Shown here one piece after another: positions 1 to 64,000 of a stretch of DNA of 64,000 bases. Each line of letters opens with the position of its first letter. Position 1 is the first letter of the stretch. Source of the stretch: Marinifilum sp. D714 (GTDB taxonomy: Bacteria; Bacteroidota; Bacteroidia; Bacteroidales; Marinifilaceae); the NCBI RefSeq assembly GCF_030851345.1, contig NZ_JALPNU010000001.1, positions 248,001-312,000 of the forward strand, in the 5' to 3' direction. Position numbers and translations under genes: made by a program. Below the pieces are notes generated by a model, which saw only the letters and a program-made list of their open reading frames with translations, did no database searches and was not told where the DNA came from.

Positions 1-278
1 CCAAAATAAATCGATGGCCATTCTCTCAAACCACCTTCCAAGTAGTACCAGTAATCGGCAATCTGATCGCAAAGTTCTTGCAGTTTCTCCTCATATCCTT
101 CTCGATCATCCGGACTTAAGCCTTTTATGATAGAGCACTCTCCTATCCCAATTATTTCAGGTTGTTGGTCGTCCCACAAACGTATAAACCAAGAATCTTT
201 TTCAGTTAAAACTCCACGAGAGGTCCCACTCGGACGTTTAAAATTTAAGGGATAATGTATGTAATCTGCTTTAAGCAT
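1..278 (-). CDS. menC: o-Succinylbenzoate synthase, N-terminal part (cut by window edge)
   Basis: The reading frame starts with ATG at 278 and runs off the left edge, giving the first 92 residues. The translation contains PSGTSRGVLTEKDSWFI, then GIGECSIIKGLSPDD, and ends in GGLREWPSIYFG; this is the capping domain start typical of Bacteroidota MenC, an enolase-superfamily enzyme that dehydrates SHCHC to o-succinylbenzoate in menaquinone synthesis. The catalytic barrel lies outside the window. The gene follows menA by 27 bases on the same strand, which supports both the pathway and co-transcription. Recognition is by family memory and context, not by a search. Confidence 0.85.
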   Translation of the reverse strand, partial: MLKADYIHYPLNFKRPSGTSRGVLTEKDSWFIRLWDDQQPEIIGIGECSIIKGLSPDDREGYEEKLQELCDQIADYWYYLEGGLREWPSIYF

Positions 279-305
279 CTTTTTCTGTGATCAGTTATCA
301 GTAAT

Positions 306-1208
306 CTAAAGTAGTAAGCCTATTCCAAAACTCAAACTAAACAAAAGGGTTGACAAGGCCAGTTTTTTCAATTCTGGATCTAATTCTCTTGCTACCTTGT
401 TTTTTATTACAACTGCTGTATGTTTGATCAGAAAAGGTAAACTAATCACAAATAGCAGCTGATAAAACGAATTCCAATGAATGAATACGTATGCACAAGC
501 CGAAAGTATTGCAAAGCCAATTAGAAACAGATGATATTTTTTAGCCGTTTCGGAACCAATTTTCACTACCAAAGTTTTTTTCCCGCTAAGCGAATCATTT
601 TCGATATCACGCATGTTGTTCAGATTCAAAACGCCCACACTTAGCAAACCAACCGATGTAGCAGGTAAGAAAATGGTCCAATTCAGATCACCGGTATGCA
701 AAAAATAGGTTCCCATAACTCCGGCTAAGCCAAAAAAGAGGAATACAAACAAATCTCCAAATCCACTATATCCGTAAGGATTCTTTCCCACCGTATAATT
801 TATGGCTGCCCCTATGGCCAACAAACCAACCCCTAGCATGATAAATGCCTGAGTGTAATTCAACAGTTGCAATGCTTCCCACAACAACCAAATGCCGGAT
901 ACCAGCGACAACAAAACAAATACAATCACCATTCTGGTCATCTCCTTTTTGGTAATCACACCACTTTGAACAGCTCTTTCCGGACCAACTCTATTCTCAT
1001 TATCAGCACCCGAAATGGAATCTCCCAAATCGTTGGCCAAATTCGATAATATCTGTAAAAACAAGGTGGTTAAGGTCGCCAGCAAAAATATTTTAAGGCT
1101 AAACTTGTGATCGGATGCAGCCAGTAAACTGCCAAGAAAGATATTAGAAAGTGCTAAAGGCAAAGTTCTTAGTCTAAATGCATGAATCCATGATTTTGTT
1201 TTACTCAT
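306..1208 (-). CDS. menA: 1,4-Dihydroxy-2-naphthoate polyprenyltransferase
   Basis: A 300-residue UbiA-family integral membrane enzyme that attaches the polyprenyl chain to DHNA, making demethylmenaquinone. Two aspartate-rich Mg2+/diphosphate motifs are visible: NDLGDSISGAD at residues 59-69 and NNMRDIENDSLSG at 197-209. About eight or nine hydrophobic helices separate them, and length is normal for MenA. The N-terminal WIHAFRLRTLPLALS is the usual family start. menC begins 27 bases downstream. menB, menD, menF and the MenI-like gene lie on the same strand but 9.7 kb upstream, so the menaquinone genes are in two blocks. UbiA relatives for other quinones are possible, but the men context makes MenA by far the likeliest. 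Confidence 0.93.
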   Translation of the reverse strand: MSKTKSWIHAFRLRTLPLALSNIFLGSLLAASDHKFSLKIFLLATLTTLFLQILSNLANDLGDSISGADNENRVGPERAVQSGVITKKEMTRMVIVFVLLSLVSGIWLLWEALQLLNYTQAFIMLGVGLLAIGAAINYTVGKNPYGYSGFGDLFVFLFFGLAGVMGTYFLHTGDLNWTIFLPATSVGLLSVGVLNLNNMRDIENDSLSGKKTLVVKIGSETAKKYHLFLIGFAILSACAYVFIHWNSFYQLLFVISLPFLIKHTAVVIKNKVARELDPELKKLALSTLLFSLSFGIGLLL

Positions 1209-1366
1209 TGGTGTTTTAGAATTGATCAGGCTGTAAATTTAATAATTTTGCAAAGACAAGGCATTACTGTGCCCTTGAAGTATAAAAACAAAAAAGCGAT
1301 GCAATGCACCGCTTCTTATAAGTACAGACGTAGCATTCTACGTCACTACATAATTGATATGAAAGG

Positions 1367-1738
1367 TTATGCTTCTAATTCGGGAGTTATGGAGTTGGCA
1401 AATCTTTTCGATACTTCAAGATATTTGGATTTAAAATCATCATGCTTGATGTATTCTTTGATCTGCTCTTGCCATCCGTTGGCCTCTTCCGATAGCTCCA
1501 TTATTCTTTTTTTATTAGCAATGTTCTCTTTGTTTTTCTTCTCCTCCTCAACAACATCAATGTACTGATCTACCCATTTTTCGTATCGTGTAAGGAAAGC
1601 TTCTCGATCTTCAACATTCGAATATTTGTTCAAGTTAACATCAGCCAACACCTCAGTATCAATCAAAGCGGCAGCTCCAACCGTTAATCCTAATTTCTGT
1701 AAAAAACCTCTTCTGTTTGTATTATTCTGATTGCTCAT
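1367..1738 (-). CDS. Small twin-arginine signal protein of unknown function
   Basis: A 123-residue protein with an N-terminal Tat signal: NRRGFLQKLGLTVGAAAL (residues 8-25) holds the twin arginine, a phenylalanine at +2 and a moderately hydrophobic h-region, followed by a probable cleavage near VLA-DVN. The mature part is about 90 residues, highly charged and almost all helical, without cysteines or recognisable metal motifs. Tat export suggests that it folds in the cytoplasm or rides out with a cofactor protein, but no redox partner is adjacent. It resembles short Tat-signal proteins of unknown role often found as single genes in Bacteroidota. I do not recognise a named family. Confidence 0.7.
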   Translation of the reverse strand: MSNQNNTNRRGFLQKLGLTVGAAALIDTEVLADVNLNKYSNVEDREAFLTRYEKWVDQYIDVVEEEKKNKENIANKKRIMELSEEANGWQEQIKEYIKHDDFKSKYLEVSKRFANSITPELEA

Positions 1739-1923
1739 AAGTGTAATTTTAATTCCAAGTATATCTTGTTACCACTCTCTTAAAAAAGCCTCAAGTTACA
1801 AGCCGCAAGCCTTAAGAAAACAATAAAAGACTTTCGGGTCTTAAAACTACTATTTAAATTGAATTTAAACAATAGTCAGACGCGGATTTCTATGATGAAT
1901 GTATGATACAGCTTAATTTTGTT

Positions 1924-2014
1924 ATCCACGAATGCACACAAATACACTCAAATATTTATAACGAACACATACTTCGTTGTTTTAATTTGTGTCCAATTGC
2001 GTCTATTTGTGGAT
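1924..2014. repeat. Imperfect long inverted repeat (MITE/REP-like)
   Basis: The left arm begins atccacgaatgcacacaaat and the right arm ends atttgtgtcc...tatttgtggat; reversed, the right arm matches the left with scattered substitutions over about 40 bases. The centre contains a perfect inner hairpin, AACGAA-CACATAC-TTCGTT. It occupies the 321-base gap between the Tat-signal gene and the HD-domain gene; the remainder of the gap is AT-rich with no gene visible. Confidence 0.55.
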
Positions 2015-2059
2015 CTATTTTTTATAAATTTGGAATTCGTAATTAATAATTCGTAATTC

Positions 2060-2635
2060 ATGTCACATATTCCCAACCGAGAAGAAGCACTGGAACTGCT
2101 TACCACATACACCAAAAACCCAAGTTTAATCATCCACGCTAAGGCTGTTGAGGCTTGTATGCGATACTATGCCCGCAAACATGGCGAGGATGAAGAAAAA
2201 TGGGGAATTATTGGATTGGTTCATGATATGGATTGGGAACAATTTCCTGAGGAGCACACCCAAAAGACTCGCGAAATTCTGGAAGCAGCCAACTGGCCCG
2301 AGGAATACATTCGTGCGGTTGAAGCTCATGCTTACCTTACCTGTACCGATGTGGTTCCCGAAACCTTAATGGAGAAAACCATTTATGCGGTAGATGAATT
2401 AACAGGACTGATTCGTACCACAGCTTTAATTCGCCCATCGAAATCGGTATTGGATGTGAAAGTAAAATCGGTAAAGCGCAATTGGAAAAACAAACGCTTT
2501 GCTGCCGGAGTAGATCGCACAGTGATTGAACGTGGTGCCGAAATGTTAGGTATGGAAATTCCTGATTTGATTCACGATTGCATTGAGGCCATGAAAGAAG
2601 TGGCTGAAGAGTTAGAGTTAAAGGGGAATTTGTAG
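2060..2635 (+). CDS. HD-domain phosphohydrolase-like protein
   Basis: A 191-residue protein of the small HD-superfamily group often annotated as HDIG-domain hydrolase. Putative metal ligands are H26 (IIHAKAV), the HD pair at 55-56 (GLVHDMDWE), H66, and a downstream D in YAVDELTGL. The family binds divalent metal and hydrolyses phosphate esters or nucleotides; the substrate cannot be told. The start ATG is immediately preceded by a duplicated AATTCGTAATT sequence rather than an SD. Compact size, no signal peptide: cytosolic. It stands alone, with a small membrane protein gene 66 bases downstream that is not obviously related. Confidence 0.85.
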   Translation: MSHIPNREEALELLTTYTKNPSLIIHAKAVEACMRYYARKHGEDEEKWGIIGLVHDMDWEQFPEEHTQKTREILEAANWPEEYIRAVEAHAYLTCTDVVPETLMEKTIYAVDELTGLIRTTALIRPSKSVLDVKVKSVKRNWKNKRFAAGVDRTVIERGAEMLGMEIPDLIHDCIEAMKEVAEELELKGNL

Positions 2636-2701
2636 GATTAGACGCAGATTATTATGACGGTTATGATTTTCACTGATCATTTATCATGAAATCCTACTCA
2701 T

Positions 2702-3160
2702 TTGAAAACACGAGTTATAAGTTATTTCTTTTGGATGCTTTCTACTGGTATTATCCTATTGGATAAAATCACACCTTTAGAAATAACCAATATTAAAATC
2801 TACTATTGCCTACTAATTGTATCCATAACCCTTTCAACAATTATAATTCTAAGATTTTGGTTAAAACTGAAAGGAGAAACATTATTACTGTCCACTGCAA
2901 TATGCGTAGCATTGCTTTTCGCCATTACCTATATACTAACATGGCGATTAGAATGGAAAACTGAAACAATCCTCTACAAAAATCTTCATCTTCAAAACCG
3001 AACCATTGAATTTCAACGAATGGATTTGGGCGTTTTTGGTACTAAATCAAGAACAATCGACCGAATGAGAATTCTCCCCTACGTTGAATGGAACAAAGAA
3101 ATAAGAGTAAGTGAAATTGACACTTTAACATGGAAGAAGGTAAATATAGATCAAACTTGA
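2702..3160 (+). CDS. Small membrane protein of unknown function
   Basis: An open frame of up to 152 residues with three predicted membrane segments, roughly residues 8-25, 31-51 and 60-82, followed by a soluble tail of about 70 residues rich in charged and aromatic residues. The first possible start is TTG at 2702; an in-frame ATG at 2735 would cut into the first helix, so TTG is plausible but unproven. No family recognised. The tail contains a WKTETILYKNL/LGVFGTKSRTIDRMRI pattern that looks like genuine coding sequence. Confidence 0.55.
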   Translation: MKTRVISYFFWMLSTGIILLDKITPLEITNIKIYYCLLIVSITLSTIIILRFWLKLKGETLLLSTAICVALLFAITYILTWRLEWKTETILYKNLHLQNRTIEFQRMDLGVFGTKSRTIDRMRILPYVEWNKEIRVSEIDTLTWKKVNIDQT

Positions 3161-3165
3161 CGATC

Positions 3166-3282
3166 TTAATTCTTCAAATCAATCAGCACCTCCTTTTTCC
3201 CTCCTAAAGCATCCAATTTACAGCCTTCTGACAGTCCAAACATAAACGACCAATACAGTTTATCAATAGTTTTCGACTTTTG
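3166..3282 (-). pseudogene. Possible 3' remnant of a decayed gene
   Basis: On the minus strand a 38-codon open stretch bounded by TGA upstream (3283-3285) and TAA (3166-3168) reads as convincing protein: KLYWSFMFGLSEG followed by CKLDALGGKKEVLIDLKN. Composition differs from the random frames around it. There is an internal ATG, but the piece looks like a C-terminal end rather than a whole gene. It lies between a small membrane protein gene and a lipoprotein gene. I cannot name the parent family; chance is a real alternative. Confidence 0.3.
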
Positions 3283-3431
3283 TCAACAATTTGATAGGAA
3301 ATACTACTATTTTTGTACTGATTTTTACATCAAAAATCAAACAATTCTCAAATACAAATAAAACATATGAAACGAGCATGATTATTTTAATCTTGCGGTT
3401 TCCATATGACAAATAGAAAGAAATTAAACAG

Positions 3432-3803
3432 ATGAAAAAATTTGCACTTATTTTTGTAAGCATTGCTGCAACAGTACTATCCATGACTTCATGTTCGAGT
3501 GATGACGATGATATGAATCCAAGTTTTGATGAAAGCTTAATTATTGGAAAATGGAAAAGTGGTACACTGTATGAAAGATACGATCTTGATTATTCAGGAG
3601 CCACCTGGGATACTGCCGATGATGTAACAGAGGCAGAAGCACAGAATTTTACCTGGACAATTACCAAAGATCAGTTGGAACAAATTCATATCATCGAAAA
3701 TGGTGGAAAAGTTCCAAAAGTATACACCATTACCAATCTAACGGCAACTACTTTGGAGTACGAAGATGCTTACGGAAAATCAAAATCATTCAGCAAAATA
3801 TAA
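3432..3803 (+). CDS. Lipocalin-like small lipoprotein
   Basis: A 123-residue lipoprotein: MKKFALIFVSIAATVLSMTSC gives an n-region, a hydrophobic stretch and a lipobox with Cys21, followed by SSDDDD, an acidic linker common after the lipid anchor in Bacteroidota surface lipoproteins. The mature part carries LIIGKWKSG, then alternating strands (WTITKDQLEQI, YTITNLTATTLEYED), the pattern of the lipocalin-like beta-barrel lipoproteins of this phylum. Function of that family is unknown; it is presumably a periplasmic or surface binding protein. The stop codon is four bases before the AsmA-like gene start, so the two are probably co-transcribed. Confidence 0.8.
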   Translation: MKKFALIFVSIAATVLSMTSCSSDDDDMNPSFDESLIIGKWKSGTLYERYDLDYSGATWDTADDVTEAEAQNFTWTITKDQLEQIHIIENGGKVPKVYTITNLTATTLEYEDAYGKSKSFSKI

Positions 3804-3807
3804 TACA

Positions 3808-6800
3808 ATGCGAGTATTGAAAAAAGTTGGACTAGCTTTTCTGGTTTTGCTTGTTGTATTGACAATAGCTACAGCTATATCGCTGTGGTATCTTTTTACA
3901 CCGGGAAAAATAACTCCATTAGTTAATAAGCAGGCTAAAAATTATTTGACGTGTACTACTACTATCGAAAAAGTTGAGCCAACTTTTTTTAGTACCTATC
4001 CGTTTTTTGGACTCGAGCTTACAAATCTTTGTTTGAGTGAGAGTCCTAAGGATACCCTCTTCTACTCCTCCAAATGCTTTGCCTCGGTAGATGTCATATC
4101 TTACCTGTTTGATGACAAGATCATTCTGAACCCATTTCTTATGGCTGAAGGTAATGTGAATGTGAGAATTGATGCTCAGGGACGAATGAATTTGGATGTG
4201 TATAAAGGCAGCTCTGATTCTGAGGAAACGGATTCCGAGCCAATGTTTCTTGGCGATATAGATATCAGCAATGTGAAAGTGAAGAGTTTCAATGTCACCT
4301 TTACCGATGATTTGGCAAAGAGAAAGACTAAAGTTCAGAATTTAGATGCCAGCCTGACCTTGAAATACTCCGAAAATAAACAGTTGGTCGATTTGGACAT
4401 GCAAGCAAACAGCCTGCTTTTTGAAACAGCCGACTCCATGGCTCTTCATGTGGATGCTCAAGGCTGCGATCTAAAAATCAAATCGAATGGTAAGGACAAA
4501 AACCTGTACCATTCCGATATCAAACTTGCGTGCAAGGAAATTTCTCTTGCCATGGCCGGTGATGAACTTTTATCGCAAATAAAAATAGACACCCACCTGC
4601 CTTTTGACTTGAACATCTCGAAAAATTCTTGCGATTTACAAAAGGCAAAACTCACCATTAAGGATGAGCAGGAAATCACTTGCAGTGGTATAATCAGCAT
4701 GAAGAAAGATGATTCGCTGGAAGCAGATCTGCAATATGCTACCAATGAATTGGATGTTGAAAAGGTGTTGGCCCTGGTTCCCAAAGCATATGCCGAACCC
4801 TTAAAAGACATCAAAGCAAAAGGTCTTGCTCAGATATCAGGTTCGGTAAAAGGACAGCTATCAGACACCAGCATGCCACTGGTAAAAGCGAAGGTAGACT
4901 ATAGCAAAGGAGAGGTGAAATACACGGGTTACCCTAGAGTGAAAGATCTTCAATGCTCCATGATCACCAATGTGGATTTGAATGGAAAGCAGCCTTCCGA
5001 TATCAGCATCAGCAACAGCTATGCTCGTATTGCGAACAGCTCTGTTTCTGTAAAAGGAAACATTTCGAATATACTCGAAAGTCCGGTGTATGATTTGTAT
5101 GCCAAAGGAGATGTTACTTTGGCAGATTTGAACCCCTTCATTCCAAAAGATCAGAATGTAGTCCTAAAGGGATCGCTTCAGGGAAATGCACATGCGCAAT
5201 TTTCTCAGGACGATGTGCTCAAAGAGAAGTATCATCGAATTAAATTAAGTGGGGATTTTAAGGCTCAGGATTTTCATACCATCTATAATGATAGCATAAA
5301 CCTGAATCTGGACGCAGCCAATATTAAGCTGAAATTGCCGGGACACAGCAGGGCCGACAAGGATCTTTTGTTTGCAAACATCAAACTGGATGCACGCAAT
5401 ATGGATGTGAAATTGTCACCCGATATGAGTGCGGCAACTGAAGATTTGCAGCTTTCTGTGAAGGTTAACAATCCTGCAAAAGGATTATCCGCACCAATCA
5501 GCACATGTACCTTTGCATTTGCCAGCCTACGTGCTAAAAGCGATACCTTATCGGTTTATGCCGGCAATGCGAATGGAGAACTTGCCTACATTCCAACCCG
5601 GAAAGGAAAACAGGAAATTGCCCTTATCAATTCTACAATGAATAGTGAAAAGCTGGCTGTTTCGGGCAAGGATACTGTTCTTTTTGATACCCAAGCGCTA
5701 CATGCCAAAACCAATCTGAAGTACGACGAATCACAAGAAAATGTGATGCTAAAATGGCAGCCCGAAATGGACATTCGTTTCTCTCAGGCAATTTTCAATT
5801 TGAATGAAAAGCTGAGGGGACAAATTCCGAGTATTTCATTTGCCCTTAACCAGGATCAAATGAAAATTGAAAAGGCGAGTTTAATTCTGGGCGATTCCGA
5901 CTTTAGCCTTAGTGGTGAACTTACCGATATCAACAAATATCTGAACGAAGAAGCTTTACTGAAAGGGAAATTTAACCTGACTTCGAAAAATACCGACGTT
6001 TACCAGCTGATGGATATTTTTAATGGCATGGGAAGCGAAGAAACTGCCTCTAATAATGAAGCTGTGAAATCGGAAGACGATCCTTTTATGGTACCCAAAG
6101 GCGTAGAGATTCGTTTGAATACCAATATTGACAAGACCATTGTAAGCGACAATGTGATTGAAAATATCAAAGGAGGTTTAACCGTAAAGGATGGTACCTT
6201 GGTTCTGGATCAGATGGGTTTTACAAGCAAGGCAGCCAATATGCAGCTAACGGCAATTTACCGTTCGGATAGAAAGAATCACCTCTTTACCGGTATCGAT
6301 TTTCATCTTTTAGATATTGATATCGCCGAATTGATTGATTTGATTCCTACGGTTGATACCATGATTCCAATGCTTAAATCCTTTAAGGGAAAAGGTGAAT
6401 TCCATCTGGCGGGAGAAACCCACCTAAAAAGTGATTACTCTCTTAAAAATTCAACAATTAGAGGTGCGGCGGCATTTCAGGGTGAGGAGCTGACACTGAT
6501 GGATAGCGAAACCTTCGACATGATTGCCAGCAAACTAATGTTTAAGAAAAAGACAGAGAACGTGATCGATCGCTTAAGTGTAGAAATGACGCTCTACAAG
6601 GATGAAATAGACCTCTACCCTTTCTTGATTGAAATGGACAATTACAAGGCCGTGCTTTCGGGACGTCACAACTTGGATAATCATTTTAATTATCACATTT
6701 CGGTAACCGATACTCCTTTACCAGTTCGATTGGGATTGAATGTAAGCGGTACCCTTGAGGATTTGGATTACAAGCTGGTACCATGTAAGTACAAACATCT

Positions 6801-6900
6801 TTACAATCCTGAAAAGCAGGGAAAACTAGAGCAACAAACCTTGCGTTTGAAAAATCTGATTTCTACCTCGCTTAAAGAGAATGTGAAGGCATATAAATAG
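3808..6900 (+). CDS. AsmA-family inner-membrane/periplasmic protein
   Basis: The frame is open from 3766, but the ATG at 3808 is the sensible start: it lies just after the lipoprotein stop (3801-3803) and gives MRVLKKVGLAFLVLLVVLTIATAISLWY, a classic N-terminal membrane anchor, for 1,030 residues. The rest is a long periplasmic beta-rich domain with repeated patterns such as ISNVKVKSFNVTF and KLSGDFKAQDFH, typical of AsmA/TamB-like bridge proteins. These relatives are thought to help move phospholipids or assist outer membrane biogenesis. The C-terminal AsmA-like part includes FHLAGETHLKSDYSLKNST and VSGTLEDLDYKLVPCKYK. A strong terminator follows at 6930. Confidence 0.85.
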   Translation: MRVLKKVGLAFLVLLVVLTIATAISLWYLFTPGKITPLVNKQAKNYLTCTTTIEKVEPTFFSTYPFFGLELTNLCLSESPKDTLFYSSKCFASVDVISYLFDDKIILNPFLMAEGNVNVRIDAQGRMNLDVYKGSSDSEETDSEPMFLGDIDISNVKVKSFNVTFTDDLAKRKTKVQNLDASLTLKYSENKQLVDLDMQANSLLFETADSMALHVDAQGCDLKIKSNGKDKNLYHSDIKLACKEISLAMAGDELLSQIKIDTHLPFDLNISKNSCDLQKAKLTIKDEQEITCSGIISMKKDDSLEADLQYATNELDVEKVLALVPKAYAEPLKDIKAKGLAQISGSVKGQLSDTSMPLVKAKVDYSKGEVKYTGYPRVKDLQCSMITNVDLNGKQPSDISISNSYARIANSSVSVKGNISNILESPVYDLYAKGDVTLADLNPFIPKDQNVVLKGSLQGNAHAQFSQDDVLKEKYHRIKLSGDFKAQDFHTIYNDSINLNLDAANIKLKLPGHSRADKDLLFANIKLDARNMDVKLSPDMSAATEDLQLSVKVNNPAKGLSAPISTCTFAFASLRAKSDTLSVYAGNANGELAYIPTRKGKQEIALINSTMNSEKLAVSGKDTVLFDTQALHAKTNLKYDESQENVMLKWQPEMDIRFSQAIFNLNEKLRGQIPSISFALNQDQMKIEKASLILGDSDFSLSGELTDINKYLNEEALLKGKFNLTSKNTDVYQLMDIFNGMGSEETASNNEAVKSEDDPFMVPKGVEIRLNTNIDKTIVSDNVIENIKGGLTVKDGTLVLDQMGFTSKAANMQLTAIYRSDRKNHLFTGIDFHLLDIDIAELIDLIPTVDTMIPMLKSFKGKGEFHLAGETHLKSDYSLKNSTIRGAAAFQGEELTLMDSETFDMIASKLMFKKKTENVIDRLSVEMTLYKDEIDLYPFLIEMDNYKAVLSGRHNLDNHFNYHISVTDTPLPVRLGLNVSGTLEDLDYKLVPCKYKHLYNPEKQGKLEQQTLRLKNLISTSLKENVKAYK

Positions 6901-6929
6901 AGGATATAGCTCATTCGACGAAATAATAG

Positions 6930-6964
6930 ATCCTGGTAACTTCGGTGTTACCGGGATTTTTTTA
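6930..6964 (+). terminator. Intrinsic terminator of the lipoprotein-AsmA unit
   Basis: ATCCTGGTAAC (6930-6940) pairs with GTTACCGGGAT (6947-6957) with one G-U wobble, closed by a 6-base loop, followed by a run of seven or more T. It ends the plus-strand unit 3432-6900. The rest of the gap to 7215 is AT-rich, with a repeated TTTCTGAGCG phrase near 7095 and 7135 but no gene. Confidence 0.9.
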
Positions 6965-7215
6965 ACCCCAAAACAATACAAATAAACTAAGCACAAAGAG
7001 CACGAAAGGGATTCACAAAGGTTCTGTTTCCATTGATACCCTCACATGGAGAGAGAGCATCAATCACGATGTTGTTTTTCACCAAATCTGGATTTCTGAG
7101 CGTTTCAAAATCTGAAAATGGTAGTTCTCCCGATTTCTGAGCGAAATTTTCCTTGATTTTTTCGAAATCTGAGTTTCACACTCATATTGTCAATTAAATT
7201 CATCAAATCCAAGAT

Positions 7216-7503
7216 TTGCTCACTCAGACAATAGATAAGCTGCAGAGCATGTATCGCAAGGGACAAGAAGTAAAAGCATTAAAAAAGCAGATCATTCCTT
7301 CAAGCATACTAAAGAAAGATGTAGTGGAAGTGATTAATGAGAAGCTGCTTCCTTACCTGGGAATTTTAGCAGACAATCAGCCTGAAATTTATGCTGATAC
7401 ATACGCAAAAATCACACATTACATCGATTTAATCAATCAAAAAATCAGGACTCGTAGAAGCAAAGCTACTGCCGAAGAAGAGGTAACTAGCGAAGCGGAA
7501 TAA
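7216..7503 (+). CDS. Small helical protein of unknown function
   Basis: An open frame of 95 residues from TTG (7216); the first ATG is at 7249. The protein is nearly all helix: KLQSMYRKGQEVKALKKQ, then KDVVEVINEKLLPYLGIL, then YADTYAKITHYIDLINQKI, ending in a charged tail with EEEVTSEAE. It has no membrane segment or signal. An intrinsic terminator sits 32 bases after the stop, which supports this being a real transcribed gene. No family recognised. Confidence 0.5.
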   Translation: MLTQTIDKLQSMYRKGQEVKALKKQIIPSSILKKDVVEVINEKLLPYLGILADNQPEIYADTYAKITHYIDLINQKIRTRRSKATAEEEVTSEAE

Positions 7504-7534
7504 GTCATATATCATATTCTAATTGATTTTAGGT

Positions 7535-7567
7535 AGAGACAAGGCTGAGAGGTCTTGTCTCTTTTTC
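7535..7567 (+). terminator. Intrinsic terminator
   Basis: AGAGACAAG (7535-7543) and CTTGTCTCT (7554-7562) form a perfect 9-bp stem with a 10-base loop, followed by a T run. It serves the small plus-strand gene ending at 7503. Confidence 0.85.
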
Positions 7568-7593
7568 ATCCTAAGTCATGATATTCAACCAAA

Positions 7594-7625
7594 TAAAAAA
7601 GCGACTGATTTAAAAAAAGTCGCTT
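7594..7625 (-). terminator. Intrinsic terminator of the helicase-cold-shock operon
   Basis: Read on the minus strand, AAGCGACT (7625-7618) and AGTCGCTT (7606-7599) form an 8-bp stem followed by a run of T. It lies 24 bases beyond the last cold-shock gene and is convergent with the terminator at 7535-7567. Confidence 0.8.
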
Positions 7626-7648
7626 CTAAATCAATATTTCTTAAAATA

Positions 7649-7840
7649 TTAAATTACCTCAACATTAACCGCATTCAGCCCTTTTCTGCCTCGCTCGGTT
7701 TCATACTGTACTTTATCATTTTCTCTAATTTCATCAATTAAACCTGATGAATGTACAAAAATATCTTCGCTTGAATCATCTGGAGCGATAAATCCAAATC
7801 CTTTTTCGTTGTTGAAAAACTTTACTGTTCCTTCTTTCAT
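7649..7840 (-). CDS. Cold-shock domain protein, tandem copy 1
   Basis: A 63-residue single cold-shock domain (OB fold) that binds single-stranded RNA or DNA as a chaperone. RNP1 reads KGFGFIAP (13-20) and RNP2 reads DIFVHSSG (26-33). It is the last of three near-identical genes downstream of a DEAD-box RNA helicase. Compared with the middle copy it differs at five residues (positions 5, 12, 19, 21 and 50), and is the most divergent of the three. A terminator follows at 7594-7625. Confidence 0.95.
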   Translation of the reverse strand: MKEGTVKFFNNEKGFGFIAPDDSSEDIFVHSSGLIDEIRENDKVQYETERGRKGLNAVNVEVI

Positions 7841-7893
7841 AATGGTACTATTTAATTTATTGTATTACTTATTTAATGAATGTACGGGGGCAA

Positions 7894-8085
7894 TTAAATT
7901 ACCTCAACATTAACCGCATTAAGCCCTTTTCTGCCTTGCTCAGTTTCATACTGTACTTTATCATTTTCTCGTATTTCATCAATTAAACCTGATGAGTGTA
8001 CAAAGATATCTTCACTTGAATCATTTGGAGTGATAAATCCAAATCCTTTTAAGTTATTGAAAAACTTAACTTTTCCTTCTTTCAT
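7894..8085 (-). CDS. Cold-shock domain protein, tandem copy 2
   Basis: A 63-residue cold-shock protein with RNP1 KGFGFITP and RNP2 DIFVHSSG. It differs from copy 3 at only three residues (K5/T5, Q45/K45 and V58/I58). Its upstream spacer is almost the same sequence as those of the other two copies, which shows that whole gene-plus-spacer units were duplicated. Same-strand, 53 bases from copy 1. Role inferred from family: RNA chaperone, probably working with the upstream helicase. Confidence 0.95.
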
Positions 8086-8139
8086 AATGGTACTATTTAA
8101 TTTATTGCATTACTTATTTTAATGAATGTATGGGGGCAT

Positions 8140-8331
8140 TTAAATGACCTCAACATTAATCGCATTCAGCCCTTTTCTGCCTTGCTCGGTTTCATACTTT
8201 ACCTTATCATTTTCTCTAATTTCATCAATTAAACCTGATGAGTGTACGAAGATATCTTCGCTTGAATCATTTGGAGTGATAAATCCAAATCCTTTTAAGT
8301 TGTTGAAAAACTTTACTGTTCCTTCTTTCAT
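8140..8331 (-). CDS. Cold-shock domain protein, tandem copy 3
   Basis: A 63-residue cold-shock protein, first of the three in the direction of transcription. RNP1 KGFGFITP and RNP2 DIFVHSSG are intact. Its ATG lies 28 bases after the stop of the DEAD-box helicase, so it is likely translated from the same message. The helicase-plus-cold-shock pairing is a common way of coupling RNA unwinding and RNA chaperoning at low temperature. Confidence 0.95.
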   Translation of the reverse strand: MKEGTVKFFNNLKGFGFITPNDSSEDIFVHSSGLIDEIRENDKVKYETEQGRKGLNAINVEVI

Positions 8332-8359
8332 AATGGTACTATTTAATTTATTGTATTTC

Positions 8360-9517
8360 TTAATTGACGAATGTATATGCTATGCCCGTGGTTTCTGCCC
8401 GGCCTGTTCTGCCTATTCTATGAATATAACTATCCATTGTTTGAGGTAACTGATAATTAATTACATGAGTAACTCCCTTAATGTCAATTCCTCTGGCAGC
8501 GACATCTGTAGCTACCAAAATTTTTGTTTTGCCCGATTTAAATAACTTGATAGCCTTTGATCGGTAGTTTTGTGATTTATCGCCATGGATAACATCCGAT
8601 TTAATCCCGGATTTCACAAGCTGCTTGCTCAACCTATCTACTGTTCGTTTTGTTTCTGCAAATAAAATCACCTTTTTAAATGAAGATTTATTGACAAGAT
8701 TAAACAAGACGTCAAATTTATTTTCATCATGGCCCACACGAATTATATTTTGATCCACATTATCGCTTGATTTTGTTCCACTGGATACATTTATCCTTAA
8801 TGGATTTTTGATGATCTGTTTGATCAAATTTTCCTGGGAGGAATCCATCGTAGCCGAAAAAAGCATCGTTTGCTTCCTGTTTTTCATTTTCGAGACAATC
8901 TTTTGAATGTCCCTGATAAATCCCATATCGAGCATTCGGTCAAATTCATCCAAGACCAGAATTGGTGTGTTGCCAATCTTTAAAGCATTTCGGTCAATCA
9001 AATCATTTAACCTTCCTGGAGTACCTACGATCAAGCTTACTTTTCTTTTAGCTAAGGATACATCTTTGCTTACACTCGTACCTCCTATGAAGCAAGCCGA
9101 TGTAAGATCTGTTCCCTTTGTTAAAGATTTGAATTCATCCTGCACTTGCTGAGCAAGCTCCCTGGTAGGAACAACCACCAAACCAGTACTATTTTTGCCT
9201 TCAAGCATTTGTTGTACTATAGGTATCAAAAAAGCTCCTGTTTTACCTGTTCCGGTAGCTGCAATTCCAATTAAGTTTTTTCCAGATATCAATAAATCAA
9301 TACACTTTTCCTGAATCTCTGTAGGGTTCTTATACCCTTTTTGAGCAATGTTTTTACTCAAAAATCGGTGTAAGTTTAATTGTGCAAAATTCCGTTCCGA
9401 AACATAAGGTTTAACGATGGTTTGAGTTGCTTTTTTAACCAGCATTTCAGGATTTAATTCTGAAGCTGACTTTTTCTTAGACTGTTTTGTCTTATATCTA
9501 TTTCTATTATAATTCAT
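8360..9517 (-). CDS. DEAD-box ATP-dependent RNA helicase (RhlE-like) with DEFD motif II
   Basis: A 385-residue RNA helicase. Visible motifs: Q-motif region YKNPTEIQEKCI (62-73), Walker A AATGTGKT (86-93), PTREL (117-121), TPGR (166-169), motif II DEFD (190-193) in VLDEFDRMLDMGF, SAT (221-223), and VI HRIGRTGR near the C-terminus. Motif II has Phe in place of Ala; both acidic residues are kept, so ATP hydrolysis should be retained. A basic N-terminal tail (RYKTKQSKKKS) probably adds RNA affinity. The protein ends soon after motif VI and lacks a long C-terminal extension. Downstream cold-shock genes suggest a cold-response operon. Confidence 0.93.
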   Translation of the reverse strand: MNYNRNRYKTKQSKKKSASELNPEMLVKKATQTIVKPYVSERNFAQLNLHRFLSKNIAQKGYKNPTEIQEKCIDLLISGKNLIGIAATGTGKTGAFLIPIVQQMLEGKNSTGLVVVPTRELAQQVQDEFKSLTKGTDLTSACFIGGTSVSKDVSLAKRKVSLIVGTPGRLNDLIDRNALKIGNTPILVLDEFDRMLDMGFIRDIQKIVSKMKNRKQTMLFSATMDSSQENLIKQIIKNPLRINVSSGTKSSDNVDQNIIRVGHDENKFDVLFNLVNKSSFKKVILFAETKRTVDRLSKQLVKSGIKSDVIHGDKSQNYRSKAIKLFKSGKTKILVATDVAARGIDIKGVTHVINYQLPQTMDSYIHRIGRTGRAETTGIAYTFVN

Positions 9518-10281
9518 AAATGCATTTTAAATGATAAATTGGGACTGCTTTTGATTGCTTGCAACTCCCGGGACTCCAGGCAACGGAATGTTTGAAAGTG
9601 ACTTTTTAACAAACAAAAAGGAGGTATTGGAATGGAAAAACAATCCAAATTCTTTTTCTGACTGTTTTTTTAGATGTGTAGTTTATAATGTAAGTGAGAG
9701 GTGGAAAGAAAAACATGATGTTCTATTGGATTCGTCAGGTCTTCTACCAACCACAACAATAGCATGCTTTTGGATGCGAAATTACAGATGGAGTGAACAA
9801 CAAAAGCAACATGAAAATGGTTTTTAAAACCATTACTTTTATTGTTGTATCTACTTCTTTTAGTGCTTTTAAGATATTTCGAAACACGAACTTGTATTGT
9901 CTTTGAAAAATCAGAGCTTACTATCTTTGAGTATGTTAATTTTTTAATGCGAAAAGGAATTAGTTAAACAATATTTACTTCAAAAATGGGTAAAAACGAC
10001 ATTTGACTGTGAAACCAAACAAAAACGTTGAAGTAAAATCAATGAAGAAATGCTTAACGAAGAGCTACTGAATTAGTAGGGTATTTTTACTATTTTATCA
10101 AATCCGAAGTTTTCTTATTTACTTCAGACAATGCAAATGTAGTTCTTTTTTTTAAATAACCTAATAGATTTAAAAAAGTTAGGAGACTTTCACCTCTACT
10201 GCTCACAGAACTTGATGAAAAGCCCTCCTTCCGTTAGCGTATTTTGCTTACTCCTAATTTTTATACAACTTCCATCAATTA
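9518..10281. other. 764-base AT-rich stretch with no convincing gene
   Basis: Between the helicase start and the GNAT gene. A 90-codon plus-strand frame (9555-9827, TTG start) exists but has no family features, and its start lies in a stretch overlapping the helicase promoter zone. Near 10,180-10,260 the minus strand reads SKQNTLTEGGLFIKFCEQ before a stop, which might be a scrap of an inserted element. No inverted terminal repeats or intact transposase seen. Confidence 0.4.
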
Positions 10282-10776
10282 CTACTTGATCTCCTTTCCA
10301 TAGTACACATGACTGCACCACTCCCCATCAATATTCGCAATATTAGGAAGGCATGCCCAGCGTTCAAAACCGAATTTTACCAGTAGTTTAATGCTGGCGG
10401 TGTTGGGTTCCAAAAGAATGGCAAAAAGGTTTTTGATATTGTACTGAGGAGCTTGTTTGATGGCGAAATTCAACAGTTGGCTGCCAATGCCTTTGCCTTG
10501 ATGATCATTGTGTAGGTAGTAGCTAACCTCTACAGCGGTTTGCAGGGCTCTTCTTCCCTGTCTGTAGGGCGAGTAACACATCCAGCCAATGATTTCATTG
10601 TTCTCCTCTGCCACAAATATGGGATGGGTATCAGGATTGTGAGAGGTAAACCATTTTTCACGTTCCTGCATGGAGATTTCTTCCAAATCGGCAGTGCAGA
10701 AACGCTTGCGCACGGCTTGGTTGTATATCTCGTTTATGGCTTGTAGGTCGGTTGGGACGGCTGGTCGAATTTGCAT
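10282..10776 (-). CDS. GNAT-family N-acetyltransferase (phosphinothricin acetyltransferase-like)
   Basis: A longer frame is open from 10827, but ATG at 10776 gives the canonical family start MQIRPAVPTDLQAINEIYNQ and 164 residues. The acetyl-CoA motif is HQGKGIGSQLLNFA, with the downstream NTASIKLLVKFGFER helix-strand that closes the GNAT fold. The pattern IYNQAV...FVAEENNEIIGW resembles the Pat/YncA group, which acetylate small amines such as amino acid analogues. The real substrate is unknown. It sits 129 bases downstream of menB on the same strand but has no evident tie to menaquinone. Confidence 0.88.
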   Translation of the reverse strand: MQIRPAVPTDLQAINEIYNQAVRKRFCTADLEEISMQEREKWFTSHNPDTHPIFVAEENNEIIGWMCYSPYRQGRRALQTAVEVSYYLHNDHQGKGIGSQLLNFAIKQAPQYNIKNLFAILLEPNTASIKLLVKFGFERWACLPNIANIDGEWCSHVYYGKEIK

Positions 10777-10905
10777 GTTGTGAAGGGTTAACCACAAAGG
10801 TAAACGAAGGGAGTCACGAAGTAACACAAAGGAAACTTGCCTAGCATCTTTGAGATGCTTGGCAAGTCATTCATAATTTATCATTAATAATTCATCATTG
10901 AATCA

Positions 10906-11730
10906 CTATCCCGGGAATTTAGGGAACTTCTGGAATTCAGGATCACGCTTTTCAAGGAATGCATTCTTTCCTTCCTGCGCTTCTTCCATTAGGTAATACA
11001 TCATGGTTGCATCACCTGCAAATTCCATCAAACCGCGCTGTCCGTCTAATTCTGCGTTCAATCCACGCTTAATCATACGAATTGCCATAGGGCTACGCAT
11101 CATGATGGTTTTACACCACTCTACAGTTTCGTCTTCCAATTTTTCCAATGGTACCACAGTGTTTACCATACCCATTTCTTCAGCTTCTTTGGCAGTGTAC
11201 TGCTTACAAAGGAACCAGATCTCACGAGCTTTCTTCTGGCCTACGTGGCGAGCCAAATAGTTCGAACCAAAACCAGCATCGAAACTACCCACTTTAGGAC
11301 CAGTCTGACCGAATTTTGCATTTTCAGAAGCGATGGTCAAGTCACAAACCACATGAAGTACGTGTCCGCCACCAATAGCATATCCGTTAACCATAGCAAT
11401 TACAGGCTTAGGCATAGAACGGATAGCCTTGTGCAAATCCAATACATTCAAACGAGGTACACCGTGTTCATCGATGTATCCACCAACGCCTTTTACATTC
11501 TGATCACCACCCGAACAGAAAGCCTTATCGCCAGTTCCAGTCAACACAATTACACCAATATCGCTACGCTCGCGGCAGATATCCATAGCATCCAACATAT
11601 CGAAGTTGGTTTGCGGACGGAATGCATTGTACACCTCAGGACGATTGATGGTGATTTTTGCAATTCCTTCGAAAAATTCGAATTTAATATCTTCGTATTC
11701 CTTAATGGTAGTCCAGTTTCTAGTTGTCAT
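10906..11730 (-). CDS. menB: 1,4-Dihydroxy-2-naphthoyl-CoA synthase
   Basis: A 274-residue crotonase-fold enzyme that closes o-succinylbenzoyl-CoA to DHNA-CoA. Signature parts: [11 protein letters not shown] (oxyanion hole and CoA site), [19 protein letters not shown], and [21 protein letters not shown] with the glycine of the bicarbonate-dependent (type I) MenB group after QT. The C-terminal [15 protein letters not shown] is diagnostic. The ATG overlaps the menD stop as ATGA, giving translational coupling. Length and all landmarks are normal. Confidence 0.97.
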
Positions 11731-13424
11731 ACCTTCTCTTTTATAGTTTTAAAATAATTTATTAGCACTTGATCGTTTATCGTTCTTGGCGTTTTAATCT
11801 CCAGAACGGCAGCTTTTTCGTTTGCTGCATAGAATTCAGGCAAAACGTTTTCTGCCTCTGTTTGATTTTCTGCGTAAAAATAATCCAATCCGTAGGTTTC
11901 TGCTAGCTTATCTGCACGGTATTCCTGTACCGTCTCAAAATATTCTTCCAACTCATCCACACCTGATGGACCAGATATGAATCGGAAAATTCCTCCTCCA
12001 CCATTGTTGATGAGAATGATTTTCAGATTTGGCTGCAGGTATTTGTTCCACAATCCATTTGAATCGTAGAAAAAACTGATGTCACCGGTAATCAGTGTTG
12101 TGATTTTGCCATTCACCATAGCAGACCCTGCTGCCGTTGATGTACAACCATCTATCCCACTGGTTCCTCGATTCGAGTTATAGCTTATTTGACCGGATGT
12201 TTTGAACAATTGCGCATATCTAACAACTGAACTGTTTGCCAGTTGTAGATTTCCTCCTTCCGGAATAGCTTGTAAAATCTTCTCGAAAGCCTTCATGTCA
12301 CTCCATTGCAGCTTATCCAGATAAGCCTCATGAATTTTGCCTACTATTGCATCCCTCTCTTTCCAGAGATTAGCATATCCACTTTGCGTATGATTCAATG
12401 CTGGTAATAATTGACGGAAAAAGGCCAGTGGAGACACATCAATGTGAGAAGTTAGGTTCTTGAAGGTATCAATAAAATGATCCTCTTTCCCCACAAACCA
12501 ATGCTCCTTTGGACGATAATCACGCAAGAAGGATTTGATCATTTTCGACACCAATGGTCCTCCAAAATTGATCAGCAAATCAGGTTGAAACTCCTTTTTC
12601 TCCTCCTCTTTCAGCGAGCAGATTACTCTGTCGATACAAGGCAAAAACTCTTCTCCATGCAAATTGGCAACCGATTCGGTCATTACCGCCACATTTGGTT
12701 TTTGGGCCAATTGTTTTAGCAATTCATTCAACTCTGGCTGCTGATGAAGCAGGCCTGCCAATATCAATATCTTTTTGTTCGAATTAAAAGCCTGAGCCAA
12801 GTCTTCAACACTTTCTTTGCTCAATTCATCAACCGAACTCACTTTACGGATTACCCTTTCATCTGAATCAGGATATTGTTTTACCCCATACAAAGGCTCG
12901 CGCAAAGGGAAATTGATATGAACCGGTCCAATCCGTCCGGTTTGTGCTTTTGTTAAGGCTTCGTTGGCCATTCTGTTCAGGTACCAGCAATCATCAGGAT
13001 TGTTGGCATCCAATGGCAATTGATAGCTTGCTTTCACAAAACCTTTGAAAACATCAGGCTGTGGAATGGCCTGGCTATCATCCTGCCCAATCCATTCGGT
13101 TGGACGATCGGCAGAAATCACCACCAAAGGCAAACGCTGGTAGTAAGCCTCGGCAACTGCAGGCCCGTAATTCAACAAGGCCGTTCCCGATGTACATACC
13201 AAGCCAACCGGCTTCCTGGTTTGTTGTGCAATCCCCAATGCAAAATAGGCGGCAGATCGCTCATCCACAATCACCAAACTTTTAATTCGCTGATCTTTCG
13301 CAAAAGAGATGCTAAGCGGAGCATTTCTGGAACCTGGCGAAACAATTGCATATTCCATTCCTTTGGCCCAACAGATATCAATCAGTTCTTTCACACCCTT
13401 GATATCCGAATAATTGCGCTCCAT
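11727..13424 (-). CDS. menD: SEPHCHC synthase (menaquinone MenD)
   Basis: A thiamine-diphosphate enzyme joining isochorismate and 2-oxoglutarate. From ATG 13424 ([18 protein letters not shown]) it is 565 residues, the usual size; the frame extends to a GTG at 13514 and another ATG at 13469, but that stretch includes a repeated AAGTACAAAGT spacer sequence and is unlikely to be coding. Landmarks: SPGSRNAPL, catalytic glutamate region [29 protein letters not shown], and the ThDP-Mg site [14 protein letters not shown] followed by NNGGGGIF. The stop overlaps menB. Part of the menI-menF-menD-menB run. Confidence 0.97.
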
Positions 13425-13565
13425 GTATTTTGTATTTTCTTTTATTCTTGTGGTACTTTCTGAATTCATTCGCTTTCTATTGACCTTATAGGTAAAATAC
13501 TTTGTACTTGACACTTTGTACTTTCTCCTTCTACCTTTCGCAACTCAAATTTAAAACAAATTCGC

Positions 13566-14669
13566 TTATTTAATCACTTTAAGCAAAGTTTGCGCTTTAA
13601 AACAGGTTTCCATCCATTCTTTTTCAGGATCAGAGTCAGCTGTTATTCCACCACCAACAAATAGTGCCATGCTTTCTGTAAGCACCTTCATACTTCTCAA
13701 ATTCACAAACAAAGCAAGACTCCCATCAGCATGAATGGGTCCTAAAAAGCCAGCATAATACTCTCTACTATGCTTCTCTACTTTTCGGATTAAATCCATA
13801 CCCTTTTTTTTAGGCAAACCGCAAACTGCAGGTGTAGGATGTAATGCTTGAACAAAACTAGAGATCTGATCGAAACTTAATGCAGTGTTTGCCTTATAGG
13901 TAGTTTTTAGATGAACAACATTACCCGCTTGTGCTGTAAAAGGACCTTGCTTTTGATAATTCTCAATCTGATAGGTAGAAAACAGTTCTTCGATATAATC
14001 ACTCACATAGGCTTGCTCCTCTATCTCTTTTTTCTCCCATTCAACAGATTGGACTGCTCTATCATCCAACTTCTGCGTTCCCGCTAAAGCTACCGTCTCA
14101 ATGGTTTTTCCATCAGAATTTAGAAATCTCTCCGGACTGGCACCTATCCACAATCCTACTCCTGGAATATCTACCATGGAAACAAAAGCATTGGGATAAG
14201 TTTCGTTCAATCGAAGAAAAATGGATGCTGCCTCTGTGCGTCCTTTCCCATTCAGCACATGTATTCTGGAAAGAATAACTTTATCAAGCTTTTTACTCTT
14301 TAAATCGGCAAGCATTTGATTGATTTGATCAAAATAATCCTCCATCGAACTTTCGTAAGCATCCAAATCCTCATCCATCTGATCAGGTAAACCTGAAAAA
14401 TCTACAAATTGTGTTGAATTTGAGCTAAACTCGAATTCTGGATCTATAAAGTAAGAAGCTTGTTTTCCATCCGCATCGAAAGGTGCCAACAAAAAACCGT
14501 CCTTTCCTTTCAAATCCAATAAATTGGTAAACTTAGATATACCTGTTTGAATTCCAATTTTGATTTCTTGATCTCCTGGCAAGGAATAAGCATAAAACGA
14601 AAGTCGTTTTTGTATGCACTGCTCTAGAAAATATTGTATTGATTTTTCTTTGTCCTCCAATTGACTCAT
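13566..14669 (-). CDS. menF: Isochorismate synthase
   Basis: A 367-residue chorismate-binding enzyme that converts chorismate to isochorismate, the first menaquinone step. The C-terminal catalytic part holds VALAGTQKLDDR, HLKTTYKANT, LHPTPAVCGLPKKKGMD, then EYYAGFLGPI and VGGGITADSDPEKEWMET, all typical of MenF/EntC/DhbC. The ATG begins three bases after the MenI-like gene stop, so the genes are tightly linked. Position next to menD separates it from siderophore or salicylate roles. Confidence 0.96.
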   Translation of the reverse strand: MSQLEDKEKSIQYFLEQCIQKRLSFYAYSLPGDQEIKIGIQTGISKFTNLLDLKGKDGFLLAPFDADGKQASYFIDPEFEFSSNSTQFVDFSGLPDQMDEDLDAYESSMEDYFDQINQMLADLKSKKLDKVILSRIHVLNGKGRTEAASIFLRLNETYPNAFVSMVDIPGVGLWIGASPERFLNSDGKTIETVALAGTQKLDDRAVQSVEWEKKEIEEQAYVSDYIEELFSTYQIENYQKQGPFTAQAGNVVHLKTTYKANTALSFDQISSFVQALHPTPAVCGLPKKKGMDLIRKVEKHSREYYAGFLGPIHADGSLALFVNLRSMKVLTESMALFVGGGITADSDPEKEWMETCFKAQTLLKVIK

Positions 14670-14672
14670 TTT

Positions 14673-15089
14673 CTACTTTTTAATGATCACATTGGTAATT
14701 CGGCAAATCGACACCAATTTTTCCTTCTCATTCAATACGTTTACTTCAACAATATGAGTCATTTTTCCTTTATGAACAAACTTGGCCTTGGCAGTAATTT
14801 TTCCTTTTCGTAGACTTCTGATATGATTGGCATTAATCTCCATACCTTTCACATCGTAGTTTTTTAAATCAGTATGAATTACAGAAAGTGCACTTCCTAC
14901 GGACTCCGCTAATGCCAGAGTAGCTCCTCCATGTAATATCTTCATAGGTTGCCAATGATTTGAAGTTACCTCCATTTCAGCCACCAAATAATCTTCACCT
15001 ACTTCTGTATATGTAATGCCTAAATGCTCCATTAAAGTTTCGGAGCACATCTTATTTAAAGATTCTAATGCCTCAGTATTTTTAATCAT
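14673..15089 (-). CDS. menI: Hotdog thioesterase, probable DHNA-CoA hydrolase
   Basis: A 138-residue hotdog-fold thioesterase of the PaaI/YdiI type. The motif LHGGATLALAESVGS (residues 52-66) carries the histidine and glutamate (E62) that match the catalytic region of YdiI/MenI, the enzyme that frees DHNA from DHNA-CoA. A lone PaaI homologue could have another acyl-CoA target, but it is the first gene of the menF-menD-menB run, with a three-base gap to menF, so MenI is the best reading. Confidence 0.85.
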   Translation of the reverse strand: MIKNTEALESLNKMCSETLMEHLGITYTEVGEDYLVAEMEVTSNHWQPMKILHGGATLALAESVGSALSVIHTDLKNYDVKGMEINANHIRSLRKGKITAKAKFVHKGKMTHIVEVNVLNEKEKLVSICRITNVIIKK

Positions 15090-15140
15090 TCTACAAAAAT
15101 AATGTTTTCGTTAAGATTACATTCATTACTTACCTATAGA

Positions 15141-15166
15141 GCCAAAAAAAGCTCAATTGAATTGAG
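15141..15166 (-). terminator. Intrinsic terminator after the fourth cold-shock gene
   Basis: AAAGCTCAATT and AATTGAGCTTT form an almost perfect palindrome (15146-15166); on the minus strand it is followed by a T run. It lies 32 bases beyond the stop of the 15199-15390 gene and just ahead of the menI start. Confidence 0.85.
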
Positions 15167-15198
15167 CTTTACCTTTAGGAAAAATATCTTAATACAAA

Positions 15199-15390
15199 TT
15201 AGTCAATTTTTACATTAACTGCATTTAATCCTTTTTTTCCTTCTACAACATCGTAAGTTACGTTATCACCTTGGTCGATTTTGTCGATCAAACCTGTAAC
15301 ATGAACAAAAATGTCTTCTTGTGTTTCACTGTTTTTAATAAAACCAAAACCTTTAGTTTCATTAAAGAATTTTACTGTACCTGTAGGCAT
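15199..15390 (-). CDS. Cold-shock domain protein, dispersed copy
   Basis: A 63-residue cold-shock domain: MPTGTVKFFNETKGFGFI holds RNP1, and DIFVHVTG holds RNP2. It is clearly distinct from the triplet near 8 kb (MPTG start, KNSETQED loop, VDEGDN-like segment replaced by IDQGDNVTYDVV), so it is an independent paralogue. It is monocistronic, with its own terminator, and divergent from the asnA leader. Confidence 0.95.
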   Translation of the reverse strand: MPTGTVKFFNETKGFGFIKNSETQEDIFVHVTGLIDKIDQGDNVTYDVVEGKKGLNAVNVKID

Positions 15391-15595
15391 TACTTAAAAA
15401 ATTTAAAATTATTACGTAGTAAATGTACGTAATTTGATTTAATAACTAAACAATTATCTGATTATTTTCAATTTTCTTGACAAAGAATTAGCATTAAGCA
15501 TACAACACCTGATATTCAGAATGATATTTAATGAGATTCTTAAATTAAACATACCAAGTTGATGAACAGAAAAATAAAACCTGTAAAAAATGACT

Positions 15596-15626
15596 TTTGG
15601 TAGTTTAAATATTAATCCTACATTTG
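15596..15626 (+). promoter_or_regulatory. Predicted asnA promoter (Bacteroidota -33/-7 type)
   Basis: TTTG at 15596-15599 and TACATTTG at 15619-15626 match the TTTG and TAnnTTTG elements of the primary sigma factor of Bacteroidota, with the expected spacing of 19 bases. Transcription would begin near 15633, about 14 bases before the first leader peptide. Confidence 0.75.
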
Positions 15627-15646
15627 TAAGCAAGAAAGACAAAGAA

Positions 15647-15721
15647 ATGAGACAATTCAACAACAATAATAACCTTTTTAATAATTCGATGAATAATTCA
15701 TCGAAAATGGGAAGGCTATAG
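15647..15721 (+). CDS. Asparagine-rich leader peptide 1 of asnA
   Basis: A 24-codon reading frame: ATG, then MRQFNNNNNLF, NNSMNNSS, KMGRL, stop TAG at 719-721 of the 15 kb block. Nine of 24 codons are Asn (AAC and AAT), in clusters of five, two and two. Purine-rich AGAAAGACAAAGAA precedes the ATG. It starts about 14 bases after the predicted transcription start and is followed 25 bases after its stop by a strong terminator, the arrangement of amino-acid leader peptides such as trpL or hisL. The last codons (GGAAGGCT, within 15709-15717) are a copy of the terminator's 3' arm. Confidence 0.9.
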   Translation: MRQFNNNNNLFNNSMNNSSKMGRL

Positions 15722-15774
15722 TTGTTATCGAAAAAATATTTACATGAGCCTTCCCAAATTGGGAAGGCTTTTTT
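15709..15774 (+). promoter_or_regulatory. Attenuator 1: antiterminator arm plus terminator
   Basis: Segment A GGGAAGGCT (15709-15717) overlaps the end of leader peptide 1. Segment B AGCCTTCCC (15747-15755) and segment C GGGAAGGCT (15761-15769) form a 9-bp terminator stem with a 5-base loop and a T run to 15774. A and C are identical, so B can pair with either. A ribosome that reaches the stop codon masks A and lets B:C terminate; a ribosome stalled on the Asn codons upstream leaves A free to pair with B and allow readthrough. Confidence 0.88.
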
Positions 15775-15785
15775 ATTTACAACAA

Positions 15786-15839
15786 ATGGTACAATTTTTC
15801 AACAATAATAATAACAATAATAATTCTCCCCCAGGGTGA
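15786..15839 (+). CDS. Asparagine-rich leader peptide 2 of asnA
   Basis: A 17-codon frame beginning only 12 bases after the T run of terminator 1: MVQFF, eight consecutive Asn codons (15801-15824, AAC and AAT), SPPG, stop TGA at 15837-15839. Both leaders share the start pattern M-x-Q-F followed by poly-Asn, suggesting that the second arose by duplication of the first. Its end overlaps the antiterminator segment of attenuator 2. Function is inferred from layout: sensing charged Asn-tRNA a second time. Confidence 0.9.
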   Translation: MVQFFNNNNNNNNSPPG

Positions 15840-15899
15840 GGAAGTAGCATTGTTATATCATATTACAAGCCTTTCTCACCACTGAGAAAGGCTTTTTTT
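15834..15899 (+). promoter_or_regulatory. Attenuator 2: antiterminator arm plus terminator
   Basis: Terminator: AGCCTTTCTCA (15868-15878) and TGAGAAAGGCT (15883-15893), a perfect 11-bp stem with loop CCAC, then seven T. The competing segment GGTGAGGAAG (15835-15844) spans the leader 2 stop codon and pairs with CTTTCTCACC (15871-15880) through ten base pairs including one G-U; GC at 15847-15848 can extend it past a two-base bulge. Completion of leader 2 would cover this segment; stalling on Asn codons would free it. Only 36 bases separate the T run from the asnA ATG. Confidence 0.87.
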
Positions 15900-15935
15900 A
15901 TCAATTTATTTCTATTAATTAAAATTTTAAAAATC

Positions 15936-16973
15936 ATGAAAAACTTAATTATTCCTAAGGCTTACAAAAGCATCTTATGTCCTGATGCAACTGAAAAAGC
16001 AATTAAATTTATTAAGGATCAGTTTCAACTTCAACTCTCTTCGGAACTAAAACTTCGCAGAGTAACTGCACCTATGATTGTATTGAAAGGTACTGGTTTG
16101 AACGATGATTTGAATGGTATTGAGCGCCCCGTAGCATTTCCAATTAAAGGATTGGGAGAACAAACTGCAGAAGTTGTCCACTCATTGGCAAAATGGAAAA
16201 GATACATGCTTGGTGAACTTCAAATTCCGGTTGGCAAAGGTCTTTATACCGATATGAATGCTCTTCGTCCTGACGAAGATTTTACCAACCTTCACTCCAT
16301 TTATGTAGATCAGTGGGATTGGGAAAAATCAATCAGCAAAGAAGAACGAAGCATTGATTTTCTAGTAAGAACCGTAAAACAAGTTTATGCATCCATTAAA
16401 AGAACGGAGTACATTTTAAGTGAATATTACCCGGCTTTAAGTCCACAATTGCCTGAAGAAATTACTTTTATTCACTCTGAGGAATTATTGGAAAAGTTTC
16501 CTGATTTATCATCAAAAGAAAGAGAAACTGAAGCTGTAAAAGAGTTTGGAGCAGTCTTTATTATTGGTATTGGAGGTGAATTAAAAAACGGAGAACCACA
16601 CGATGGCCGTGCTCCTGACTACGATGATTGGACTACTCCTTCGGTTAACGGATACAAAGGTTTAAACGGCGATATTATTCTTTGGAACCCTGTTATTGAA
16701 CAAGCTTTCGAGATATCATCAATGGGAATTCGTGTAGACGAAAAAGCATTGTTGGAGCAACTTGAGATTAGGGGAGAAGAAAAGCGAAAAGAACTAATGT
16801 TTCACAAAAAATTATTGTCAGGAGAATTACCTTACTCTGTTGGAGGAGGAATTGGGCAATCAAGGTTGTGCATGTTTTTACTTCGTAAAGCTCATATTGG
16901 AGAAGTTCAATCAAGTATCTGGCCAGATGAACTGAGAGATACTTGTAAAAAAGCAGGAATTATATTCTTGTAA
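15936..16973 (+). CDS. asnA: Aspartate-ammonia ligase (asparagine synthetase A)
   Basis: A 345-residue class II aminoacyl-tRNA-synthetase-like enzyme that makes asparagine from aspartate, ammonia and ATP. Diagnostic stretches: QLQLSSELKLRRVTAPM, GIERPVAFPIKG, HSLAKWKRYMLGELQIP, GLYTDMNALRPDE, HSIYVDQWDWEK, NGEPHDGRAPDYDDW, and the C-terminal GGGIGQSRLCMFLLRKAHIGEVQ. Length is normal (E. coli AsnA is 330). It has its own promoter and two leader-peptide attenuators upstream, so it should be expressed mainly when Asn-tRNA charging is low. Confidence 0.98.
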   Translation: MKNLIIPKAYKSILCPDATEKAIKFIKDQFQLQLSSELKLRRVTAPMIVLKGTGLNDDLNGIERPVAFPIKGLGEQTAEVVHSLAKWKRYMLGELQIPVGKGLYTDMNALRPDEDFTNLHSIYVDQWDWEKSISKEERSIDFLVRTVKQVYASIKRTEYILSEYYPALSPQLPEEITFIHSEELLEKFPDLSSKERETEAVKEFGAVFIIGIGGELKNGEPHDGRAPDYDDWTTPSVNGYKGLNGDIILWNPVIEQAFEISSMGIRVDEKALLEQLEIRGEEKRKELMFHKKLLSGELPYSVGGGIGQSRLCMFLLRKAHIGEVQSSIWPDELRDTCKKAGIIFL

Positions 16974-16989
16974 TACAGTAGTTCCCCTA

Positions 16990-17020
16990 CAAAAAAAGAG
17001 GCTGTCCAACTGACAGCCTC
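16990..17020 (-). terminator. Intrinsic terminator of the subtilase gene
   Basis: GAGGCTGTC and GACAGCCTC form a perfect 9-bp stem (16998-17020) with loop CAACT. The T run lies on the minus-strand side, so it mainly ends the subtilase transcript, with partial use for convergent asnA possible. Confidence 0.85.
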
Positions 17021-17040
17021 CCAAAATTTATGAAAAAAAT

Positions 17041-18264
17041 CTATCTGTGGGCAATAGGATCTGCATCACCGTCAGGATCATTATTCACATATCCATCGGT
17101 ATGGATAGGACCCAATAACAATAAACCACAAACATGAGGCGCAGCCATTGAAGTTCCACTCATAGTACCATATCCTCCATCCAAATAGCATGACTTAATA
17201 TTTACGCCAGGAGCACAAACATCAACAGGTGTTCCATAATTTGAGAATGAAGCAAAATTATCATTGATATCAGAAGCTGATACAGTATAAACATTTGGAT
17301 GATTAGCTCTAGCTGGAGAATAATATAAAGCATCATCAGATGAGTTACCTGCAGCAATTGAAATCAAAATTCCCAAATCAGCAACAGACTTTACAGTCTC
17401 ATCGTAAGCATCGTAAGTATAACGAGATTTTGGTCCTAAACTCATATTAACAGCATCGCCAGGCTGACCTTCAGCAGCAATATAATCCAATGCAGCCATT
17501 GACCAAGACATATTACCATTACCTCTTCTGTCAAGAACACGACAAGAAACAACTTTAGCATTAGGAGCAACTCCAACTACACCTATAGAATTATTCAAAG
17601 CAGCAACTGTACCTGCTACGTGTGTACCATGTCCATGCTGATCATCTGGAGTAGTTTTACCTTGAGTAATGAAAGTCTTACTTCTTGCAACATCAACGTT
17701 CAAGTCTGGGTGATCCATATCAATACCAGAATCAATAATCCAAGCAGTTTTTCCAGTACCATCGCCAGCACCGCCCACACGTGTAATTCCCCAAGGGGTT
17801 TCTTGTGCAGGTTGTGTACTTCCACCTCCTGGTTTTCCCAATGAGATCTGAATATCCTTCTCAACACGCTTTACTCTTGGATCAAGTAATAATTTTGCTA
17901 CCTGATTTTCATTTAGCTTTACTGAGAAACCTTGGATTGCAGTACTGTAAGTATGTTCAACATTTTCTTCTGAGATTCCATTACCTTTAAGGAATTTAGC
18001 TACATGAGACTTCATACGAATCGCTTTCTTTTCGTAGCCTTTTAATCCTTTTAATTCGCTCTTCAAAACAACATCATCATTAAACTGAACAACATAGGTG
18101 CTTTTACCACCTTTAACGTCAGAAAAATCTGATTTTACCATTGAAGTTACCTCAGGGGATTCATTTAACATTTCATCCTCTAGGGAATTGTCACAGGATG
18201 TTACTACAGCACCCATTAGTGCTAACAAAAGCATGGCTTTCATAGAATTAAAAAAAATCTTCAT
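17041..18264 (-). CDS. Secreted subtilisin-like serine protease (S8), lipoprotein
   Basis: A 407-residue protease. Residues 1-24 form a lipoprotein signal (LMGAVVTSC, Cys24). An inhibitor I9-like propeptide follows (TYVVQFND at 57-64 to VKRVEKDIQI near 140). The catalytic domain begins near PWGITRVGG; the triad is Asp178 (AWIIDSGID), His212 (HGHGTHVAG) and Ser372 (SGTSMAAPH), with oxyanion Asn307 (AAGNSS). Architecture resembles the thermitase/proteinase K group. The propeptide implies autocatalytic maturation, which would release the enzyme from its lipid anchor. The protein ends soon after the serine, without a beta-sandwich or sorting domain. Confidence 0.93.
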   Translation of the reverse strand: MKIFFNSMKAMLLLALMGAVVTSCDNSLEDEMLNESPEVTSMVKSDFSDVKGGKSTYVVQFNDDVVLKSELKGLKGYEKKAIRMKSHVAKFLKGNGISEENVEHTYSTAIQGFSVKLNENQVAKLLLDPRVKRVEKDIQISLGKPGGGSTQPAQETPWGITRVGGAGDGTGKTAWIIDSGIDMDHPDLNVDVARSKTFITQGKTTPDDQHGHGTHVAGTVAALNNSIGVVGVAPNAKVVSCRVLDRRGNGNMSWSMAALDYIAAEGQPGDAVNMSLGPKSRYTYDAYDETVKSVADLGILISIAAGNSSDDALYYSPARANHPNVYTVSASDINDNFASFSNYGTPVDVCAPGVNIKSCYLDGGYGTMSGTSMAAPHVCGLLLLGPIHTDGYVNNDPDGDADPIAHR

Positions 18265-18534
18265 AAAAATTAAATTTTAATTAGTGATTAAATGGTTAGT
18301 TACAAAAACATTTACACCAAATGGTTGTTTTACATTGTCAAATGCTTTGTAAATTTGATATACACCCATATATTCTCCTTTTTCCCAAAAGGTAACCCTC
18401 AAAATGAAGTTTTTTTTCAAAAATATTACAACATAAGATATAACACACTGATAACTCGATCCTTAATCTCATTATTTTTTTTCTTATTCTTTCTTTCTTC
18501 TTATATTTAAACTTAATCATCAAAATACCCCCCT

Positions 18535-19059
18535 ATGAAAATCTTACTTTACATTATTGGAGTTCTTGCACTTATTATCGGAATTCTCCATTTTACCGCT
18601 CCAAAAACTTATCAAGTTGATAGAAAAATTGTTGTTTCAAAAAAGATTGATACAGTTTTCAAAAGTCTGTGTTCGTTAAAAGAACAGCAAATTTGGTCTC
18701 CTTGGTCCGAAAAGGATCCTGAGATGAAAATAACTTATAATGGTACTGATGGCTCAATTGGTTCATATACACATTGGACAGGAAATAAGGATGTAGGTGA
18801 AGGAGAGCAAGAAATTAAAAAAATTGAACCAAATTCTTATATCGAAACCGAACTGAGGTTTTTGAAACCATGGAAATCGACAAGTACTGGCTTTTTTGAA
18901 ATTAAACCTGTTGCCGAAGGAACAGAAGTAACTTGGGGCTTTAAAGGCGAAAACACTTTTCCGAGTACAATTATGATGGTTTTTATGGATATGGATAAAG
19001 CCATTGGTCCTGATTTTGAAAAGGGATTATCGAAATTTAAAACATACATAGAAAAATAA
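18535..19059 (+). CDS. SRPBCC/START-like domain protein with N-terminal membrane anchor
   Basis: A 174-residue protein: residues 1-23 (MKILLYIIGVLALIIGILHF) form a membrane anchor, followed by a Bet v1/SRPBCC ligand-binding fold with VDRKIVVSKKIDTVFKSLC, WSPWSEKDPEMKITY and TEVTWGFKGEN. Such domains bind hydrophobic ligands; in this phylum they are annotated as polyketide cyclase/dehydrase-like without proven activity. It is six bases ahead of a DUF2892 gene, and the two form a small operon closed by a terminator at 19302. Confidence 0.85.
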   Translation: MKILLYIIGVLALIIGILHFTAPKTYQVDRKIVVSKKIDTVFKSLCSLKEQQIWSPWSEKDPEMKITYNGTDGSIGSYTHWTGNKDVGEGEQEIKKIEPNSYIETELRFLKPWKSTSTGFFEIKPVAEGTEVTWGFKGENTFPSTIMMVFMDMDKAIGPDFEKGLSKFKTYIEK

Positions 19060-19065
19060 ACTATC

Positions 19066-19281
19066 ATGAAGAAAAATATGGGAACTTTAGATCGTATCTT
19101 ACGAGTAATCGTATCAATAACTCTTGCGATTCTTTATTTTACAGACATCATTACCGGAACTAAAGGCTTAATTGTTTTCATTTTTGCCTGCGTAATGTTT
19201 CTTACAAGTGTAATTGGTAATTGTCCACCATATACTTTATTGGGAATTAACACTTGTAAAGTTAAGCCAGAAAAAGAATAA
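19066..19281 (+). CDS. DUF2892 small inner-membrane protein (YgaP transmembrane-type)
   Basis: A 71-residue protein with the family pattern MGTLDRILRVIVS, two membrane helices (about 10-27 and 33-52) and the conserved GNCPPYTLLGINTC near the C-terminus. In YgaP this domain anchors a rhodanese; stand-alone versions are common and unexplained. Tight spacing to the SRPBCC gene suggests joint expression. Confidence 0.9.
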   Translation: MKKNMGTLDRILRVIVSITLAILYFTDIITGTKGLIVFIFACVMFLTSVIGNCPPYTLLGINTCKVKPEKE

Positions 19282-19301
19282 AAAAATTCGTGCCAAAAAT
19301 G

Positions 19302-19333
19302 ATCCTCGGAGCTCTTTTCTCGAGGATTTTTTT
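19302..19333 (+). terminator. Intrinsic terminator
   Basis: ATCCTCG (19302-19308) pairs with CGAGGAT (19321-19327) around a 12-base loop, followed by seven T. Closes the SRPBCC-DUF2892 unit. Confidence 0.85.
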
Positions 19334-19449
19334 GTATTATAAAACATCTTGAAAACTCTGATTTTCTTGGTTATATTTAAACAATTCATGATGCATTACA
19401 GCAATCATAACGGCATGCTTTCGTATCATATAATAAAACCCAGCGACCA

Positions 19450-19821
19450 ATGAACAGAATTCAAGACAAAGATCGGATTGCCTATTGTGGAGTTAACTGC
19501 TCAACTTGTCCAGCGTATGTTGCCACCCAAAGGCAACAAGAGAAGGTAAAGGTTAGAATTGCCAAATTGTGGTCTGATGAAGATTACAAATACGAAGCTT
19601 GCGAAATTACTTGCAAAGGATGTCATGAACCTTGGGGTAAAAAATTTCGCCATTGTGCCGAGTGTGCGGTAAGAGAATGTGCAAGACAAAAACTATATGA
19701 CACCTGTGCTGAATGTAATGAATATCCTTGTAACAAATTAATAGACTTACATCAAACACTGGATAAGAAAATAGCAAGGATAAATTTAGATGATATAAGA
19801 CAAAATTATAAAGCTGGATGA
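19450..19821 (+). CDS. DUF3795 cysteine-rich protein
   Basis: A 123-residue protein with eleven or more cysteines: IAYCGVNCSTCPAYVA near the start, then CEITCKGCHEPWG, HCAECAVRECA, DTCAECNEYPC. This Cys layout is characteristic of DUF3795, a family in Bacteroidota and anaerobes assumed to bind zinc or an iron-sulfur cluster. Activity unknown. No signal peptide. Single gene, 25 bases short of the convergent ParB-like gene. Confidence 0.88.
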   Translation: MNRIQDKDRIAYCGVNCSTCPAYVATQRQQEKVKVRIAKLWSDEDYKYEACEITCKGCHEPWGKKFRHCAECAVRECARQKLYDTCAECNEYPCNKLIDLHQTLDKKIARINLDDIRQNYKAG

Positions 19822-19845
19822 TTCCAGCTTTTTTCCAGAGTTCGA

Positions 19846-20358
19846 TTAAAATATTGGTAAATTAATGGCCAGTCTGCGAATATTAAATGCAAGAGTAAGA
19901 CATTTCTCAACAGATCGATAATTCTCCATTGGTTGTAGTATTACCGCCTCCACATTCTGATTTTTATTATTAAAATACCAGGATCGATGATGCCCATCGT
20001 GAACAATGTAACGTATTCTTTTTTCCTGATACAAATCCCAAACAATAATAGGAGGAAACTCCTCTCCCTGTTCAGCAATATAATCATGAGCTGCATCAAC
20101 CATGTGTAGTTTTTCTTGTTCTAAACGCACCTGACTGGCCCACAATACTTTTGGATTCATAATTTTAGGTGGTAAAATTTTAATATGCTCAGGTTTCAAT
20201 TGAAACTGCACACTTGCCAACTTGCACAAATTTGCCGTGGTATTTCCTTTTACCCAATGCGTTCTCCCCAGAAAGGCATTGTAACCTCTCTCCCTTTCTG
20301 CCGGATTCGTAGAAAGTAATAATTTGGTTATCTCGAATGGGGATTTGATCTGCATCAT
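19846..20358 (-). CDS. ParB/sulfiredoxin-fold-like protein
   Basis: A 170-residue protein whose central part, EFPPIIVWDLYQE then RYIVHDGHHRSWYFNNKN, matches the core of the ParB N-terminal/sulfiredoxin fold, where a DGxHR motif holds the nucleotide phosphate. No helix-turn-helix domain follows, so it is not a partition protein; a stand-alone phosphoryl-transfer or nuclease-like role is possible. Function not assigned. Two adjacent Met codons at the start leave a one-residue ambiguity. Confidence 0.65.
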   Translation of the reverse strand: MMQIKSPFEITKLLLSTNPAERERGYNAFLGRTHWVKGNTTANLCKLASVQFQLKPEHIKILPPKIMNPKVLWASQVRLEQEKLHMVDAAHDYIAEQGEEFPPIIVWDLYQEKRIRYIVHDGHHRSWYFNNKNQNVEAVILQPMENYRSVEKCLTLAFNIRRLAINLPIF

Positions 20359-20432
20359 ATATCCTCAAGTTACAAATATCTGCAGACAATGAGATACTAT
20401 AGTGCGGGGTATTTACAATACCTCACATTCTA

Positions 20433-20524
20433 TTAGCCTAACTATGGATTGTACATTAGCATAAGGATAGACACTGCATTAGCATAAGGATAGATACTCT
20501 ATTAGCTTAAGGATGTAGAGTCTA
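20433..20524. repeat. Four tandem copies of a degenerate 23-bp unit
   Basis: Units begin with TTAGC at 20433, 20456, 20479 and 20502, each 23 bases. The two middle copies, ttagcataaggatagacact and ttagcataaggatagatact plus three bases, are nearly identical; the outer copies are more diverged. It fills the gap between the ParB-like gene and the end of the histidine kinase gene. Confidence 0.8.
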
Positions 20525-20555
20525 TTCTTCCACTGTTCTCATTAAGCAAGTTCAA

Positions 20556-21905
20556 TCAAAACTGCAAGGTAAATTCAGTAAGGCAATTGGGCTTGGAACG
20601 AACGGCAATGGTACCACTATGCAATCTCATGATCTGTCTCGACAAGTTTAATCCAATACCTGAACCTTTTTCCTTGGTGGTAAAAAATGGAGTAAAAACA
20701 TTGTCAATTACATCTTCTGGAATTCCTGCTCCATTATCTCGAATAATGATGAAGTTAATAGGATTTGCCTCTCCTGTGGAAATGGACAAAGTTTTATTTT
20801 CTGTTTCTTTTAGTGCATCAATCGAGTTTCGAACCAAATTAATCAACACCTGAGTAATCAATTTTTCATCGGCAATTAATTCCTGATCCTTATTTTGAAG
20901 TTGATATTCAAAAGCTATCTGCTCAGCTTTAAATTCTTCTTTAAACAGGGTTTCAATTTGCATGAAAAGTTTCTCAATTGACACCAACTCAAAATTTGGT
21001 TTAGGCAAATGAGTTAAATTTTTGTATTCATCAACAAAAGCCAAAAGTCCCTTGCTTCGTTTTCTAATGGTTGTCAAGCCCATAATGGTATTGGAAATCG
21101 TTCCCTCATCAAACCAACCATCGTTTGATTTTTCCTCCTTGTTCTGATACAACTCGATCAAACTACCAGATAACATAGAAATTGGACTAACCGAATTGGT
21201 AATTTCATGTGCAAAGACACGAATCAACTTGTGCATGGCATCCATTTCTCCCTTATCAACTGCATTTTTAATATCCTGAAAAGCAACTACTTTCAACTGC
21301 TCATCTTCCAGCCTAAAACTTGTAGCTTTAACTGCCAACTTTAAAATTCTGTTTTTAACCAGATAATTCCTCAACTTTTGCTTGCCTGATTTTGTTCTTC
21401 TCAAAAAATTAGGAAACTCTTGATCGATACATTCCAATTCGGATATATTCGAAAAATCCTCCACCAAAAACAACTCCTTAAATGCTGAATTACACAACTT
21501 CACATTCCCTTCTGTATCAAAAGCAAGAAGTCCTATCCCAACCAATTCCAGAGTATGTTGAAAAAAGATAAAATCCTTTTCCTTTTCTATTTTAACTTTA
21601 CCAAAGGCATTAATGATGTGATTAAAACTTTGATGCAAATTCTTAAAGGCTTTATCCTTTTTTTGCTCATTAAAAACCAAAGTTGAATCCTGATATTGAA
21701 AAGCATCAAAAAAACGAGACAAATCTCTATTGGTTTTATTCACATAGTGCAATAAATAAACAATTTGCAACACCCAGAGCACAGCCAAGCTGTAGGTTGT
21801 AACTACCATATATTCTTTCGAATGAACATATAAAAACAACACTGGGGTAAGCGATATTAAAATCACCTGTATTATTATACCAATATAGAATCGCCTATAA
21901 ATCAT
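20556..21905 (-). CDS. Sensor histidine kinase, NtrY-like
   Basis: A 449-residue kinase. Two membrane helices occupy about residues 7-26 and 34-53 with almost no periplasmic loop, so it probably senses within or at the membrane. A PAS-like segment (ELVGIGLLAFDTEGNVKLCN, 120-139) follows, then the H-box FAHEITNSVSP with His233, N-box LINLVRNSIDAL, G1 DNGAGIP, F-box FTPFFTTK and G2 GSGIGLNLS. The layout is that of NtrY-type kinases that partner sigma-54 activators. The start overlaps the regulator stop by 11 bases, so the two are translated together. Confidence 0.93.
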   Translation of the reverse strand: MIYRRFYIGIIIQVILISLTPVLFLYVHSKEYMVVTTYSLAVLWVLQIVYLLHYVNKTNRDLSRFFDAFQYQDSTLVFNEQKKDKAFKNLHQSFNHIINAFGKVKIEKEKDFIFFQHTLELVGIGLLAFDTEGNVKLCNSAFKELFLVEDFSNISELECIDQEFPNFLRRTKSGKQKLRNYLVKNRILKLAVKATSFRLEDEQLKVVAFQDIKNAVDKGEMDAMHKLIRVFAHEITNSVSPISMLSGSLIELYQNKEEKSNDGWFDEGTISNTIMGLTTIRKRSKGLLAFVDEYKNLTHLPKPNFELVSIEKLFMQIETLFKEEFKAEQIAFEYQLQNKDQELIADEKLITQVLINLVRNSIDALKETENKTLSISTGEANPINFIIIRDNGAGIPEDVIDNVFTPFFTTKEKGSGIGLNLSRQIMRLHSGTIAVRSKPNCLTEFTLQF

Positions 21906-23265
21906 ACTTTTTGATTTTGTCGTACAAAGTTGAACGATTAATTCCTAACTCTTTTGCAGCCATACTCATATTTCCTCCTGTAAATTGAATGGCTTTTTTA
22001 ATCAACACCCGTTCATTTTCTATTAGGTTAAAACTATCAGGCATTACTTCAGTTTTTTTAAGCGATTCCCCAATCATTATGTCCTCAGCATTCAGCTTTG
22101 CCGAATCATTTAAGATTACAGTCTTCTCAATAATATGTTGCAACTCTCTAATATTTCCTGGCCATGCATGTTTCTCCAGCTTTACTATGGCAGATTTATT
22201 CAACTGCATGCTTTCCTTAGCATATTGTTTTGTAAATTTTTCCAGGTAAAATTGCGACAACTCTGCTATATCTTCCGATCGTTCTTTTAATGATGGCAAT
22301 TCTAACGATATGGTATTTATACGATACAGCAAGTCCTCTCTAAACAATCCATCGGCAACCATTTTATGCAAGTTGCAATTGGTTGCTGCAACAATTCTAA
22401 CATCAATTTGTACAGGAGTACTACCGCCTACAGGAATTACTTCCTTTCGTTGAATCACAGTCAACAACTTCGTCTGTAAATGCAAGGGTACATTTCCAAT
22501 TTCATCTAAAAACAAGGTTCCTCCTGATGCCAGCTCAAATCTTCCCATTCGGTCTTCTTTAGCATCTGTAAAAGCTCCTTTCTTGTGTCCAAACAATTCA
22601 CTTTCGAACAATGATTCCGTAATTGCACCCAAATCAACATGAACAAAAATTTGATCACTCCTGCTCGAACGCAAATGAACTTCACGTGCAACTACCTCCT
22701 TCCCTGTTCCATTCTCTCCTGTAATCAGAACATTGGCATCGGTAGCAGCAACTTTGTCCACTGTGTGAAAAACCTCCTTCATTCTGGCAGATTTTCCGAT
22801 TACAAAACTTTTATTTTTGTTGATTTCCTGATTTAACCTCTTCTGCTTCGACTTCAAACTCTTTATTTCCATTTTAGAACAACGAAGTTGATAAGCAGCC
22901 AAAAGTGTTGATAGAATATGCTTCTCATCCCAGGACTTTTGCACAAAATCAACAGCACCCTCCTTCATAGCTCTCACTGCCAATTCGATATCTCCATATG
23001 CTGTAATAAATACTACACAGGCATTTTTATCAAAATCCAGGATTTGCTTTAACCAATAAAGTCCTTCGTTTCCGGAATTGATTCCTGCTTTAAAATTCAT
23101 ATCCAGCAGGATAACATCATATTCCTTCTCTCTTAGTTTTGATACAAGAACATTAGGATTCTTTATGGTATCAATCGATTCAAAGTGTGATTTTAAAAAT
23201 AGTTGAAAAGCAAACAGCAACTCTTCATTATCATCTACAATTAGAAGTCGTCCTTTTTGTGGCAT
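21895..23265 (-). CDS. NtrC-family sigma-54-dependent response regulator
   Basis: A 456-residue activator. Receiver domain: acidic pair D11-D12, phospho-acceptor D55 (DVILLDMNF), T88 and K110. AAA+ domain: Walker A GENGTGKE (183-190), sigma-54 contact loop GAFTDA (230-235, a common variant of GAFTGA), Walker B GGTLFLDE (248-255). A Fis-type helix-turn-helix closes the protein (NMSMAAKELGINRSTLYDKI). It is divergent from the ABC transporter genes, with two palindromes and a -24/-12-like element between them, so it probably activates that transporter. Confidence 0.95.
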   Translation of the reverse strand: MPQKGRLLIVDDNEELLFAFQLFLKSHFESIDTIKNPNVLVSKLREKEYDVILLDMNFKAGINSGNEGLYWLKQILDFDKNACVVFITAYGDIELAVRAMKEGAVDFVQKSWDEKHILSTLLAAYQLRCSKMEIKSLKSKQKRLNQEINKNKSFVIGKSARMKEVFHTVDKVAATDANVLITGENGTGKEVVAREVHLRSSRSDQIFVHVDLGAITESLFESELFGHKKGAFTDAKEDRMGRFELASGGTLFLDEIGNVPLHLQTKLLTVIQRKEVIPVGGSTPVQIDVRIVAATNCNLHKMVADGLFREDLLYRINTISLELPSLKERSEDIAELSQFYLEKFTKQYAKESMQLNKSAIVKLEKHAWPGNIRELQHIIEKTVILNDSAKLNAEDIMIGESLKKTEVMPDSFNLIENERVLIKKAIQFTGGNMSMAAKELGINRSTLYDKIKKYDL

Positions 23266-23307
23266 AAAAAAATGTATCGATTGGTTTTATTTTCAAAGTT
23301 AACAGAT

Positions 23308-23347
23308 TGTTGTAATTCACAACATGAGGTGTTGGAAATTCCAACAC
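23308..23347. promoter_or_regulatory. Two phased palindromes, likely enhancer sites for the NtrC-type regulator
   Basis: Palindrome 1 is GTTGT-AATTC-ACAAC (23309-23323); palindrome 2 is GTGTTGG-AAATT-CCAACAC (23329-23347). Both share GTTG and CAAC half-sites with a 5-base centre. Their centres are 22 bases apart, two helical turns, and they lie about 60-80 bases upstream of a -24/-12-like element. This is the classic geometry of upstream activator sites. Confidence 0.7.
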
Positions 23348-23398
23348 AAAATATTTTACCAAAACACTAACTGTTTGATTTTCTGATGCGATTTTATT

Positions 23399-23415
23399 TG
23401 GCACGCCAATTGGCA
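23399..23415 (+). promoter_or_regulatory. Probable sigma-54 promoter of the ABC transporter operon
   Basis: TGGCACGCCAATTGGCA resembles the consensus TGGCACG-N4-TTGCW: the -24 half is perfect, while the -12 half reads TTGGCA, so GC is either one base late or changed to GG. The start would be near 23426, about 20 bases before the ATG at 23446. Confidence 0.6.
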
Positions 23416-23445
23416 TTACAAAAGCGAACCTTTAAATTGAAAATA

Positions 23446-24156
23446 ATGATAATTACAAAAGACCTTTGCAAAGTTTTTAGAACTGAAGAAGTAGAAACCT
23501 CAGCATTACATGATGTTAACCTTCATATTGAGAGAGGAGAGTTTGCAGCCATTATGGGACCATCGGGATGTGGTAAATCAACCCTTTTAAATATTATCGG
23601 ATTATTAGATAATCCCAGCAATGGAAACTACATTTTTAACAATACTGACGTTACTAAAAAATCAGAAAAGCAAAGAACCCATTTCAGAAAAGGCAATATT
23701 GGTTTTATTTTCCAGAGTTTCAACCTAATTGATGAATTAACCGTTTTTGAAAATGTTGAGCTTCCTCTGATCTATATGGGGTTGACAACATCAAAAAGAA
23801 AAGCCAAAGTGAACGAAGTTCTTGAGAGAATGAATATTTCGCATAGAGCCAAACATTATCCCCAGCAATTATCGGGCGGACAACAGCAACGTGTTGCCAT
23901 TGCAAGAGCTGTAGTTACCAGTCCAAAATTAATATTAGCAGATGAGCCTACAGGGAATCTTGATTCAAGCAATGGTACTGAGGTTATGGAATTACTAAAG
24001 GAACTAAATCACTCAGGAACCACCGTTGTAATGGTAACTCACTCGGTAAGAGATTCTGAATATGCTGATAGAGTCATTCATTTGTTTGACGGCAAAGTAG
24101 TTTCTGAAAACAAACAGAAGCAGGATGCGAAAGAACTTATCAAAGAAGAATTATAA
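23446..24156 (+). CDS. ABC transporter ATPase (MacB/LolD-like)
   Basis: The frame is open from 23386 but that part overlaps the sigma-54-like element; ATG at 23446 gives [13 protein letters not shown] and 236 residues, standard for the family. Walker [10 protein letters not shown] (38-46), signature [14 protein letters not shown] (from 142), Walker [15 protein letters not shown] (from 162), switch His in MVTHS. It drives the two FtsX-type permeases downstream. MacB-type systems are mechanotransducers that export peptides, toxins or lipoproteins rather than import nutrients. Substrate unknown. Confidence 0.95.
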
Positions 24157-24188
24157 TTCTTACTTTTAATCCAAACAAACTTTACAAT

Positions 24189-26549
24189 ATGCTTTGGCAC
24201 AATATAAAATTATCCTTTAGAGGCTTGTTGAATGAAAAATTAAATTCAACAATTAACATTGTCGGTTTAGCAATAGGCATGGCAGCTGTACTATTAATTT
24301 CTATCTACGTTCAGCACGAATTAAGCTATGATAAACACAATGAGAAACATGATAGAATATTCAGAATATTAACCAAAGTTATACAAGAAGAAAAGGAAGA
24401 AATTCTACCAAATTGCCTTCGCTTAACAGAAGATAATTTTGCCCGACATATTCCAGAAATTGCGGAAGTCACTGAGATTTATAATTTGAATTATCTAAAT
24501 CTTAAAATAGCTAATAAAAAATTTAGAGGGATTCAAGCCTTGTATGTTGACACTAATTTTCACAAAGTTTTTACTTTAGAAAAGCTTTCTTCCGCTAATC
24601 CAAATAAGCTATTTTCGACTCCAAACAGTGCAGTAATAAATAGGAGTACTGCAAAAAAATTATTCAATACAACTGATGCTGTTGGTAAAGAGTTTGAGAG
24701 TATGGGAAAAACATTTACCATTTCTTCTGTAGTAGAAGACATTCCTCTTACTTCTCATTACGATTTTGACGTACTTATTCCATTTACAGCTTCAGAGTAT
24801 ATGGATAACATGAAATCCCTGGAATATTTATGTTATACTTTATTAAAAACAGAAACAAACACACAAAAGGCACTTGATAAAATCAATCGATTATATAACA
24901 AAAAATTAAATGATCGATTTGGAGCTTACAATCTTAAGGTAGAATCGCTTACTCAAAAACTAACTGATATCCATCTAAAATCAAATTATGAAACGCACCT
25001 AAAACCACAAGGTAAAATCAATTCTATTTACATTCAAATTATCCTTGCAGCATTAATCTTGGTAATTGCAATTATCAACTTCATTAATATTCTTGTTGTT
25101 CAATATGATAGCAAACTAAGTGAAATCGGCTTACAAAAAGCCATTGGTGCAACGCGCTTTGGTGTGATAAAAAGAATTCTTGTTTTAACTCTTATAATGG
25201 TACTTTTTGCCATTTTACTTGGAATTATTATTTCAGAAATCCTATTGCCCTTCTTTTCAGATTTAATGAACAGAAACTTGAGTATTGACTATTTTGGTAA
25301 TCCAATCCTATACTTGGGAATACCACTACTTGCCATATTAGTAGGAATACTTTCAGGTTTGTACCCTTCTTTTATTATCAGTAAATATTCACCTGCGAGC
25401 ATTATCAAAGGAAATACCAAGTCAAATCATAAAACTAACAAGTTATCACAAGCATTGGTAGTATTTCAATTTACCATATCTATGGTACTAATTGCATCCG
25501 TTATTATAGTTCAAATGCAAATCAAATTCATGAAAGAGAGCGATTTAGGATTTGAACCTGATAAAGTAATTGCCATTAACAATCTGAGTGGAAAACAGGC
25601 CAAATCATACGAGTCAATTAAACAAGAGCTTCTAAACAATCCGAATATCGCAGATGTTAGTGCAAGTTCGCATTTACCTGGAGGTGGCTGTAGCGGACAG
25701 GGTTTAAAAATGGCTAATACCAGCGACGAAGCAACCAAGTTGATAAATGAATATCGTGTTGCTCCTGGCTATTTTGAACTTTTAGGTATACAATTTATTG
25801 CAGGAAGTGCTTTTGATGATTTTAGTAAAGCTGATGAAAAAAGCATAATTCTAAACGAAAAAGCTTTAGAACTATTAAATATTAAAGATGCAGTTGGTAA
25901 AGATGTTATTTTTCATGATACCATATATTCCATTAAAGGAGTCGTTAAAGATTTCCATTATGCTTCCATGTCAGAAGAAATACAACCATTAATGTTCAGT
26001 TATTCCAAAAGAGTTGACAACATCCTGATTAAAGCAAAACATCATCAATATTCAAGTGTGTTAGATGATATAAAAAGGACCATTACTCAATTTGATGAAG
26101 GAAGAGCCATAAACTATGAGTTGATCGATGATATTTGTCGCAACCGCTATCAAAAGGAAGAACAGGAAGAATCCTTAGCCATTTCCTCTTCAATTTTGTC
26201 AATTCTTCTTGCTCTACTTGGATTGTATGCATTAACCTTATTCATAATTCAACGAAGAACTAAAGAAATTGGAATTCGAAAAGTAGCAGGAGCAAGTATC
26301 CAACAAATCATTCGTTTGCTATTTTCAACTTATGCCAAATGGTTATTGATTGCCTTTGTTATCTCAATTCCTCCTGTATGGTTTATCATGCATGTTTGGC
26401 TCGAAAATTTTGCCTATAAAGTTCAAATAGGAGTACTTCCATTTCTTGTTTCCGGAATTATTACTACTCTGTTTGCACTACTAACAGTTTCAGTTCAAAG
26501 CTGGAAAGCAGCCAATCAAAATCCTGTTGAATCATTACGCTACGAATAG
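24189..26549 (+). CDS. FtsX-type ABC permease 1 (MacB-like, eight TM)
   Basis: A 786-residue permease. N-terminal cytosolic helix MLWHNIKLSFRGLLNEKLNSTIN, TM1 near 22-45, a MacB-type periplasmic domain, then an FtsX triple-helix domain with LQKAIGATRFGVIKRIL. The layout repeats in the second half (second periplasmic part with KDFHYASMSEEIQP and second FtsX domain with EIGIRKVAGASIQQIIRLL). It ends NPVESLRYE, the usual tail of this Bacteroidota family. A gap of 32 bases separates it from the ATPase gene. Each polypeptide holds two permease halves; paralogue of the next gene. Confidence 0.92.
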   Translation: MLWHNIKLSFRGLLNEKLNSTINIVGLAIGMAAVLLISIYVQHELSYDKHNEKHDRIFRILTKVIQEEKEEILPNCLRLTEDNFARHIPEIAEVTEIYNLNYLNLKIANKKFRGIQALYVDTNFHKVFTLEKLSSANPNKLFSTPNSAVINRSTAKKLFNTTDAVGKEFESMGKTFTISSVVEDIPLTSHYDFDVLIPFTASEYMDNMKSLEYLCYTLLKTETNTQKALDKINRLYNKKLNDRFGAYNLKVESLTQKLTDIHLKSNYETHLKPQGKINSIYIQIILAALILVIAIINFINILVVQYDSKLSEIGLQKAIGATRFGVIKRILVLTLIMVLFAILLGIIISEILLPFFSDLMNRNLSIDYFGNPILYLGIPLLAILVGILSGLYPSFIISKYSPASIIKGNTKSNHKTNKLSQALVVFQFTISMVLIASVIIVQMQIKFMKESDLGFEPDKVIAINNLSGKQAKSYESIKQELLNNPNIADVSASSHLPGGGCSGQGLKMANTSDEATKLINEYRVAPGYFELLGIQFIAGSAFDDFSKADEKSIILNEKALELLNIKDAVGKDVIFHDTIYSIKGVVKDFHYASMSEEIQPLMFSYSKRVDNILIKAKHHQYSSVLDDIKRTITQFDEGRAINYELIDDICRNRYQKEEQEESLAISSSILSILLALLGLYALTLFIIQRRTKEIGIRKVAGASIQQIIRLLFSTYAKWLLIAFVISIPPVWFIMHVWLENFAYKVQIGVLPFLVSGIITTLFALLTVSVQSWKAANQNPVESLRYE

Positions 26550-26600
26550 GGTAATAATGTACAAAATCAAACTAAATACTAACCATCAACAACTATAAAG

Positions 26601-29012
26601 ATGATCTGGAATAACCTTAAAATTGCCTTTAGAAACCTCTGGAGAAATAAAATATACTCCTTTATAAATTTATTTGGACTGGCCATTGGTTTAGCTGGTT
26701 GCATTGTGCTATCATTATATGTTATAGACGAATACAGTTACGACAAGCACAACAAAAATCACAGTCGAATTTACAGGATGAACACCTCAATTAAAATGAA
26801 CGAATTCGAGTTGACTCATCCAACTTCGTCACCTGTTTTGGCTGCAACCTTAATTGAGGATTTTCCGGAAGTAATTGATGCCTGCAGAATTGTTGATCTC
26901 ATTGAACCAACTGTAATTAAATCGGAAGAGAAAGGTTTTACAGAGAAGAATTTTTATTGGACCGATCCTTCTATCATCAAAATTTTTGACCTTCAAATCC
27001 TGAAAGGAAATGGAGAACAAACACTTGTAAATCCTTATCAGGTAATCATTTCTGAAAAGACCGCGTTAAAATATTTTGGAACAATTGATGTAATTGGCAA
27101 ACAGGTTAAAATGGAAGATTTCGGTAAAGATCAGGCTTACACAATATCGGCTGTAGCAAAAGATTTGCCTTACAATTCACACTTTCATTTCCATTTTTTA
27201 ACCTCTTTCAAAACCAGTTTTAAAAATGAAGTAACCAGTCATTATAACGATGGAGCCTACACCTATGTTCTTTTAGATAAAAAGGCAAACGGAGACGCTT
27301 TTATGAAAAAAGTACCGGGCTTGGTAAAAAAATATATTGAACCGGAATTGAAGAGTATCAGAAACATGAGTCTAAAAGAGTTGGAATCCAATGGCGATTA
27401 TTACCGAATGTTTGCCATGCCTTTAGCTGATATCCACCTACACTCCACTTCGATATATGAGTTGGAAAAGAATGGAGATATCAACAATGTGTACATATTC
27501 CTGTTCAGTTCAATTCTGATATTACTGATTGCCTGTATCAATTTCACCAACCTGAGCACGGCAAAATCAGTACAAAGAGCAAAGGAAATTGGCGTTCGAA
27601 AAAGTTTAGGATCAAGCAGAAAAAGATTGATCATGCAATTCTTGTCCGAATCGATACTTTTAAGCTTTGTAGCATTACTGGTTGCACTTTTACTGGTGGA
27701 ACTAATGATTCCGGTGATAAACTCCCTACTTGACAAACAATTGGGCAAACTCTATTACTCAACTCCTGTACTGATTCTACTTTTCCTTGGAATTGCATTG
27801 TTTACAGGATTATTTGCAGGTAGTTATTCTGCTTTCTACCTATCAAAATTCGATCCTGCCAAAGTATTAAAAGGGGAATTGAAATCGGGTAAAGGCAAAT
27901 CACCTCTTCGTCAAACTCTGGTAAGCTTCCAGTTCTGCATTACCATATTTCTATTTGTTAGTACCTTAATTGCCTATCAACAAATGGATTTTATCAAACA
28001 AAAGGATTTGGGATTCGATAAAGAAGATCTTTTAATCGTTAGAAATGTACAAAGCCTTAGTTCAAAGGAAGCCTTCAAAGAAGAATTCCTTAAAAACAGC
28101 AATGTGATTGATGCCTCTTTAACCAACAATATTCCAGGAGGTTTTTACGATGGTTTCTCCATGTGGAAAACCACTGGTGATGATCAAAATCCATATTCAA
28201 CCAGATATACGACAGCAGATTTTGATTTTGCAAAAACAATGGGCATGAAGATGACAGTTGGGAGATATTTCTCTAAAGATCGACCTTCTGACAAAGATGG
28301 TTTGGTGGTAAATGAAGCATTGGTGAAAGATATGAACTTAAGCAATCCTATTGGAACAGTTGTTAAAACACATATGGGAAAAAAAACCATTATTGGTGTG
28401 GTAAAAGATTTCCATTATGTATCTCTGCACATGAAAATAGGTCCCCTGGTATTTTTACATCCTGAAGGATTACCGCAATCATATCTTGCAATTAAATACC
28501 GAAAAGGACAGAAGAAAGAGGTGCTTGACCTGTTAAAATACAACTGGAGCAAACAAGCAGCAGAATCTCCTTTGGATTACTTTTTTATGGATGACCAATT
28601 TGCCAGTCTCCATAAAAACGAGAACAATACCATGCAGCTTTTCTCCATATTTTCCATTCTATCCATTCTGATTACATGTTTGGGCTTATTGGGATTGAGC
28701 TCATTTACAACCGAGCAGAGAACCAAAGAGATTGGTGTAAGAAAAGTTTTAGGCGCAAGCGATTTTAGCATTCTGCACATGCTAAACAAGGACATTTTAA
28801 AATGGATGTTGTTTGCCATTGTTATAGCCAGTCCAATTGCATGGTATATCATGAACAACTGGCTGGAAGCCTTTGCATATCGTACGACAATTGAATGGTA
28901 TATCTTTATTATTTCCGGTGCAGCTGCCATGATACTGGCAATGGCAACCATCAGTTGGCAAGCATGGTTGGCTACTAGAAAAGATCCTGTAGAGGCATTG
29001 CGATATGAATAG
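26601..29012 (+). CDS. FtsX-type ABC permease 2 (MacB-like, eight TM)
   Basis: An 803-residue paralogue of the preceding permease, same domain order: LKIAFRNLWRNKIYSFINLFGLAIG at the N-terminus (longer in sequence than quoted motifs), coupling pattern AKEIGVRKSLGSSRKRLIMQFLSES in the first FtsX domain and TKEIGVRKVLGASDFSILHML in the second, and the tail DPVEALRYE. The pair may form a heteromeric transporter with the single ATPase, or two alternative homomers. A bidirectional-type terminator follows the stop. Confidence 0.92.
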   Translation: MIWNNLKIAFRNLWRNKIYSFINLFGLAIGLAGCIVLSLYVIDEYSYDKHNKNHSRIYRMNTSIKMNEFELTHPTSSPVLAATLIEDFPEVIDACRIVDLIEPTVIKSEEKGFTEKNFYWTDPSIIKIFDLQILKGNGEQTLVNPYQVIISEKTALKYFGTIDVIGKQVKMEDFGKDQAYTISAVAKDLPYNSHFHFHFLTSFKTSFKNEVTSHYNDGAYTYVLLDKKANGDAFMKKVPGLVKKYIEPELKSIRNMSLKELESNGDYYRMFAMPLADIHLHSTSIYELEKNGDINNVYIFLFSSILILLIACINFTNLSTAKSVQRAKEIGVRKSLGSSRKRLIMQFLSESILLSFVALLVALLLVELMIPVINSLLDKQLGKLYYSTPVLILLFLGIALFTGLFAGSYSAFYLSKFDPAKVLKGELKSGKGKSPLRQTLVSFQFCITIFLFVSTLIAYQQMDFIKQKDLGFDKEDLLIVRNVQSLSSKEAFKEEFLKNSNVIDASLTNNIPGGFYDGFSMWKTTGDDQNPYSTRYTTADFDFAKTMGMKMTVGRYFSKDRPSDKDGLVVNEALVKDMNLSNPIGTVVKTHMGKKTIIGVVKDFHYVSLHMKIGPLVFLHPEGLPQSYLAIKYRKGQKKEVLDLLKYNWSKQAAESPLDYFFMDDQFASLHKNENNTMQLFSIFSILSILITCLGLLGLSSFTTEQRTKEIGVRKVLGASDFSILHMLNKDILKWMLFAIVIASPIAWYIMNNWLEAFAYRTTIEWYIFIISGAAAMILAMATISWQAWLATRKDPVEALRYE

Positions 29013-29025
29013 TTAAATCCAAATA

Positions 29026-29064
29026 AAAACTCCCAAGAATCATATTTCTTCGGGAGTTTTTATC
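29026..29064. terminator. Terminator between convergent genes
   Basis: AAAACTCCCAAGAA and TTCTTCGGGAGTTTT form a long stem with one mismatch around a short AT loop; runs of T on the plus side and of A on the other make it usable in both directions. Confidence 0.85.
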
Positions 29065-29067
29065 CTA

Positions 29068-29436
29068 CTACAAATCAGCGGCAACTTTATAAATGGCATT
29101 AATTCGGTGTTCTTCGGTGGGTGAACTTCCTTTCACATAACCTAAATCACTCAAACGCAAATGGGTAAAGTTTAGCAGACCATTGCGCTCCATTGTTAGT
29201 TTCCCACAATCTAAATTACAACCATCAATTACCAAACAGTCCGAATTCTTCACCGAATCAATCATTTTAGGGATTCCTGCACCAACAAAAGCCAAACATT
29301 TCATTTGTGCAAGTTTGTTCTTGTTCATTTTTCTAGCAACCAAATCGGTTAATTCGCCAACGTCTGCAGCTCCAGAACAGGCAAATACAACTTTTGGACT
29401 CTTTTTTTCGCAATCGCATTTTTTATCACTCATCAT
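29068..29436 (-). CDS. Putative zinc-binding DGC-domain protein
   Basis: A 122-residue protein of the DGC family, named for the conserved Asp-Gly-Cys seen here in CLVIDGCNLDCGK (about 87-99). Further cysteines lie in the N-terminal CDCEKK and FACSGAADVGELTD. The four cysteines plausibly bind zinc; no activity is known. The stop of the double adenylate kinase gene upstream is 15 bases away, so the two may be co-transcribed. Confidence 0.85.
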   Translation of the reverse strand: MMSDKKCDCEKKSPKVVFACSGAADVGELTDLVARKMNKNKLAQMKCLAFVGAGIPKMIDSVKNSDCLVIDGCNLDCGKLTMERNGLLNFTHLRLSDLGYVKGSSPTEEHRINAIYKVAADL

Positions 29437-29451
29437 TCAGGATTATTAGAG

Positions 29452-30624
29452 TTATTGAATATCATCCTTAATTTCATTTGCAATCCGATCAAAAACCTCA
29501 TCAAACTCTCCCACTCCATTAACCTTCATCACTCCATGAAGTTGATTGTATTTCTCAATCACGGGAACCGTTTTGTGCTCATGTTCTTGTAATCGCTTCA
29601 CAATTTTTGAGGTTTCGGTATCGTAAGGCATGCATCTATCCGTTTTGCTTCTGGCATCTAACCTGTTAATTAATTCAAGTGTTGGTACCTCAATTTCTAT
29701 AATTTTACTAATCGACGAATTGTGTTTTTTTAACAAGCCATCCAAAATATAGGATTGCACCAGGGTTCTTGGAAAGCCTTTAAAAATAAATCCTTTCACC
29801 CCGTTAGAGCTTTCTATTTTCTTTTCAATCAATTGAACAACAATTTCATCTGGCACCAACTCTCCATTCTCATACAGTTGAATAATGTGCTTGCCAATTT
29901 CAGAACCACTTTTAATTTCATAATCCAACATTTGTCCGGTAGCAACATATTCCAAACCAAACTCTTTGGCCAAGGCTATCCCCTGTGATCCTCTTCCTGA
30001 TCCCGGATATCCAAACAACACAACATTGTACAAACTCTTGGCTAGTTCTTCATTAATTACTTTCTGTATTTCCAGATTTACTTTATCAATGGATTGGTTT
30101 CCATTAATTCCATGATAGATCCCTTTGTCTTTATAAAACTGAAGAATTGGTAAAGTTTTATCCCTATACTCTCTTAACCGGTTTCTGATCACAGCTTCAT
30201 TATCGTCTGATCGTCCTGAAGTTTTACCTCTATTTAATAATCTTGAAACCGATATTTCTTCTTCCACTTCCAAACTTATCAAGCAATTTAAAGAGGTGTT
30301 TAATTTTATCATCAAACCTTCCAAAATATAGGTCTGAATGTAAGTTCTGGGAAATCCATCGAACAAGAATCCATTTGCATCCGGATTCTCGGTAATGGTT
30401 TTTTCAATAATCTGTACAATAATTTCATCGGAAACCAAGCCTCCAGAAGCGATTATACTTTGGGCTTCCAAGCCTAATTTACTCCTTTCCTTAATTTCTT
30501 TTCTCAAAAGATCTCCCGTTGAAATATAGAACAGGTTGTATTTTTTAATCAAGAATTCGGATTGTGTCCCTTTTCCTGCGCCAGGAGGACCGAATAAAGC
30601 AATGTTTAGCATATTGGTAAGCAT
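29452..30624 (-). CDS. Tandem two-domain adenylate kinase-like protein
   Basis: A 390-residue protein made of two short-type adenylate kinase domains. Domain 1 (about 6-192) has an intact P-loop GPPGAGKGT (12-20), AMP-site motif DGFPRT (89-94) and a short LID with RGKTSGRSDD. Domain 2 (about 199-390) has a weakened P-loop GYPGSGRGS (205-213, Lys to Arg) and KGFPRT (282-287, Asp to Lys). Domain 1 should be active; domain 2 looks catalytically impaired and may bind nucleotide or partners. Normal bacterial Adk is a single domain of 190-215 residues. An ATG four codons in (30612) may be the real start. Confidence 0.88.
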   Translation of the reverse strand: MLTNMLNIALFGPPGAGKGTQSEFLIKKYNLFYISTGDLLRKEIKERSKLGLEAQSIIASGGLVSDEIIVQIIEKTITENPDANGFLFDGFPRTYIQTYILEGLMIKLNTSLNCLISLEVEEEISVSRLLNRGKTSGRSDDNEAVIRNRLREYRDKTLPILQFYKDKGIYHGINGNQSIDKVNLEIQKVINEELAKSLYNVVLFGYPGSGRGSQGIALAKEFGLEYVATGQMLDYEIKSGSEIGKHIIQLYENGELVPDEIVVQLIEKKIESSNGVKGFIFKGFPRTLVQSYILDGLLKKHNSSISKIIEIEVPTLELINRLDARSKTDRCMPYDTETSKIVKRLQEHEHKTVPVIEKYNQLHGVMKVNGVGEFDEVFDRIANEIKDDIQ

Positions 30625-30854
30625 TTGATTTTATGAACTTTCCTAAAAACAACTATTAATTTAGCATTTCCACACCTAAAATTCAAGAAACCAATATTTT
30701 TTAACAAAATTCAAAGTCACCATAAATCACAACCTTCTTTTTCTCATTTAATCATAGTGTTAAAAAAAATTTTTCCTCACAGACTAATTTCCTTATATTA
30801 AAGATATCCAACCGAATACAATCTTTTTTTTCCTAAACTTTGAATCATTTACAT

Positions 30855-31754
30855 ATGAAAATGCAAAATAAAAGGAACAAAAGCCGTCGAAAATTCTTAC
30901 AATCAAGTGGAATAATTGGAGTAAGTACACTTCTTGGAGTACAAGCATTCCCTCTTTCCTCTTGCTCAAAAAAAACGGAATCATCTCAAACCATTAAAGT
31001 ACTCACACCTGAAGGAAAACTTATGGAAGTGGAAGCCGATCAACTGCAAGAGATTCACCACCATCAACCTGTTTCAAGCAAAGAATCGCGTAAGGGAATT
31101 CCTGGAAAAAAATTTGTTATGGTAGTTGATCTGGCAAAATGTAAAAATGCAAGAGAATGCATCAAAGCCTGTGAAGCACATCACAATCTGCCACCAGATC
31201 GCCCATTTATCAAGGTACTCAAGATTCAGGATAATCCACAGTCATCCCCATACTGGATGCCAAAAAAATGTTTTCAATGTGATAATCCACCTTGTGTTAA
31301 AGTTTGTCCGGTTGGTGCTACATTCAAACGGTCTGATGGTATTGTTCTAATCGATAATCAGCTGTGTATTGGTTGCCGATTCTGCATGGCTGCCTGTCCC
31401 TACTCTGCCAGGGTTTTTAACTGGGGAAAACCAAAGCCTATTGGCAATAGTAAGCACGCTCATTATTCTCCTGAAACAAGCACACCAAGCCAGGTTGGGA
31501 CAGTTGAAAAATGTGACTTCTGTCCGGATCTTTTACGTGAGGGAAAGCTGCCGCCATGTATTACAGCATGTCCAAACGGGGTTTTATATTTTGGAGATGC
31601 CAATGAAGATGCTGTTACCAATGGTGTTGATACCGTTCGTTTGAGTAAACTCTTAAAAGACAAGGCAGGTTACCGATATCTGGAAGAACTCGGTACTGAG
31701 CCAAATGTTTACTATCTCCCTCCAGTTGATCGACTTTTCCCATTTAAAGAATAA
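30855..31754 (+). CDS. Tat-exported 4Fe-4S electron-transfer lipoprotein (NrfC/PsrB-like)
   Basis: ATG at 30855 (an upstream TTG at 30840 is possible) gives 299 residues. The N-terminus holds SRRKFLQSSG, a Tat signal, ending in a lipobox-like LSSC, so the protein is likely a Tat lipoprotein in the periplasm. Ferredoxin-type motifs: CKNARECIKACE (second Cys of the usual four replaced by Ala), CFQCDNPPCVKVCP, CIGCRFCMAACPY and CDFC...CITACP. Three full four-Cys motifs plus one incomplete. It should pass electrons between the NrfD quinol subunit next to it and a periplasmic partner. First gene of a six-gene run. Confidence 0.92.
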   Translation: MKMQNKRNKSRRKFLQSSGIIGVSTLLGVQAFPLSSCSKKTESSQTIKVLTPEGKLMEVEADQLQEIHHHQPVSSKESRKGIPGKKFVMVVDLAKCKNARECIKACEAHHNLPPDRPFIKVLKIQDNPQSSPYWMPKKCFQCDNPPCVKVCPVGATFKRSDGIVLIDNQLCIGCRFCMAACPYSARVFNWGKPKPIGNSKHAHYSPETSTPSQVGTVEKCDFCPDLLREGKLPPCITACPNGVLYFGDANEDAVTNGVDTVRLSKLLKDKAGYRYLEELGTEPNVYYLPPVDRLFPFKE

Positions 31755-31776
31755 ATACAAAATCCTCCCAAACTCT

Positions 31777-33120
31777 ATGGAATCAATTCATAAAACCAAA
31801 GAAAACCAACAAATTTTGAATGATTTGACAACTCCTATTCTCAAGTCAGGACGAAATTTCAAACTTCTTATGCTGGTATTATCGATAGTCATTGCTTTCG
31901 GAATTTTCGCATACTACAGACAGCTTAAACATGGTTTAATTGTTACAGCAATGCGAGATTATACTTCGTGGGGAATTTACATATCCAACTTCGTATTTTT
32001 TGTAGCAGTAAGTTTGGTTGGCTCTTTAATCAGTTCCATTCTTAAGCTTGCCAATGCAAAATGGTCGTATCCTTTAACACGGATTGCTGAAATGGTAGCA
32101 GTAGCCTCTATCATTTGTGCAAGTATTATTATTATTGTGGACATGGGGCGCCCCGACCGTTTTTTCTATGTTATTACGCATGCTCGCATCCAATCCCCAA
32201 TCATCTGGGATGTTATTGTTATCATTACCTATCTGGTAATCAGTATTCTTTTATTATTACTACCTCTTCTTCCCGATTTAGCCATTTGCAGGGATCAGCT
32301 AAATGGTATCCCTTCCTGGAAAAAAAGACTTTATAAAGCTATTTCATTGAATTGGAAAGGCAGTCCTAGGCAACAAAAAAGGCTAAAAAAGGCCTCCTCC
32401 ATTTTGGAAATAATGGTCATTCCAGTAGCTTTTGCCATCCACACCATAACATCCTGGCTATTTGCCACTACATGGCGTCCGGGTTGGGACAGCACCAACC
32501 TGGGGCCCTATTTTGTTTCCGGGGCTTTTATGCTTGGAGCGGCGGTCATTGTAATTGCCATGTACTTTGTCCGAAGGAATTTCCACCTTCAGACCTATCT
32601 AACACAAGAACATTTCGACAAAATGGGAAAAATCCTGGTAATGTTATCTCTTGTCTATTTGTACTTCAATATTAATGAATACCTGGGGCCCGCCTTTAAA
32701 ATGGTAGGGGTGGAAGGAGAGCACGTTACAGAACTTTTCTCAGGGAAATATGCTGCCCTTTACTGGTTTGTTCAGATTATAGGTCTGATTCTTCCTATCA
32801 TCATCTTACTTTTCCGACGAGGAAGAAGGCCACTTATCATGCTACTGGTTTCTTTCATGGTGCTTTTGGGTGCATGGCTGAAGAGGTTTTTAATTGTAAT
32901 TCCATCTTTACAACACCCTTACTTACCAATTCAGGATGTGGACGAATCCTACCACCATTATTATCCCACCTGGGAAGAGTGGGCGATCACATTTGCCACC
33001 TTCGCCGGCGTAATACTTATGGTAGGTTTAATGATGAAAATTTTTCCTGTTATACCAATCACAGAATCCATAAACAATCGATCATCCAAAATTGCAGACA
33101 ATGAGACATCAAACAAATAA
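31777..33120 (+). CDS. NrfD/polysulfide reductase-type membrane subunit
   Basis: From ATG 31777, 447 residues with nine or ten membrane helices. The frame is open further upstream but overlaps the previous gene. Family landmarks include MRDYTSWGIYISNF, DMGRPDRFFYV, IHTITSWLFATTWRPGWDS, NEYLGPAFK and the C-terminal PTWEEWAITFATFAG. NrfD proteins oxidise or reduce menaquinone and exchange electrons with an FeS partner, here the preceding Tat lipoprotein. The conserved Asp/His residues in helices 3-5 may serve the quinone site. Followed by an overlapping gene. Confidence 0.93.
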   Translation: MESIHKTKENQQILNDLTTPILKSGRNFKLLMLVLSIVIAFGIFAYYRQLKHGLIVTAMRDYTSWGIYISNFVFFVAVSLVGSLISSILKLANAKWSYPLTRIAEMVAVASIICASIIIIVDMGRPDRFFYVITHARIQSPIIWDVIVIITYLVISILLLLLPLLPDLAICRDQLNGIPSWKKRLYKAISLNWKGSPRQQKRLKKASSILEIMVIPVAFAIHTITSWLFATTWRPGWDSTNLGPYFVSGAFMLGAAVIVIAMYFVRRNFHLQTYLTQEHFDKMGKILVMLSLVYLYFNINEYLGPAFKMVGVEGEHVTELFSGKYAALYWFVQIIGLILPIIILLFRRGRRPLIMLLVSFMVLLGAWLKRFLIVIPSLQHPYLPIQDVDESYHHYYPTWEEWAITFATFAGVILMVGLMMKIFPVIPITESINNRSSKIADNETSNK

Positions 33121-33745
33121 ACTCCACCCCATTATAGGTGCACTGTATCAAGTCATAAAAAGGCTTGCTATTGTAATTTTCATTTTGGGTTTCATTACGG
33201 AAGTGATCGCACAGGACAGGGGAACTAAAATTGAGCTTTTCTTTTCCGATACGGATTCCGTGAAACTAATTACTGCAATTGTACAGGAACAGCATCCTCA
33301 GTATATGGGCGCTCCTGTATCAGGAATCGATCTATATTTTTACGTACAAAGAAGCTTTAGCCTTCTACCCATTGGCAGTGTTTTTAATACAACCGATGAG
33401 TTGGGGAAAGTGGAAGTCGAATTCCCATCAGATCTTCCTGGAGACACTGATGGAAATGTCATCCTATTGGTTAAAATTGAAGATACTCCACCCTATCGGG
33501 ATACTACCATACAAAAAACCCTCTCTTGGGGAATACCACTGGTAATTGATGAGCAGCAAAATAAAAGAAGTTTGTGGGCCGCCAGGGCAAATGCCCCAAT
33601 GAGTCTCATCCTGCTTGTAAACTCTATTCTATTGGTTGTATGGGGAATAATTGGTTACATTCTCTTCCAACTATATATGATCTACAAAGAGGAATCTGCC
33701 TCAGTTAAAAAAACCGGACGTGATAAAAGTTCCGACAATAAATGA
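33101..33745 (+). CDS. Periplasmic domain protein with C-terminal membrane helix, unknown
   Basis: ATG 33101 overlaps the NrfD gene end by 20 bases; 214 residues. N-terminal hydrophobic segment (IVIFILGFITEVIAQ, signal with AQ cleavage), then a beta-rich domain (about 40-165) with GIDLYFYVQRSF, GKVEVEFPSDLPGDTDGNV and LSWGIPLVID, then a membrane helix near 175-197 and a basic tail. The fold looks Ig-like or similar to a redox-partner scaffold; I recognise no family. Position between NrfD and the cytochrome suggests a structural subunit of the same complex. Confidence 0.75.
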   Translation: MRHQTNKLHPIIGALYQVIKRLAIVIFILGFITEVIAQDRGTKIELFFSDTDSVKLITAIVQEQHPQYMGAPVSGIDLYFYVQRSFSLLPIGSVFNTTDELGKVEVEFPSDLPGDTDGNVILLVKIEDTPPYRDTTIQKTLSWGIPLVIDEQQNKRSLWAARANAPMSLILLVNSILLVVWGIIGYILFQLYMIYKEESASVKKTGRDKSSDNK

Positions 33746-33785
33746 ATTCGAAACAAAAATCTACACAACTTTTAAAAACAATACT

Positions 33786-34190
33786 ATGAAAAATCAAATC
33801 AACGTATTATTAATTCTTCTGCTTTCAGCATTGTCTCTCGCTTGGATTGAATACCAAGCTAAAGAATGGAAGGTACCAGGTAAGTATATAAATCTCAAGA
33901 ATCCTTATGCCAACAAAGTAGACACGAAATTTGTAGGAAAAACCTTATACAAAATTCACTGCAGTTCCTGTCACGGCAAGCAGGGCCTTGGTGACGGAGT
34001 AAAAGCCAAACGACTTAAGTCTGCCGTACCTGATTTTTCTCTTCAGGATTTTCAGAAGCAAAAGGACGGGGAACTGTATTTTAAATCTTTTATTGGAAGA
34101 GATGAAATGCCGAATTTCGAGAAGAAAATCCATAAGGAAGAGGAGCGTTGGCTACTAATCAATTATATGCGAACTCTAAAAAAGGAATGA
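33786..34190 (+). CDS. Monohaem c-type cytochrome, membrane-anchored or secreted
   Basis: ATG 33786 gives 134 residues with an N-terminal signal or anchor (QINVLLILLLSALSLAW). Haem motif CSSCH at 59-63, followed by GKQGLGDGVKAKR and a likely distal Met in RDEMPNFEKK; C-terminal helix WLLINYMRTL is the class I cytochrome c end. It probably relays electrons from the FeS/NrfD pair. The ATG is 40 bases after the previous stop. Confidence 0.92.
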   Translation: MKNQINVLLILLLSALSLAWIEYQAKEWKVPGKYINLKNPYANKVDTKFVGKTLYKIHCSSCHGKQGLGDGVKAKRLKSAVPDFSLQDFQKQKDGELYFKSFIGRDEMPNFEKKIHKEEERWLLINYMRTLKKE

Positions 34191-34314
34191 GGACTTTTTT
34201 CTTCATTCCGAATGCAATGATATAGCAGATATGACATAGAACACATCAACTTATCATCCTACGTTGCCAAAGCAGATAATATAGAATTACATTCAAGCTT
34301 GGAGGGATCAAATT

Positions 34315-36012
34315 ATGGCTCAATCGAATCAACCTAATCGTTCTGACAATGATTCATTGCTTAAGAGAATACAATCGATAGAACAACGGATTTCAAGAAT
34401 TGAAGAATACCTGGTAAAATTACAGTTTAGGAAAGATGAATTATCTCCTTCCTCTTCTGATTTTTCCAAGAAAAAAGCCTCTCCTTCGGGAATTGAACAG
34501 GATGAAAATGGTATTGAATTCAAGGTCGGAGAATTTGGTCTGGCCTGGTTAGGAAGTGTCGTTCTTTTAATAGGGATTATATTTTTAATGAACTATTCAA
34601 AAAACATAGGTTATCCTATTGTTTCAAGTCTAATTGGATATTTTTCTGTTCTGTGTGTGTTCGCCTTATCTCATGTGCTCAGAAAGAACTTCTCTCATTT
34701 GTCTTTTATGCTTCAACTTAGTGCACACCTGCTTCTGTACTACGTAAGTTTATTATTACATTTTTTTACTCCCCAACCTGTTATCTCACAATCTTGGATT
34801 GTTATTTCTCTGCTGCTGATTATATCTGGAATTCAAATTTATCTTGCCATAAAAAAACAGTCAAAACTTTACGGAGGCATGGGCATACTTCTGTGTCTTT
34901 TAACTGCTGTCTTCTCTGAGTCATTGCCACTTCAGTTCTCTTTACTGCTTTTTATTTCTTGCATTACATTATTTTTTCTAATTCGATATTCCTGGTGGCA
35001 CATTTTTTTACTATTTCTATTCCTGGTTTATTTTTCCCATTTGTCTTTTTTGTTAGGGAATCCAATAATGGGACATCCTCTAAGGCAGATAAGCAGTCAT
35101 GGATTTAATCTCCTTTATTTGTTGTGCTATTTTGGAGTCTATTCATTAATTGCTCCACTAAGAAGAAAGCTACTCATCTCAGACAATCTGTTTATTCTTC
35201 TACTGATCTGGAATGGAATATGCTTCACTTTTATGCTGGTGATGAATGTAGTCTTCTTTTACCATGATAATTACATTGGAATTTTTGGAATACTCGCATT
35301 TCTATCCCTGATCTTTTCAGTTATCCTGAAATCCATGGAAAGTAATCAATTTGAAATGTCTTTCTATGCTTGTTTTGGTTTCATGGCATTAAGTGTATCC
35401 GTTTATGGTTATTCTCAACTCCCCAACACTTTTTTATGGCTTGCTTTGCAAAGTTTGCTAGTGGTTTCGATAGCACTTTGGTTTAAATCCAGATTAATTA
35501 CCATTGTCAATACAATATTATTCCTAGGGATTCTAATAAGTTATTTAGCTTATAAAAATCCTACCGGAATGATCAGCTTTACCTTTGCACTAGTTTCATT
35601 TGGTTCCGCACGTATCCTCAATTGGAAGAAGGAACGTCTAAGTTTACGAACAGATCTTATGCGTAACATGTACCTGGGAGCACTCTTAACAATGATGCTT
35701 TACGGCCTATACCATGCTATCCCCCAAGAGTACACTACTCTTTCCTGGACAGCAACTGCAGGATTGTTCTTTTTGGCAAGTATATTACTTAAAAACTTCA
35801 AATACCGATGGTTGGCAATCTGCACGCTATTTACCACTGTTGTATATCTTTTATTCGTTGATCTGGCGCATCTGGAGTTGGGATACCGGGTAATAGCCTT
35901 TTTCTTCTTAGCAGGTATTTCGTTAGGAGTTTCACTGTACTATACCAAGAGAATTAAAAAACATAAAGACAATTCCAGCAACAGTTCGGAAAGTGGAACT
36001 AAAGCTCCTTAA
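34315..36012 (+). CDS. DUF2339-like polytopic membrane protein
   Basis: A 565-residue protein: N-terminal coiled coil (LLKRIQSIEQRISRIEEYLVKL), then a low-complexity linker, then about fourteen or more membrane helices beginning with GEFGLAWLGSVVLLIGIIFLM-type sequence. This order matches DUF2339 proteins, whose function is unknown. It lies within the redox gene run (125 bases after the cytochrome, 127 before the multihaem gene), but spacing is looser here, so membership of the same complex is uncertain. Confidence 0.75.
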   Translation: MAQSNQPNRSDNDSLLKRIQSIEQRISRIEEYLVKLQFRKDELSPSSSDFSKKKASPSGIEQDENGIEFKVGEFGLAWLGSVVLLIGIIFLMNYSKNIGYPIVSSLIGYFSVLCVFALSHVLRKNFSHLSFMLQLSAHLLLYYVSLLLHFFTPQPVISQSWIVISLLLIISGIQIYLAIKKQSKLYGGMGILLCLLTAVFSESLPLQFSLLLFISCITLFFLIRYSWWHIFLLFLFLVYFSHLSFLLGNPIMGHPLRQISSHGFNLLYLLCYFGVYSLIAPLRRKLLISDNLFILLLIWNGICFTFMLVMNVVFFYHDNYIGIFGILAFLSLIFSVILKSMESNQFEMSFYACFGFMALSVSVYGYSQLPNTFLWLALQSLLVVSIALWFKSRLITIVNTILFLGILISYLAYKNPTGMISFTFALVSFGSARILNWKKERLSLRTDLMRNMYLGALLTMMLYGLYHAIPQEYTTLSWTATAGLFFLASILLKNFKYRWLAICTLFTTVVYLLFVDLAHLELGYRVIAFFFLAGISLGVSLYYTKRIKKHKDNSSNSSESGTKAP

Positions 36013-36139
36013 ATATATTTAAATTCCATGACCCCCTCTTTAAAGCTGCTTATTTTTACCAATATTAAATTTAAACTAGCTCTATAAATTGCATAATATC
36101 ACGGATTTAAATAAATTACAGTAAACTAATCTCTTCAAA

Positions 36140-37645
36140 ATGAAACTACCTAAATCTTTTTACAATTGGACTTCGGTTCTGGGAGCAAGTATTGCGTCAA
36201 TTGCCTTTTTTCTTATCGTATTCTTTTTTGTAATCTCTGTAATCTTCGATCAAGGAAGTTCCTATATGGGATTAATCATCTATATAGTTCTTCCGGTTAT
36301 CATGGTTATTGGAATGATATTGATTCCTATCGGCATGATACTGCAAATTAGAAAACGAAGTAAGCTCGAATTCATTACAGGAACACAAAGATGGCCCAGA
36401 GTTGATCTAAACGATCAGAAACATAGAAATGCATTTTCGCTTTTTGTCATCATCAGTTTCATTTTTCTTTTTCTTTCATCCATTGGTAGCTATGAGGCAT
36501 TTGTTTACAGTGAATCCGTAGCATTTTGCGGCACACTCTGTCACGAAGTAATGGAACCAGAATATGTAACTTACCAGCAGTCTGCACATGCCAGGGTTGC
36601 CTGTGTTGAATGTCATGTAGGAGAAGGGGCCGATTGGTTTGTTCGCTCAAAATTAAGTGGTTTGTATCAGGTTTATGCCGTTATCTCTGACCAATACCCC
36701 CGTCCCATTCCTACACCAATTGCCAATTTACGTCCTGCTCAAGAAACTTGTGAGCATTGTCATTGGCCAGAGAAATTCTACTCAAAACGAACCAAATTTC
36801 AAAAAAGTTTCCTTACCGACAGTCTGAATACAGAATGGAACATTCAACTTTTAATGAAAACTGGTCCCGATCACCACACTCAACAACTTTCTGAAGGAAT
36901 TCACTGGCATATCAACCCTGATATAAAAATAGAATTCATGTCGGCAGATGAGAAAAATGAATTCATACAATGGGTGAAGTATACAAACCTAAAAACAGGT
37001 GAAGAACACATCTACAAAGACCAAATGATGGAACCAGACTCTACATTTTATGCCGATGCAAAACTTCGTACCATGGATTGTATGGACTGCCACAATCGCC
37101 CATCACACGTATACCTCTCTCCCCCTGATTTTATTGATATAGCCTTAGCTGACAGCAGTATCAATAATAATATTCCTTTCATAAAAATGGCTGCAATGGA
37201 AGCTTTAAAATCACCATACAGTACGAAAGATAGTGCCAACCTTATTATAGAACAGACAGTATTAAATTTCTATAAGGACAAATCCCCTAAGCTTTCTGAA
37301 ACTTTTAAAGAAGGTATTGATCAAGCAATTGAGGGAATTAAAATGGCCTATCACAATAATAATTTTCCTGCCATGAAAGTGCGCTGGGATGTTTACCCCG
37401 ATCATAAAAGTCATATGGAATCGCAAGGATGTTTTCGTTGCCACGATAACATGCATGCAACCGATGAAGGTCGCGTCATTTCAAAAGATTGCAACCTCTG
37501 CCACACCATCACATCGCAAGGTAAAATAGATTCATTACAGTTTGCTGTTTCCGGAAAAAGCCTGGAGTTTAAGCATCCGGTTGATATTGGCAGCGATTGG
37601 AAAGACTACTCCTGTGTTGATTGCCACGCGTATCTTTATCCTTAA
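36140..37645 (+). CDS. Seven-haem NapC/NirT-type membrane cytochrome c
   Basis: A 501-residue protein with three membrane helices (about 12-35, 44-69, 97-116) and a periplasmic multihaem domain. Haem motifs: CGTLCH at 130-135 with three residues between cysteines, then CVECH (155-159), CEHCH (204-208), CMDCH (314-318), CFRCH (431-435), CNLCH (451-455) and CVDCH (492-496). The first motif followed by EVMEP is typical of the quinol-side haem of NapC/NrfH relatives. It could take electrons from menaquinol directly or from the NrfD module. No terminal reductase gene is adjacent. A terminator follows. Confidence 0.92.
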   Translation: MKLPKSFYNWTSVLGASIASIAFFLIVFFFVISVIFDQGSSYMGLIIYIVLPVIMVIGMILIPIGMILQIRKRSKLEFITGTQRWPRVDLNDQKHRNAFSLFVIISFIFLFLSSIGSYEAFVYSESVAFCGTLCHEVMEPEYVTYQQSAHARVACVECHVGEGADWFVRSKLSGLYQVYAVISDQYPRPIPTPIANLRPAQETCEHCHWPEKFYSKRTKFQKSFLTDSLNTEWNIQLLMKTGPDHHTQQLSEGIHWHINPDIKIEFMSADEKNEFIQWVKYTNLKTGEEHIYKDQMMEPDSTFYADAKLRTMDCMDCHNRPSHVYLSPPDFIDIALADSSINNNIPFIKMAAMEALKSPYSTKDSANLIIEQTVLNFYKDKSPKLSETFKEGIDQAIEGIKMAYHNNNFPAMKVRWDVYPDHKSHMESQGCFRCHDNMHATDEGRVISKDCNLCHTITSQGKIDSLQFAVSGKSLEFKHPVDIGSDWKDYSCVDCHAYLYP

Positions 37646-37693
37646 AAAATAGATCTATATAATCCTGTAACCTACAAAATAGACTAAAACTAA

Positions 37694-37723
37694 CAGAGCC
37701 GACAAGTGTCGGCTCTGATTTCT
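37694..37723. terminator. Terminator between convergent genes
   Basis: CAGAGCCGAC and GTCGGCTCTG (37694-37717) form a perfect 10-bp stem with loop AAGT, followed by an AT-rich tail. It separates the cytochrome gene from the convergent DUF3857 gene. Confidence 0.8.
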
Positions 37724-39936
37724 TATTCTTGAGTAACTGTATTATCCTGCCTTTTTTGAATGACGATTTGCTTTTCACACAGATTTGAGATCTTTGCAAA
37801 AAAATTGCGGACTTTATCCCATTCTTCCACTGGCAAATGACTTTTTTTGATGCCAACTTCAAAATGTATAATCACCATATTGGCCTGTTTCTCACTGTCT
37901 GACTTGATATAAAAACAATCATCCTCCCAACTGTTTTTCAGTTCCTTGATTCCTTTCACATCAAAACCTTCGGGTAACTCAAGTTCAAGCTCATACAATA
38001 TCGCCTCCTTATTTTTAAAATGAACATCTAGCATACGATCCTTTTGCAAAAATTCTTCGCCCAATGGCTTTTTCATGAATCTACCTACACTCACCAAGCT
38101 TCTTTCTCCAAACTGAGAAACATAGGAAGAGCTCTCCCAAGTAACTTTAAAGTTAAGCGATGGAGAGTTAGCCCAACGCCCCGATGAAATCAACTTAAAA
38201 TCAATCACTTTACAGTTTTGAATTCCATAAAACTCTTGTAAATATTTTTCAAGACTTTCTGTTCTCTTTTTCTGTTCATCAGCAAACCTTACTCCCAACT
38301 TTTCATTAAAAGCCCTTAATTGCTCTGGTTTTCTTCTCCTATCCCTGTCTTTTATGAATTTACCATACTTGTCAGTCTTAAACTCGTCGAAAAATACCTT
38401 ATTGGTCATCACCAATGTATCCCACTCTAATTTTGAAGAACCTGTAATTATAAATTCCGACTCAATTCTTAAAGTTTCATTTTCCGGATCGAATTTTAGT
38501 TTGGATACAATATTTTCTTCATTCTCACTTTTTAATTCTGGAAAAGTATATGTCGAAACAACTGGATTTTCCCCGATGGATGGCACTGCATATGCTTTTA
38601 CACCACTTAGCAAGTCAGATATTTCCGATGGCAGGCTGTATGGATTTATCTTTGTAATTAGTATAGGCTCCTCCACTCCCTTCACATGTAAACCTATATT
38701 TAACTCATCCAGGAAAAGCAAATCATCCACTTCTCCAATATACTTTGGCATAATGTACAACAAGTCGTGTTTTATCCCATACATTTTTAAAATTCTACTA
38801 ATACCACCAACCGTGCTATACATCGTAAACCAATTGTAATAATTGGTCCTTTGATTCTTCACAAAAAACTGCTGCTGACACCAATACTCTCGTAAAAAGA
38901 AATAGACATCATGAACGAGTTTTTCTACATTCTTAGGCCTTCCTTTTCCATACTTTGAGATAATGTACTCCTTCAATGCAGGATAAAAAGTACCTGCTCC
39001 AGCAGTATTTACAGACTTTGCCAGCTTTGCCAAGCCTTGAGGATAGGCAGTATTTTTCATTTTTAATCTCTCTCCCAAAAATTCAGCATATGGCATTGAG
39101 TATGCAAAAGCACCACCAGGGAAAAAAGCTTGAAATTTTATGCATGGAAGCTCAGAATAAGGAAAAGCCAAAATTTCATTCTCAAACTTCTCTCTCCCTT
39201 CATCAACCAAATGATATTTAACAGCCTTTGATACATCCGTATCTATTTCTTCCATCAAAGGAGCATCATTAACCGACCTGCAATTCAGGTAGCATTTTCG
39301 GGCGATTTCCAAAGTCAGTTCCTGCCTTACAATTGGATGATTGTCATTTAGAAAATATCGTACCGGATCAAACATATAGAATTGATCCATTGGAAACCTT
39401 CGTTCCATACAATAATAGTAGTCAATCACATCTCCTTTTTCCAAGTTAGGTATGGCTATTTTTTGATAGCCCACCTTCCTATTTCGGTGCTTTACCTGTG
39501 TATTAATTTTATCTGAATCTTCCACTATTTCCTCACTCCCATCAGCCTTTATCACCTTAATACCATAATAGTAATGAAGATTAGTAGATCCCCAGAATAG
39601 GCTGTAGTATTTTTGACTCTCAGCAAATGTAAACTCCGAATAACTTTCTATGGCCTTATCATCTATTACTTTTATTCTTTTGTGGGTATGATAGCGCTCT
39701 TCCAAAAACGATAACAGAGGTGTTTTCTTCACCCAGTAGTAGGTTTCCTTATTCAGAATAACAGCTGATTCATCCTTCCATTTTTCAGGGATGTCGGTTT
39801 TCGTCCACGGCTCCGATCTGTTCTCCCAAAATTGATTTCTTAATTGCTCAGCACGCAGCGAGTCAGTTTGTCCATATGACATTCCAACCATCGAAATCAA
39901 TGCTAATCCAAATAGTATGATATTCTTCATTTTCAT
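37723..39936 (-). CDS. DUF3857 protein with degenerate transglutaminase domain
   Basis: A 737-residue secreted protein; signal MKMKNIILFGLALISMVGMSYG. The N-terminal beta-rich part matches DUF3857 (YHTHKRIKVIDDKAIESYSE, then a VKADGSEEI-like strand pair); a transglutaminase-like region follows near 330-440. Where active members have GDCK before the helix LLKAML, this protein has YSTVGGISRILKMYG, so the catalytic cysteine is missing. C-terminal part is beta-rich. Probably a structural or binding protein of the periplasm. Paralogous to the next gene upstream on the same strand, which keeps its active site. Confidence 0.82.
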   Translation of the reverse strand: MKMKNIILFGLALISMVGMSYGQTDSLRAEQLRNQFWENRSEPWTKTDIPEKWKDESAVILNKETYYWVKKTPLLSFLEERYHTHKRIKVIDDKAIESYSEFTFAESQKYYSLFWGSTNLHYYYGIKVIKADGSEEIVEDSDKINTQVKHRNRKVGYQKIAIPNLEKGDVIDYYYCMERRFPMDQFYMFDPVRYFLNDNHPIVRQELTLEIARKCYLNCRSVNDAPLMEEIDTDVSKAVKYHLVDEGREKFENEILAFPYSELPCIKFQAFFPGGAFAYSMPYAEFLGERLKMKNTAYPQGLAKLAKSVNTAGAGTFYPALKEYIISKYGKGRPKNVEKLVHDVYFFLREYWCQQQFFVKNQRTNYYNWFTMYSTVGGISRILKMYGIKHDLLYIMPKYIGEVDDLLFLDELNIGLHVKGVEEPILITKINPYSLPSEISDLLSGVKAYAVPSIGENPVVSTYTFPELKSENEENIVSKLKFDPENETLRIESEFIITGSSKLEWDTLVMTNKVFFDEFKTDKYGKFIKDRDRRRKPEQLRAFNEKLGVRFADEQKKRTESLEKYLQEFYGIQNCKVIDFKLISSGRWANSPSLNFKVTWESSSYVSQFGERSLVSVGRFMKKPLGEEFLQKDRMLDVHFKNKEAILYELELELPEGFDVKGIKELKNSWEDDCFYIKSDSEKQANMVIIHFEVGIKKSHLPVEEWDKVRNFFAKISNLCEKQIVIQKRQDNTVTQE

Positions 39937-40015
39937 GTATTTATTTTTTCACTTTAAGAACATGGGATGTCTAACCTGCGATAGATTATACAAGTATTCC
40001 CTATGGGTTTTATAA

Positions 40016-41956
40016 TTATTTAGTCATGTTCGCTTCATCTATTTTTTTCTTCAATATAATTTTCTGTTTTCTTGATTTATGCTGGTAGTCAAACAATTTT
40101 GCCAGATCTTTTATTTGTTCCTGTTTGTAGATTTTATAAGGAATATACAAATGAGATTTATACTTTACCAAATTACCATCCAACAGGTATTCCATCCTGT
40201 AAAAAGCATTGTCAAATTCAAAAAACAATGGCTTTGGTAAATAGCACAACTTCATAGAATCTGGAATTTCCAAGGTCGTCTCATTCAATTGGTTTATGAC
40301 TTGAGAAAACCTTACATGTCTACTTTTAGAAGTATCTATATCAAAATTGATTTCAGGCATTAAATTGGCAATTCCAATATATCGCTCATCTTCAATTTGT
40401 TTTAAAGCATTGTTTTTTAGTATTCTTCCTGTCAAATTCAAATTTGAATCTCTGTCAAAAGTCGCTGGCAATGCACTAAGGGAATCCATAAGTAAATTAT
40501 CTTCCTGACACATTAGTTCTCTAACATTCTTCTCTTGATCCGATCTTGAGAATTGTGACAATCTCATATAAAAATGCCTTTTTGCCTCCCCCTGCAGTTG
40601 AAATTTCATTTTACCCCTCAAATCATTTCCACTCAATTTCAGTTCATAGTGATAAGTTTCACTGGAAATATCTTCAGTACTCCTTCTAACCGTATCAATT
40701 ACAAAAGAGTTTCCATTTTCTATAAGGATTTCCTTGCCATTAATCCTGCTTGCCGTTTCCCCCAACTTCAAATACTTTTCAGTGGCATCCAAATAATATT
40801 TTCTTTTGCCCTGATAAAGCACACAAATCATATGATTATCAACTGCAACGGAAGGCTCTTTATATGTATAGGGCAAATCCTGGGTGCCTAACCATGCCAA
40901 ACGTGCATCATATCCAAGGCTAGTAAGCATGGCTTTCAACAAATTTGACATCCCTTTGCAATCGCCATATTTGTTCTCATAAACGGATAAGGCATTTTGC
41001 GGACGAAAACCATCTATCCCTTGTTCAAAAGCAATGTATCTTATTTTATCCTGAACCCAGTAAAAAACCTTTTTAATGCTATCATGTTGATTTGTAGCAC
41101 CAGAAACCACCTCCGAGCTAATCGCTTTAAACTTTTCTAAATCGTATTGCTCTGGCCCTCTCATTTCCTTATACCATTTATACAACTGGTCTACATGCTT
41201 CAAAATAGGTTTCCACTCTCCATTCTCTGTTCTATACCTATTGTATAAAAAAAGAAGATGCGGATGCACATTTGCATAACCAGGAAAATAATCAGATTGG
41301 AAAGGAGCGTTTAGATTTCCGCCAATATAACGATAAAGAATATCCCCTTCAGGTAGTGAATCTACTTCACATGTTAGATCTATATGATCAGCATGATATA
41401 ATTTCACCTGCATATCCAACCAGGCAGGAACCAATATTTCAACTTCTCTTTTCGCTGTGAACAATTTCATATCTGCCATGTAGGCTCTTGTATAAAAACG
41501 CAAGTCGTCGATAGTACTTTTCACTTCAAACTTCCCATACTGGTCGCTTGGTTTGATATTTCTTGAAAAGTAATAATATTTGCTATCGCTCTGAAAAACC
41601 CCTGGTGTATTACTATCTCCTATCACTGGTTTTATGCTTTTTCGTCCCGAGCTGGTATAGAACTTGTAATGTGTGATTTGTTTGTGAGAGCTAACAAAAT
41701 AGTGTCTCATTACCGAGTTATTTTGCAGGGGAACAACTCGACACAAGTCAGTCTCTTTCACTATAGGCATCCCCCCATTTTTAGACCTTTCAAAAGTGAT
41801 TACAGTTTTCCAGTGTTCAATAAAGGCATCTTTCTCTTGACTCTCGTCAAGTAAGTCATAACTAACTTTGAGTTCTACCTGTGCTTTCAAATCACAATTA
41901 AAAACCAAGAAAGCAATCAGAGCAATAAAGCAAAATTTTCTACACACATCAGACAT
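40016..41956 (-). CDS. DUF3857 protein with intact transglutaminase-like domain
   Basis: A 646-residue secreted protein (signal KFCFIALIAFLVFNC near residues 7-21; the Cys may be a lipobox or simply part of the signal, since AQ follows three residues on). DUF3857 region at the N-terminus; transglutaminase-like core with KYGDCKGMSNLLKAML (catalytic Cys), VDNHMICVLYQG (His) and YYLDATEKYLKLG (Asp). C-terminal beta domain. Substrate unknown; relatives are widespread in Bacteroidota. Likely in one transcription unit with the degenerate paralogue 79 bases downstream. Confidence 0.87.
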   Translation of the reverse strand: MSDVCRKFCFIALIAFLVFNCDLKAQVELKVSYDLLDESQEKDAFIEHWKTVITFERSKNGGMPIVKETDLCRVVPLQNNSVMRHYFVSSHKQITHYKFYTSSGRKSIKPVIGDSNTPGVFQSDSKYYYFSRNIKPSDQYGKFEVKSTIDDLRFYTRAYMADMKLFTAKREVEILVPAWLDMQVKLYHADHIDLTCEVDSLPEGDILYRYIGGNLNAPFQSDYFPGYANVHPHLLFLYNRYRTENGEWKPILKHVDQLYKWYKEMRGPEQYDLEKFKAISSEVVSGATNQHDSIKKVFYWVQDKIRYIAFEQGIDGFRPQNALSVYENKYGDCKGMSNLLKAMLTSLGYDARLAWLGTQDLPYTYKEPSVAVDNHMICVLYQGKRKYYLDATEKYLKLGETASRINGKEILIENGNSFVIDTVRRSTEDISSETYHYELKLSGNDLRGKMKFQLQGEAKRHFYMRLSQFSRSDQEKNVRELMCQEDNLLMDSLSALPATFDRDSNLNLTGRILKNNALKQIEDERYIGIANLMPEINFDIDTSKSRHVRFSQVINQLNETTLEIPDSMKLCYLPKPLFFEFDNAFYRMEYLLDGNLVKYKSHLYIPYKIYKQEQIKDLAKLFDYQHKSRKQKIILKKKIDEANMTK

Positions 41957-42108
41957 CTTATATACAAGATCATTTTAATGAAATACTCCAAAATAATCAT
42001 ATTTATATTGACTAGAGTATACCTTATAAACTTTTTGCATTAAGAAAACTATTTGGAATTGTTTTAATTAAAGAAGATATTCGCAATTAGAATGAATAGA
42101 TCTAAAGG

Positions 42109-42504
42109 ATGAATACAAAACGATTAAATGGAGAAGAACTTCACGAGTTGGGGATTAAGTGGGTATATAAACATATCAAGAACGAATTCAAGGTATTGTC
42201 AGTAAACATTGAGTTTGAAAAAAATCCACAAATATTAGCGGAAAAGGATGGTGAAATGCACTTTATCGTAGTAAAAACCAGTACCTACCCAGATATAGGT
42301 TCTCTGACACCGATTGCAGCTGAAGAGATTATTAAGCACGCAGACAAACACAAGGCAAAAATACTATTTGCTCACGTTGGTGTTGCCAATGCTGATGCCA
42401 AAGATGAACAAGGAATGCAGTTCCCTGAAAAAGGTGGACATTACTATTTCAATTACACCGGTTTGACCATAGAACCTAATATTTTAATGGAACCTGGCAT
42501 GTAA
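42109..42504 (+). CDS. Small protein with YraN-like nuclease-fold hints
   Basis: A 131-residue protein. NGEELHELGIKWVYKHI at the start and EKDGEMHFIVVKTSTYPDIG in the middle have the order of the restriction-endonuclease-like YraN/UPF0102 fold (a helix, then acidic residue, then a V-x-V-K strand), but the usual GEID and EVK motifs are altered, so nuclease activity is doubtful. No signal peptide. It ends 13 bases before pdxH and is probably co-transcribed with it. Alternative: an unrelated alpha/beta protein. Confidence 0.6.
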   Translation: MNTKRLNGEELHELGIKWVYKHIKNEFKVLSVNIEFEKNPQILAEKDGEMHFIVVKTSTYPDIGSLTPIAAEEIIKHADKHKAKILFAHVGVANADAKDEQGMQFPEKGGHYYFNYTGLTIEPNILMEPGM

Positions 42505-42517
42505 AATAATTCTGAAT

Positions 42518-43156
42518 ATGAAAGAAGATTTTAAGAAAATACGCCACGAATACAATCAAAAGGAATTGCGCAAAAAGGATATGCACGAAGATCCTTTCGT
42601 ACAATTCGAGCATTGGTTCAAGAATGCATTGGAACATCAAATCCCAGATGCCAATGCAATGACTTTATCTACTGTATCAAAAGTTGGAAGGCCATCGGGA
42701 AGAATCCTTCTGCTAAAAGATTTCAATGAAAAAGGATTTTGTTTCTTCACCAACTACAAAAGCAGAAAAGGAGATGATTTGAAACACAATCCTTATGCCT
42801 CAATGGTGTTTTTCTGGCCTGAACTGGAACAACAAATCCGTATAGAGGGGAAAATCGAAAAAGTAGACCTAGCTAAATCCAATGAATATTTTTATGATAG
42901 GCCTGTGGGAAGTAGAATTGCTGCTGCCATCTCACCACAAAGCCAAAAAATCAAAAACAGAGCGTTTCTAGACAATTTATATTCTGATTTCAAGAACAAA
43001 CACGAAGGTGATTTTCCAAAACCTGACTTTTGGGGTGGCTACATATTAATTCCAGATTTATTTGAGTTTTGGCAAGGCAGAAGTAACCGTTTAAACGATA
43101 GAATTGAGTATTTCTTAGAAAATAGCCATTGGAAAACAAGAAGGTTAGCCCCCTAA
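42518..43156 (+). CDS. pdxH: Pyridoxamine 5'-phosphate oxidase
   Basis: A 212-residue FMN enzyme producing pyridoxal 5'-phosphate. Landmarks: DPFVQFEHWFKNAL, AMTLSTVSKVGRPSGRILLLKDF, GFCFFTNYKSRKGDDL, PYASMVFFWPELEQQIRIEG, YFYDRPVGSRIAAAISPQS, WGGYILIPDLFEFWQGRSNR and the end WKTRRLAP, all in family order. Length is normal. Terminator at 43309. Confidence 0.97.
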   Translation: MKEDFKKIRHEYNQKELRKKDMHEDPFVQFEHWFKNALEHQIPDANAMTLSTVSKVGRPSGRILLLKDFNEKGFCFFTNYKSRKGDDLKHNPYASMVFFWPELEQQIRIEGKIEKVDLAKSNEYFYDRPVGSRIAAAISPQSQKIKNRAFLDNLYSDFKNKHEGDFPKPDFWGGYILIPDLFEFWQGRSNRLNDRIEYFLENSHWKTRRLAP

Positions 43157-43189
43157 AAACTTAAGTTGACATGGTTTTTAAAGCTGTTC

Positions 43190-43338
43190 ATATAAAAGAA
43201 TAAAATTAATCTTCATACAATGGTCACCTTTTTCCGAAAGGTGGAATTAAGGAGTAACAATATCTCCCGTCCGGAGAATTGTATTCAGTAAATTGTATGT
43301 AGTTAATTCACCCTTCCCTGTCCAGGAAGGGTGTTTTT
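43190..43338 (+). ncRNA. Possible structured 3' RNA after pdxH
   Basis: Three hairpins in a row: CACCTTT-TTCCG-AAAGGTG, a nested stem ACAAT-a-TCTCC-CGTCC-GGAGA-ATTGT, and the terminator CACCCTTCC (43309-43317) / GGAAGGGTG (43325-43333) with a T run. The first two are not needed for termination. It could be a long 3' untranslated region, a small RNA derived from it, or a chance cluster. A 23-codon frame also spans the hairpins but has no feature of a leader and no plus-strand gene follows. Confidence 0.35.
43309..43338 (+). terminator. Intrinsic terminator of the pdxH unit
   Basis: A perfect 9-bp stem CACCCTTCC/GGAAGGGTG with a 7-base loop followed by five T. It touches the stop codon of the convergent sugar kinase gene. 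Confidence 0.9.
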
Positions 43339-44260
43339 ATTTCTTTAGTTTACTCACAAACTCGGGCGCAACAAAATTATCAAAACTCATGCATACATGT
43401 TGAGAACAACAAACTGCAAACTCCACCATTTCCTGTATTTGTTCTTGTGATAAAAATTCAATATCCTTTTTACCAATATTGGCGATAACAATAAAGTAAG
43501 CAATGGCAGCATTAAAGGTGTCTCCTGCTCCTACAGTGCTTACAGGTTGAATTTGTGGCACTTCAAAAGAATATAACTTATCTGCATATACAGACACTCC
43601 ATTTTTATTAGCTGTATACATAAACACAGCTGAAGAAACCTCCTTTAACCACCCCTTCGCTTCTCTTGCAGATTTTACTCCACATATCAACTCAAAATCT
43701 TCATTAGAAGCCTTTATAATATCAGCCAATGCCATATTCTCCTTAATGAATGGAAGTACATCTTTTAATAATGGCAAGTGTTGTGCTCTAAAATTGGGAT
43801 CGTAAATAATTATAGCTCCCTTCTCTTTACAAGATTTTAGAAAACCAACCAAATCAGATCTAAATTCTTCCTTTATCGCCAAAAACGAACCAAAAAGTAT
43901 TACATCATCTTTTTTTACGTCATCAGGAAACTGAATACAGGATTTCTTTCCTGCACGAGTTTTATAAAACGCATAGTCCGCATTTCTGTATTCATCGAGA
44001 AAAGCCAGTGCTAAGTTAGAGTTAGTATCAGTAAACCTTGATATATTCTGAGTATCGACTGCATTCTGCTCAAGAAACTTGATAATTTGCATTCCAACTC
44101 GATCTTCTCCCAATTCGCTGATCAAGGAAACTTTAATTCCCAATCGTCCCAAACTAACTGATGAATTTAAAAACGAACCTCCAGGTCTAGCCTCTACAGG
44201 TTTATCATCTTCAAAAAACAGATCCAGAACGCAATCTCCTATGGTATATACTTTTCTCAT
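43337..44260 (-). CDS. PfkB-family carbohydrate kinase (fructokinase-like)
   Basis: A 307-residue ribokinase-fold enzyme. N-terminal signature ARPGGSFLNSSVSLGRLG, and C-terminal signature TVGAGDTFNAAIAYF with catalytic Asp. The N-terminal VYTIGDCVLDLFFEDD and GGSFLN pattern resembles bacterial fructokinases, though ribokinase, 2-keto-3-deoxygluconate kinase or nucleoside kinase are possible. Single gene, convergent with pdxH; no sugar transporter nearby. Confidence 0.85.
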   Translation of the reverse strand: MRKVYTIGDCVLDLFFEDDKPVEARPGGSFLNSSVSLGRLGIKVSLISELGEDRVGMQIIKFLEQNAVDTQNISRFTDTNSNLALAFLDEYRNADYAFYKTRAGKKSCIQFPDDVKKDDVILFGSFLAIKEEFRSDLVGFLKSCKEKGAIIIYDPNFRAQHLPLLKDVLPFIKENMALADIIKASNEDFELICGVKSAREAKGWLKEVSSAVFMYTANKNGVSVYADKLYSFEVPQIQPVSTVGAGDTFNAAIAYFIVIANIGKKDIEFLSQEQIQEMVEFAVCCSQHVCMSFDNFVAPEFVSKLKK

Positions 44261-44562
44261 TAAATCTTAAATTAAAACCAACGCTTCAAAATTATTAGAA
44301 AATGACCAACGAATTGCTAAAATCATAAACTTAGACCCTTTTTTTTCTAAGTCCATGTGAAAAAATTGATCTAATTTTGTATAAAATCGATTCTCGCAAG
44401 CCCGTTTTTAATAAATCTCTAATAATTCTATAATTTAGATTAAGTCTAAATTGAATGCAAACTATCAAGATTAAATCGTTTTCGATTCATACAATTTTAT
44501 CTAACTAAAAATAGCAAGGTTAAATTGGAGGGATTGGGGCTATAGTGTGGAATGTAGGAATT

Positions 44563-44592
44563 TTTGCCAAGTGAAAAAATAAAGTATTTTTG
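44563..44592 (+). promoter_or_regulatory. Predicted promoter of the PEP carboxykinase-like gene
   Basis: TTTG at 44563-44566 and TATTTTTG at 44585-44592 match the Bacteroidota TTTG/TAnnTTTG elements with 18 bases between. Transcription would start near 44599, about 30 bases ahead of the ATG. The rest of the 370-base gap from 44261 is AT-rich with nothing else recognised. Confidence 0.6.
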
Positions 44593-44630
44593 ATTCCGTC
44601 ATTCCCTAAGCAAACAAAAATTGGAGACAT

Positions 44631-47600
44631 ATGCAAAGTAAAAAACCAAGCGAAATTAAAAAGAAGGTTAAGGGTAGTCAAAAAGACTTAATCCGTTATA
44701 TCAACCTTCAATTGGCTTCTATGGGGCAACCTATTTACAAAGGAGATTCCCAAGAGGGAAAAAAGCAATTATCTGATCCTAAATTTATCGAATTGACGGA
44801 TAGTTTAATCCAAAACTATCGAGCTAAATCTCGTTTATTAGCAGATCATCTTTGCCCTGCCGACCAACGTATACAGAACTTTCTGAATGATTATTTAAAA
44901 GATGTAGACGATGAAGTTGCTCAACTTCCTACAGATACATTTATTCTTGACCAACCTGGAATTGCAAGAGAATTAAGTTTGCCTCCAAACAAGGATGAAC
45001 ACATTACAGAACTTTTAAGTTCATATAGAATAAAACAAGGTGTGCTTCATAACCCAAAGCATGATAGAAGAACTACTAAAGGATCATTCCATATTGTAGA
45101 AGGCAGTCTTCCTGTACCATTGGATAAAATCGAAGTACCTAAAATAGCATTTTCAAGATTCTTAAAAGCAGCACTTACTCCATCTGCAGAAACCAAGCAA
45201 TTGCCTTTCACATCTGCACAGGAAGATAAAGCTGAATTGATGGTATCTCTTTTGCTTCGTCCAATTGTTTGTCCTGAAGTAAAAGATGTGATTAGCCAAA
45301 AATCTATGGAAGTTAGATTCTTTGCTCCAGGTAGTCTTGTAAGTAACCTGGACTTCGTAGAATCAATTTTCGGTAATGCCGGTGATCCAAATATTCCAGC
45401 TAATGATTCTGGTTTGGATATTGAACACTGGACTGGACATACTGGATGTATTATTTTGGCTCCTCAATTAACAAAGCTTACCAAAAAAGAGTTAGGCTTG
45501 CCACATTACGATGATGCAACAGAGCGTCAGAAAAGAGATGGTGTTTGCTGGATCAAAGAAGACGAACTTTACAACAATGGTACTGCATTTAAATTAACTT
45601 GCCGCAGCGAGAATGGTGTTGTAGTTACTTTAATTGCAGATAACTATTTCGGATACTCGAAAAAAGAGATCAAAACACAAATCAGTTTCTCTGCTAACCT
45701 TTATGGTTTAGCTGAAGAAGAGCATGCTGGTGGTGCTATTGCTTTCCCAAGAAAGAATTTAGGAGACAGCTTTAGTGGATCATTGTTCATGAAGAACGTA
45801 TTGAAAAAACACTACAGCTACGATGAAGTGGTGAAGCAATTTGGTGCAACCATGGATGTATATCCTGAAGGATTTGCTACTGATAAGGAGTATCCAAACA
45901 TTTATTACATCAATGAAAATGCAAATATCGATCTTTACCAAAGCAAAGTAAGCTGGGAAAAAGATGGAAAAGAAGAAAGCATCAGATTATTACCAGATCA
46001 TTACTATGTGCATCCATCTGGATATAAAATGCACATGGAGAAGCACCCAACCGCACCATCGTGGAGATTGGTAAGTACTGCTTCTGAAGGTACTTTCTGT
46101 CACAAGCCATGTACAGTGTCAGGTGGAGGTAAGTCTGAAATTTCCAAATCACTTCTGAATGCTATTATTTATAGCTCTTTCTATGTACAAGACATGGAAA
46201 AAGATTTTAACCTGGCTGATGAAGTAATTAATCATGATTATACAAAACGTTGGAAAGATCATCCAGATAGAACTGAACCATCAAGATCTTTATTAAGCTC
46301 TGATCGTTCACTAGGATCCGTGGTGAAATTATTAACTCCTTCGAAATATTATACCAACGAATACAATGAATTCCTTAACACCATTCCGGATCACGTTAAG
46401 GCATTGGTGTTATTCGTTAAAAGATTCTATCGTCCAGAGCGTACAGACAGCAACTGGAGAGATTACTTCTCAGTTGACGTAATCAACGGTAGAAAAGGAC
46501 ACGAATTGCTATTCAACAACCGTAAGATTGTTGCCAGTTACTTACGTGTTGGATTCGCTAATGACAATTCTTGGTATTTGAACAAATTGCGTCAAGATTT
46601 TATTGCTGCAGCTAAGATTCAAATGGAAGATGATATTACTGCTTCTGTAGTTCTTCCTTCAAATCAACTGAAAAATCTTAACGAAGCATACGATAACAAG
46701 AGTGTTAAGATTACCACCAACTGTGAGAAGAGATTCTTCCAGCGTCCTGATGAAGCGATTCACAGAGGATATGACAAAGAAGCTGAGGCAGATCTATCAA
46801 TGAGAAATAACTTCACATCTAATTACGAACCATTGACTACTGAAGATGGTAAGGAGTTAATTGCTGATGCGATTGGTTTTGATATGTATACCAAACCAAT
46901 TCAGGAAGTGATTAAACGTGGAGCCGATAGTAAAAAGTCTAACTATTTTATTTCTCCATCGCATCCTAGAATTGTAGATGGTGCACCGTCTAAAAACCCT
47001 AGATATCTTCAGATCAGACCTGATTTGGTAAATCCAATTGATGATCGTTTGGCCGAGGTAGGAATTCGTCTTGCAAGAAGAATATCATTGGATCAAGCAG
47101 TATATCACCCAGTAAATGCAGTTCTTCCAGGACGAAGAAACAATCCGCCAGAAAAGGAAGCTGGAATTCGTGCATTGAGTGTTTACAATCCAATTCACTA
47201 CCAAGAACTGCCTGAATTGTTTATGGATTTTATCTGTAGTTTAACTGGTAAATCTCCATCAACAACTGGAGCGGGTACTGAAGGTGCATTAACAAAAGGT
47301 CCTTTCAATATGTTGTCGCCAACTACCGACTTGAACAATGCCTTACTTTCCTATATCCTTACCGGATATCAAGGATTCTCATCGGCAGCAGGTCACGTAG
47401 GAACTGAAAACAGATTCGACCATGATGTTTCATTGTTGATTCCTGAACTGTGGTGTCGTTTGAAAGAAGAAAACCGTGATCCTAAATTGTTAATCAACGA
47501 AGGTTCATTGGAAAAATTAAATGATTTCGACTACAATGGAGAAAAAATCTATGCTTCTCGTTTAGGATATCGTATTACTGAAGAATTCTTGTTCCGTTAT

Positions 47601-48119
47601 ATGAACCGCATCTTCGATGAACCTCAAAATGTATTCAACGAAAGAATGTTGAAACCAGAGATTCAAGATATGGAAGCATATGTAGATGGTATTAAGAACA
47701 TTTGCGAAGCTCAGGAAAAAGTTGCAGTAAATTACTTTAAGGATAATAGTGTTGATGCTGCGATTCCTCCATTGAAGATTCTATTAAGCATTATGGCTTA
47801 CGGAGAATATGAAGGAAAAGAGATCTCTGATCCTGAATTGCGTAAACAATTCGATCGTGATGTTGTAATCAATTCTGATTGGTACAAAGAAAGATTGAAA
47901 CGCAAGCAACAAATCGATATTGAATTCTACGAAAAGCAAATTACTTATATTGAAACATTCATGGCTAAGAAGTTAAACGCTGAATGGAGCGAAGACTTAA
48001 GCCTTGCAGATCGATATGCAAAAGCTAAGAAAGATTTAGAACACGTTAAGTCTGCTGAATATCTTGAAAGTTTAGTAGGTACAATTGGTGCTGATCCTTT
48101 ATGTAGAAAAGCGGAATAA
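44631..48119 (+). CDS. Probable PPi-dependent phosphoenolpyruvate carboxykinase
   Basis: A 1,162-residue cytosolic protein. Its size and overall look fit the unusual PPi-type PEPCK known from Propionibacterium and Entamoeba (about 1,130 residues), which interconverts oxaloacetate plus PPi with PEP plus phosphate and CO2. Visible landmarks: TVSGGGKSEISKSLLN (495-510), occupying the place of a PEPCK kinase loop; TTNCEKRFFQRPDEAIHRGYD; PVNAVLPGRRNNPPEKEAG; and TGAGTEGALTKGPFNML. No signal, no membrane helix. Codon choice is strong, suggesting high expression; it has its own promoter and terminator. Assignment rests on recall of the family, so a search is needed to confirm it. Confidence 0.72.
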   Translation: MQSKKPSEIKKKVKGSQKDLIRYINLQLASMGQPIYKGDSQEGKKQLSDPKFIELTDSLIQNYRAKSRLLADHLCPADQRIQNFLNDYLKDVDDEVAQLPTDTFILDQPGIARELSLPPNKDEHITELLSSYRIKQGVLHNPKHDRRTTKGSFHIVEGSLPVPLDKIEVPKIAFSRFLKAALTPSAETKQLPFTSAQEDKAELMVSLLLRPIVCPEVKDVISQKSMEVRFFAPGSLVSNLDFVESIFGNAGDPNIPANDSGLDIEHWTGHTGCIILAPQLTKLTKKELGLPHYDDATERQKRDGVCWIKEDELYNNGTAFKLTCRSENGVVVTLIADNYFGYSKKEIKTQISFSANLYGLAEEEHAGGAIAFPRKNLGDSFSGSLFMKNVLKKHYSYDEVVKQFGATMDVYPEGFATDKEYPNIYYINENANIDLYQSKVSWEKDGKEESIRLLPDHYYVHPSGYKMHMEKHPTAPSWRLVSTASEGTFCHKPCTVSGGGKSEISKSLLNAIIYSSFYVQDMEKDFNLADEVINHDYTKRWKDHPDRTEPSRSLLSSDRSLGSVVKLLTPSKYYTNEYNEFLNTIPDHVKALVLFVKRFYRPERTDSNWRDYFSVDVINGRKGHELLFNNRKIVASYLRVGFANDNSWYLNKLRQDFIAAAKIQMEDDITASVVLPSNQLKNLNEAYDNKSVKITTNCEKRFFQRPDEAIHRGYDKEAEADLSMRNNFTSNYEPLTTEDGKELIADAIGFDMYTKPIQEVIKRGADSKKSNYFISPSHPRIVDGAPSKNPRYLQIRPDLVNPIDDRLAEVGIRLARRISLDQAVYHPVNAVLPGRRNNPPEKEAGIRALSVYNPIHYQELPELFMDFICSLTGKSPSTTGAGTEGALTKGPFNMLSPTTDLNNALLSYILTGYQGFSSAAGHVGTENRFDHDVSLLIPELWCRLKEENRDPKLLINEGSLEKLNDFDYNGEKIYASRLGYRITEEFLFRYMNRIFDEPQNVFNERMLKPEIQDMEAYVDGIKNICEAQEKVAVNYFKDNSVDAAIPPLKILLSIMAYGEYEGKEISDPELRKQFDRDVVINSDWYKERLKRKQQIDIEFYEKQITYIETFMAKKLNAEWSEDLSLADRYAKAKKDLEHVKSAEYLESLVGTIGADPLCRKAE

Positions 48120-48140
48120 TTAAACCTTCGATAATAAACA

Positions 48141-48175
48141 AAAGGGCGATTCATTTCATTATGGGTTGCCCTTTT
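48141..48175 (+). terminator. Intrinsic terminator
   Basis: AAAGGGCGA (48141-48149) pairs with TTGCCCTTT (48166-48174), one G-U, followed by T. Ends the 44631-48119 transcript. From here to 48350 nothing else is recognised. Confidence 0.85.
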
Positions 48176-48354
48176 TAATTAGTAATGATTAATTAATAAT
48201 GAATAATATGGATGGAGACTCTGGACTACTAATACAGGCACATTTTAATGGTATTAAATCCTTTCGGAACTCAGCCATCACAATGCTTACCAGAGACCAA
48301 AATCAGCAGCTATTGATGGTTTGATTATTGGGTTGTTGGATTATTGGACTGCAG

Positions 48355-48500
48355 AAAAAGAAAAAGCCCGTGACATAGGGGAATCACGGGCAACAATTCT
48401 AAAGGGTTAATTAACCTACTAACCAACCTTACGGTTGAACCTTTAACTCATTACTACCTTTCGGTAGGAATTAGACTCTAAAGATATAAGATTTTTTCAA
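48355..48500 (-). ncRNA. Candidate small structured RNA with two GNRA hairpins
   Basis: Read on the minus strand: hairpin CTACC-GAAA-GGTAG (48467-48454), hairpin CAACC-GTAA-GGTTG (48437-48424), palindrome GGTTAATTAACC (48416-48405), then terminator GCCCGTGA/TCACGGGC (48391-48366) followed by U-rich sequence. Both loops are GNRA tetraloops only on this strand, which fixes the orientation. There is no open reading frame of note. It lies between the convergent ends of the PEPCK-like and porin genes' regions. Class not recognised. Confidence 0.6.
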
Positions 48501-48662
48501 ATTTTAACATTTTTAAACAATTATTTAAGCTTTTAAAATTGTTCTACACAAAACATAATGAATAAATTAATTTTCCTAACATATTAATATGACAGGTCAA
48601 TACAACATTTTTCTTTATTATAATACTAGTTTTTATACTATGATTAAAATATAAACAACAAC

Positions 48663-48693
48663 AAAAGCCCCAAGCATTAAGCTTGAGGCTTTG
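48663..48693 (-). terminator. Intrinsic terminator of the lactate operon/porin gene
   Basis: On the minus strand AAAGCCTCAAGC and GCTTGGGGCTTTT form an 11-bp stem with G-U pairs and loop TTAAT, followed by T-rich sequence. It is 77 bases beyond the porin stop. Confidence 0.8.
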
Positions 48694-48769
48694 TAAAAAA
48701 CCACCAGTATATATTTATACTAGCTAAACGTACAAAAATTGAAAACAGGCTTTCTTAGTCTTATATTTT

Positions 48770-50002
48770 TCAGAAAGAATACTTTAGGTGTACCATAAAA
48801 CGAGCACTTCCTACTTCCGAAGAATCTGCAACCTTACCATTTATCTGGGTAGTTCCGTATGCAGCTGCAGTATATAAAGCTTGTGTACCAATCATGAACT
48901 TACCAGAATACCACTCCACTCTTGGACCAAACTGATATACGTAGTCGATATTTGAACCACGGCTATACAATCCAACAAAACCATTAGCATCTGTAGCTAA
49001 GTCGTCGCTTGCACCAAGATTCTTAGTATATCCTGCAAATAAGCCATAACGAACATTCCCAGTAGTTGTATAAATATCAGACCAAATAGATTGTGTAGTT
49101 ATATTGGTGTATTCGTAATCTCCATTTGCTTTCACATTCTTCACACCATAACCACCTAACATTACAAAATTGTACATGTTTTGACCATAAATGGTATGAA
49201 GGTTCCAAACTACCTTATCAGATTTCACAGTCATCCAGGCATTCATCTGAACACTTGATAACATTTCATCTGTTTTTGCACCCAATGGATTTTCAATCAT
49301 TGGTTTTAAGAATTTAACTCCTGCAGTTGCGCCTAAAGTAAATCCTTTTGCAAAGTCGTATTTTACCTGAGCTGATAATTCAGGAATACTAGCTTGCTGC
49401 ACATACTTTACATTTGCACCATCAGGTCCCGGAGATTTAAAATCCAATTCCGACAAAGCTGCAATCATTGCATACCCCTTATCGAATTTACGAGTGTAGC
49501 GGAATTGAGGAGCTCTTCCCAATACATTAAATGGAATACCTCCACCCCAGTGCTGTACTTTAGGGAAACAAGAAGTAACAAACATTGGATGCCAGTACTT
49601 ACCAACCAATAATTCATCCTTTCCCCAATCAAGCTTCACAAATGCATGTCTTAAACGAAACAAACCTGATTTATCGTTTGATGTTCCAACAAAGTCTCCT
49701 TGGATGGTAGCAGAACCTTTAGCTCCAAATGCCTGGAAGCCTGTAACACCCACATTTAATCGAGAGTGAATAGAAGTCATAAACAATTCAGAACGATCAT
49801 TTAAATCTTCTCCATTGATATCGTAATCTTTGGCTGCTGGATAAAGGATTACTTCACCTTCGCGAGCATTTACTGTTTTTCTTGTATCAAAAATTGCTTC
49901 TGCAGAAACGAATCCACCAAGCTTAACTTTTATATCTTCTTTTTTTTGAGCAAAAGATGCCAATGGCAACAAACTCAATGCTATTGCTAATAATTTCTTC
50001 AT
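48770..50002 (-). CDS. Outer-membrane beta-barrel porin-like protein
   Basis: ATG 50002 gives 410 residues with signal MKKLLAIALSLLPLASFAQ; longer frame upstream is not needed. The mature protein is a run of amphipathic strands (KVKLGGFVSAEAIFDTRK at the start; SARFMVHLKYSF at the end with terminal Phe), typical of a trimeric porin such as the DcaP-like group. It is the last gene of the lactate run, so it may admit lactate or other organic acids across the outer membrane; this is inference from position. Confidence 0.85.
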   Translation of the reverse strand: MKKLLAIALSLLPLASFAQKKEDIKVKLGGFVSAEAIFDTRKTVNAREGEVILYPAAKDYDINGEDLNDRSELFMTSIHSRLNVGVTGFQAFGAKGSATIQGDFVGTSNDKSGLFRLRHAFVKLDWGKDELLVGKYWHPMFVTSCFPKVQHWGGGIPFNVLGRAPQFRYTRKFDKGYAMIAALSELDFKSPGPDGANVKYVQQASIPELSAQVKYDFAKGFTLGATAGVKFLKPMIENPLGAKTDEMLSSVQMNAWMTVKSDKVVWNLHTIYGQNMYNFVMLGGYGVKNVKANGDYEYTNITTQSIWSDIYTTTGNVRYGLFAGYTKNLGASDDLATDANGFVGLYSRGSNIDYVYQFGPRVEWYSGKFMIGTQALYTAAAYGTTQINGKVADSSEVGSARFMVHLKYSF

Positions 50003-50114
50003 AGTGTTTTCATAGGTTAAAACTAGAAACAGGACGTACCCCGATTCGGCATGCAAGTAATATCTTTAATAGAATACGCCTGTTCCAGTCTTAAAATTAA
50101 TTAAATAGGTTTAA

Positions 50115-52937
50115 TTATTTAGCTGTAGTTGCACGATCAACCAAGTAGATAATAGATTGGTAGGAAACCCCACTATTCATAGTCAGTCCAATCTCACATG
50201 TTCTACTAGTTGAATATCCATGCTTCACATCAGCAGGATGCTGAATTTTCAAATCGCGCAATCCATGATCATTCAATTCTGGATGGGTAAATCCACGATC
50301 GCCGGCAAAACCACAACAGTTTGTATCTGGTTTTACAACATTCTTAGCACACTTTTGTGCCAATTCAACCAACTTGCCATCAACGCCCAGCTTTTTCGCA
50401 GAACAAACTGCAAATACTGATACCGTTTCGTCAACAGGAGTGAAATTCAAATGATCAGCTAAATGATCAGTAATAAATTCAATAGGTTCGTATAATTTCA
50501 ATTTAGGTTCCATGTTTTCTTTCATGGTATACAAGCAAGGACTCATATCACAAAGAACCGGATACTTTCCATTATCACTTGCTTTCAAAAGAGCAGCTTC
50601 CAAAGCATTCGACTTCTTCATACCTGCTTCCTTGAAACCTTTACTTAAGAATGCCATACCACAACAATGGTTGTTCAAATCTTCCGGGTAGATGATTTCA
50701 TAACCAGCTTTCTTAATTAATTCTTCAGTTTTCTTGGTCAATGCAACTTTCTCATCGTAATCCTTCGATGTTCCCATACTACGATTGATACATGATGGGA
50801 AATAAACCACCTTTTTAGGATTTGATTTATCCACAGTTGGAGGAACAATTTTAGGAGCTCCCTTAGGGAATGCCTTATTCCAACGAGGGATTGAATTTCC
50901 TGAAACGGCTCTCATTCCTCCTGCAATACCACCCATTAAACCTGAGCCTAATATCGAATGGAAAAAGTTTACTGTGTTCAAGCCTGTTTTGGCATAAGAT
51001 TGAACCTTATCCATATTATCAGCACACCACATGGCAATTTTCTTAGCCTTAGGTGAAGCCTCATCAGCACGAAGTTCTTTTACCAATTTACCAGTGTCAA
51101 TTTTTACCGGACAAGCAAGAGCACATAAACTATCAGTAGCGCAAAGCTGCATTGCTTCATAGTCGAAATTCTTGATTAAGGTAGCCAATTCGTGTGGTTT
51201 TTCACCACTTGCTTTTAATCGGCTAATTTCGCGGTAAGTTGCAATTCTCTGACGCGGACTTAAAGTCAAGTTATGCGATACACATGATGGCTCACAGAAA
51301 CCACACTCCATACACTTGTCCACTTTTTCGTGCGCTGGTGGAAGAGGTTTTAAATCCTTCAGGTGAGCCTGCTTATCAGCATTTAAAATCACACCTGGAT
51401 TTATCAAATATCTTGGATCAAAAATCTCCTTGATTTGCTTCATTAACTTATAAGCATCGGTTCCCCACTCCATTTCAACATATGGAGCCATGTTACGACC
51501 TGTACCGTGCTCTGCTTTTAGTGCACCATCGTAACGCTCTACAACCAATACAGCCAATTTGTCCATAAACTCAGCATAACGATCAATCTCTTCCTGAGTA
51601 CCAAAATCCTGAGTAAATACAAAGTGAAGGTTACCTTCCAAGGCATGACCAAAAATTACAGCTTCAGAGTATCCATACTTTTTAAACAAATCTTGAAGAT
51701 CAAGAGTTGCTTCTGCCAATTTTGGAACAGGGAAACAAACGTCCTCGATAATTACAGTAGTACCCGTTTTACGCATACCACCAACTGTTGGCAATAAACC
51801 TTTACGGATTTTCCAAAGCATGGCAAACTCGGCCGGAACATCTGTAAATTCAATTGGAATCTCAACAGGAATCTCTTTGATAGAATTTTTGATAATATCG
51901 ATTTGCTTGTACAATACCTCATTGCTTTCAGCTCTGGTCTCCACCAATACTGCCGATGCACCTTCCGATAATCCCTTTAGGTAAGTTGGAACTCCCTCGT
52001 CATTCTCAACTGAACGAAGAGCGGCACGGTCCATAAGCTCTACTGCTGCAACCGGCTCCGATTTAAGAGTTGATACCGCACGACATGCTTTTTCAATATC
52101 AGGAAAAATCATTAATGCAGATGCCTTGTGTTTGTGCTCAACAACGGTTTTGTATACCAACTCAGAAATAAATCCAAGTGTACCTTCAGAACCAATCATG
52201 ATGTGAGCCAAAATATCAAATGGATCAGTATAATCGATTAAGGCATTCAAACTGTACCCGGTAGTGTTCTTCATTTTGAACTTATCGCGGATACGATTGT
52301 GTAACGTCTCATTTGCTTGTACATCTTTAGCAAGATTCTCCAAATCACTCAATAGCTTTGCATGAGTCTTTTTAAAAGAAGCCTTACTTTCCTCACTCGA
52401 AGTATCTAGAATCGTTCCGTCGTGTAAAACAACACGAATAGAATCTAATGTTTTGTATGAATTTTCAGAGGTACCACAACACATTCCCGATGCATTATTG
52501 GCAGCAATACCCCCAATCATCGCAGCATTAATGGAAGCCGGATCTGGTCCAATTTTCTTGCCATAAGGTGCAAGAATAGCATTGGCTCTACCACCTGTAA
52601 TACCAGGTTGCAAACGAATGGCTGCACCATCATTTAAAATTGTATGCTTTTTCCAATGATCACCAGCAACAACCAATACAGAATCACTAATTGCCTGACC
52701 TGATAAACTTGTACCCGCTGCACGATAAGTAACCGGAATATCCAAATCGTTACACTCACGCATAATCAAACTTACTTCTTCCTCATTTTTCGATTTGATT
52801 ACCAATTTTGGGATCAAACGGTAAAAACTGGCGTCAGTTCCCCATGCTAAAGTGTGCAATGGATCATGAAACATTCGTTTCTTATCAATACTTCTTACTA
52901 ATCTATCGTATAGCGTTTTATATTCTCCTGTTAACAT
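50115..52937 (-). CDS. FAD/FeS D-lactate dehydrogenase (Dld/GlcD-type fusion)
   Basis: A 940-residue fusion. N-terminal FAD-binding type 4 domain with PVTYRAAGTSLSGQAISD and IGGIAANNASGMCCG; a FAD-oxidase C-terminal domain with HALEGNLHFVFTQDF and EHGTGRNMAPYVEMEWG; then ferredoxin motifs CMECGFCEPSC and CATDSLCALACP, and a heterodisulfide-reductase-like CCG region (HCCGMAFLSKG, CCGFAGDRGF). This layout is that of quinone-linked D-lactate or 2-hydroxyglutarate dehydrogenases (YdiJ group). Sitting between lactate permease and porin, D-lactate is the likeliest substrate. Electrons would enter the menaquinone pool. Confidence 0.9.
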   Translation of the reverse strand: MLTGEYKTLYDRLVRSIDKKRMFHDPLHTLAWGTDASFYRLIPKLVIKSKNEEEVSLIMRECNDLDIPVTYRAAGTSLSGQAISDSVLVVAGDHWKKHTILNDGAAIRLQPGITGGRANAILAPYGKKIGPDPASINAAMIGGIAANNASGMCCGTSENSYKTLDSIRVVLHDGTILDTSSEESKASFKKTHAKLLSDLENLAKDVQANETLHNRIRDKFKMKNTTGYSLNALIDYTDPFDILAHIMIGSEGTLGFISELVYKTVVEHKHKASALMIFPDIEKACRAVSTLKSEPVAAVELMDRAALRSVENDEGVPTYLKGLSEGASAVLVETRAESNEVLYKQIDIIKNSIKEIPVEIPIEFTDVPAEFAMLWKIRKGLLPTVGGMRKTGTTVIIEDVCFPVPKLAEATLDLQDLFKKYGYSEAVIFGHALEGNLHFVFTQDFGTQEEIDRYAEFMDKLAVLVVERYDGALKAEHGTGRNMAPYVEMEWGTDAYKLMKQIKEIFDPRYLINPGVILNADKQAHLKDLKPLPPAHEKVDKCMECGFCEPSCVSHNLTLSPRQRIATYREISRLKASGEKPHELATLIKNFDYEAMQLCATDSLCALACPVKIDTGKLVKELRADEASPKAKKIAMWCADNMDKVQSYAKTGLNTVNFFHSILGSGLMGGIAGGMRAVSGNSIPRWNKAFPKGAPKIVPPTVDKSNPKKVVYFPSCINRSMGTSKDYDEKVALTKKTEELIKKAGYEIIYPEDLNNHCCGMAFLSKGFKEAGMKKSNALEAALLKASDNGKYPVLCDMSPCLYTMKENMEPKLKLYEPIEFITDHLADHLNFTPVDETVSVFAVCSAKKLGVDGKLVELAQKCAKNVVKPDTNCCGFAGDRGFTHPELNDHGLRDLKIQHPADVKHGYSTSRTCEIGLTMNSGVSYQSIIYLVDRATTAK

Positions 52938-53165
52938 TTATCTTCTGTTTTTGATTTTGTCACACAAACACAACTGGTAACTTGTATGACAAATGTACGT
53001 TTTTTTCTTAACTCAGTAATTGAGCTTATCCAAAAAGTTTGACCTTCCTCTCTACTCTAGCTGGTGAAGCCTTTTGAACCCTAACCACGAAACAACAAAC
53101 ACTTCAAGGCTTCTTCAACACGATCATCACACCCTAAGATTACTTTCTGAATAAGCTCTAAATTA

Positions 53166-54824
53166 CTATAATGGCAATGGGTTAAATCCTGTAGAAATTA
53201 GTACTACCACTACAATCATCACCATTAAATAATATACAAATGCAGGAATTGCATTACGTCTGATAATTGTTCCTTCTGCACCTATACATCCTACCGTAGC
53301 ACAAACTGCCACAACATTGTTTACACAAATCATATTACCCAATGCCGCACCAATCGTTTGAACTGCTACAATCAATACCTGAGGAATTCCCAGAATAGTA
53401 GCTGTTTCGAATTGCAGAGAAGCAAACAACAAATTAGATACTGTAGCAGAACCTGACATAAAAGAACCCAATACCCCTACAATTGGAGAAATAACCGGAT
53501 ATGCATTACCAGATAAATCAGCAACAGCAGTTGCCATGGTAGTTAGCATACTATCTAAACCTGCTCCGTTTGCACCAGATTTTAACATTAACTGAACCAT
53601 TGCAACACCAGCCAATAAGGCGATAGCAGCACCATTTAGTTGCTTGAAAGTAGTTTTCCACGATGTTACAATTTGTTTCTTACTCATTCCGTGCATTACA
53701 TTTGTAATTAATGCAACCAATATGAATGGAATGGTACCTGGAAGATAAGCCCACTTTAATACGTAAGTTAAGCCTTCGATACCCAATACGTTTGACAAAG
53801 TAATCGTTTGCGCTGCCAACCATCCTTTTAATCCAAGAGATGGAATACGAGTTACAACCAAAATAACAGCAATTAGTACATATGGCATCCATGCTTTTAC
53901 CAAGCCCATTTTTGCCTCACCAGTATCACCACCATTATCATTCGATTTCCAGTTTGCTTCCCACTCTGATTTTGGAGGAAAATCCCAAGTTTTCTTTGGA
54001 ACCAAAAATCCACGTTTGGCAGCAAAAATAACAATACCTAATCCGATAAATGCCCCAAGCAAAGAAGGTAGATCAGGACCTAAAGTAGATGCAATTAATA
54101 CGTAAGGAATAGCAAATGCTAAACCTGCAAAAATTGCGAAAGGAGCTGCAGCCAAAGCTGGTTTAATCGATCTTTCTTTGCCGAAGAACTTGGTCATGAT
54201 CATGATACCCAAAAGTGGAATAAAAATACCAACCAAAGCATTAGGAATCGCAATCCACTTGGTTAATGCCAATTTAAATACCTCAGGATTGGCAGCTACA
54301 TCGGCAAGGTTTTGTTCCAGGGTAACCATAGCACCACCACTAATAGGCGTACCAACCGCACCATAAGGAACCGGAACCGAGTTAAAAATAAGAGCAACCA
54401 TAGCAGCGGCCAAAGGTGGGAATCCTAAACCTACCAAAAGTGGTCCCGCCAAAGCGGCTGGAGTACCAAAGCCGGCAGCACCTTCGATAAAAGCTCCGAA
54501 CATGAAACCTATAATAATGGCTTGTATACGTCTATCGTTGGTAATCCCATTAAAACCGTTGTTGATGGTGGTCATCGCACCCGACAGTTTCATGGTATTC
54601 AAAATTAAAATCGCTCCGAAAATAATAATAAGGATGTCGAAAGCTTTTAGGAAGCCAAATACCGAATATCCAAGAATGTGGTGAATATCAATTTTCCATA
54701 CTCCAAACGCCACTGCTATTGCCACTAATAAGGAAAGCGGCAAAGCCTTCTTGGCTCCCCAGTTAAAGCCAACCATTAACACTATGGTTAAAAGAATTGG
54801 CGAAAAAGCTAATAATGCATTCAT
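53166..54824 (-). CDS. lctP: L-lactate permease (LctP family)
   Basis: A 552-residue transporter with twelve to fourteen helices. Landmarks of the family: [40 protein letters not shown], and in the C-terminal half [26 protein letters not shown] and [20 protein letters not shown]. It imports lactate (and glycolate in some species) with protons. Placed between the LutAB-like fusion and the D-lactate dehydrogenase, it supplies both. Confidence 0.96.
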
Positions 54825-54893
54825 AATAAAATAATTTAGGTTTTAGTTTGCCTTGATAAGAAAATTCCAGTAATCCTTTTTTGCATTTGGTTT

Positions 54894-54920
54894 AAAAAAG
54901 GGCCTGCCCAAAGCAGGCTC
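54894..54920 (-). terminator. Hairpin terminator inside the lactate operon
   Basis: GCCTGC (54902-54907) and GCAGGC (54913-54918) form a short GC stem; on the minus strand it is followed by TTTTTT. It sits between the small gene at 54994 and lctP, so it may reduce expression of lctP and later genes relative to the lut genes rather than end the operon. Confidence 0.65.
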
Positions 54921-54993
54921 CTTTTAAAACTCAATAGTTATGTCAATAACTGCTAACAAAGGGGTTATACAAATGATAATCTTCTCAGAGACA

Positions 54994-55185
54994 TTAGTTT
55001 GTACTAGATTTATTATCTGTAGCAAATGGGCTAGATTTACTATAGTTTTTTAGTATTGAATTGCTATTTCGAAGCGGATCTCCTACAATAGTGGTATTGT
55101 GCATTAACATGTCAAGAGCCACTAACTTTTGTTTCAAGTCTTTTAAACTCTCCTCTAGTTGTATTCTATTGTTTTTTAAATCCAT
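54994..55185 (-). CDS. Small coiled-coil protein in the lactate operon
   Basis: A 63-residue protein, ATG 18 bases after the stop of the LutB-LutA fusion. The first half, LKNNRIQLEESLKDLKQKL, is a clear heptad coiled coil; the second half is polar and Ser/Asn-rich, probably disordered. No family recognised. Position and codon use suggest a real gene; a hairpin terminator lies 75 bases downstream. Confidence 0.55.
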   Translation of the reverse strand: MDLKNNRIQLEESLKDLKQKLVALDMLMHNTTIVGDPLRNSNSILKNYSKSSPFATDNKSSTN

Positions 55186-55203
55186 GATTCGAATGTTTTA
55201 ACA

Positions 55204-57348
55204 TTAAACAAGTTCCAGGTAGTTCTCGATAAACTCTGTAAGGTGAAGTACTTTTACAGGTACTTTCTTGTGCATCAAACCACCGTTAATTTGCATCACA
55301 CAACCCGGACAATCGGTAACCAATAATTCAGCTTGGCTAGCCTCAATGTTTTCAATTTTCTTGTTTAATATTCCGTTGGAAATGCTCGCAAAATCAAGAG
55401 AATAAGTACCACCAAATCCACAACAAACATTGCTATCGGTAAGTGGAACAAATTGTTTTCCTATTAAATTAGAAAGGAATGATTCTGCCGAATAGCCTAA
55501 TGAACGAGAATCGTGACAAGGTGTATGGTATGTCACTTTTTTGTTTCCTTTCACTTTGAATTTGATGTTATTTTCCTCCAAAAACTTACCAATTGGAGTT
55601 ACCATATCGCCTAACATCGAAGCTTTCTTATATCTATTTGGGTCTTCTTTTGTGAAATCTAAAAACTCATGCTTAATAGCGCCACCACAAGTAGGACACA
55701 ACACTAACAATGCTTCGTAATCCTTAGGCTCTTGCAGGTTATCAAGCGTATTAAAAATCATGGTTTTGGCATTATCTGGATCGCCTGAAGCAATTGCAGG
55801 AATACCACAACAAGCTGCTTTTTTAGGAATATCAACCTGAATACCGCTCTTCTGCAATAATTTTACCATGGCCAATCCCATTTCAGGATAGAAATACTCT
55901 ACCGCACATCCTGGGTAAAAGAATACTTTTCGGTCAGAAGTAAATTGATCGAAACCTTCTTTGTAGAATCGCTTGCTAAATGTTTTAGAAGCCAAAGCCG
56001 GGAATTTTCTGAAATCCATTTCCTTCGGTAACATTGGCACAGTACCAATAATTTTTTCATCATTGGTTTTGCATGTCTTTGTTAATGGAAATTGGAAATT
56101 TGCCCCGATTGAAAGAACAGATTTCATTCTATCCGGCTTTGCTACCAAGTTCTTAAATACCTTCTTCTTTACAGGATTGATTCCATACTTCTTCCCTACT
56201 ACCAATTTCAAATCAGAAATCAAGGTTTGCAAATCGATACCCGAAGGACAGTTGAAAGAACAAGCTCTACAACCAATACACATCTTCAGAATATCTTTTG
56301 CTGCTTCATCGCCCTGGTAAAGAGCCGTTAAAATCAAACCAATAGAACCGATGTAACGATCGCCATAAACATGACCACCAACCATTTCGTAGGCCGGACA
56401 GATATTGGCACAACTACCACAACGTACACACTTTAATGCTTCTTTAAATTTTGGATGCTCGAAAAATGCCAAACGTCCATTATCTAAGAATACATAGTGC
56501 GTTTCCTTGATACCTTCTTCGTTTTTATAGGATGGAGTACGTCCTTTAATCCATGTAGTATATGAGGTAATGGTTTGCCCGGTTGCACTCTTTGGCAATA
56601 CGCGTACAATATCCAATGCCTGGTTAAAATCATCACACAATTTTTCGTAACCAACCAATACAATGTGTACCGGAGGAACGGTTGACGACAAGCGTGCGTT
56701 ACCCTCGTTGGTAACCAAACCAATGGTTCCGGTACTGGCTACAGCAACATTAGCTCCAGTCATACCAACACCTGATTTGAAATACGATTCGCGCAAGAAA
56801 CGACGAGCGATTTCAACCATTGCTTTAATGTCATCCGGATCAACCTCTTCACCCGTGTAATCGGCAAAGATTTTAGCCACCTGCTGACGAGTTTTGTGAA
56901 TGGCAGGCATTACCATATGCGAAGGATGCTCGTTGGCCAACTGTAGAATCCACTCTCCCAAATCGGTCTCGATGGGTTGCAATCCCTCTTTTTCCAAATA
57001 ATGGTTCAATAAAATCTCTTCTGAAGTCATCGACTTTGACTTCACCATGTATTTGGCATTGTGTTTTTTCATTACATCAGCAATGTATTTACAAGCATCC
57101 TCACCTGTTTTCGCCTGAAATACCTTACAACCATGTTTCTCTACGTTTTCGCGAAACTGGTTGAATTGCTGCATTACTTTATTTAAATCTCTGTCCTTTA
57201 AATCGTGAACATGAGTTCTTAACGATTCAAAATCCAGTCCTTTATATGCATTTTCTTTTGATGCTTTATAAGCAGTAGCAAAGTTCTTTAGGTTCTTATA
57301 CAAAACCTCATCTTGCAATTTCTCGTTTATCTGATCGTGTATCTTCAT
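55204..57348 (-). CDS. L-lactate oxidation protein, LutB-LutA fusion
   Basis: A 714-residue fusion. Residues 1-300 form a LUD (lactate utilisation) domain (KSKSMTSEEILLNHYLEKE, GVGMTGANVAVASTGTIG); two 4Fe-4S motifs follow, CVRCGSCANICP (307-318) and CIGCRACSFNCP (357-368), as in LutB. The C-terminal third has two CCG domains (FYPGCAVEYFYPE, ACCGIPAIASG, CPTCGG; then CHDSRSLG, VCCGFGGTYS, CPGC), as in LutA. In Bacillus these are separate proteins. With the LutC-like gene nine bases upstream it forms the non-flavin L-lactate dehydrogenase complex. Confidence 0.93.
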   Translation of the reverse strand: MKIHDQINEKLQDEVLYKNLKNFATAYKASKENAYKGLDFESLRTHVHDLKDRDLNKVMQQFNQFRENVEKHGCKVFQAKTGEDACKYIADVMKKHNAKYMVKSKSMTSEEILLNHYLEKEGLQPIETDLGEWILQLANEHPSHMVMPAIHKTRQQVAKIFADYTGEEVDPDDIKAMVEIARRFLRESYFKSGVGMTGANVAVASTGTIGLVTNEGNARLSSTVPPVHIVLVGYEKLCDDFNQALDIVRVLPKSATGQTITSYTTWIKGRTPSYKNEEGIKETHYVFLDNGRLAFFEHPKFKEALKCVRCGSCANICPAYEMVGGHVYGDRYIGSIGLILTALYQGDEAAKDILKMCIGCRACSFNCPSGIDLQTLISDLKLVVGKKYGINPVKKKVFKNLVAKPDRMKSVLSIGANFQFPLTKTCKTNDEKIIGTVPMLPKEMDFRKFPALASKTFSKRFYKEGFDQFTSDRKVFFYPGCAVEYFYPEMGLAMVKLLQKSGIQVDIPKKAACCGIPAIASGDPDNAKTMIFNTLDNLQEPKDYEALLVLCPTCGGAIKHEFLDFTKEDPNRYKKASMLGDMVTPIGKFLEENNIKFKVKGNKKVTYHTPCHDSRSLGYSAESFLSNLIGKQFVPLTDSNVCCGFGGTYSLDFASISNGILNKKIENIEASQAELLVTDCPGCVMQINGGLMHKKVPVKVLHLTEFIENYLELV

Positions 57349-57357
57349 AGCTGCTTC

Positions 57358-57831
57358 TTATAAATCATTCAAAATGTATACTGTCATCTCCTTAGGTCCA
57401 TGCACTCCCACTGTTAGTACACGCTCAATATCGGCTGTTCTACTTGCACCGGTAATAAATGCAACATATCCTCCCATATCTGATGTTCTTTCTTCAAGAA
57501 AATCGGCCACATGATTTAATGTGCTTACCAATTTGCTCAATGGCATAACCACCAAAAGTTTTTCGGCAAGACAGGTCGCCAACCTTTTATTTTCTTCACA
57601 ACTATCAACTACAACTGTTCCCGTTTCTGCTATACCATAATCAACTTCTACCAGTGCAGTACCAATTCCTTCCTCTCCAGCTCTAATGTCCTTTTTAAGA
57701 TTAAAACTTGGTACATCAACGTAGTCAAATCTTTCTTTCTTAAGTAGCATCGAAAATTCATCGTTTGATAGAACCAAATTCTCACTACCTACTAGTTCTG
57801 ACTTTTCTATAAATCTTTCTAAATCGTTCAT
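57358..57831 (-). CDS. lutC: LutC-like LUD-domain protein
   Basis: A 157-residue LUD-domain protein: SFNLKKDIRAGEEGIGTALV and VDYGIAETGTVVVDS carry the family core, then GYVAFITGASRTADIERVLTVGVHGPKE closes it. It is the first gene of the lactate run and lies nine bases ahead of the LutB-LutA fusion. LutC is required for L-lactate oxidation in Bacillus subtilis; its exact role is unclear. Shorter than Bacillus LutC (about 240), but such short forms are usual in this phylum. Confidence 0.9.
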   Translation of the reverse strand: MNDLERFIEKSELVGSENLVLSNDEFSMLLKKERFDYVDVPSFNLKKDIRAGEEGIGTALVEVDYGIAETGTVVVDSCEENKRLATCLAEKLLVVMPLSKLVSTLNHVADFLEERTSDMGGYVAFITGASRTADIERVLTVGVHGPKEMTVYILNDL

Positions 57832-58350
57832 TGGATTAAGTTATTGTTAGAATAAATCGTTAGGTTCGAATTATTGTTGCCCACTCACTAACCAAGCCTA
57901 ATGCCAAAAAAATCAAGGAAAGACTATTCAGAATCATTCAAAATATTTAAGGCTGATTTTCTGCATTTTACACATTCGAAAAGGTTTTCAAAAGACTCAT
58001 TTCAATCGATTTCGAAAGTGTGCAATATTGAACAGCAAGCATTTGTAAGCTGCGCCATTTTGAACAGCTGCGCAATTTCGCACGCCAATCTGTACCTCAT
58101 TATAAAAAGTGAGCAAAATCGATAGAATGAATAAAATCCAAAGAGAACATCTCAACTAATTAAAGAGTAAAAAGTCTTGTTTTACTTATCAGTATTCTGA
58201 ATCGTCAGTAAAATTGGGAATTTTACATTTTTTAACAGAAAATATTTCAAGAATCTTGTAATGTTTTAACATATATTTCATAAATTCAAGAGTCGAAAAA
58301 TGATTTTTAATACTAACCGGTCGTATTATTCGGCCATAAAACCCAAAAAA
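57832..58350. other. 519-base divergent intergenic region
   Basis: Lies between the start of the lactate operon and the 58351 gene, so it must hold both promoters. A 74-codon frame (57901-58125) has no family features. The stretch 58020-58085 repeats TTGAACAGC and CTGCGC in partly palindromic order and might be an operator zone, but I cannot assign it. Confidence 0.4.
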
Positions 58351-59094
58351 ATGACAGATACAACTACAACCAAAAGCTTGGAAGAATTGGTAATGGAAAT
58401 TCCTGTTGAGCAGATTGTACAGCCTACCATTCCGATTAAAGTTGCAATTCGTGAAGCTGGTAATTTACAAAGGGATGCTACCGAAGACAAGGAAGCATTA
58501 ATTGCCAAAGGACTAGCTCCTGAAAAAATTGAAGAACTTGCAATAAGAGCTGATTTCTTATCGGATAAACAAACACTTTGGATACGCAAATACGAAACTT
58601 CGACAAACAATACTAAAGAATGGGAAGCTCTGGAAGAAGAAGCAAGCAAACTTCAGCGCGAATTGAAGCACGATTTTCAGTTTGCTTTAAGAAACAACAA
58701 GGAGGCCTTGCGTAAACTTAAAAACATTACCAAAGGAAATGATAGTGCAGATCTGGCGCAAGACATGGGTGATTATGCTGGATTTGGCTTAGATTATCCG
58801 GAGGAACTAGGTGCTATTAACTTCGACAACAACAAATTGACCCGAGCTGATGAACTATCACACAAACTAAATAATTTGGTAAGAGTAGTTGATGGAGCAC
58901 ATCGTAGCAAAAAGCATCCTGAAAAGCAAATGCGTGACAGAGCCTACACTTACTTGAAGCTATTAGTCGATGATATTCGTGCATACGGTAAATATGCATT
59001 CTGGGATGATGAAGAAATGCAGAAAAGATATTCTAGCGAATACCAAAGAAGAAAATATCAGAAGAACAAGGAGGATGAAAATGAAAATATCTGA
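58351..59094 (+). CDS. Helical protein of unknown function
   Basis: ATG 58351 (MTDTTTTKSLEELVMEIP) is preferred over 58300 for its cleaner context; 247 residues. The protein is almost entirely helical and charged, with LQRELKHDFQFALRNNKEALRKL and YTYLKLLVDDIRAYGKYAFW, and a basic-acidic tail YQRRKYQKNKEDENENI. No membrane helix or signal. Two-thirds resembles repeated long helices such as in coiled bundle proteins. No family recognised. A 20-bp repeat array begins ten bases after its stop. Confidence 0.65.
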   Translation: MTDTTTTKSLEELVMEIPVEQIVQPTIPIKVAIREAGNLQRDATEDKEALIAKGLAPEKIEELAIRADFLSDKQTLWIRKYETSTNNTKEWEALEEEASKLQRELKHDFQFALRNNKEALRKLKNITKGNDSADLAQDMGDYAGFGLDYPEELGAINFDNNKLTRADELSHKLNNLVRVVDGAHRSKKHPEKQMRDRAYTYLKLLVDDIRAYGKYAFWDDEEMQKRYSSEYQRRKYQKNKEDENENI

Positions 59095-59103
59095 AAACAC
59101 CTA

Positions 59104-59311
59104 TAACTGTTGATTTTTTATCTAACTGGAAGGCAATATTACTAACTGGAGGGTAAATTACCTAACTGAAGCGCTGTTTTTGCTAACTGGAAAGTAAATA
59201 AACATAACTGAAGGGTCTTTTTCCTAACTGGAACATTGATTCATTAACTGGAAGGTATTTTATCTGACTGGCCTATTGGTTTTAACAACTGATGTTCAAA
59301 ATCAACAACTG
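59104..59311. repeat. Eleven-unit, 20-bp-period degenerate repeat array
   Basis: The core TAACTG(GAAGG) starts at 59104, 59123, 59143, 59163, 59184, 59205, 59225, 59245, then TGACTG at 59265 and CAACTG at 59286 and 59306. Intervals are 19, 20, 20, 21, 21, 20, 20, 20, 21 and 20. Only the core of each unit is conserved; the other 10-14 bases vary. The period is close to two DNA turns. It fills most of the 392-base gap before the next gene; the remainder to 59486 is AT-rich. Confidence 0.9.
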
Positions 59312-59486
59312 AAATAACATTCTACCCCATGAGAGGCCTTGCTTCTCATTAGCACTCTATAACTAACAATCGAAACAACTGCCGCATAGTATTGTGCGGC
59401 AGCTATATTTAGAAAACGCAGAAACAAAAAAAATCATCCCTGAATATTTAGTTTCAGGAACATATAAATCAGTTAAAATATAATTA

Positions 59487-60750
59487 ATGAATACAAAAAT
59501 TCTTTCTTTATTCTTTCTAATTAGCCTGACTATATCAGCATGTACTCCAAAAGAACAAACTTGTATTATTAAGGGAAAAGTTATCAATCGTCCTTATAGT
59601 TCCAAATTAATATTTGTAAAATACTTCGATGATGTACATTCCAGCGATGTGATCATTCCAATTAAAGATGGAGTGTTTAGCTATGAGTTCAATTTTTCTG
59701 AAACCGAGGCTTACAATTTGATATTCAAAGATGAATTTATAAAAGGTTCCATGAATCCTATTGTTTTTTTATCCAATAGATGGATGTATTGAAATGACTA
59801 TCCATCCAAGGTCCGAATTCAGAAAAAACATTGTAAAAGGAGGAAAAATTAATCAAGAGTATGCTAAATATCTAGACCTGCAACACAGGGATTATACCGC
59901 TGGTCAATTGATACGCGATAGTATTTCTTTACTACATAAAAATGATCTATACCATACACAAGTTGTTAAAGATCTATTAATAAAGGAAAAACTATTGACT
60001 TCAAAAGGTGAAAAAATTGAAATTTGGAATCAAGTTCGAAAACTTGAAGAATCGGGAGAAGGGCTTACTCAATTGGCTAAAAAACTAGAACTTAAAAAGG
60101 ATTCATTAAATAAATTTCTCATTAATGAAGAATTAAATATCATTGAAAATGAAATTAATATCATCAATTATACCTCTCTAATTTCAGATGTTAAAAATTC
60201 AAAACCATGGCCTGAACTATTCGATATTGAAAGGCTTAAATCCATACAAAAGAAATACGCTTCAAAATTTAAAGATCATCCATACACAAAATATAGCAAT
60301 GAGTTATTGTGGGGAATAAATGAAATTAAAAAAGGAGGTGATTTTTTTGATTTTACATTACCCGACATGAATGGAAAGTTACATACACTTAGCAAAGAGG
60401 CTGATGGTAAATTTGCCCTAATAGACATTTGGGCTCCTTTGTGCGGACCTTGTATTTATAAGAGTAGAGAAATAAAATCCGTTTATGAAGAATTTAAAAA
60501 CAATGATTTTACAGTGGTAGCTGTAGCATCAAAATATCGCAATATTTCTAATGTGAAACGAATTCTTGAATGTGATAAATACCCATGGACTACCCTCATT
60601 GACAAACCAGAACTTGATTCAAGAATTAATGAACATTATGGGATAAAAAATAGTGGAGGCATTACCATTTTAATTGATAAAACAGGAAAAATAGCATTGG
60701 TAAATCCTTCTGCCAATGATGTAAGAGAATATTTAAAGGTCAATTTGTAA
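59487..60750 (+). pseudogene. TlpA/thioredoxin-like lipoprotein split by a frameshift
   Basis: Two overlapping frames together make one DUF4369-TlpA protein. Part 1 (from 59487) has a lipoprotein signal LFFLISLTISAC and the DUF4369 start TCIIKGKVINRPYSSKL. It runs through a seven-T tract (59764-59770) and stops soon after, in the frame of VFLSNRWMY. Part 2 continues in the next frame as YPIDGCIEMTIHPRSEF to the thioredoxin domain with WAPLCGPCIYKSRE (CGPC active site) and the stop at 60750. Removing one T restores a single protein of about 420 residues. Sequencing error, decay or slippage are all possible. Confidence 0.85.
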
Positions 60751-60834
60751 GAAGTTAATGCCATAGCAACCATCAATAGCCCCTATAAAAAAGACAACAC
60801 CACACACATAAAAAGTAATTAAAAACGAACTATT

Positions 60835-61938
60835 ATGAGAAAAGCGATTATTTACTCCTGTATTTTTTTGTTGACATTAAGTGCTTTTAAGAATAAAGAG
60901 GATAGAATTAAAATCACCGGAAATATCACGGGTTATCCTGACAGTACTATGGTTGTTTTAATGAATTTTGAAATCAACAAGAGCATTGATACCACTTATA
61001 TTGTAGACAACAAATTTCATTGTTCTTCTATCAACAGCAAAACTGTTCCTGGGGGTATTTTCATAGGAGAAGGACAAAAGTCGGAGTATTTATTTCTTTT
61101 CTTGGAGGATGTCGACATAGCAATTGAAGGGAAAAAAGGAGAAATTAAATACGCCAAGGTTGAAGGTGGTGAATTGCAAAAACAAAATAGCGATTATCTA
61201 AAATCGAACCTTTCACTAGAACTTCAATTGGATAGTATACAGAAGCAATTAATGGGTGCTATGGAGGCAAGAGATATGGAAAAAGCAAAATCTATATCCA
61301 AGCAACAATCTATAATTATAAAAAAAAGGATTACATCCGGAGCGCAGTATATTGAAGAAAATCCAGATAAACTGTACAGTGCTTTTATGCTGAAAGGCTT
61401 TACTGGTGGTCTTCCAAAATCGGAAATAAGGTCCTTATATGAAAACTTATCTCCGAAAGTAAAGCAGTCGAAATATGCAAAATCAACCGCGAAATGGTTG
61501 GAATTAAATAAGCAAGTTAAAGTTGGCGATATGGCTGAAAATTTTGAGTTGAAAGACACAAAAGGAAATAAGGTAAGCTTAAAAGATTTCGAAGGCAAAT
61601 TTGTATTGTTGGAATTCTGGAAAGCAGGTTGTCCTGGATGTAGAACTGCAAACAAAACTCTGGTAATCGAATACGAAAAGTACAGAAACAAAGACTTTAT
61701 AATCCTCAACATATCATCGGATAAAAATGAAGATCATTGGAAAAGAGCTACCAAAGAAGATGCTATTTCATGGCCTTCCTTACTAGACAATGGTTCAAAA
61801 GAGGGCAATGTAGGCGCTAGGTATAACGTTTCATTAATTCCTACGAGTATTCTAATAGATCCTTCTGGAAGAATTATAGCCAAAGATTTAAAAGGCGAAA
61901 AATTAGGAGAAGCTCTTCAAAGGATATTTGGGATGTAG
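60835..61938 (+). CDS. TlpA/DUF4369 thioredoxin-like protein, intact paralogue
   Basis: A 367-residue exported protein: signal AIIYSCIFLLTLSAF, DUF4369 beta domain (KITGNITGYPDSTMVVLMN), a long helical middle (110-220), then a thioredoxin domain with EFWKAGCPGCRTANKTL (CPGC active site) and the cis-Pro region SLIPTSILIDPSGRI. Members reduce disulfides in periplasmic or surface proteins, cytochrome maturation being one role. It follows the frameshifted paralogue by 84 bases. Confidence 0.9.
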   Translation: MRKAIIYSCIFLLTLSAFKNKEDRIKITGNITGYPDSTMVVLMNFEINKSIDTTYIVDNKFHCSSINSKTVPGGIFIGEGQKSEYLFLFLEDVDIAIEGKKGEIKYAKVEGGELQKQNSDYLKSNLSLELQLDSIQKQLMGAMEARDMEKAKSISKQQSIIIKKRITSGAQYIEENPDKLYSAFMLKGFTGGLPKSEIRSLYENLSPKVKQSKYAKSTAKWLELNKQVKVGDMAENFELKDTKGNKVSLKDFEGKFVLLEFWKAGCPGCRTANKTLVIEYEKYRNKDFIILNISSDKNEDHWKRATKEDAISWPSLLDNGSKEGNVGARYNVSLIPTSILIDPSGRIIAKDLKGEKLGEALQRIFGM

Positions 61939-61965
61939 ATGCAATAGCTACAAAAAATTATATGA

Positions 61966-62045
61966 TTTCAGGGCTACGCCCCTAAAATATAGTTCACGCT
62001 TTCTGTTCTACGAAGAATGCAGGACTACGTCCCTTTTTCCAGCGA
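61966..62045. repeat. REP-like hairpin repeat, copy A
   Basis: AGGGCTACGCCCC, then 25 bases, then TTCTACGAAGAA, then AGGACTACGTCCC. Both short motifs are hairpins (GGGC/GCCC and TTC/GAA) and recur at 63518-63640. Confidence 0.7.
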
Positions 62046-62110
62046 GCTTAAGCTTATAGCTTGTGCTCTTCAAAGCAAAAACAAAACAACTAACCTACAA
62101 ACACCTTAGC

Positions 62111-63496
62111 ATGAAACCCAAAACAAGATTACTAATACTATTACTGCTGCTGATAACAGGCATCAGCTCTTTTGCGCAAAACAATTTAAGTCCGAAATAC
62201 GATGAGCGAGTTGAATTGCTAAGTGTGGTGTTTCGATTGGCAAAATCGCCGGAATATATTAATAATGCAGTTAAGCTACATGCTGATGCTGCTGATGAAT
62301 ACTTTAACAAGTATAGCAATCATGAAGTAGTGAAACTTGCCAAAAAACTTAGAAAGAAACGAGGTGTTGGCTATGATGCTGTTATGTCGATGGCCATTCA
62401 CCTTGAAATTAAAAATAACTCGGTCTATTTTAATCCACAATTGAATAAAGATGGTTTGGATGATCGTTGGGGGGATTATGCTGAAGAATTTATTCTGGCA
62501 CTTCGTCGTTTCTACCTGGAAAGTAAGTTTAATTCATTCTTTAAAGCCAACCAACAAATGTATGATTTGGCCGGTGAACGCTTTGAGCTTGTTTCCAATG
62601 AAATTAAGATTGAATGGTTCGAAAAGTTTTTTGGCTATAAACCCAAAGGTCAATACCATATTGTTGTAGGTTTGCTACACCGTGGAAACTATGGCCCAAA
62701 GTATGTAACAAAATCGGGTAAAGAAAACATATACTCCATTTTGAGTGCATATAAGGTTGACAGTACTGGATATCCAGTTTTTAAGAAGCACCAAAAGAGC
62801 ACATTGGTTCATGAATTCTGCCACTCGTTTTGTAATCCATTAGGTGAAAAATATTACTCGGATATGGAATCGAAAGCAACGGATTTATTTGCCTCGGTTT
62901 CAACTTTAATGAGAAGACAAGCCTATGGATCGGCACAAACCATGATTAATGAAATATTGGTGAGAGCTTCGACCATCAGGTATTTTGAAGACAATGGAGC
63001 TAGTAAAAATGTAGTGGAGAAATTACTTAATGCTGAAAAAGCTAAAGGTTTTCTGTGGATAGATGAATTGTATAAAGCATTAGAGCGATATTCATCTAAC
63101 CGATCGAAATACCCTACCCTAAATGATTTTATGCCCGAAATTGTAAAGGTGCAGAACAATTTAATAGCAGATGATTTGTTAAGCGAATTTAGGAGCAATT
63201 GCCCAAAGATTATTCGTACATCATTGAAACAGGGAACTAACAATGTAAGCACTTCTTTAAAGGAGATTATTGTAGAGTATGATAAACCAATGGCTAGCTA
63301 CGGAATAAGTGATAAAGGCAAACAGCCCAAAATGGATTTGGAATGGCAAAACAAAGAAAGAACCATTCTGTGTATTCATGTTGAACTAGAACCTAACACC
63401 AAGTACTTGCTTGATTTTCGTTCGGTTTTTAACGAGGACAAACAAGGCTTTCCTCTGCAAGAAAGTTTTGAGTTGGATTTTACAACTGGGGAATAA
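62111..63496 (+). CDS. DUF4932 exported protein with metalloprotease-like HExxH
   Basis: ATG 62111 (MKPKTRLLILLLLL, then SSFAQ cleavage) gives 461 residues; the open frame goes back to 62063. The central STLVHEFCHSFCNP contains HExxH, the zinc-protease motif, in a region (GYPVFKKHQKSTLVHE) that matches DUF4932. A second conserved part is MESKATDLFASVSTLMRRQAYG. The C-terminal 100 residues form an Ig-like beta domain (IIVEYDKPMASYG...). Peptidase activity is inferred from the motif only. Confidence 0.82.
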   Translation: MKPKTRLLILLLLLITGISSFAQNNLSPKYDERVELLSVVFRLAKSPEYINNAVKLHADAADEYFNKYSNHEVVKLAKKLRKKRGVGYDAVMSMAIHLEIKNNSVYFNPQLNKDGLDDRWGDYAEEFILALRRFYLESKFNSFFKANQQMYDLAGERFELVSNEIKIEWFEKFFGYKPKGQYHIVVGLLHRGNYGPKYVTKSGKENIYSILSAYKVDSTGYPVFKKHQKSTLVHEFCHSFCNPLGEKYYSDMESKATDLFASVSTLMRRQAYGSAQTMINEILVRASTIRYFEDNGASKNVVEKLLNAEKAKGFLWIDELYKALERYSSNRSKYPTLNDFMPEIVKVQNNLIADDLLSEFRSNCPKIIRTSLKQGTNNVSTSLKEIIVEYDKPMASYGISDKGKQPKMDLEWQNKERTILCIHVELEPNTKYLLDFRSVFNEDKQGFPLQESFELDFTTGE

Positions 63497-63517
63497 GCAA
63501 GAACTAATCAGAAATCA

Positions 63518-63640
63518 GGGCTACGCCCCCAGATTAATATGGTATCTTATTTTTCTACGAAGATTTTAGGGCTAACGCCCCAATTAATTCATATCTTTTG
63601 TACTACGAAAGACAAAGGGCTAGACCTCTTTAATTTGATA
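63518..63640. repeat. REP-like hairpin repeat, copies B to D
   Basis: AGGGCTACGCCCC, about 24 bases, TTCTACGAAGA, then AGGGCTAACGCCCC, about 20 bases, GTACTACGAAAGA, then AGGGCTAGACC: a unit of about 47 bases repeated nearly three times, matching copy A at 61966-62045. It fills the gap before the final gene. Confidence 0.7.
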
Positions 63641-63665
63641 ATAAATACCCATAAAACACCACAAC

Positions 63666-63941
63666 ATGACTCTAAAAGAATTATTCGACATCGCAAAATT
63701 GCAACTCCAGGATTTAACCGATCTGGATACTCCTGATTTTAGATTAGAGCAAGCAGAATTACTAAAAGAGGATGACATTTGGGAGATTGTAGTGTCCTAT
63801 TTGGTTGAGGATACCAATAAAAATACAATTCCATCGGCTGCTTTGACTTCTGAACATCATTTTCAGAGAGTATTTAAAAAGATTAGAATTGATAAGGAGA
63901 AAAATGTAGTTGGTTTCTATATGTATGATAGCAGAAAGTAA
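63666..63941 (+). CDS. Small acidic protein of unknown function
   Basis: A 91-residue protein starting KELFDIAKLQLQDLTDLD; the sequence EDDIWEIVVSYLVED followed by FKKIRIDKEKNVVGFYMYD forms two helix-strand units. It has some feel of the gas-vesicle GvpO-type small domain but without its diagnostic residues. No signal. Confidence in coding is good because of the coherent protein pattern; function unknown. It is the last gene in the window. Confidence 0.6.
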   Translation: MTLKELFDIAKLQLQDLTDLDTPDFRLEQAELLKEDDIWEIVVSYLVEDTNKNTIPSAALTSEHHFQRVFKKIRIDKEKNVVGFYMYDSRK

Positions 63942-64000
63942 TTCTACTCGAATTCAGCAAATTAAATATATCCCCTAGCTAACATCAAATTATAATTGGT

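Follow-up and report, generated by a model that had tools for sequence, protein, structure and literature searches.

Among the closest described systems are the trpL and hisL attenuators of Proteobacteria, described in PMC1183508, in which a short leader open reading frame (ORF) is rich in codons for the product amino acid, antiterminator and terminator overlap, and the stop codon lets the ribosome block strand 2. In Salmonella mgtCBR, two short leader ORFs on one transcript act on downstream transcription in response to ATP and proline (PMC3641672), and in the T-box, low tRNA charging leads to readthrough of an intrinsic terminator. Leader-peptide attenuation in Bacteroidota is only hinted at in the literature we searched: 'strong clues' of it have been described at amino acid biosynthesis operons of Flavobacterium psychrophilum, a member of the same phylum whose structured 5' elements include pheA and hisG (PMC9723704), and leader-like short ORFs have been noted in Bacteroides thetaiotaomicron (PMC7366714). 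A 2010 survey of premature terminators assigned leader peptides mainly to Proteobacteria and Actinobacteria, with Firmicutes also named (PMC2965389), while a 2008 survey of T-boxes found none in seven Bacteroidetes/Chlorobi genomes (PMC2494555). The control region of asnA in Marinifilum sp. D714 shares the listed features of trpL and hisL and, like mgtCBR, has two short leader ORFs on one transcript; as in the T-box, low tRNA charging would lead to readthrough of intrinsic terminators. We consider it very likely that two ribosome-mediated transcription attenuators, placed one after the other and each responding to charged tRNA-Asn, govern this gene, although the regulation is inferred and there are no expression data.

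The region lies in a 64,000-nt stretch of the Marinifilum sp. D714 genome, hereafter the window, to which all coordinates refer. A preliminary description had claimed a promoter and two Asn-rich leaders, each with a terminator, upstream of asnA, and this held, every element being confirmed in the sequence; the parts and their order are shown directly (Table 1). The TTTG/TACATTTG motif, which we take to be the promoter motif of the phylum, recurs with an identical TACATTTG box at a similar distance in all five loci of genus g1 and in loci L008 and L009, and most other tandem loci of family f1 carry box variants of the TA(C/G)TTTAG type. A terminator scan of positions 15400-16200 returned four sites against 0.2 expected in shuffles, the longest two stems being terminators 1 and 2, both on the plus strand, and the 316-nt leader RNA gave a folding z of -5.8 relative to shuffles. 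Leader 2 starts 15 nt past the stem of terminator 1 and is the single place in the 4.77 Mb genome with at least six consecutive Asn codons (three overlapping matches). An Rfam search of 15000-16500 for a known riboswitch, T-box or leader family listed 17 matches with E values up to 5, all below gathering score; no T-box family was among them, so the specifier loop and T-box sequence that would mark a T-box were not seen there. The minus-strand genes of 11727-15390 lie upstream of the control region. On the other side, an inverted repeat at 16998-17020, common to asnA and the convergent subtilisin-like gene, looks like a two-way terminator.

Table 1. Features of the asnA locus and its neighbourhood (coordinates in the window)
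Feature	Coordinates	Strand	Remarks
menD-like and isochorismate-synthase-like genes	within 11727-15390	minus	named from translation
4HBT thioesterase and cold-shock protein genes	within 11727-15390	minus	Pfam
Promoter, Bacteroidota-type	15596..15626	plus	TTTG (-33 box) and TACATTTG (-7 box), from sequence
Leader peptide 1	15647 (ATG)..15721 (stop)	plus	MRQFNNNNNLFNNSMNNSSKMGRL, 24 codons, 9 Asn
Strand 2 of module 1 (5' arm, antiterminator 1)	15708..15717	plus	within the last codons of leader 1
Intrinsic terminator 1	15746..15776	plus	11-bp stem 15746-15770, then U tract; -17.9 kcal/mol
Leader peptide 2	15786..15839	plus	MVQFFNNNNNNNNSPPG, 17 codons, 8 consecutive Asn
Pro-Pro codons of leader 2	15828..15833	plus	one codon past the Asn run
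Strand 2 of module 2 (5' arm, antiterminator 2)	15835..15844	plus	overlaps the leader 2 stop codon, 15837-15839
Intrinsic terminator 2	15867..15900	plus	12-bp stem 15867-15894, then U tract; -16.8 kcal/mol
asnA, aspartate-ammonia ligase, 345 aa	15936..16973	plus	Pfam PF03590 (AsnA), 341.9 bits, E 2.6e-102
Subtilisin-like gene	17041-18264	minus	named from translation

The arrangement is conserved. An AsnA search of 56 genomes of the family returned 28 full matches and one fragment, and both leaders were present in 21 of the 28 full loci, namely all 21 from genera g1, g6, g8, g9, g12 and g17, whose AsnA proteins are 78-100% identical; one leader was found in five loci (genera g3 and g13) and none in two (genus g7). 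The preliminary description had named absence of both leaders from close relatives as a finding that would refute it, and the outcome was the opposite, with both present in 21/21 loci of the six nearest asnA-bearing genera. The search was widened to samples of the order (393 genomes, 158 with a match), the class (395, 23 with a match) and the phylum (395, 21 with a match), with additional loci from genome contigs (80) and viral contigs (9). Not all AsnA matches were examined; 80 more upstream stretches of the order were taken by hand and 28 genomes were re-queried. A uniform count started from 323 loci in which AsnA was recognised or for which upstream sequence had been fetched. Four loci lacking the AsnA motif used (L029, L176, L313 and L314, of which L313 is tandem by eye) stayed outside it, four with less than 200 nt upstream (L062, L086, L296 and L310) were dropped, and removal of duplicates left 281 asnA upstream regions. 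Two Asn-leader-plus-terminator modules were found in 30 of these, one in 26 and none in 225; the structural and comparative predictions open to checking here were borne out. L204, counted as one module, looks like a false positive and was not treated as a leader in the tree or the folding scan described below; L298 is weak; and L010, L160, L299 and L309 were scored as one-module loci with a second leader visible by eye.

A composition artefact was ruled out by shuffles, the reverse strand, downstream regions and other residues. At least one module occurred in 56/281 upstream regions versus 1/281 on the reverse strand, 0/281 dinucleotide shuffles and 0/202 downstream regions. When 17 residues were each put through the same test with ATG starts only, Asn scored in 55 of the 281 regions, Leu in 12, Ser in 5, Lys in 3 and Ile in 1, and all others in no more than two. 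Across the leaders, both Asn codons are used (519 AAT and 135 AAC).

Tandem copies were recorded in ten family codes of the class, one of them by eye. The automatic scan found two modules in f1, f25, f39, f63, f90, f100 and f117 of the order of the window's genome, as well as in two family codes from other orders of the class, f191 and f202; f81 was added by eye. Single modules occur in f6, f9, f27 (weak), f33, f83, f129 and f174, and in another class of the phylum in f154 (L203). The asnA gene of L203, in a locus of 63% GC over 4 kb, is preceded by a leader of 48 codons, 10 of them Asn, and by a terminator; an independent origin of this leader is possible. None of the 89 loci from genome contigs and viral contigs, many of them named as gut or rumen Bacteroidales, yielded a module (L062 and L086 have less than 100 nt upstream); from names such as Prevotellaceae, Rikenellaceae and Bacteroidales among the rows marked as the same order, we infer that the order is Bacteroidales. 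For an AsnA tree, full-length proteins were available from 34 tandem, 21 single and 162 leaderless loci, with L010, L160, L299 and L309 set to tandem by eye; nine near-copies were dropped and 44 of the leaderless proteins sampled, giving 90 rows, and the tree was built by a quick method with SH-aLRT support only. Leader presence or absence required six changes on this tree, against a shuffled mean of 30 for the leaderless group, and none of 500 shuffles was as low. The tree cannot separate gain of leaders from loss.

Several variant loci were seen along the way. In the scanned stretch, the g3 and g13 loci (L023, L024, L025, L156 and L157) have a leader-1-type module alone, while those of family f33 (L297, L301, L302, L303 and L304) have a single leader-2-like element, in which the Asn run is followed by Cys or Ser and then Pro-Pro, and one terminator. 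In L010 (genome G015), about 160 to 50 nt upstream of asnA, terminator 2 has decayed to a stem of -5.7 kcal/mol and leader 2 looks eroded, with an interrupted Asn run, possibly a loss in progress. In family f25, L161 and, by eye, L160 lack a leader 2 stop codon ahead of the terminator, and the stop of L159 lies directly past the 5' arm of the terminator, so that the ribosome would run into the hairpin.

The comparison also bears on whether the two modules lie in one path. In the 30 two-module loci, only 13-26 nt separate the stem end of terminator 1 from leader 2, leaving little room for a second promoter, so that leader 2 would be reached mainly by readthrough of terminator 1. Parallel control through a second promoter in this gap was considered and set aside on the same grounds, no consistent motif being seen in it.

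In both modules of the window, the pairings of antiterminator and terminator are mutually exclusive, and their predicted energies are balanced. Strand 2 of module 1 pairs with 15747-15756 (z -5.0) at -17.9 kcal/mol, equal to terminator 1, and strand 2 of module 2 pairs with 15871-15880 (z -3.8) at -16.8 kcal/mol, equal to terminator 2. In a ribosome-position scan, a ribosome was put on each leader codon successively and the downstream RNA alone was allowed to fold, the readout being whether the 5' arm of the terminator is captured by the antiterminator before its 3' arm is made. Everything from 13 nt past the first base of the A-site codon onwards was treated as free, an assumed footprint; the folds are equilibrium predictions, and a stop codon lying within the terminator arm or past it received a score of 0. 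For module 1 of the window, the predicted antiterminator probability was 0.98 whichever Asn codon the ribosome occupied, against 0.03 at the stop codon; for module 2 the corresponding values were 0.99 and 0.00. The mean was 0.91 at Asn codons and 0.07 at the stop in 28 leader-1-type modules, and 0.86 and 0.10 both in 22 leader 2 modules and over all 85 modules of the automatic scan (without L204). The probability fell a median of 2.5 codons past the last Asn (84 modules). Folding criteria of more than 0.5 at Asn and less than 0.3 at the stop were passed by 74 of the 85 modules, including both in the window. The other 11 failed: module 2 of L294 formed no clear antiterminator, module 2 of L288 was low at Asn, and values above 0.3 at the stop were obtained for L203, L012 module 2, L155 module 2, L023, L157, L284, L303, L305 and L306. 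With the ribosome absent, the antiterminator was favoured in most modules (means of 0.72 for leader-1-type and 0.75 for leader 2) and was low only in some, such as module 1 of L013, L154 and L159. This points to the lack of a strong trp-like protector hairpin, and termination would require a translating ribosome.

The two strands that must pair for antitermination have changed together. In a swap test of 47 of the 85 modules, picked as family representatives, strand 2 paired with its own terminator arm at a mean of -11.8 kcal/mol versus -8.0 for between-family swaps, and the median fraction of such swaps pairing at least equally well was 0.13. Within 16 two-module loci, own pairs averaged -11.4 kcal/mol versus -7.4 for cross pairs, that is, leader 1 with terminator 2 and leader 2 with terminator 1 of the same locus. 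Family f83 (L305 and L306) has a quite different terminator stem sequence, and its strand 2 is altered to match. No advantage of the own arm over foreign arms was seen on average for both modules of L012, module 2 of L294 and module 2 of L316. Co-change of strand 2 and arm is shown by sequence and computation, together with conservation, exclusive pairings of equal predicted stability and fitting codon positions.

The two leaders fall into distinct classes. Core Asn fractions in the 30 two-module loci were 0.56 in first leaders, whose Asn codons form interrupted clusters, and 0.84 in second leaders, whose run is nearly unbroken. Pro occurred no more than four codons past the last Asn in 29/30 second leaders (L153 being the exception) versus 0/30 first leaders; these loci are related, 18 of them belonging to family f1. 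With the five single f33 modules included, leader-2-type elements had Pro in 34 of 35 and Pro-Pro in 21, a count that is circular in part, the f33 modules having been assigned to this type by the same Asn-Pro signature; only 4 of 50 leader-1-type modules had Pro past the Asn run. Relative to the stop codon, strand 2 spans a median of -13 to -2.5 nt in the 50 leader-1-type modules, where it is internal to the ORF, and a median of 0 to +10 in the 35 leader-2-type modules, where it begins at the stop codon itself. A role of the Pro codons as an RNA pairing element is disfavoured by the predicted folds, which leave most of their CC positions unpaired (the mean for 34 leaders is 0.25), with the exceptions of four g12 loci (0.84-0.97) and L301 (0.93). 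We prefer, without proof, to infer a role at the level of the peptide.

A broader regulon, in which elements like leader 2 would precede genes other than asnA, was unsupported by a scan for N4-x-PP, which hit 30 places in 218 genomes of the order, with nine places for a reversed-pattern control. Nine of the 30, in eight genomes, are asnA leaders, and the other 21 comprise 14 within long ORFs and seven short frames. The seven are not leader-like: all lie opposite an open frame of 67 to 703 codons, five lack a start codon and six lack a terminator, L328 having a weak hairpin only. The scan does not exclude leader-1-type elements elsewhere. In the Marinifilum sp. D714 genome itself, an AsnB-like gene of 562 codons with an asparagine synthase domain (L362, on contig C94 of G000) has no Asn leader in the 500 nt upstream.

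These results fit a model in which asparagine supply would set the outcome of each module in turn. When Asn is scarce, a ribosome would stall in the Asn codons of leader 1. The sequence GGGAAGGCT, at the end of the leader 1 ORF, would then stay available for pairing with the 5' arm of terminator 1, and with GGGAAGGCT so paired, RNA polymerase would read on. A ribosome that reaches the leader stop codon would instead cover strand 2, and the terminator would form. Polymerase that has passed terminator 1 would meet an equal contest in module 2, with eight consecutive Asn codons and terminator 2, and the cell would in this way check its asparagine supply twice before making the enzyme. Translation of the leaders, Asn-tRNA as the signal and multiplication of the two checks are all inferred. 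Asn is a common residue, and in a published model sensitivity is higher for control codons that are rare in bulk mRNA (PMC1183508). Since Asn is common, a single attenuator may be too blunt, and two in series would, on this inference, square the fold-change.

Three other explanations were weighed. The one that survives best, though we think it unlikely, is that the modules answer different ranges or signals, leader 1 being graded and leader 2 also reporting proline or the speed of termination. The two leader classes are indeed separately conserved, as the core Asn fractions of the 30 loci show, and tandem attenuators with two signals are known from mgtCBR. Against this, Asn codons dominate both leaders, and Pro follows the Asn run, where a stall at Pro in leader 2 of the window is predicted to give an antiterminator probability that is intermediate (first Pro, 0.46) or low (second Pro, 0.12). 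A distinct second signal is nevertheless not excluded by sequence. A second explanation, that one module alone senses Asn and the other is either a leftover or a terminator that acts constitutively and is kept for some other purpose, for example to lower basal asnA transcription, we regard as very unlikely. It is favoured by the lineages in which one module suffices (leader-1-type in g3 and g13, leader-2-like in f33) and by the decayed terminator 2 of L010; it is opposed by the balanced energies and rightly placed Asn codons of both window modules and by the presence of both leaders in every one of the 21 loci from the six genera and across ten family codes. The weakest, that the Asn tracts are merely AAU/AAC spacer in AT-rich DNA, with the terminators under the control of a protein or small molecule, has in its favour an AT-rich region, the A-rich Asn triplets and weak sub-threshold Rfam matches to Phe_leader (E 0.0073) and PyrR (E 0.047), but is all but excluded by the failure of all 17 Rfam matches to reach gathering score, the empty dinucleotide shuffles, the lack of enrichment of Lys and Ile short ORFs relative to Asn, the Asn-rich leader of GC-rich L203 (though its stop-codon fold fails) and a switch point close behind the last Asn codon in most modules.

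The preferred reading thus remains that of two attenuators in series sensing Asn-tRNA. This had been proposed in the preliminary description; it is supported by structure and comparison and is very probably right, with the regulation itself inferred. The sharper, multiplicative repression also proposed there for plentiful Asn remains an inference, as do Asn-dependent readthrough and leader translation. The further claim that asparagine attenuation and tandem leaders of this kind are undescribed agrees with the open-licence literature searched, most subscription papers lying outside it: we found there no report of Asn leader-peptide attenuation or of same-signal tandem leaders, and no paper joining asnA, a leader peptide and an attenuator. 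The word stem 'asparag' is absent from the main text of PMC9723704, and the section of that paper that names pheA and hisG mentions no tandem arrangement.

A bolder reading concerns the division of work between the leaders. Within serial attenuation by Asn-tRNA, the two leaders would be specialised, separately conserved parts: leader 1 with interrupted Asn codons, its own last codons serving as the antiterminator strand, and leader 2 with a near-unbroken Asn run, Pro or Pro-Pro near the stop, and an antiterminator strand beginning at the stop. Pro would act as a brake, slow peptide release parking the terminating ribosome on strand 2 until the terminator forms, and the brake would reduce the background readthrough to which ribosome release leads in attenuators of the trp type. 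C-terminal Pro reportedly stalls termination in E. coli and slows peptide release in vitro (both cited in PMC7246954), and in the attenuation model of Elf and Ehrenberg termination can be aborted when the ribosome quits the stop codon with the terminator not yet formed (PMC1183508). By inference, Pro in leader 2 would delay the ribosome at the stop and so may hold it over strand 2; such a hold fits the prediction that the antiterminator wins in leader 2 modules without a ribosome. Taken jointly, divided work and a Pro brake remain a tentative proposal, and we would put the balance slightly against it. If true, a termination brake together with a serial same-amino-acid pair would be a new attenuator design, in which the serial pair makes up for the low sensitivity to be expected with an amino acid as common as Asn.

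By the sequence features tested, the asnA system very likely belongs to the ribosome-mediated attenuators, its regulation not having been shown, and what is new is the amino acid, the gene, the spread over a class and the same-signal tandem. If the model is right, asparagine joins the amino acids controlled by leader-peptide attenuation, asnA gains a control route in a phylum for which the 2008 survey found no T-boxes, and the locus offers a conserved example from nature of two serial attenuators that share one signal. It would make testable a modelling question, namely how attenuators gain a high dynamic range when the control codon is common and the ribosome may quit the stop codon early, and it provides a signature (Asn run, Pro, stop, terminator) by which genes regulated by asparagine could be sought. 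Whereas the T-box RNA binds tRNA directly and has no leader peptide, asnA has a leader peptide in each module. In mgtCBR the two signals differ and the stem-loops do not resemble intrinsic terminators, while the two asnA leaders share one amino acid and are each followed by a separate intrinsic terminator. Compared with trpL and hisL, the product of asnA is Asn and two full units stand in series for one amino acid; strand 2 is either part of the ORF (leader-1-type modules) or starts at the stop codon (leader-2-type modules); and, unlike in trp, no strong 1:2 protector hairpin is predicted.
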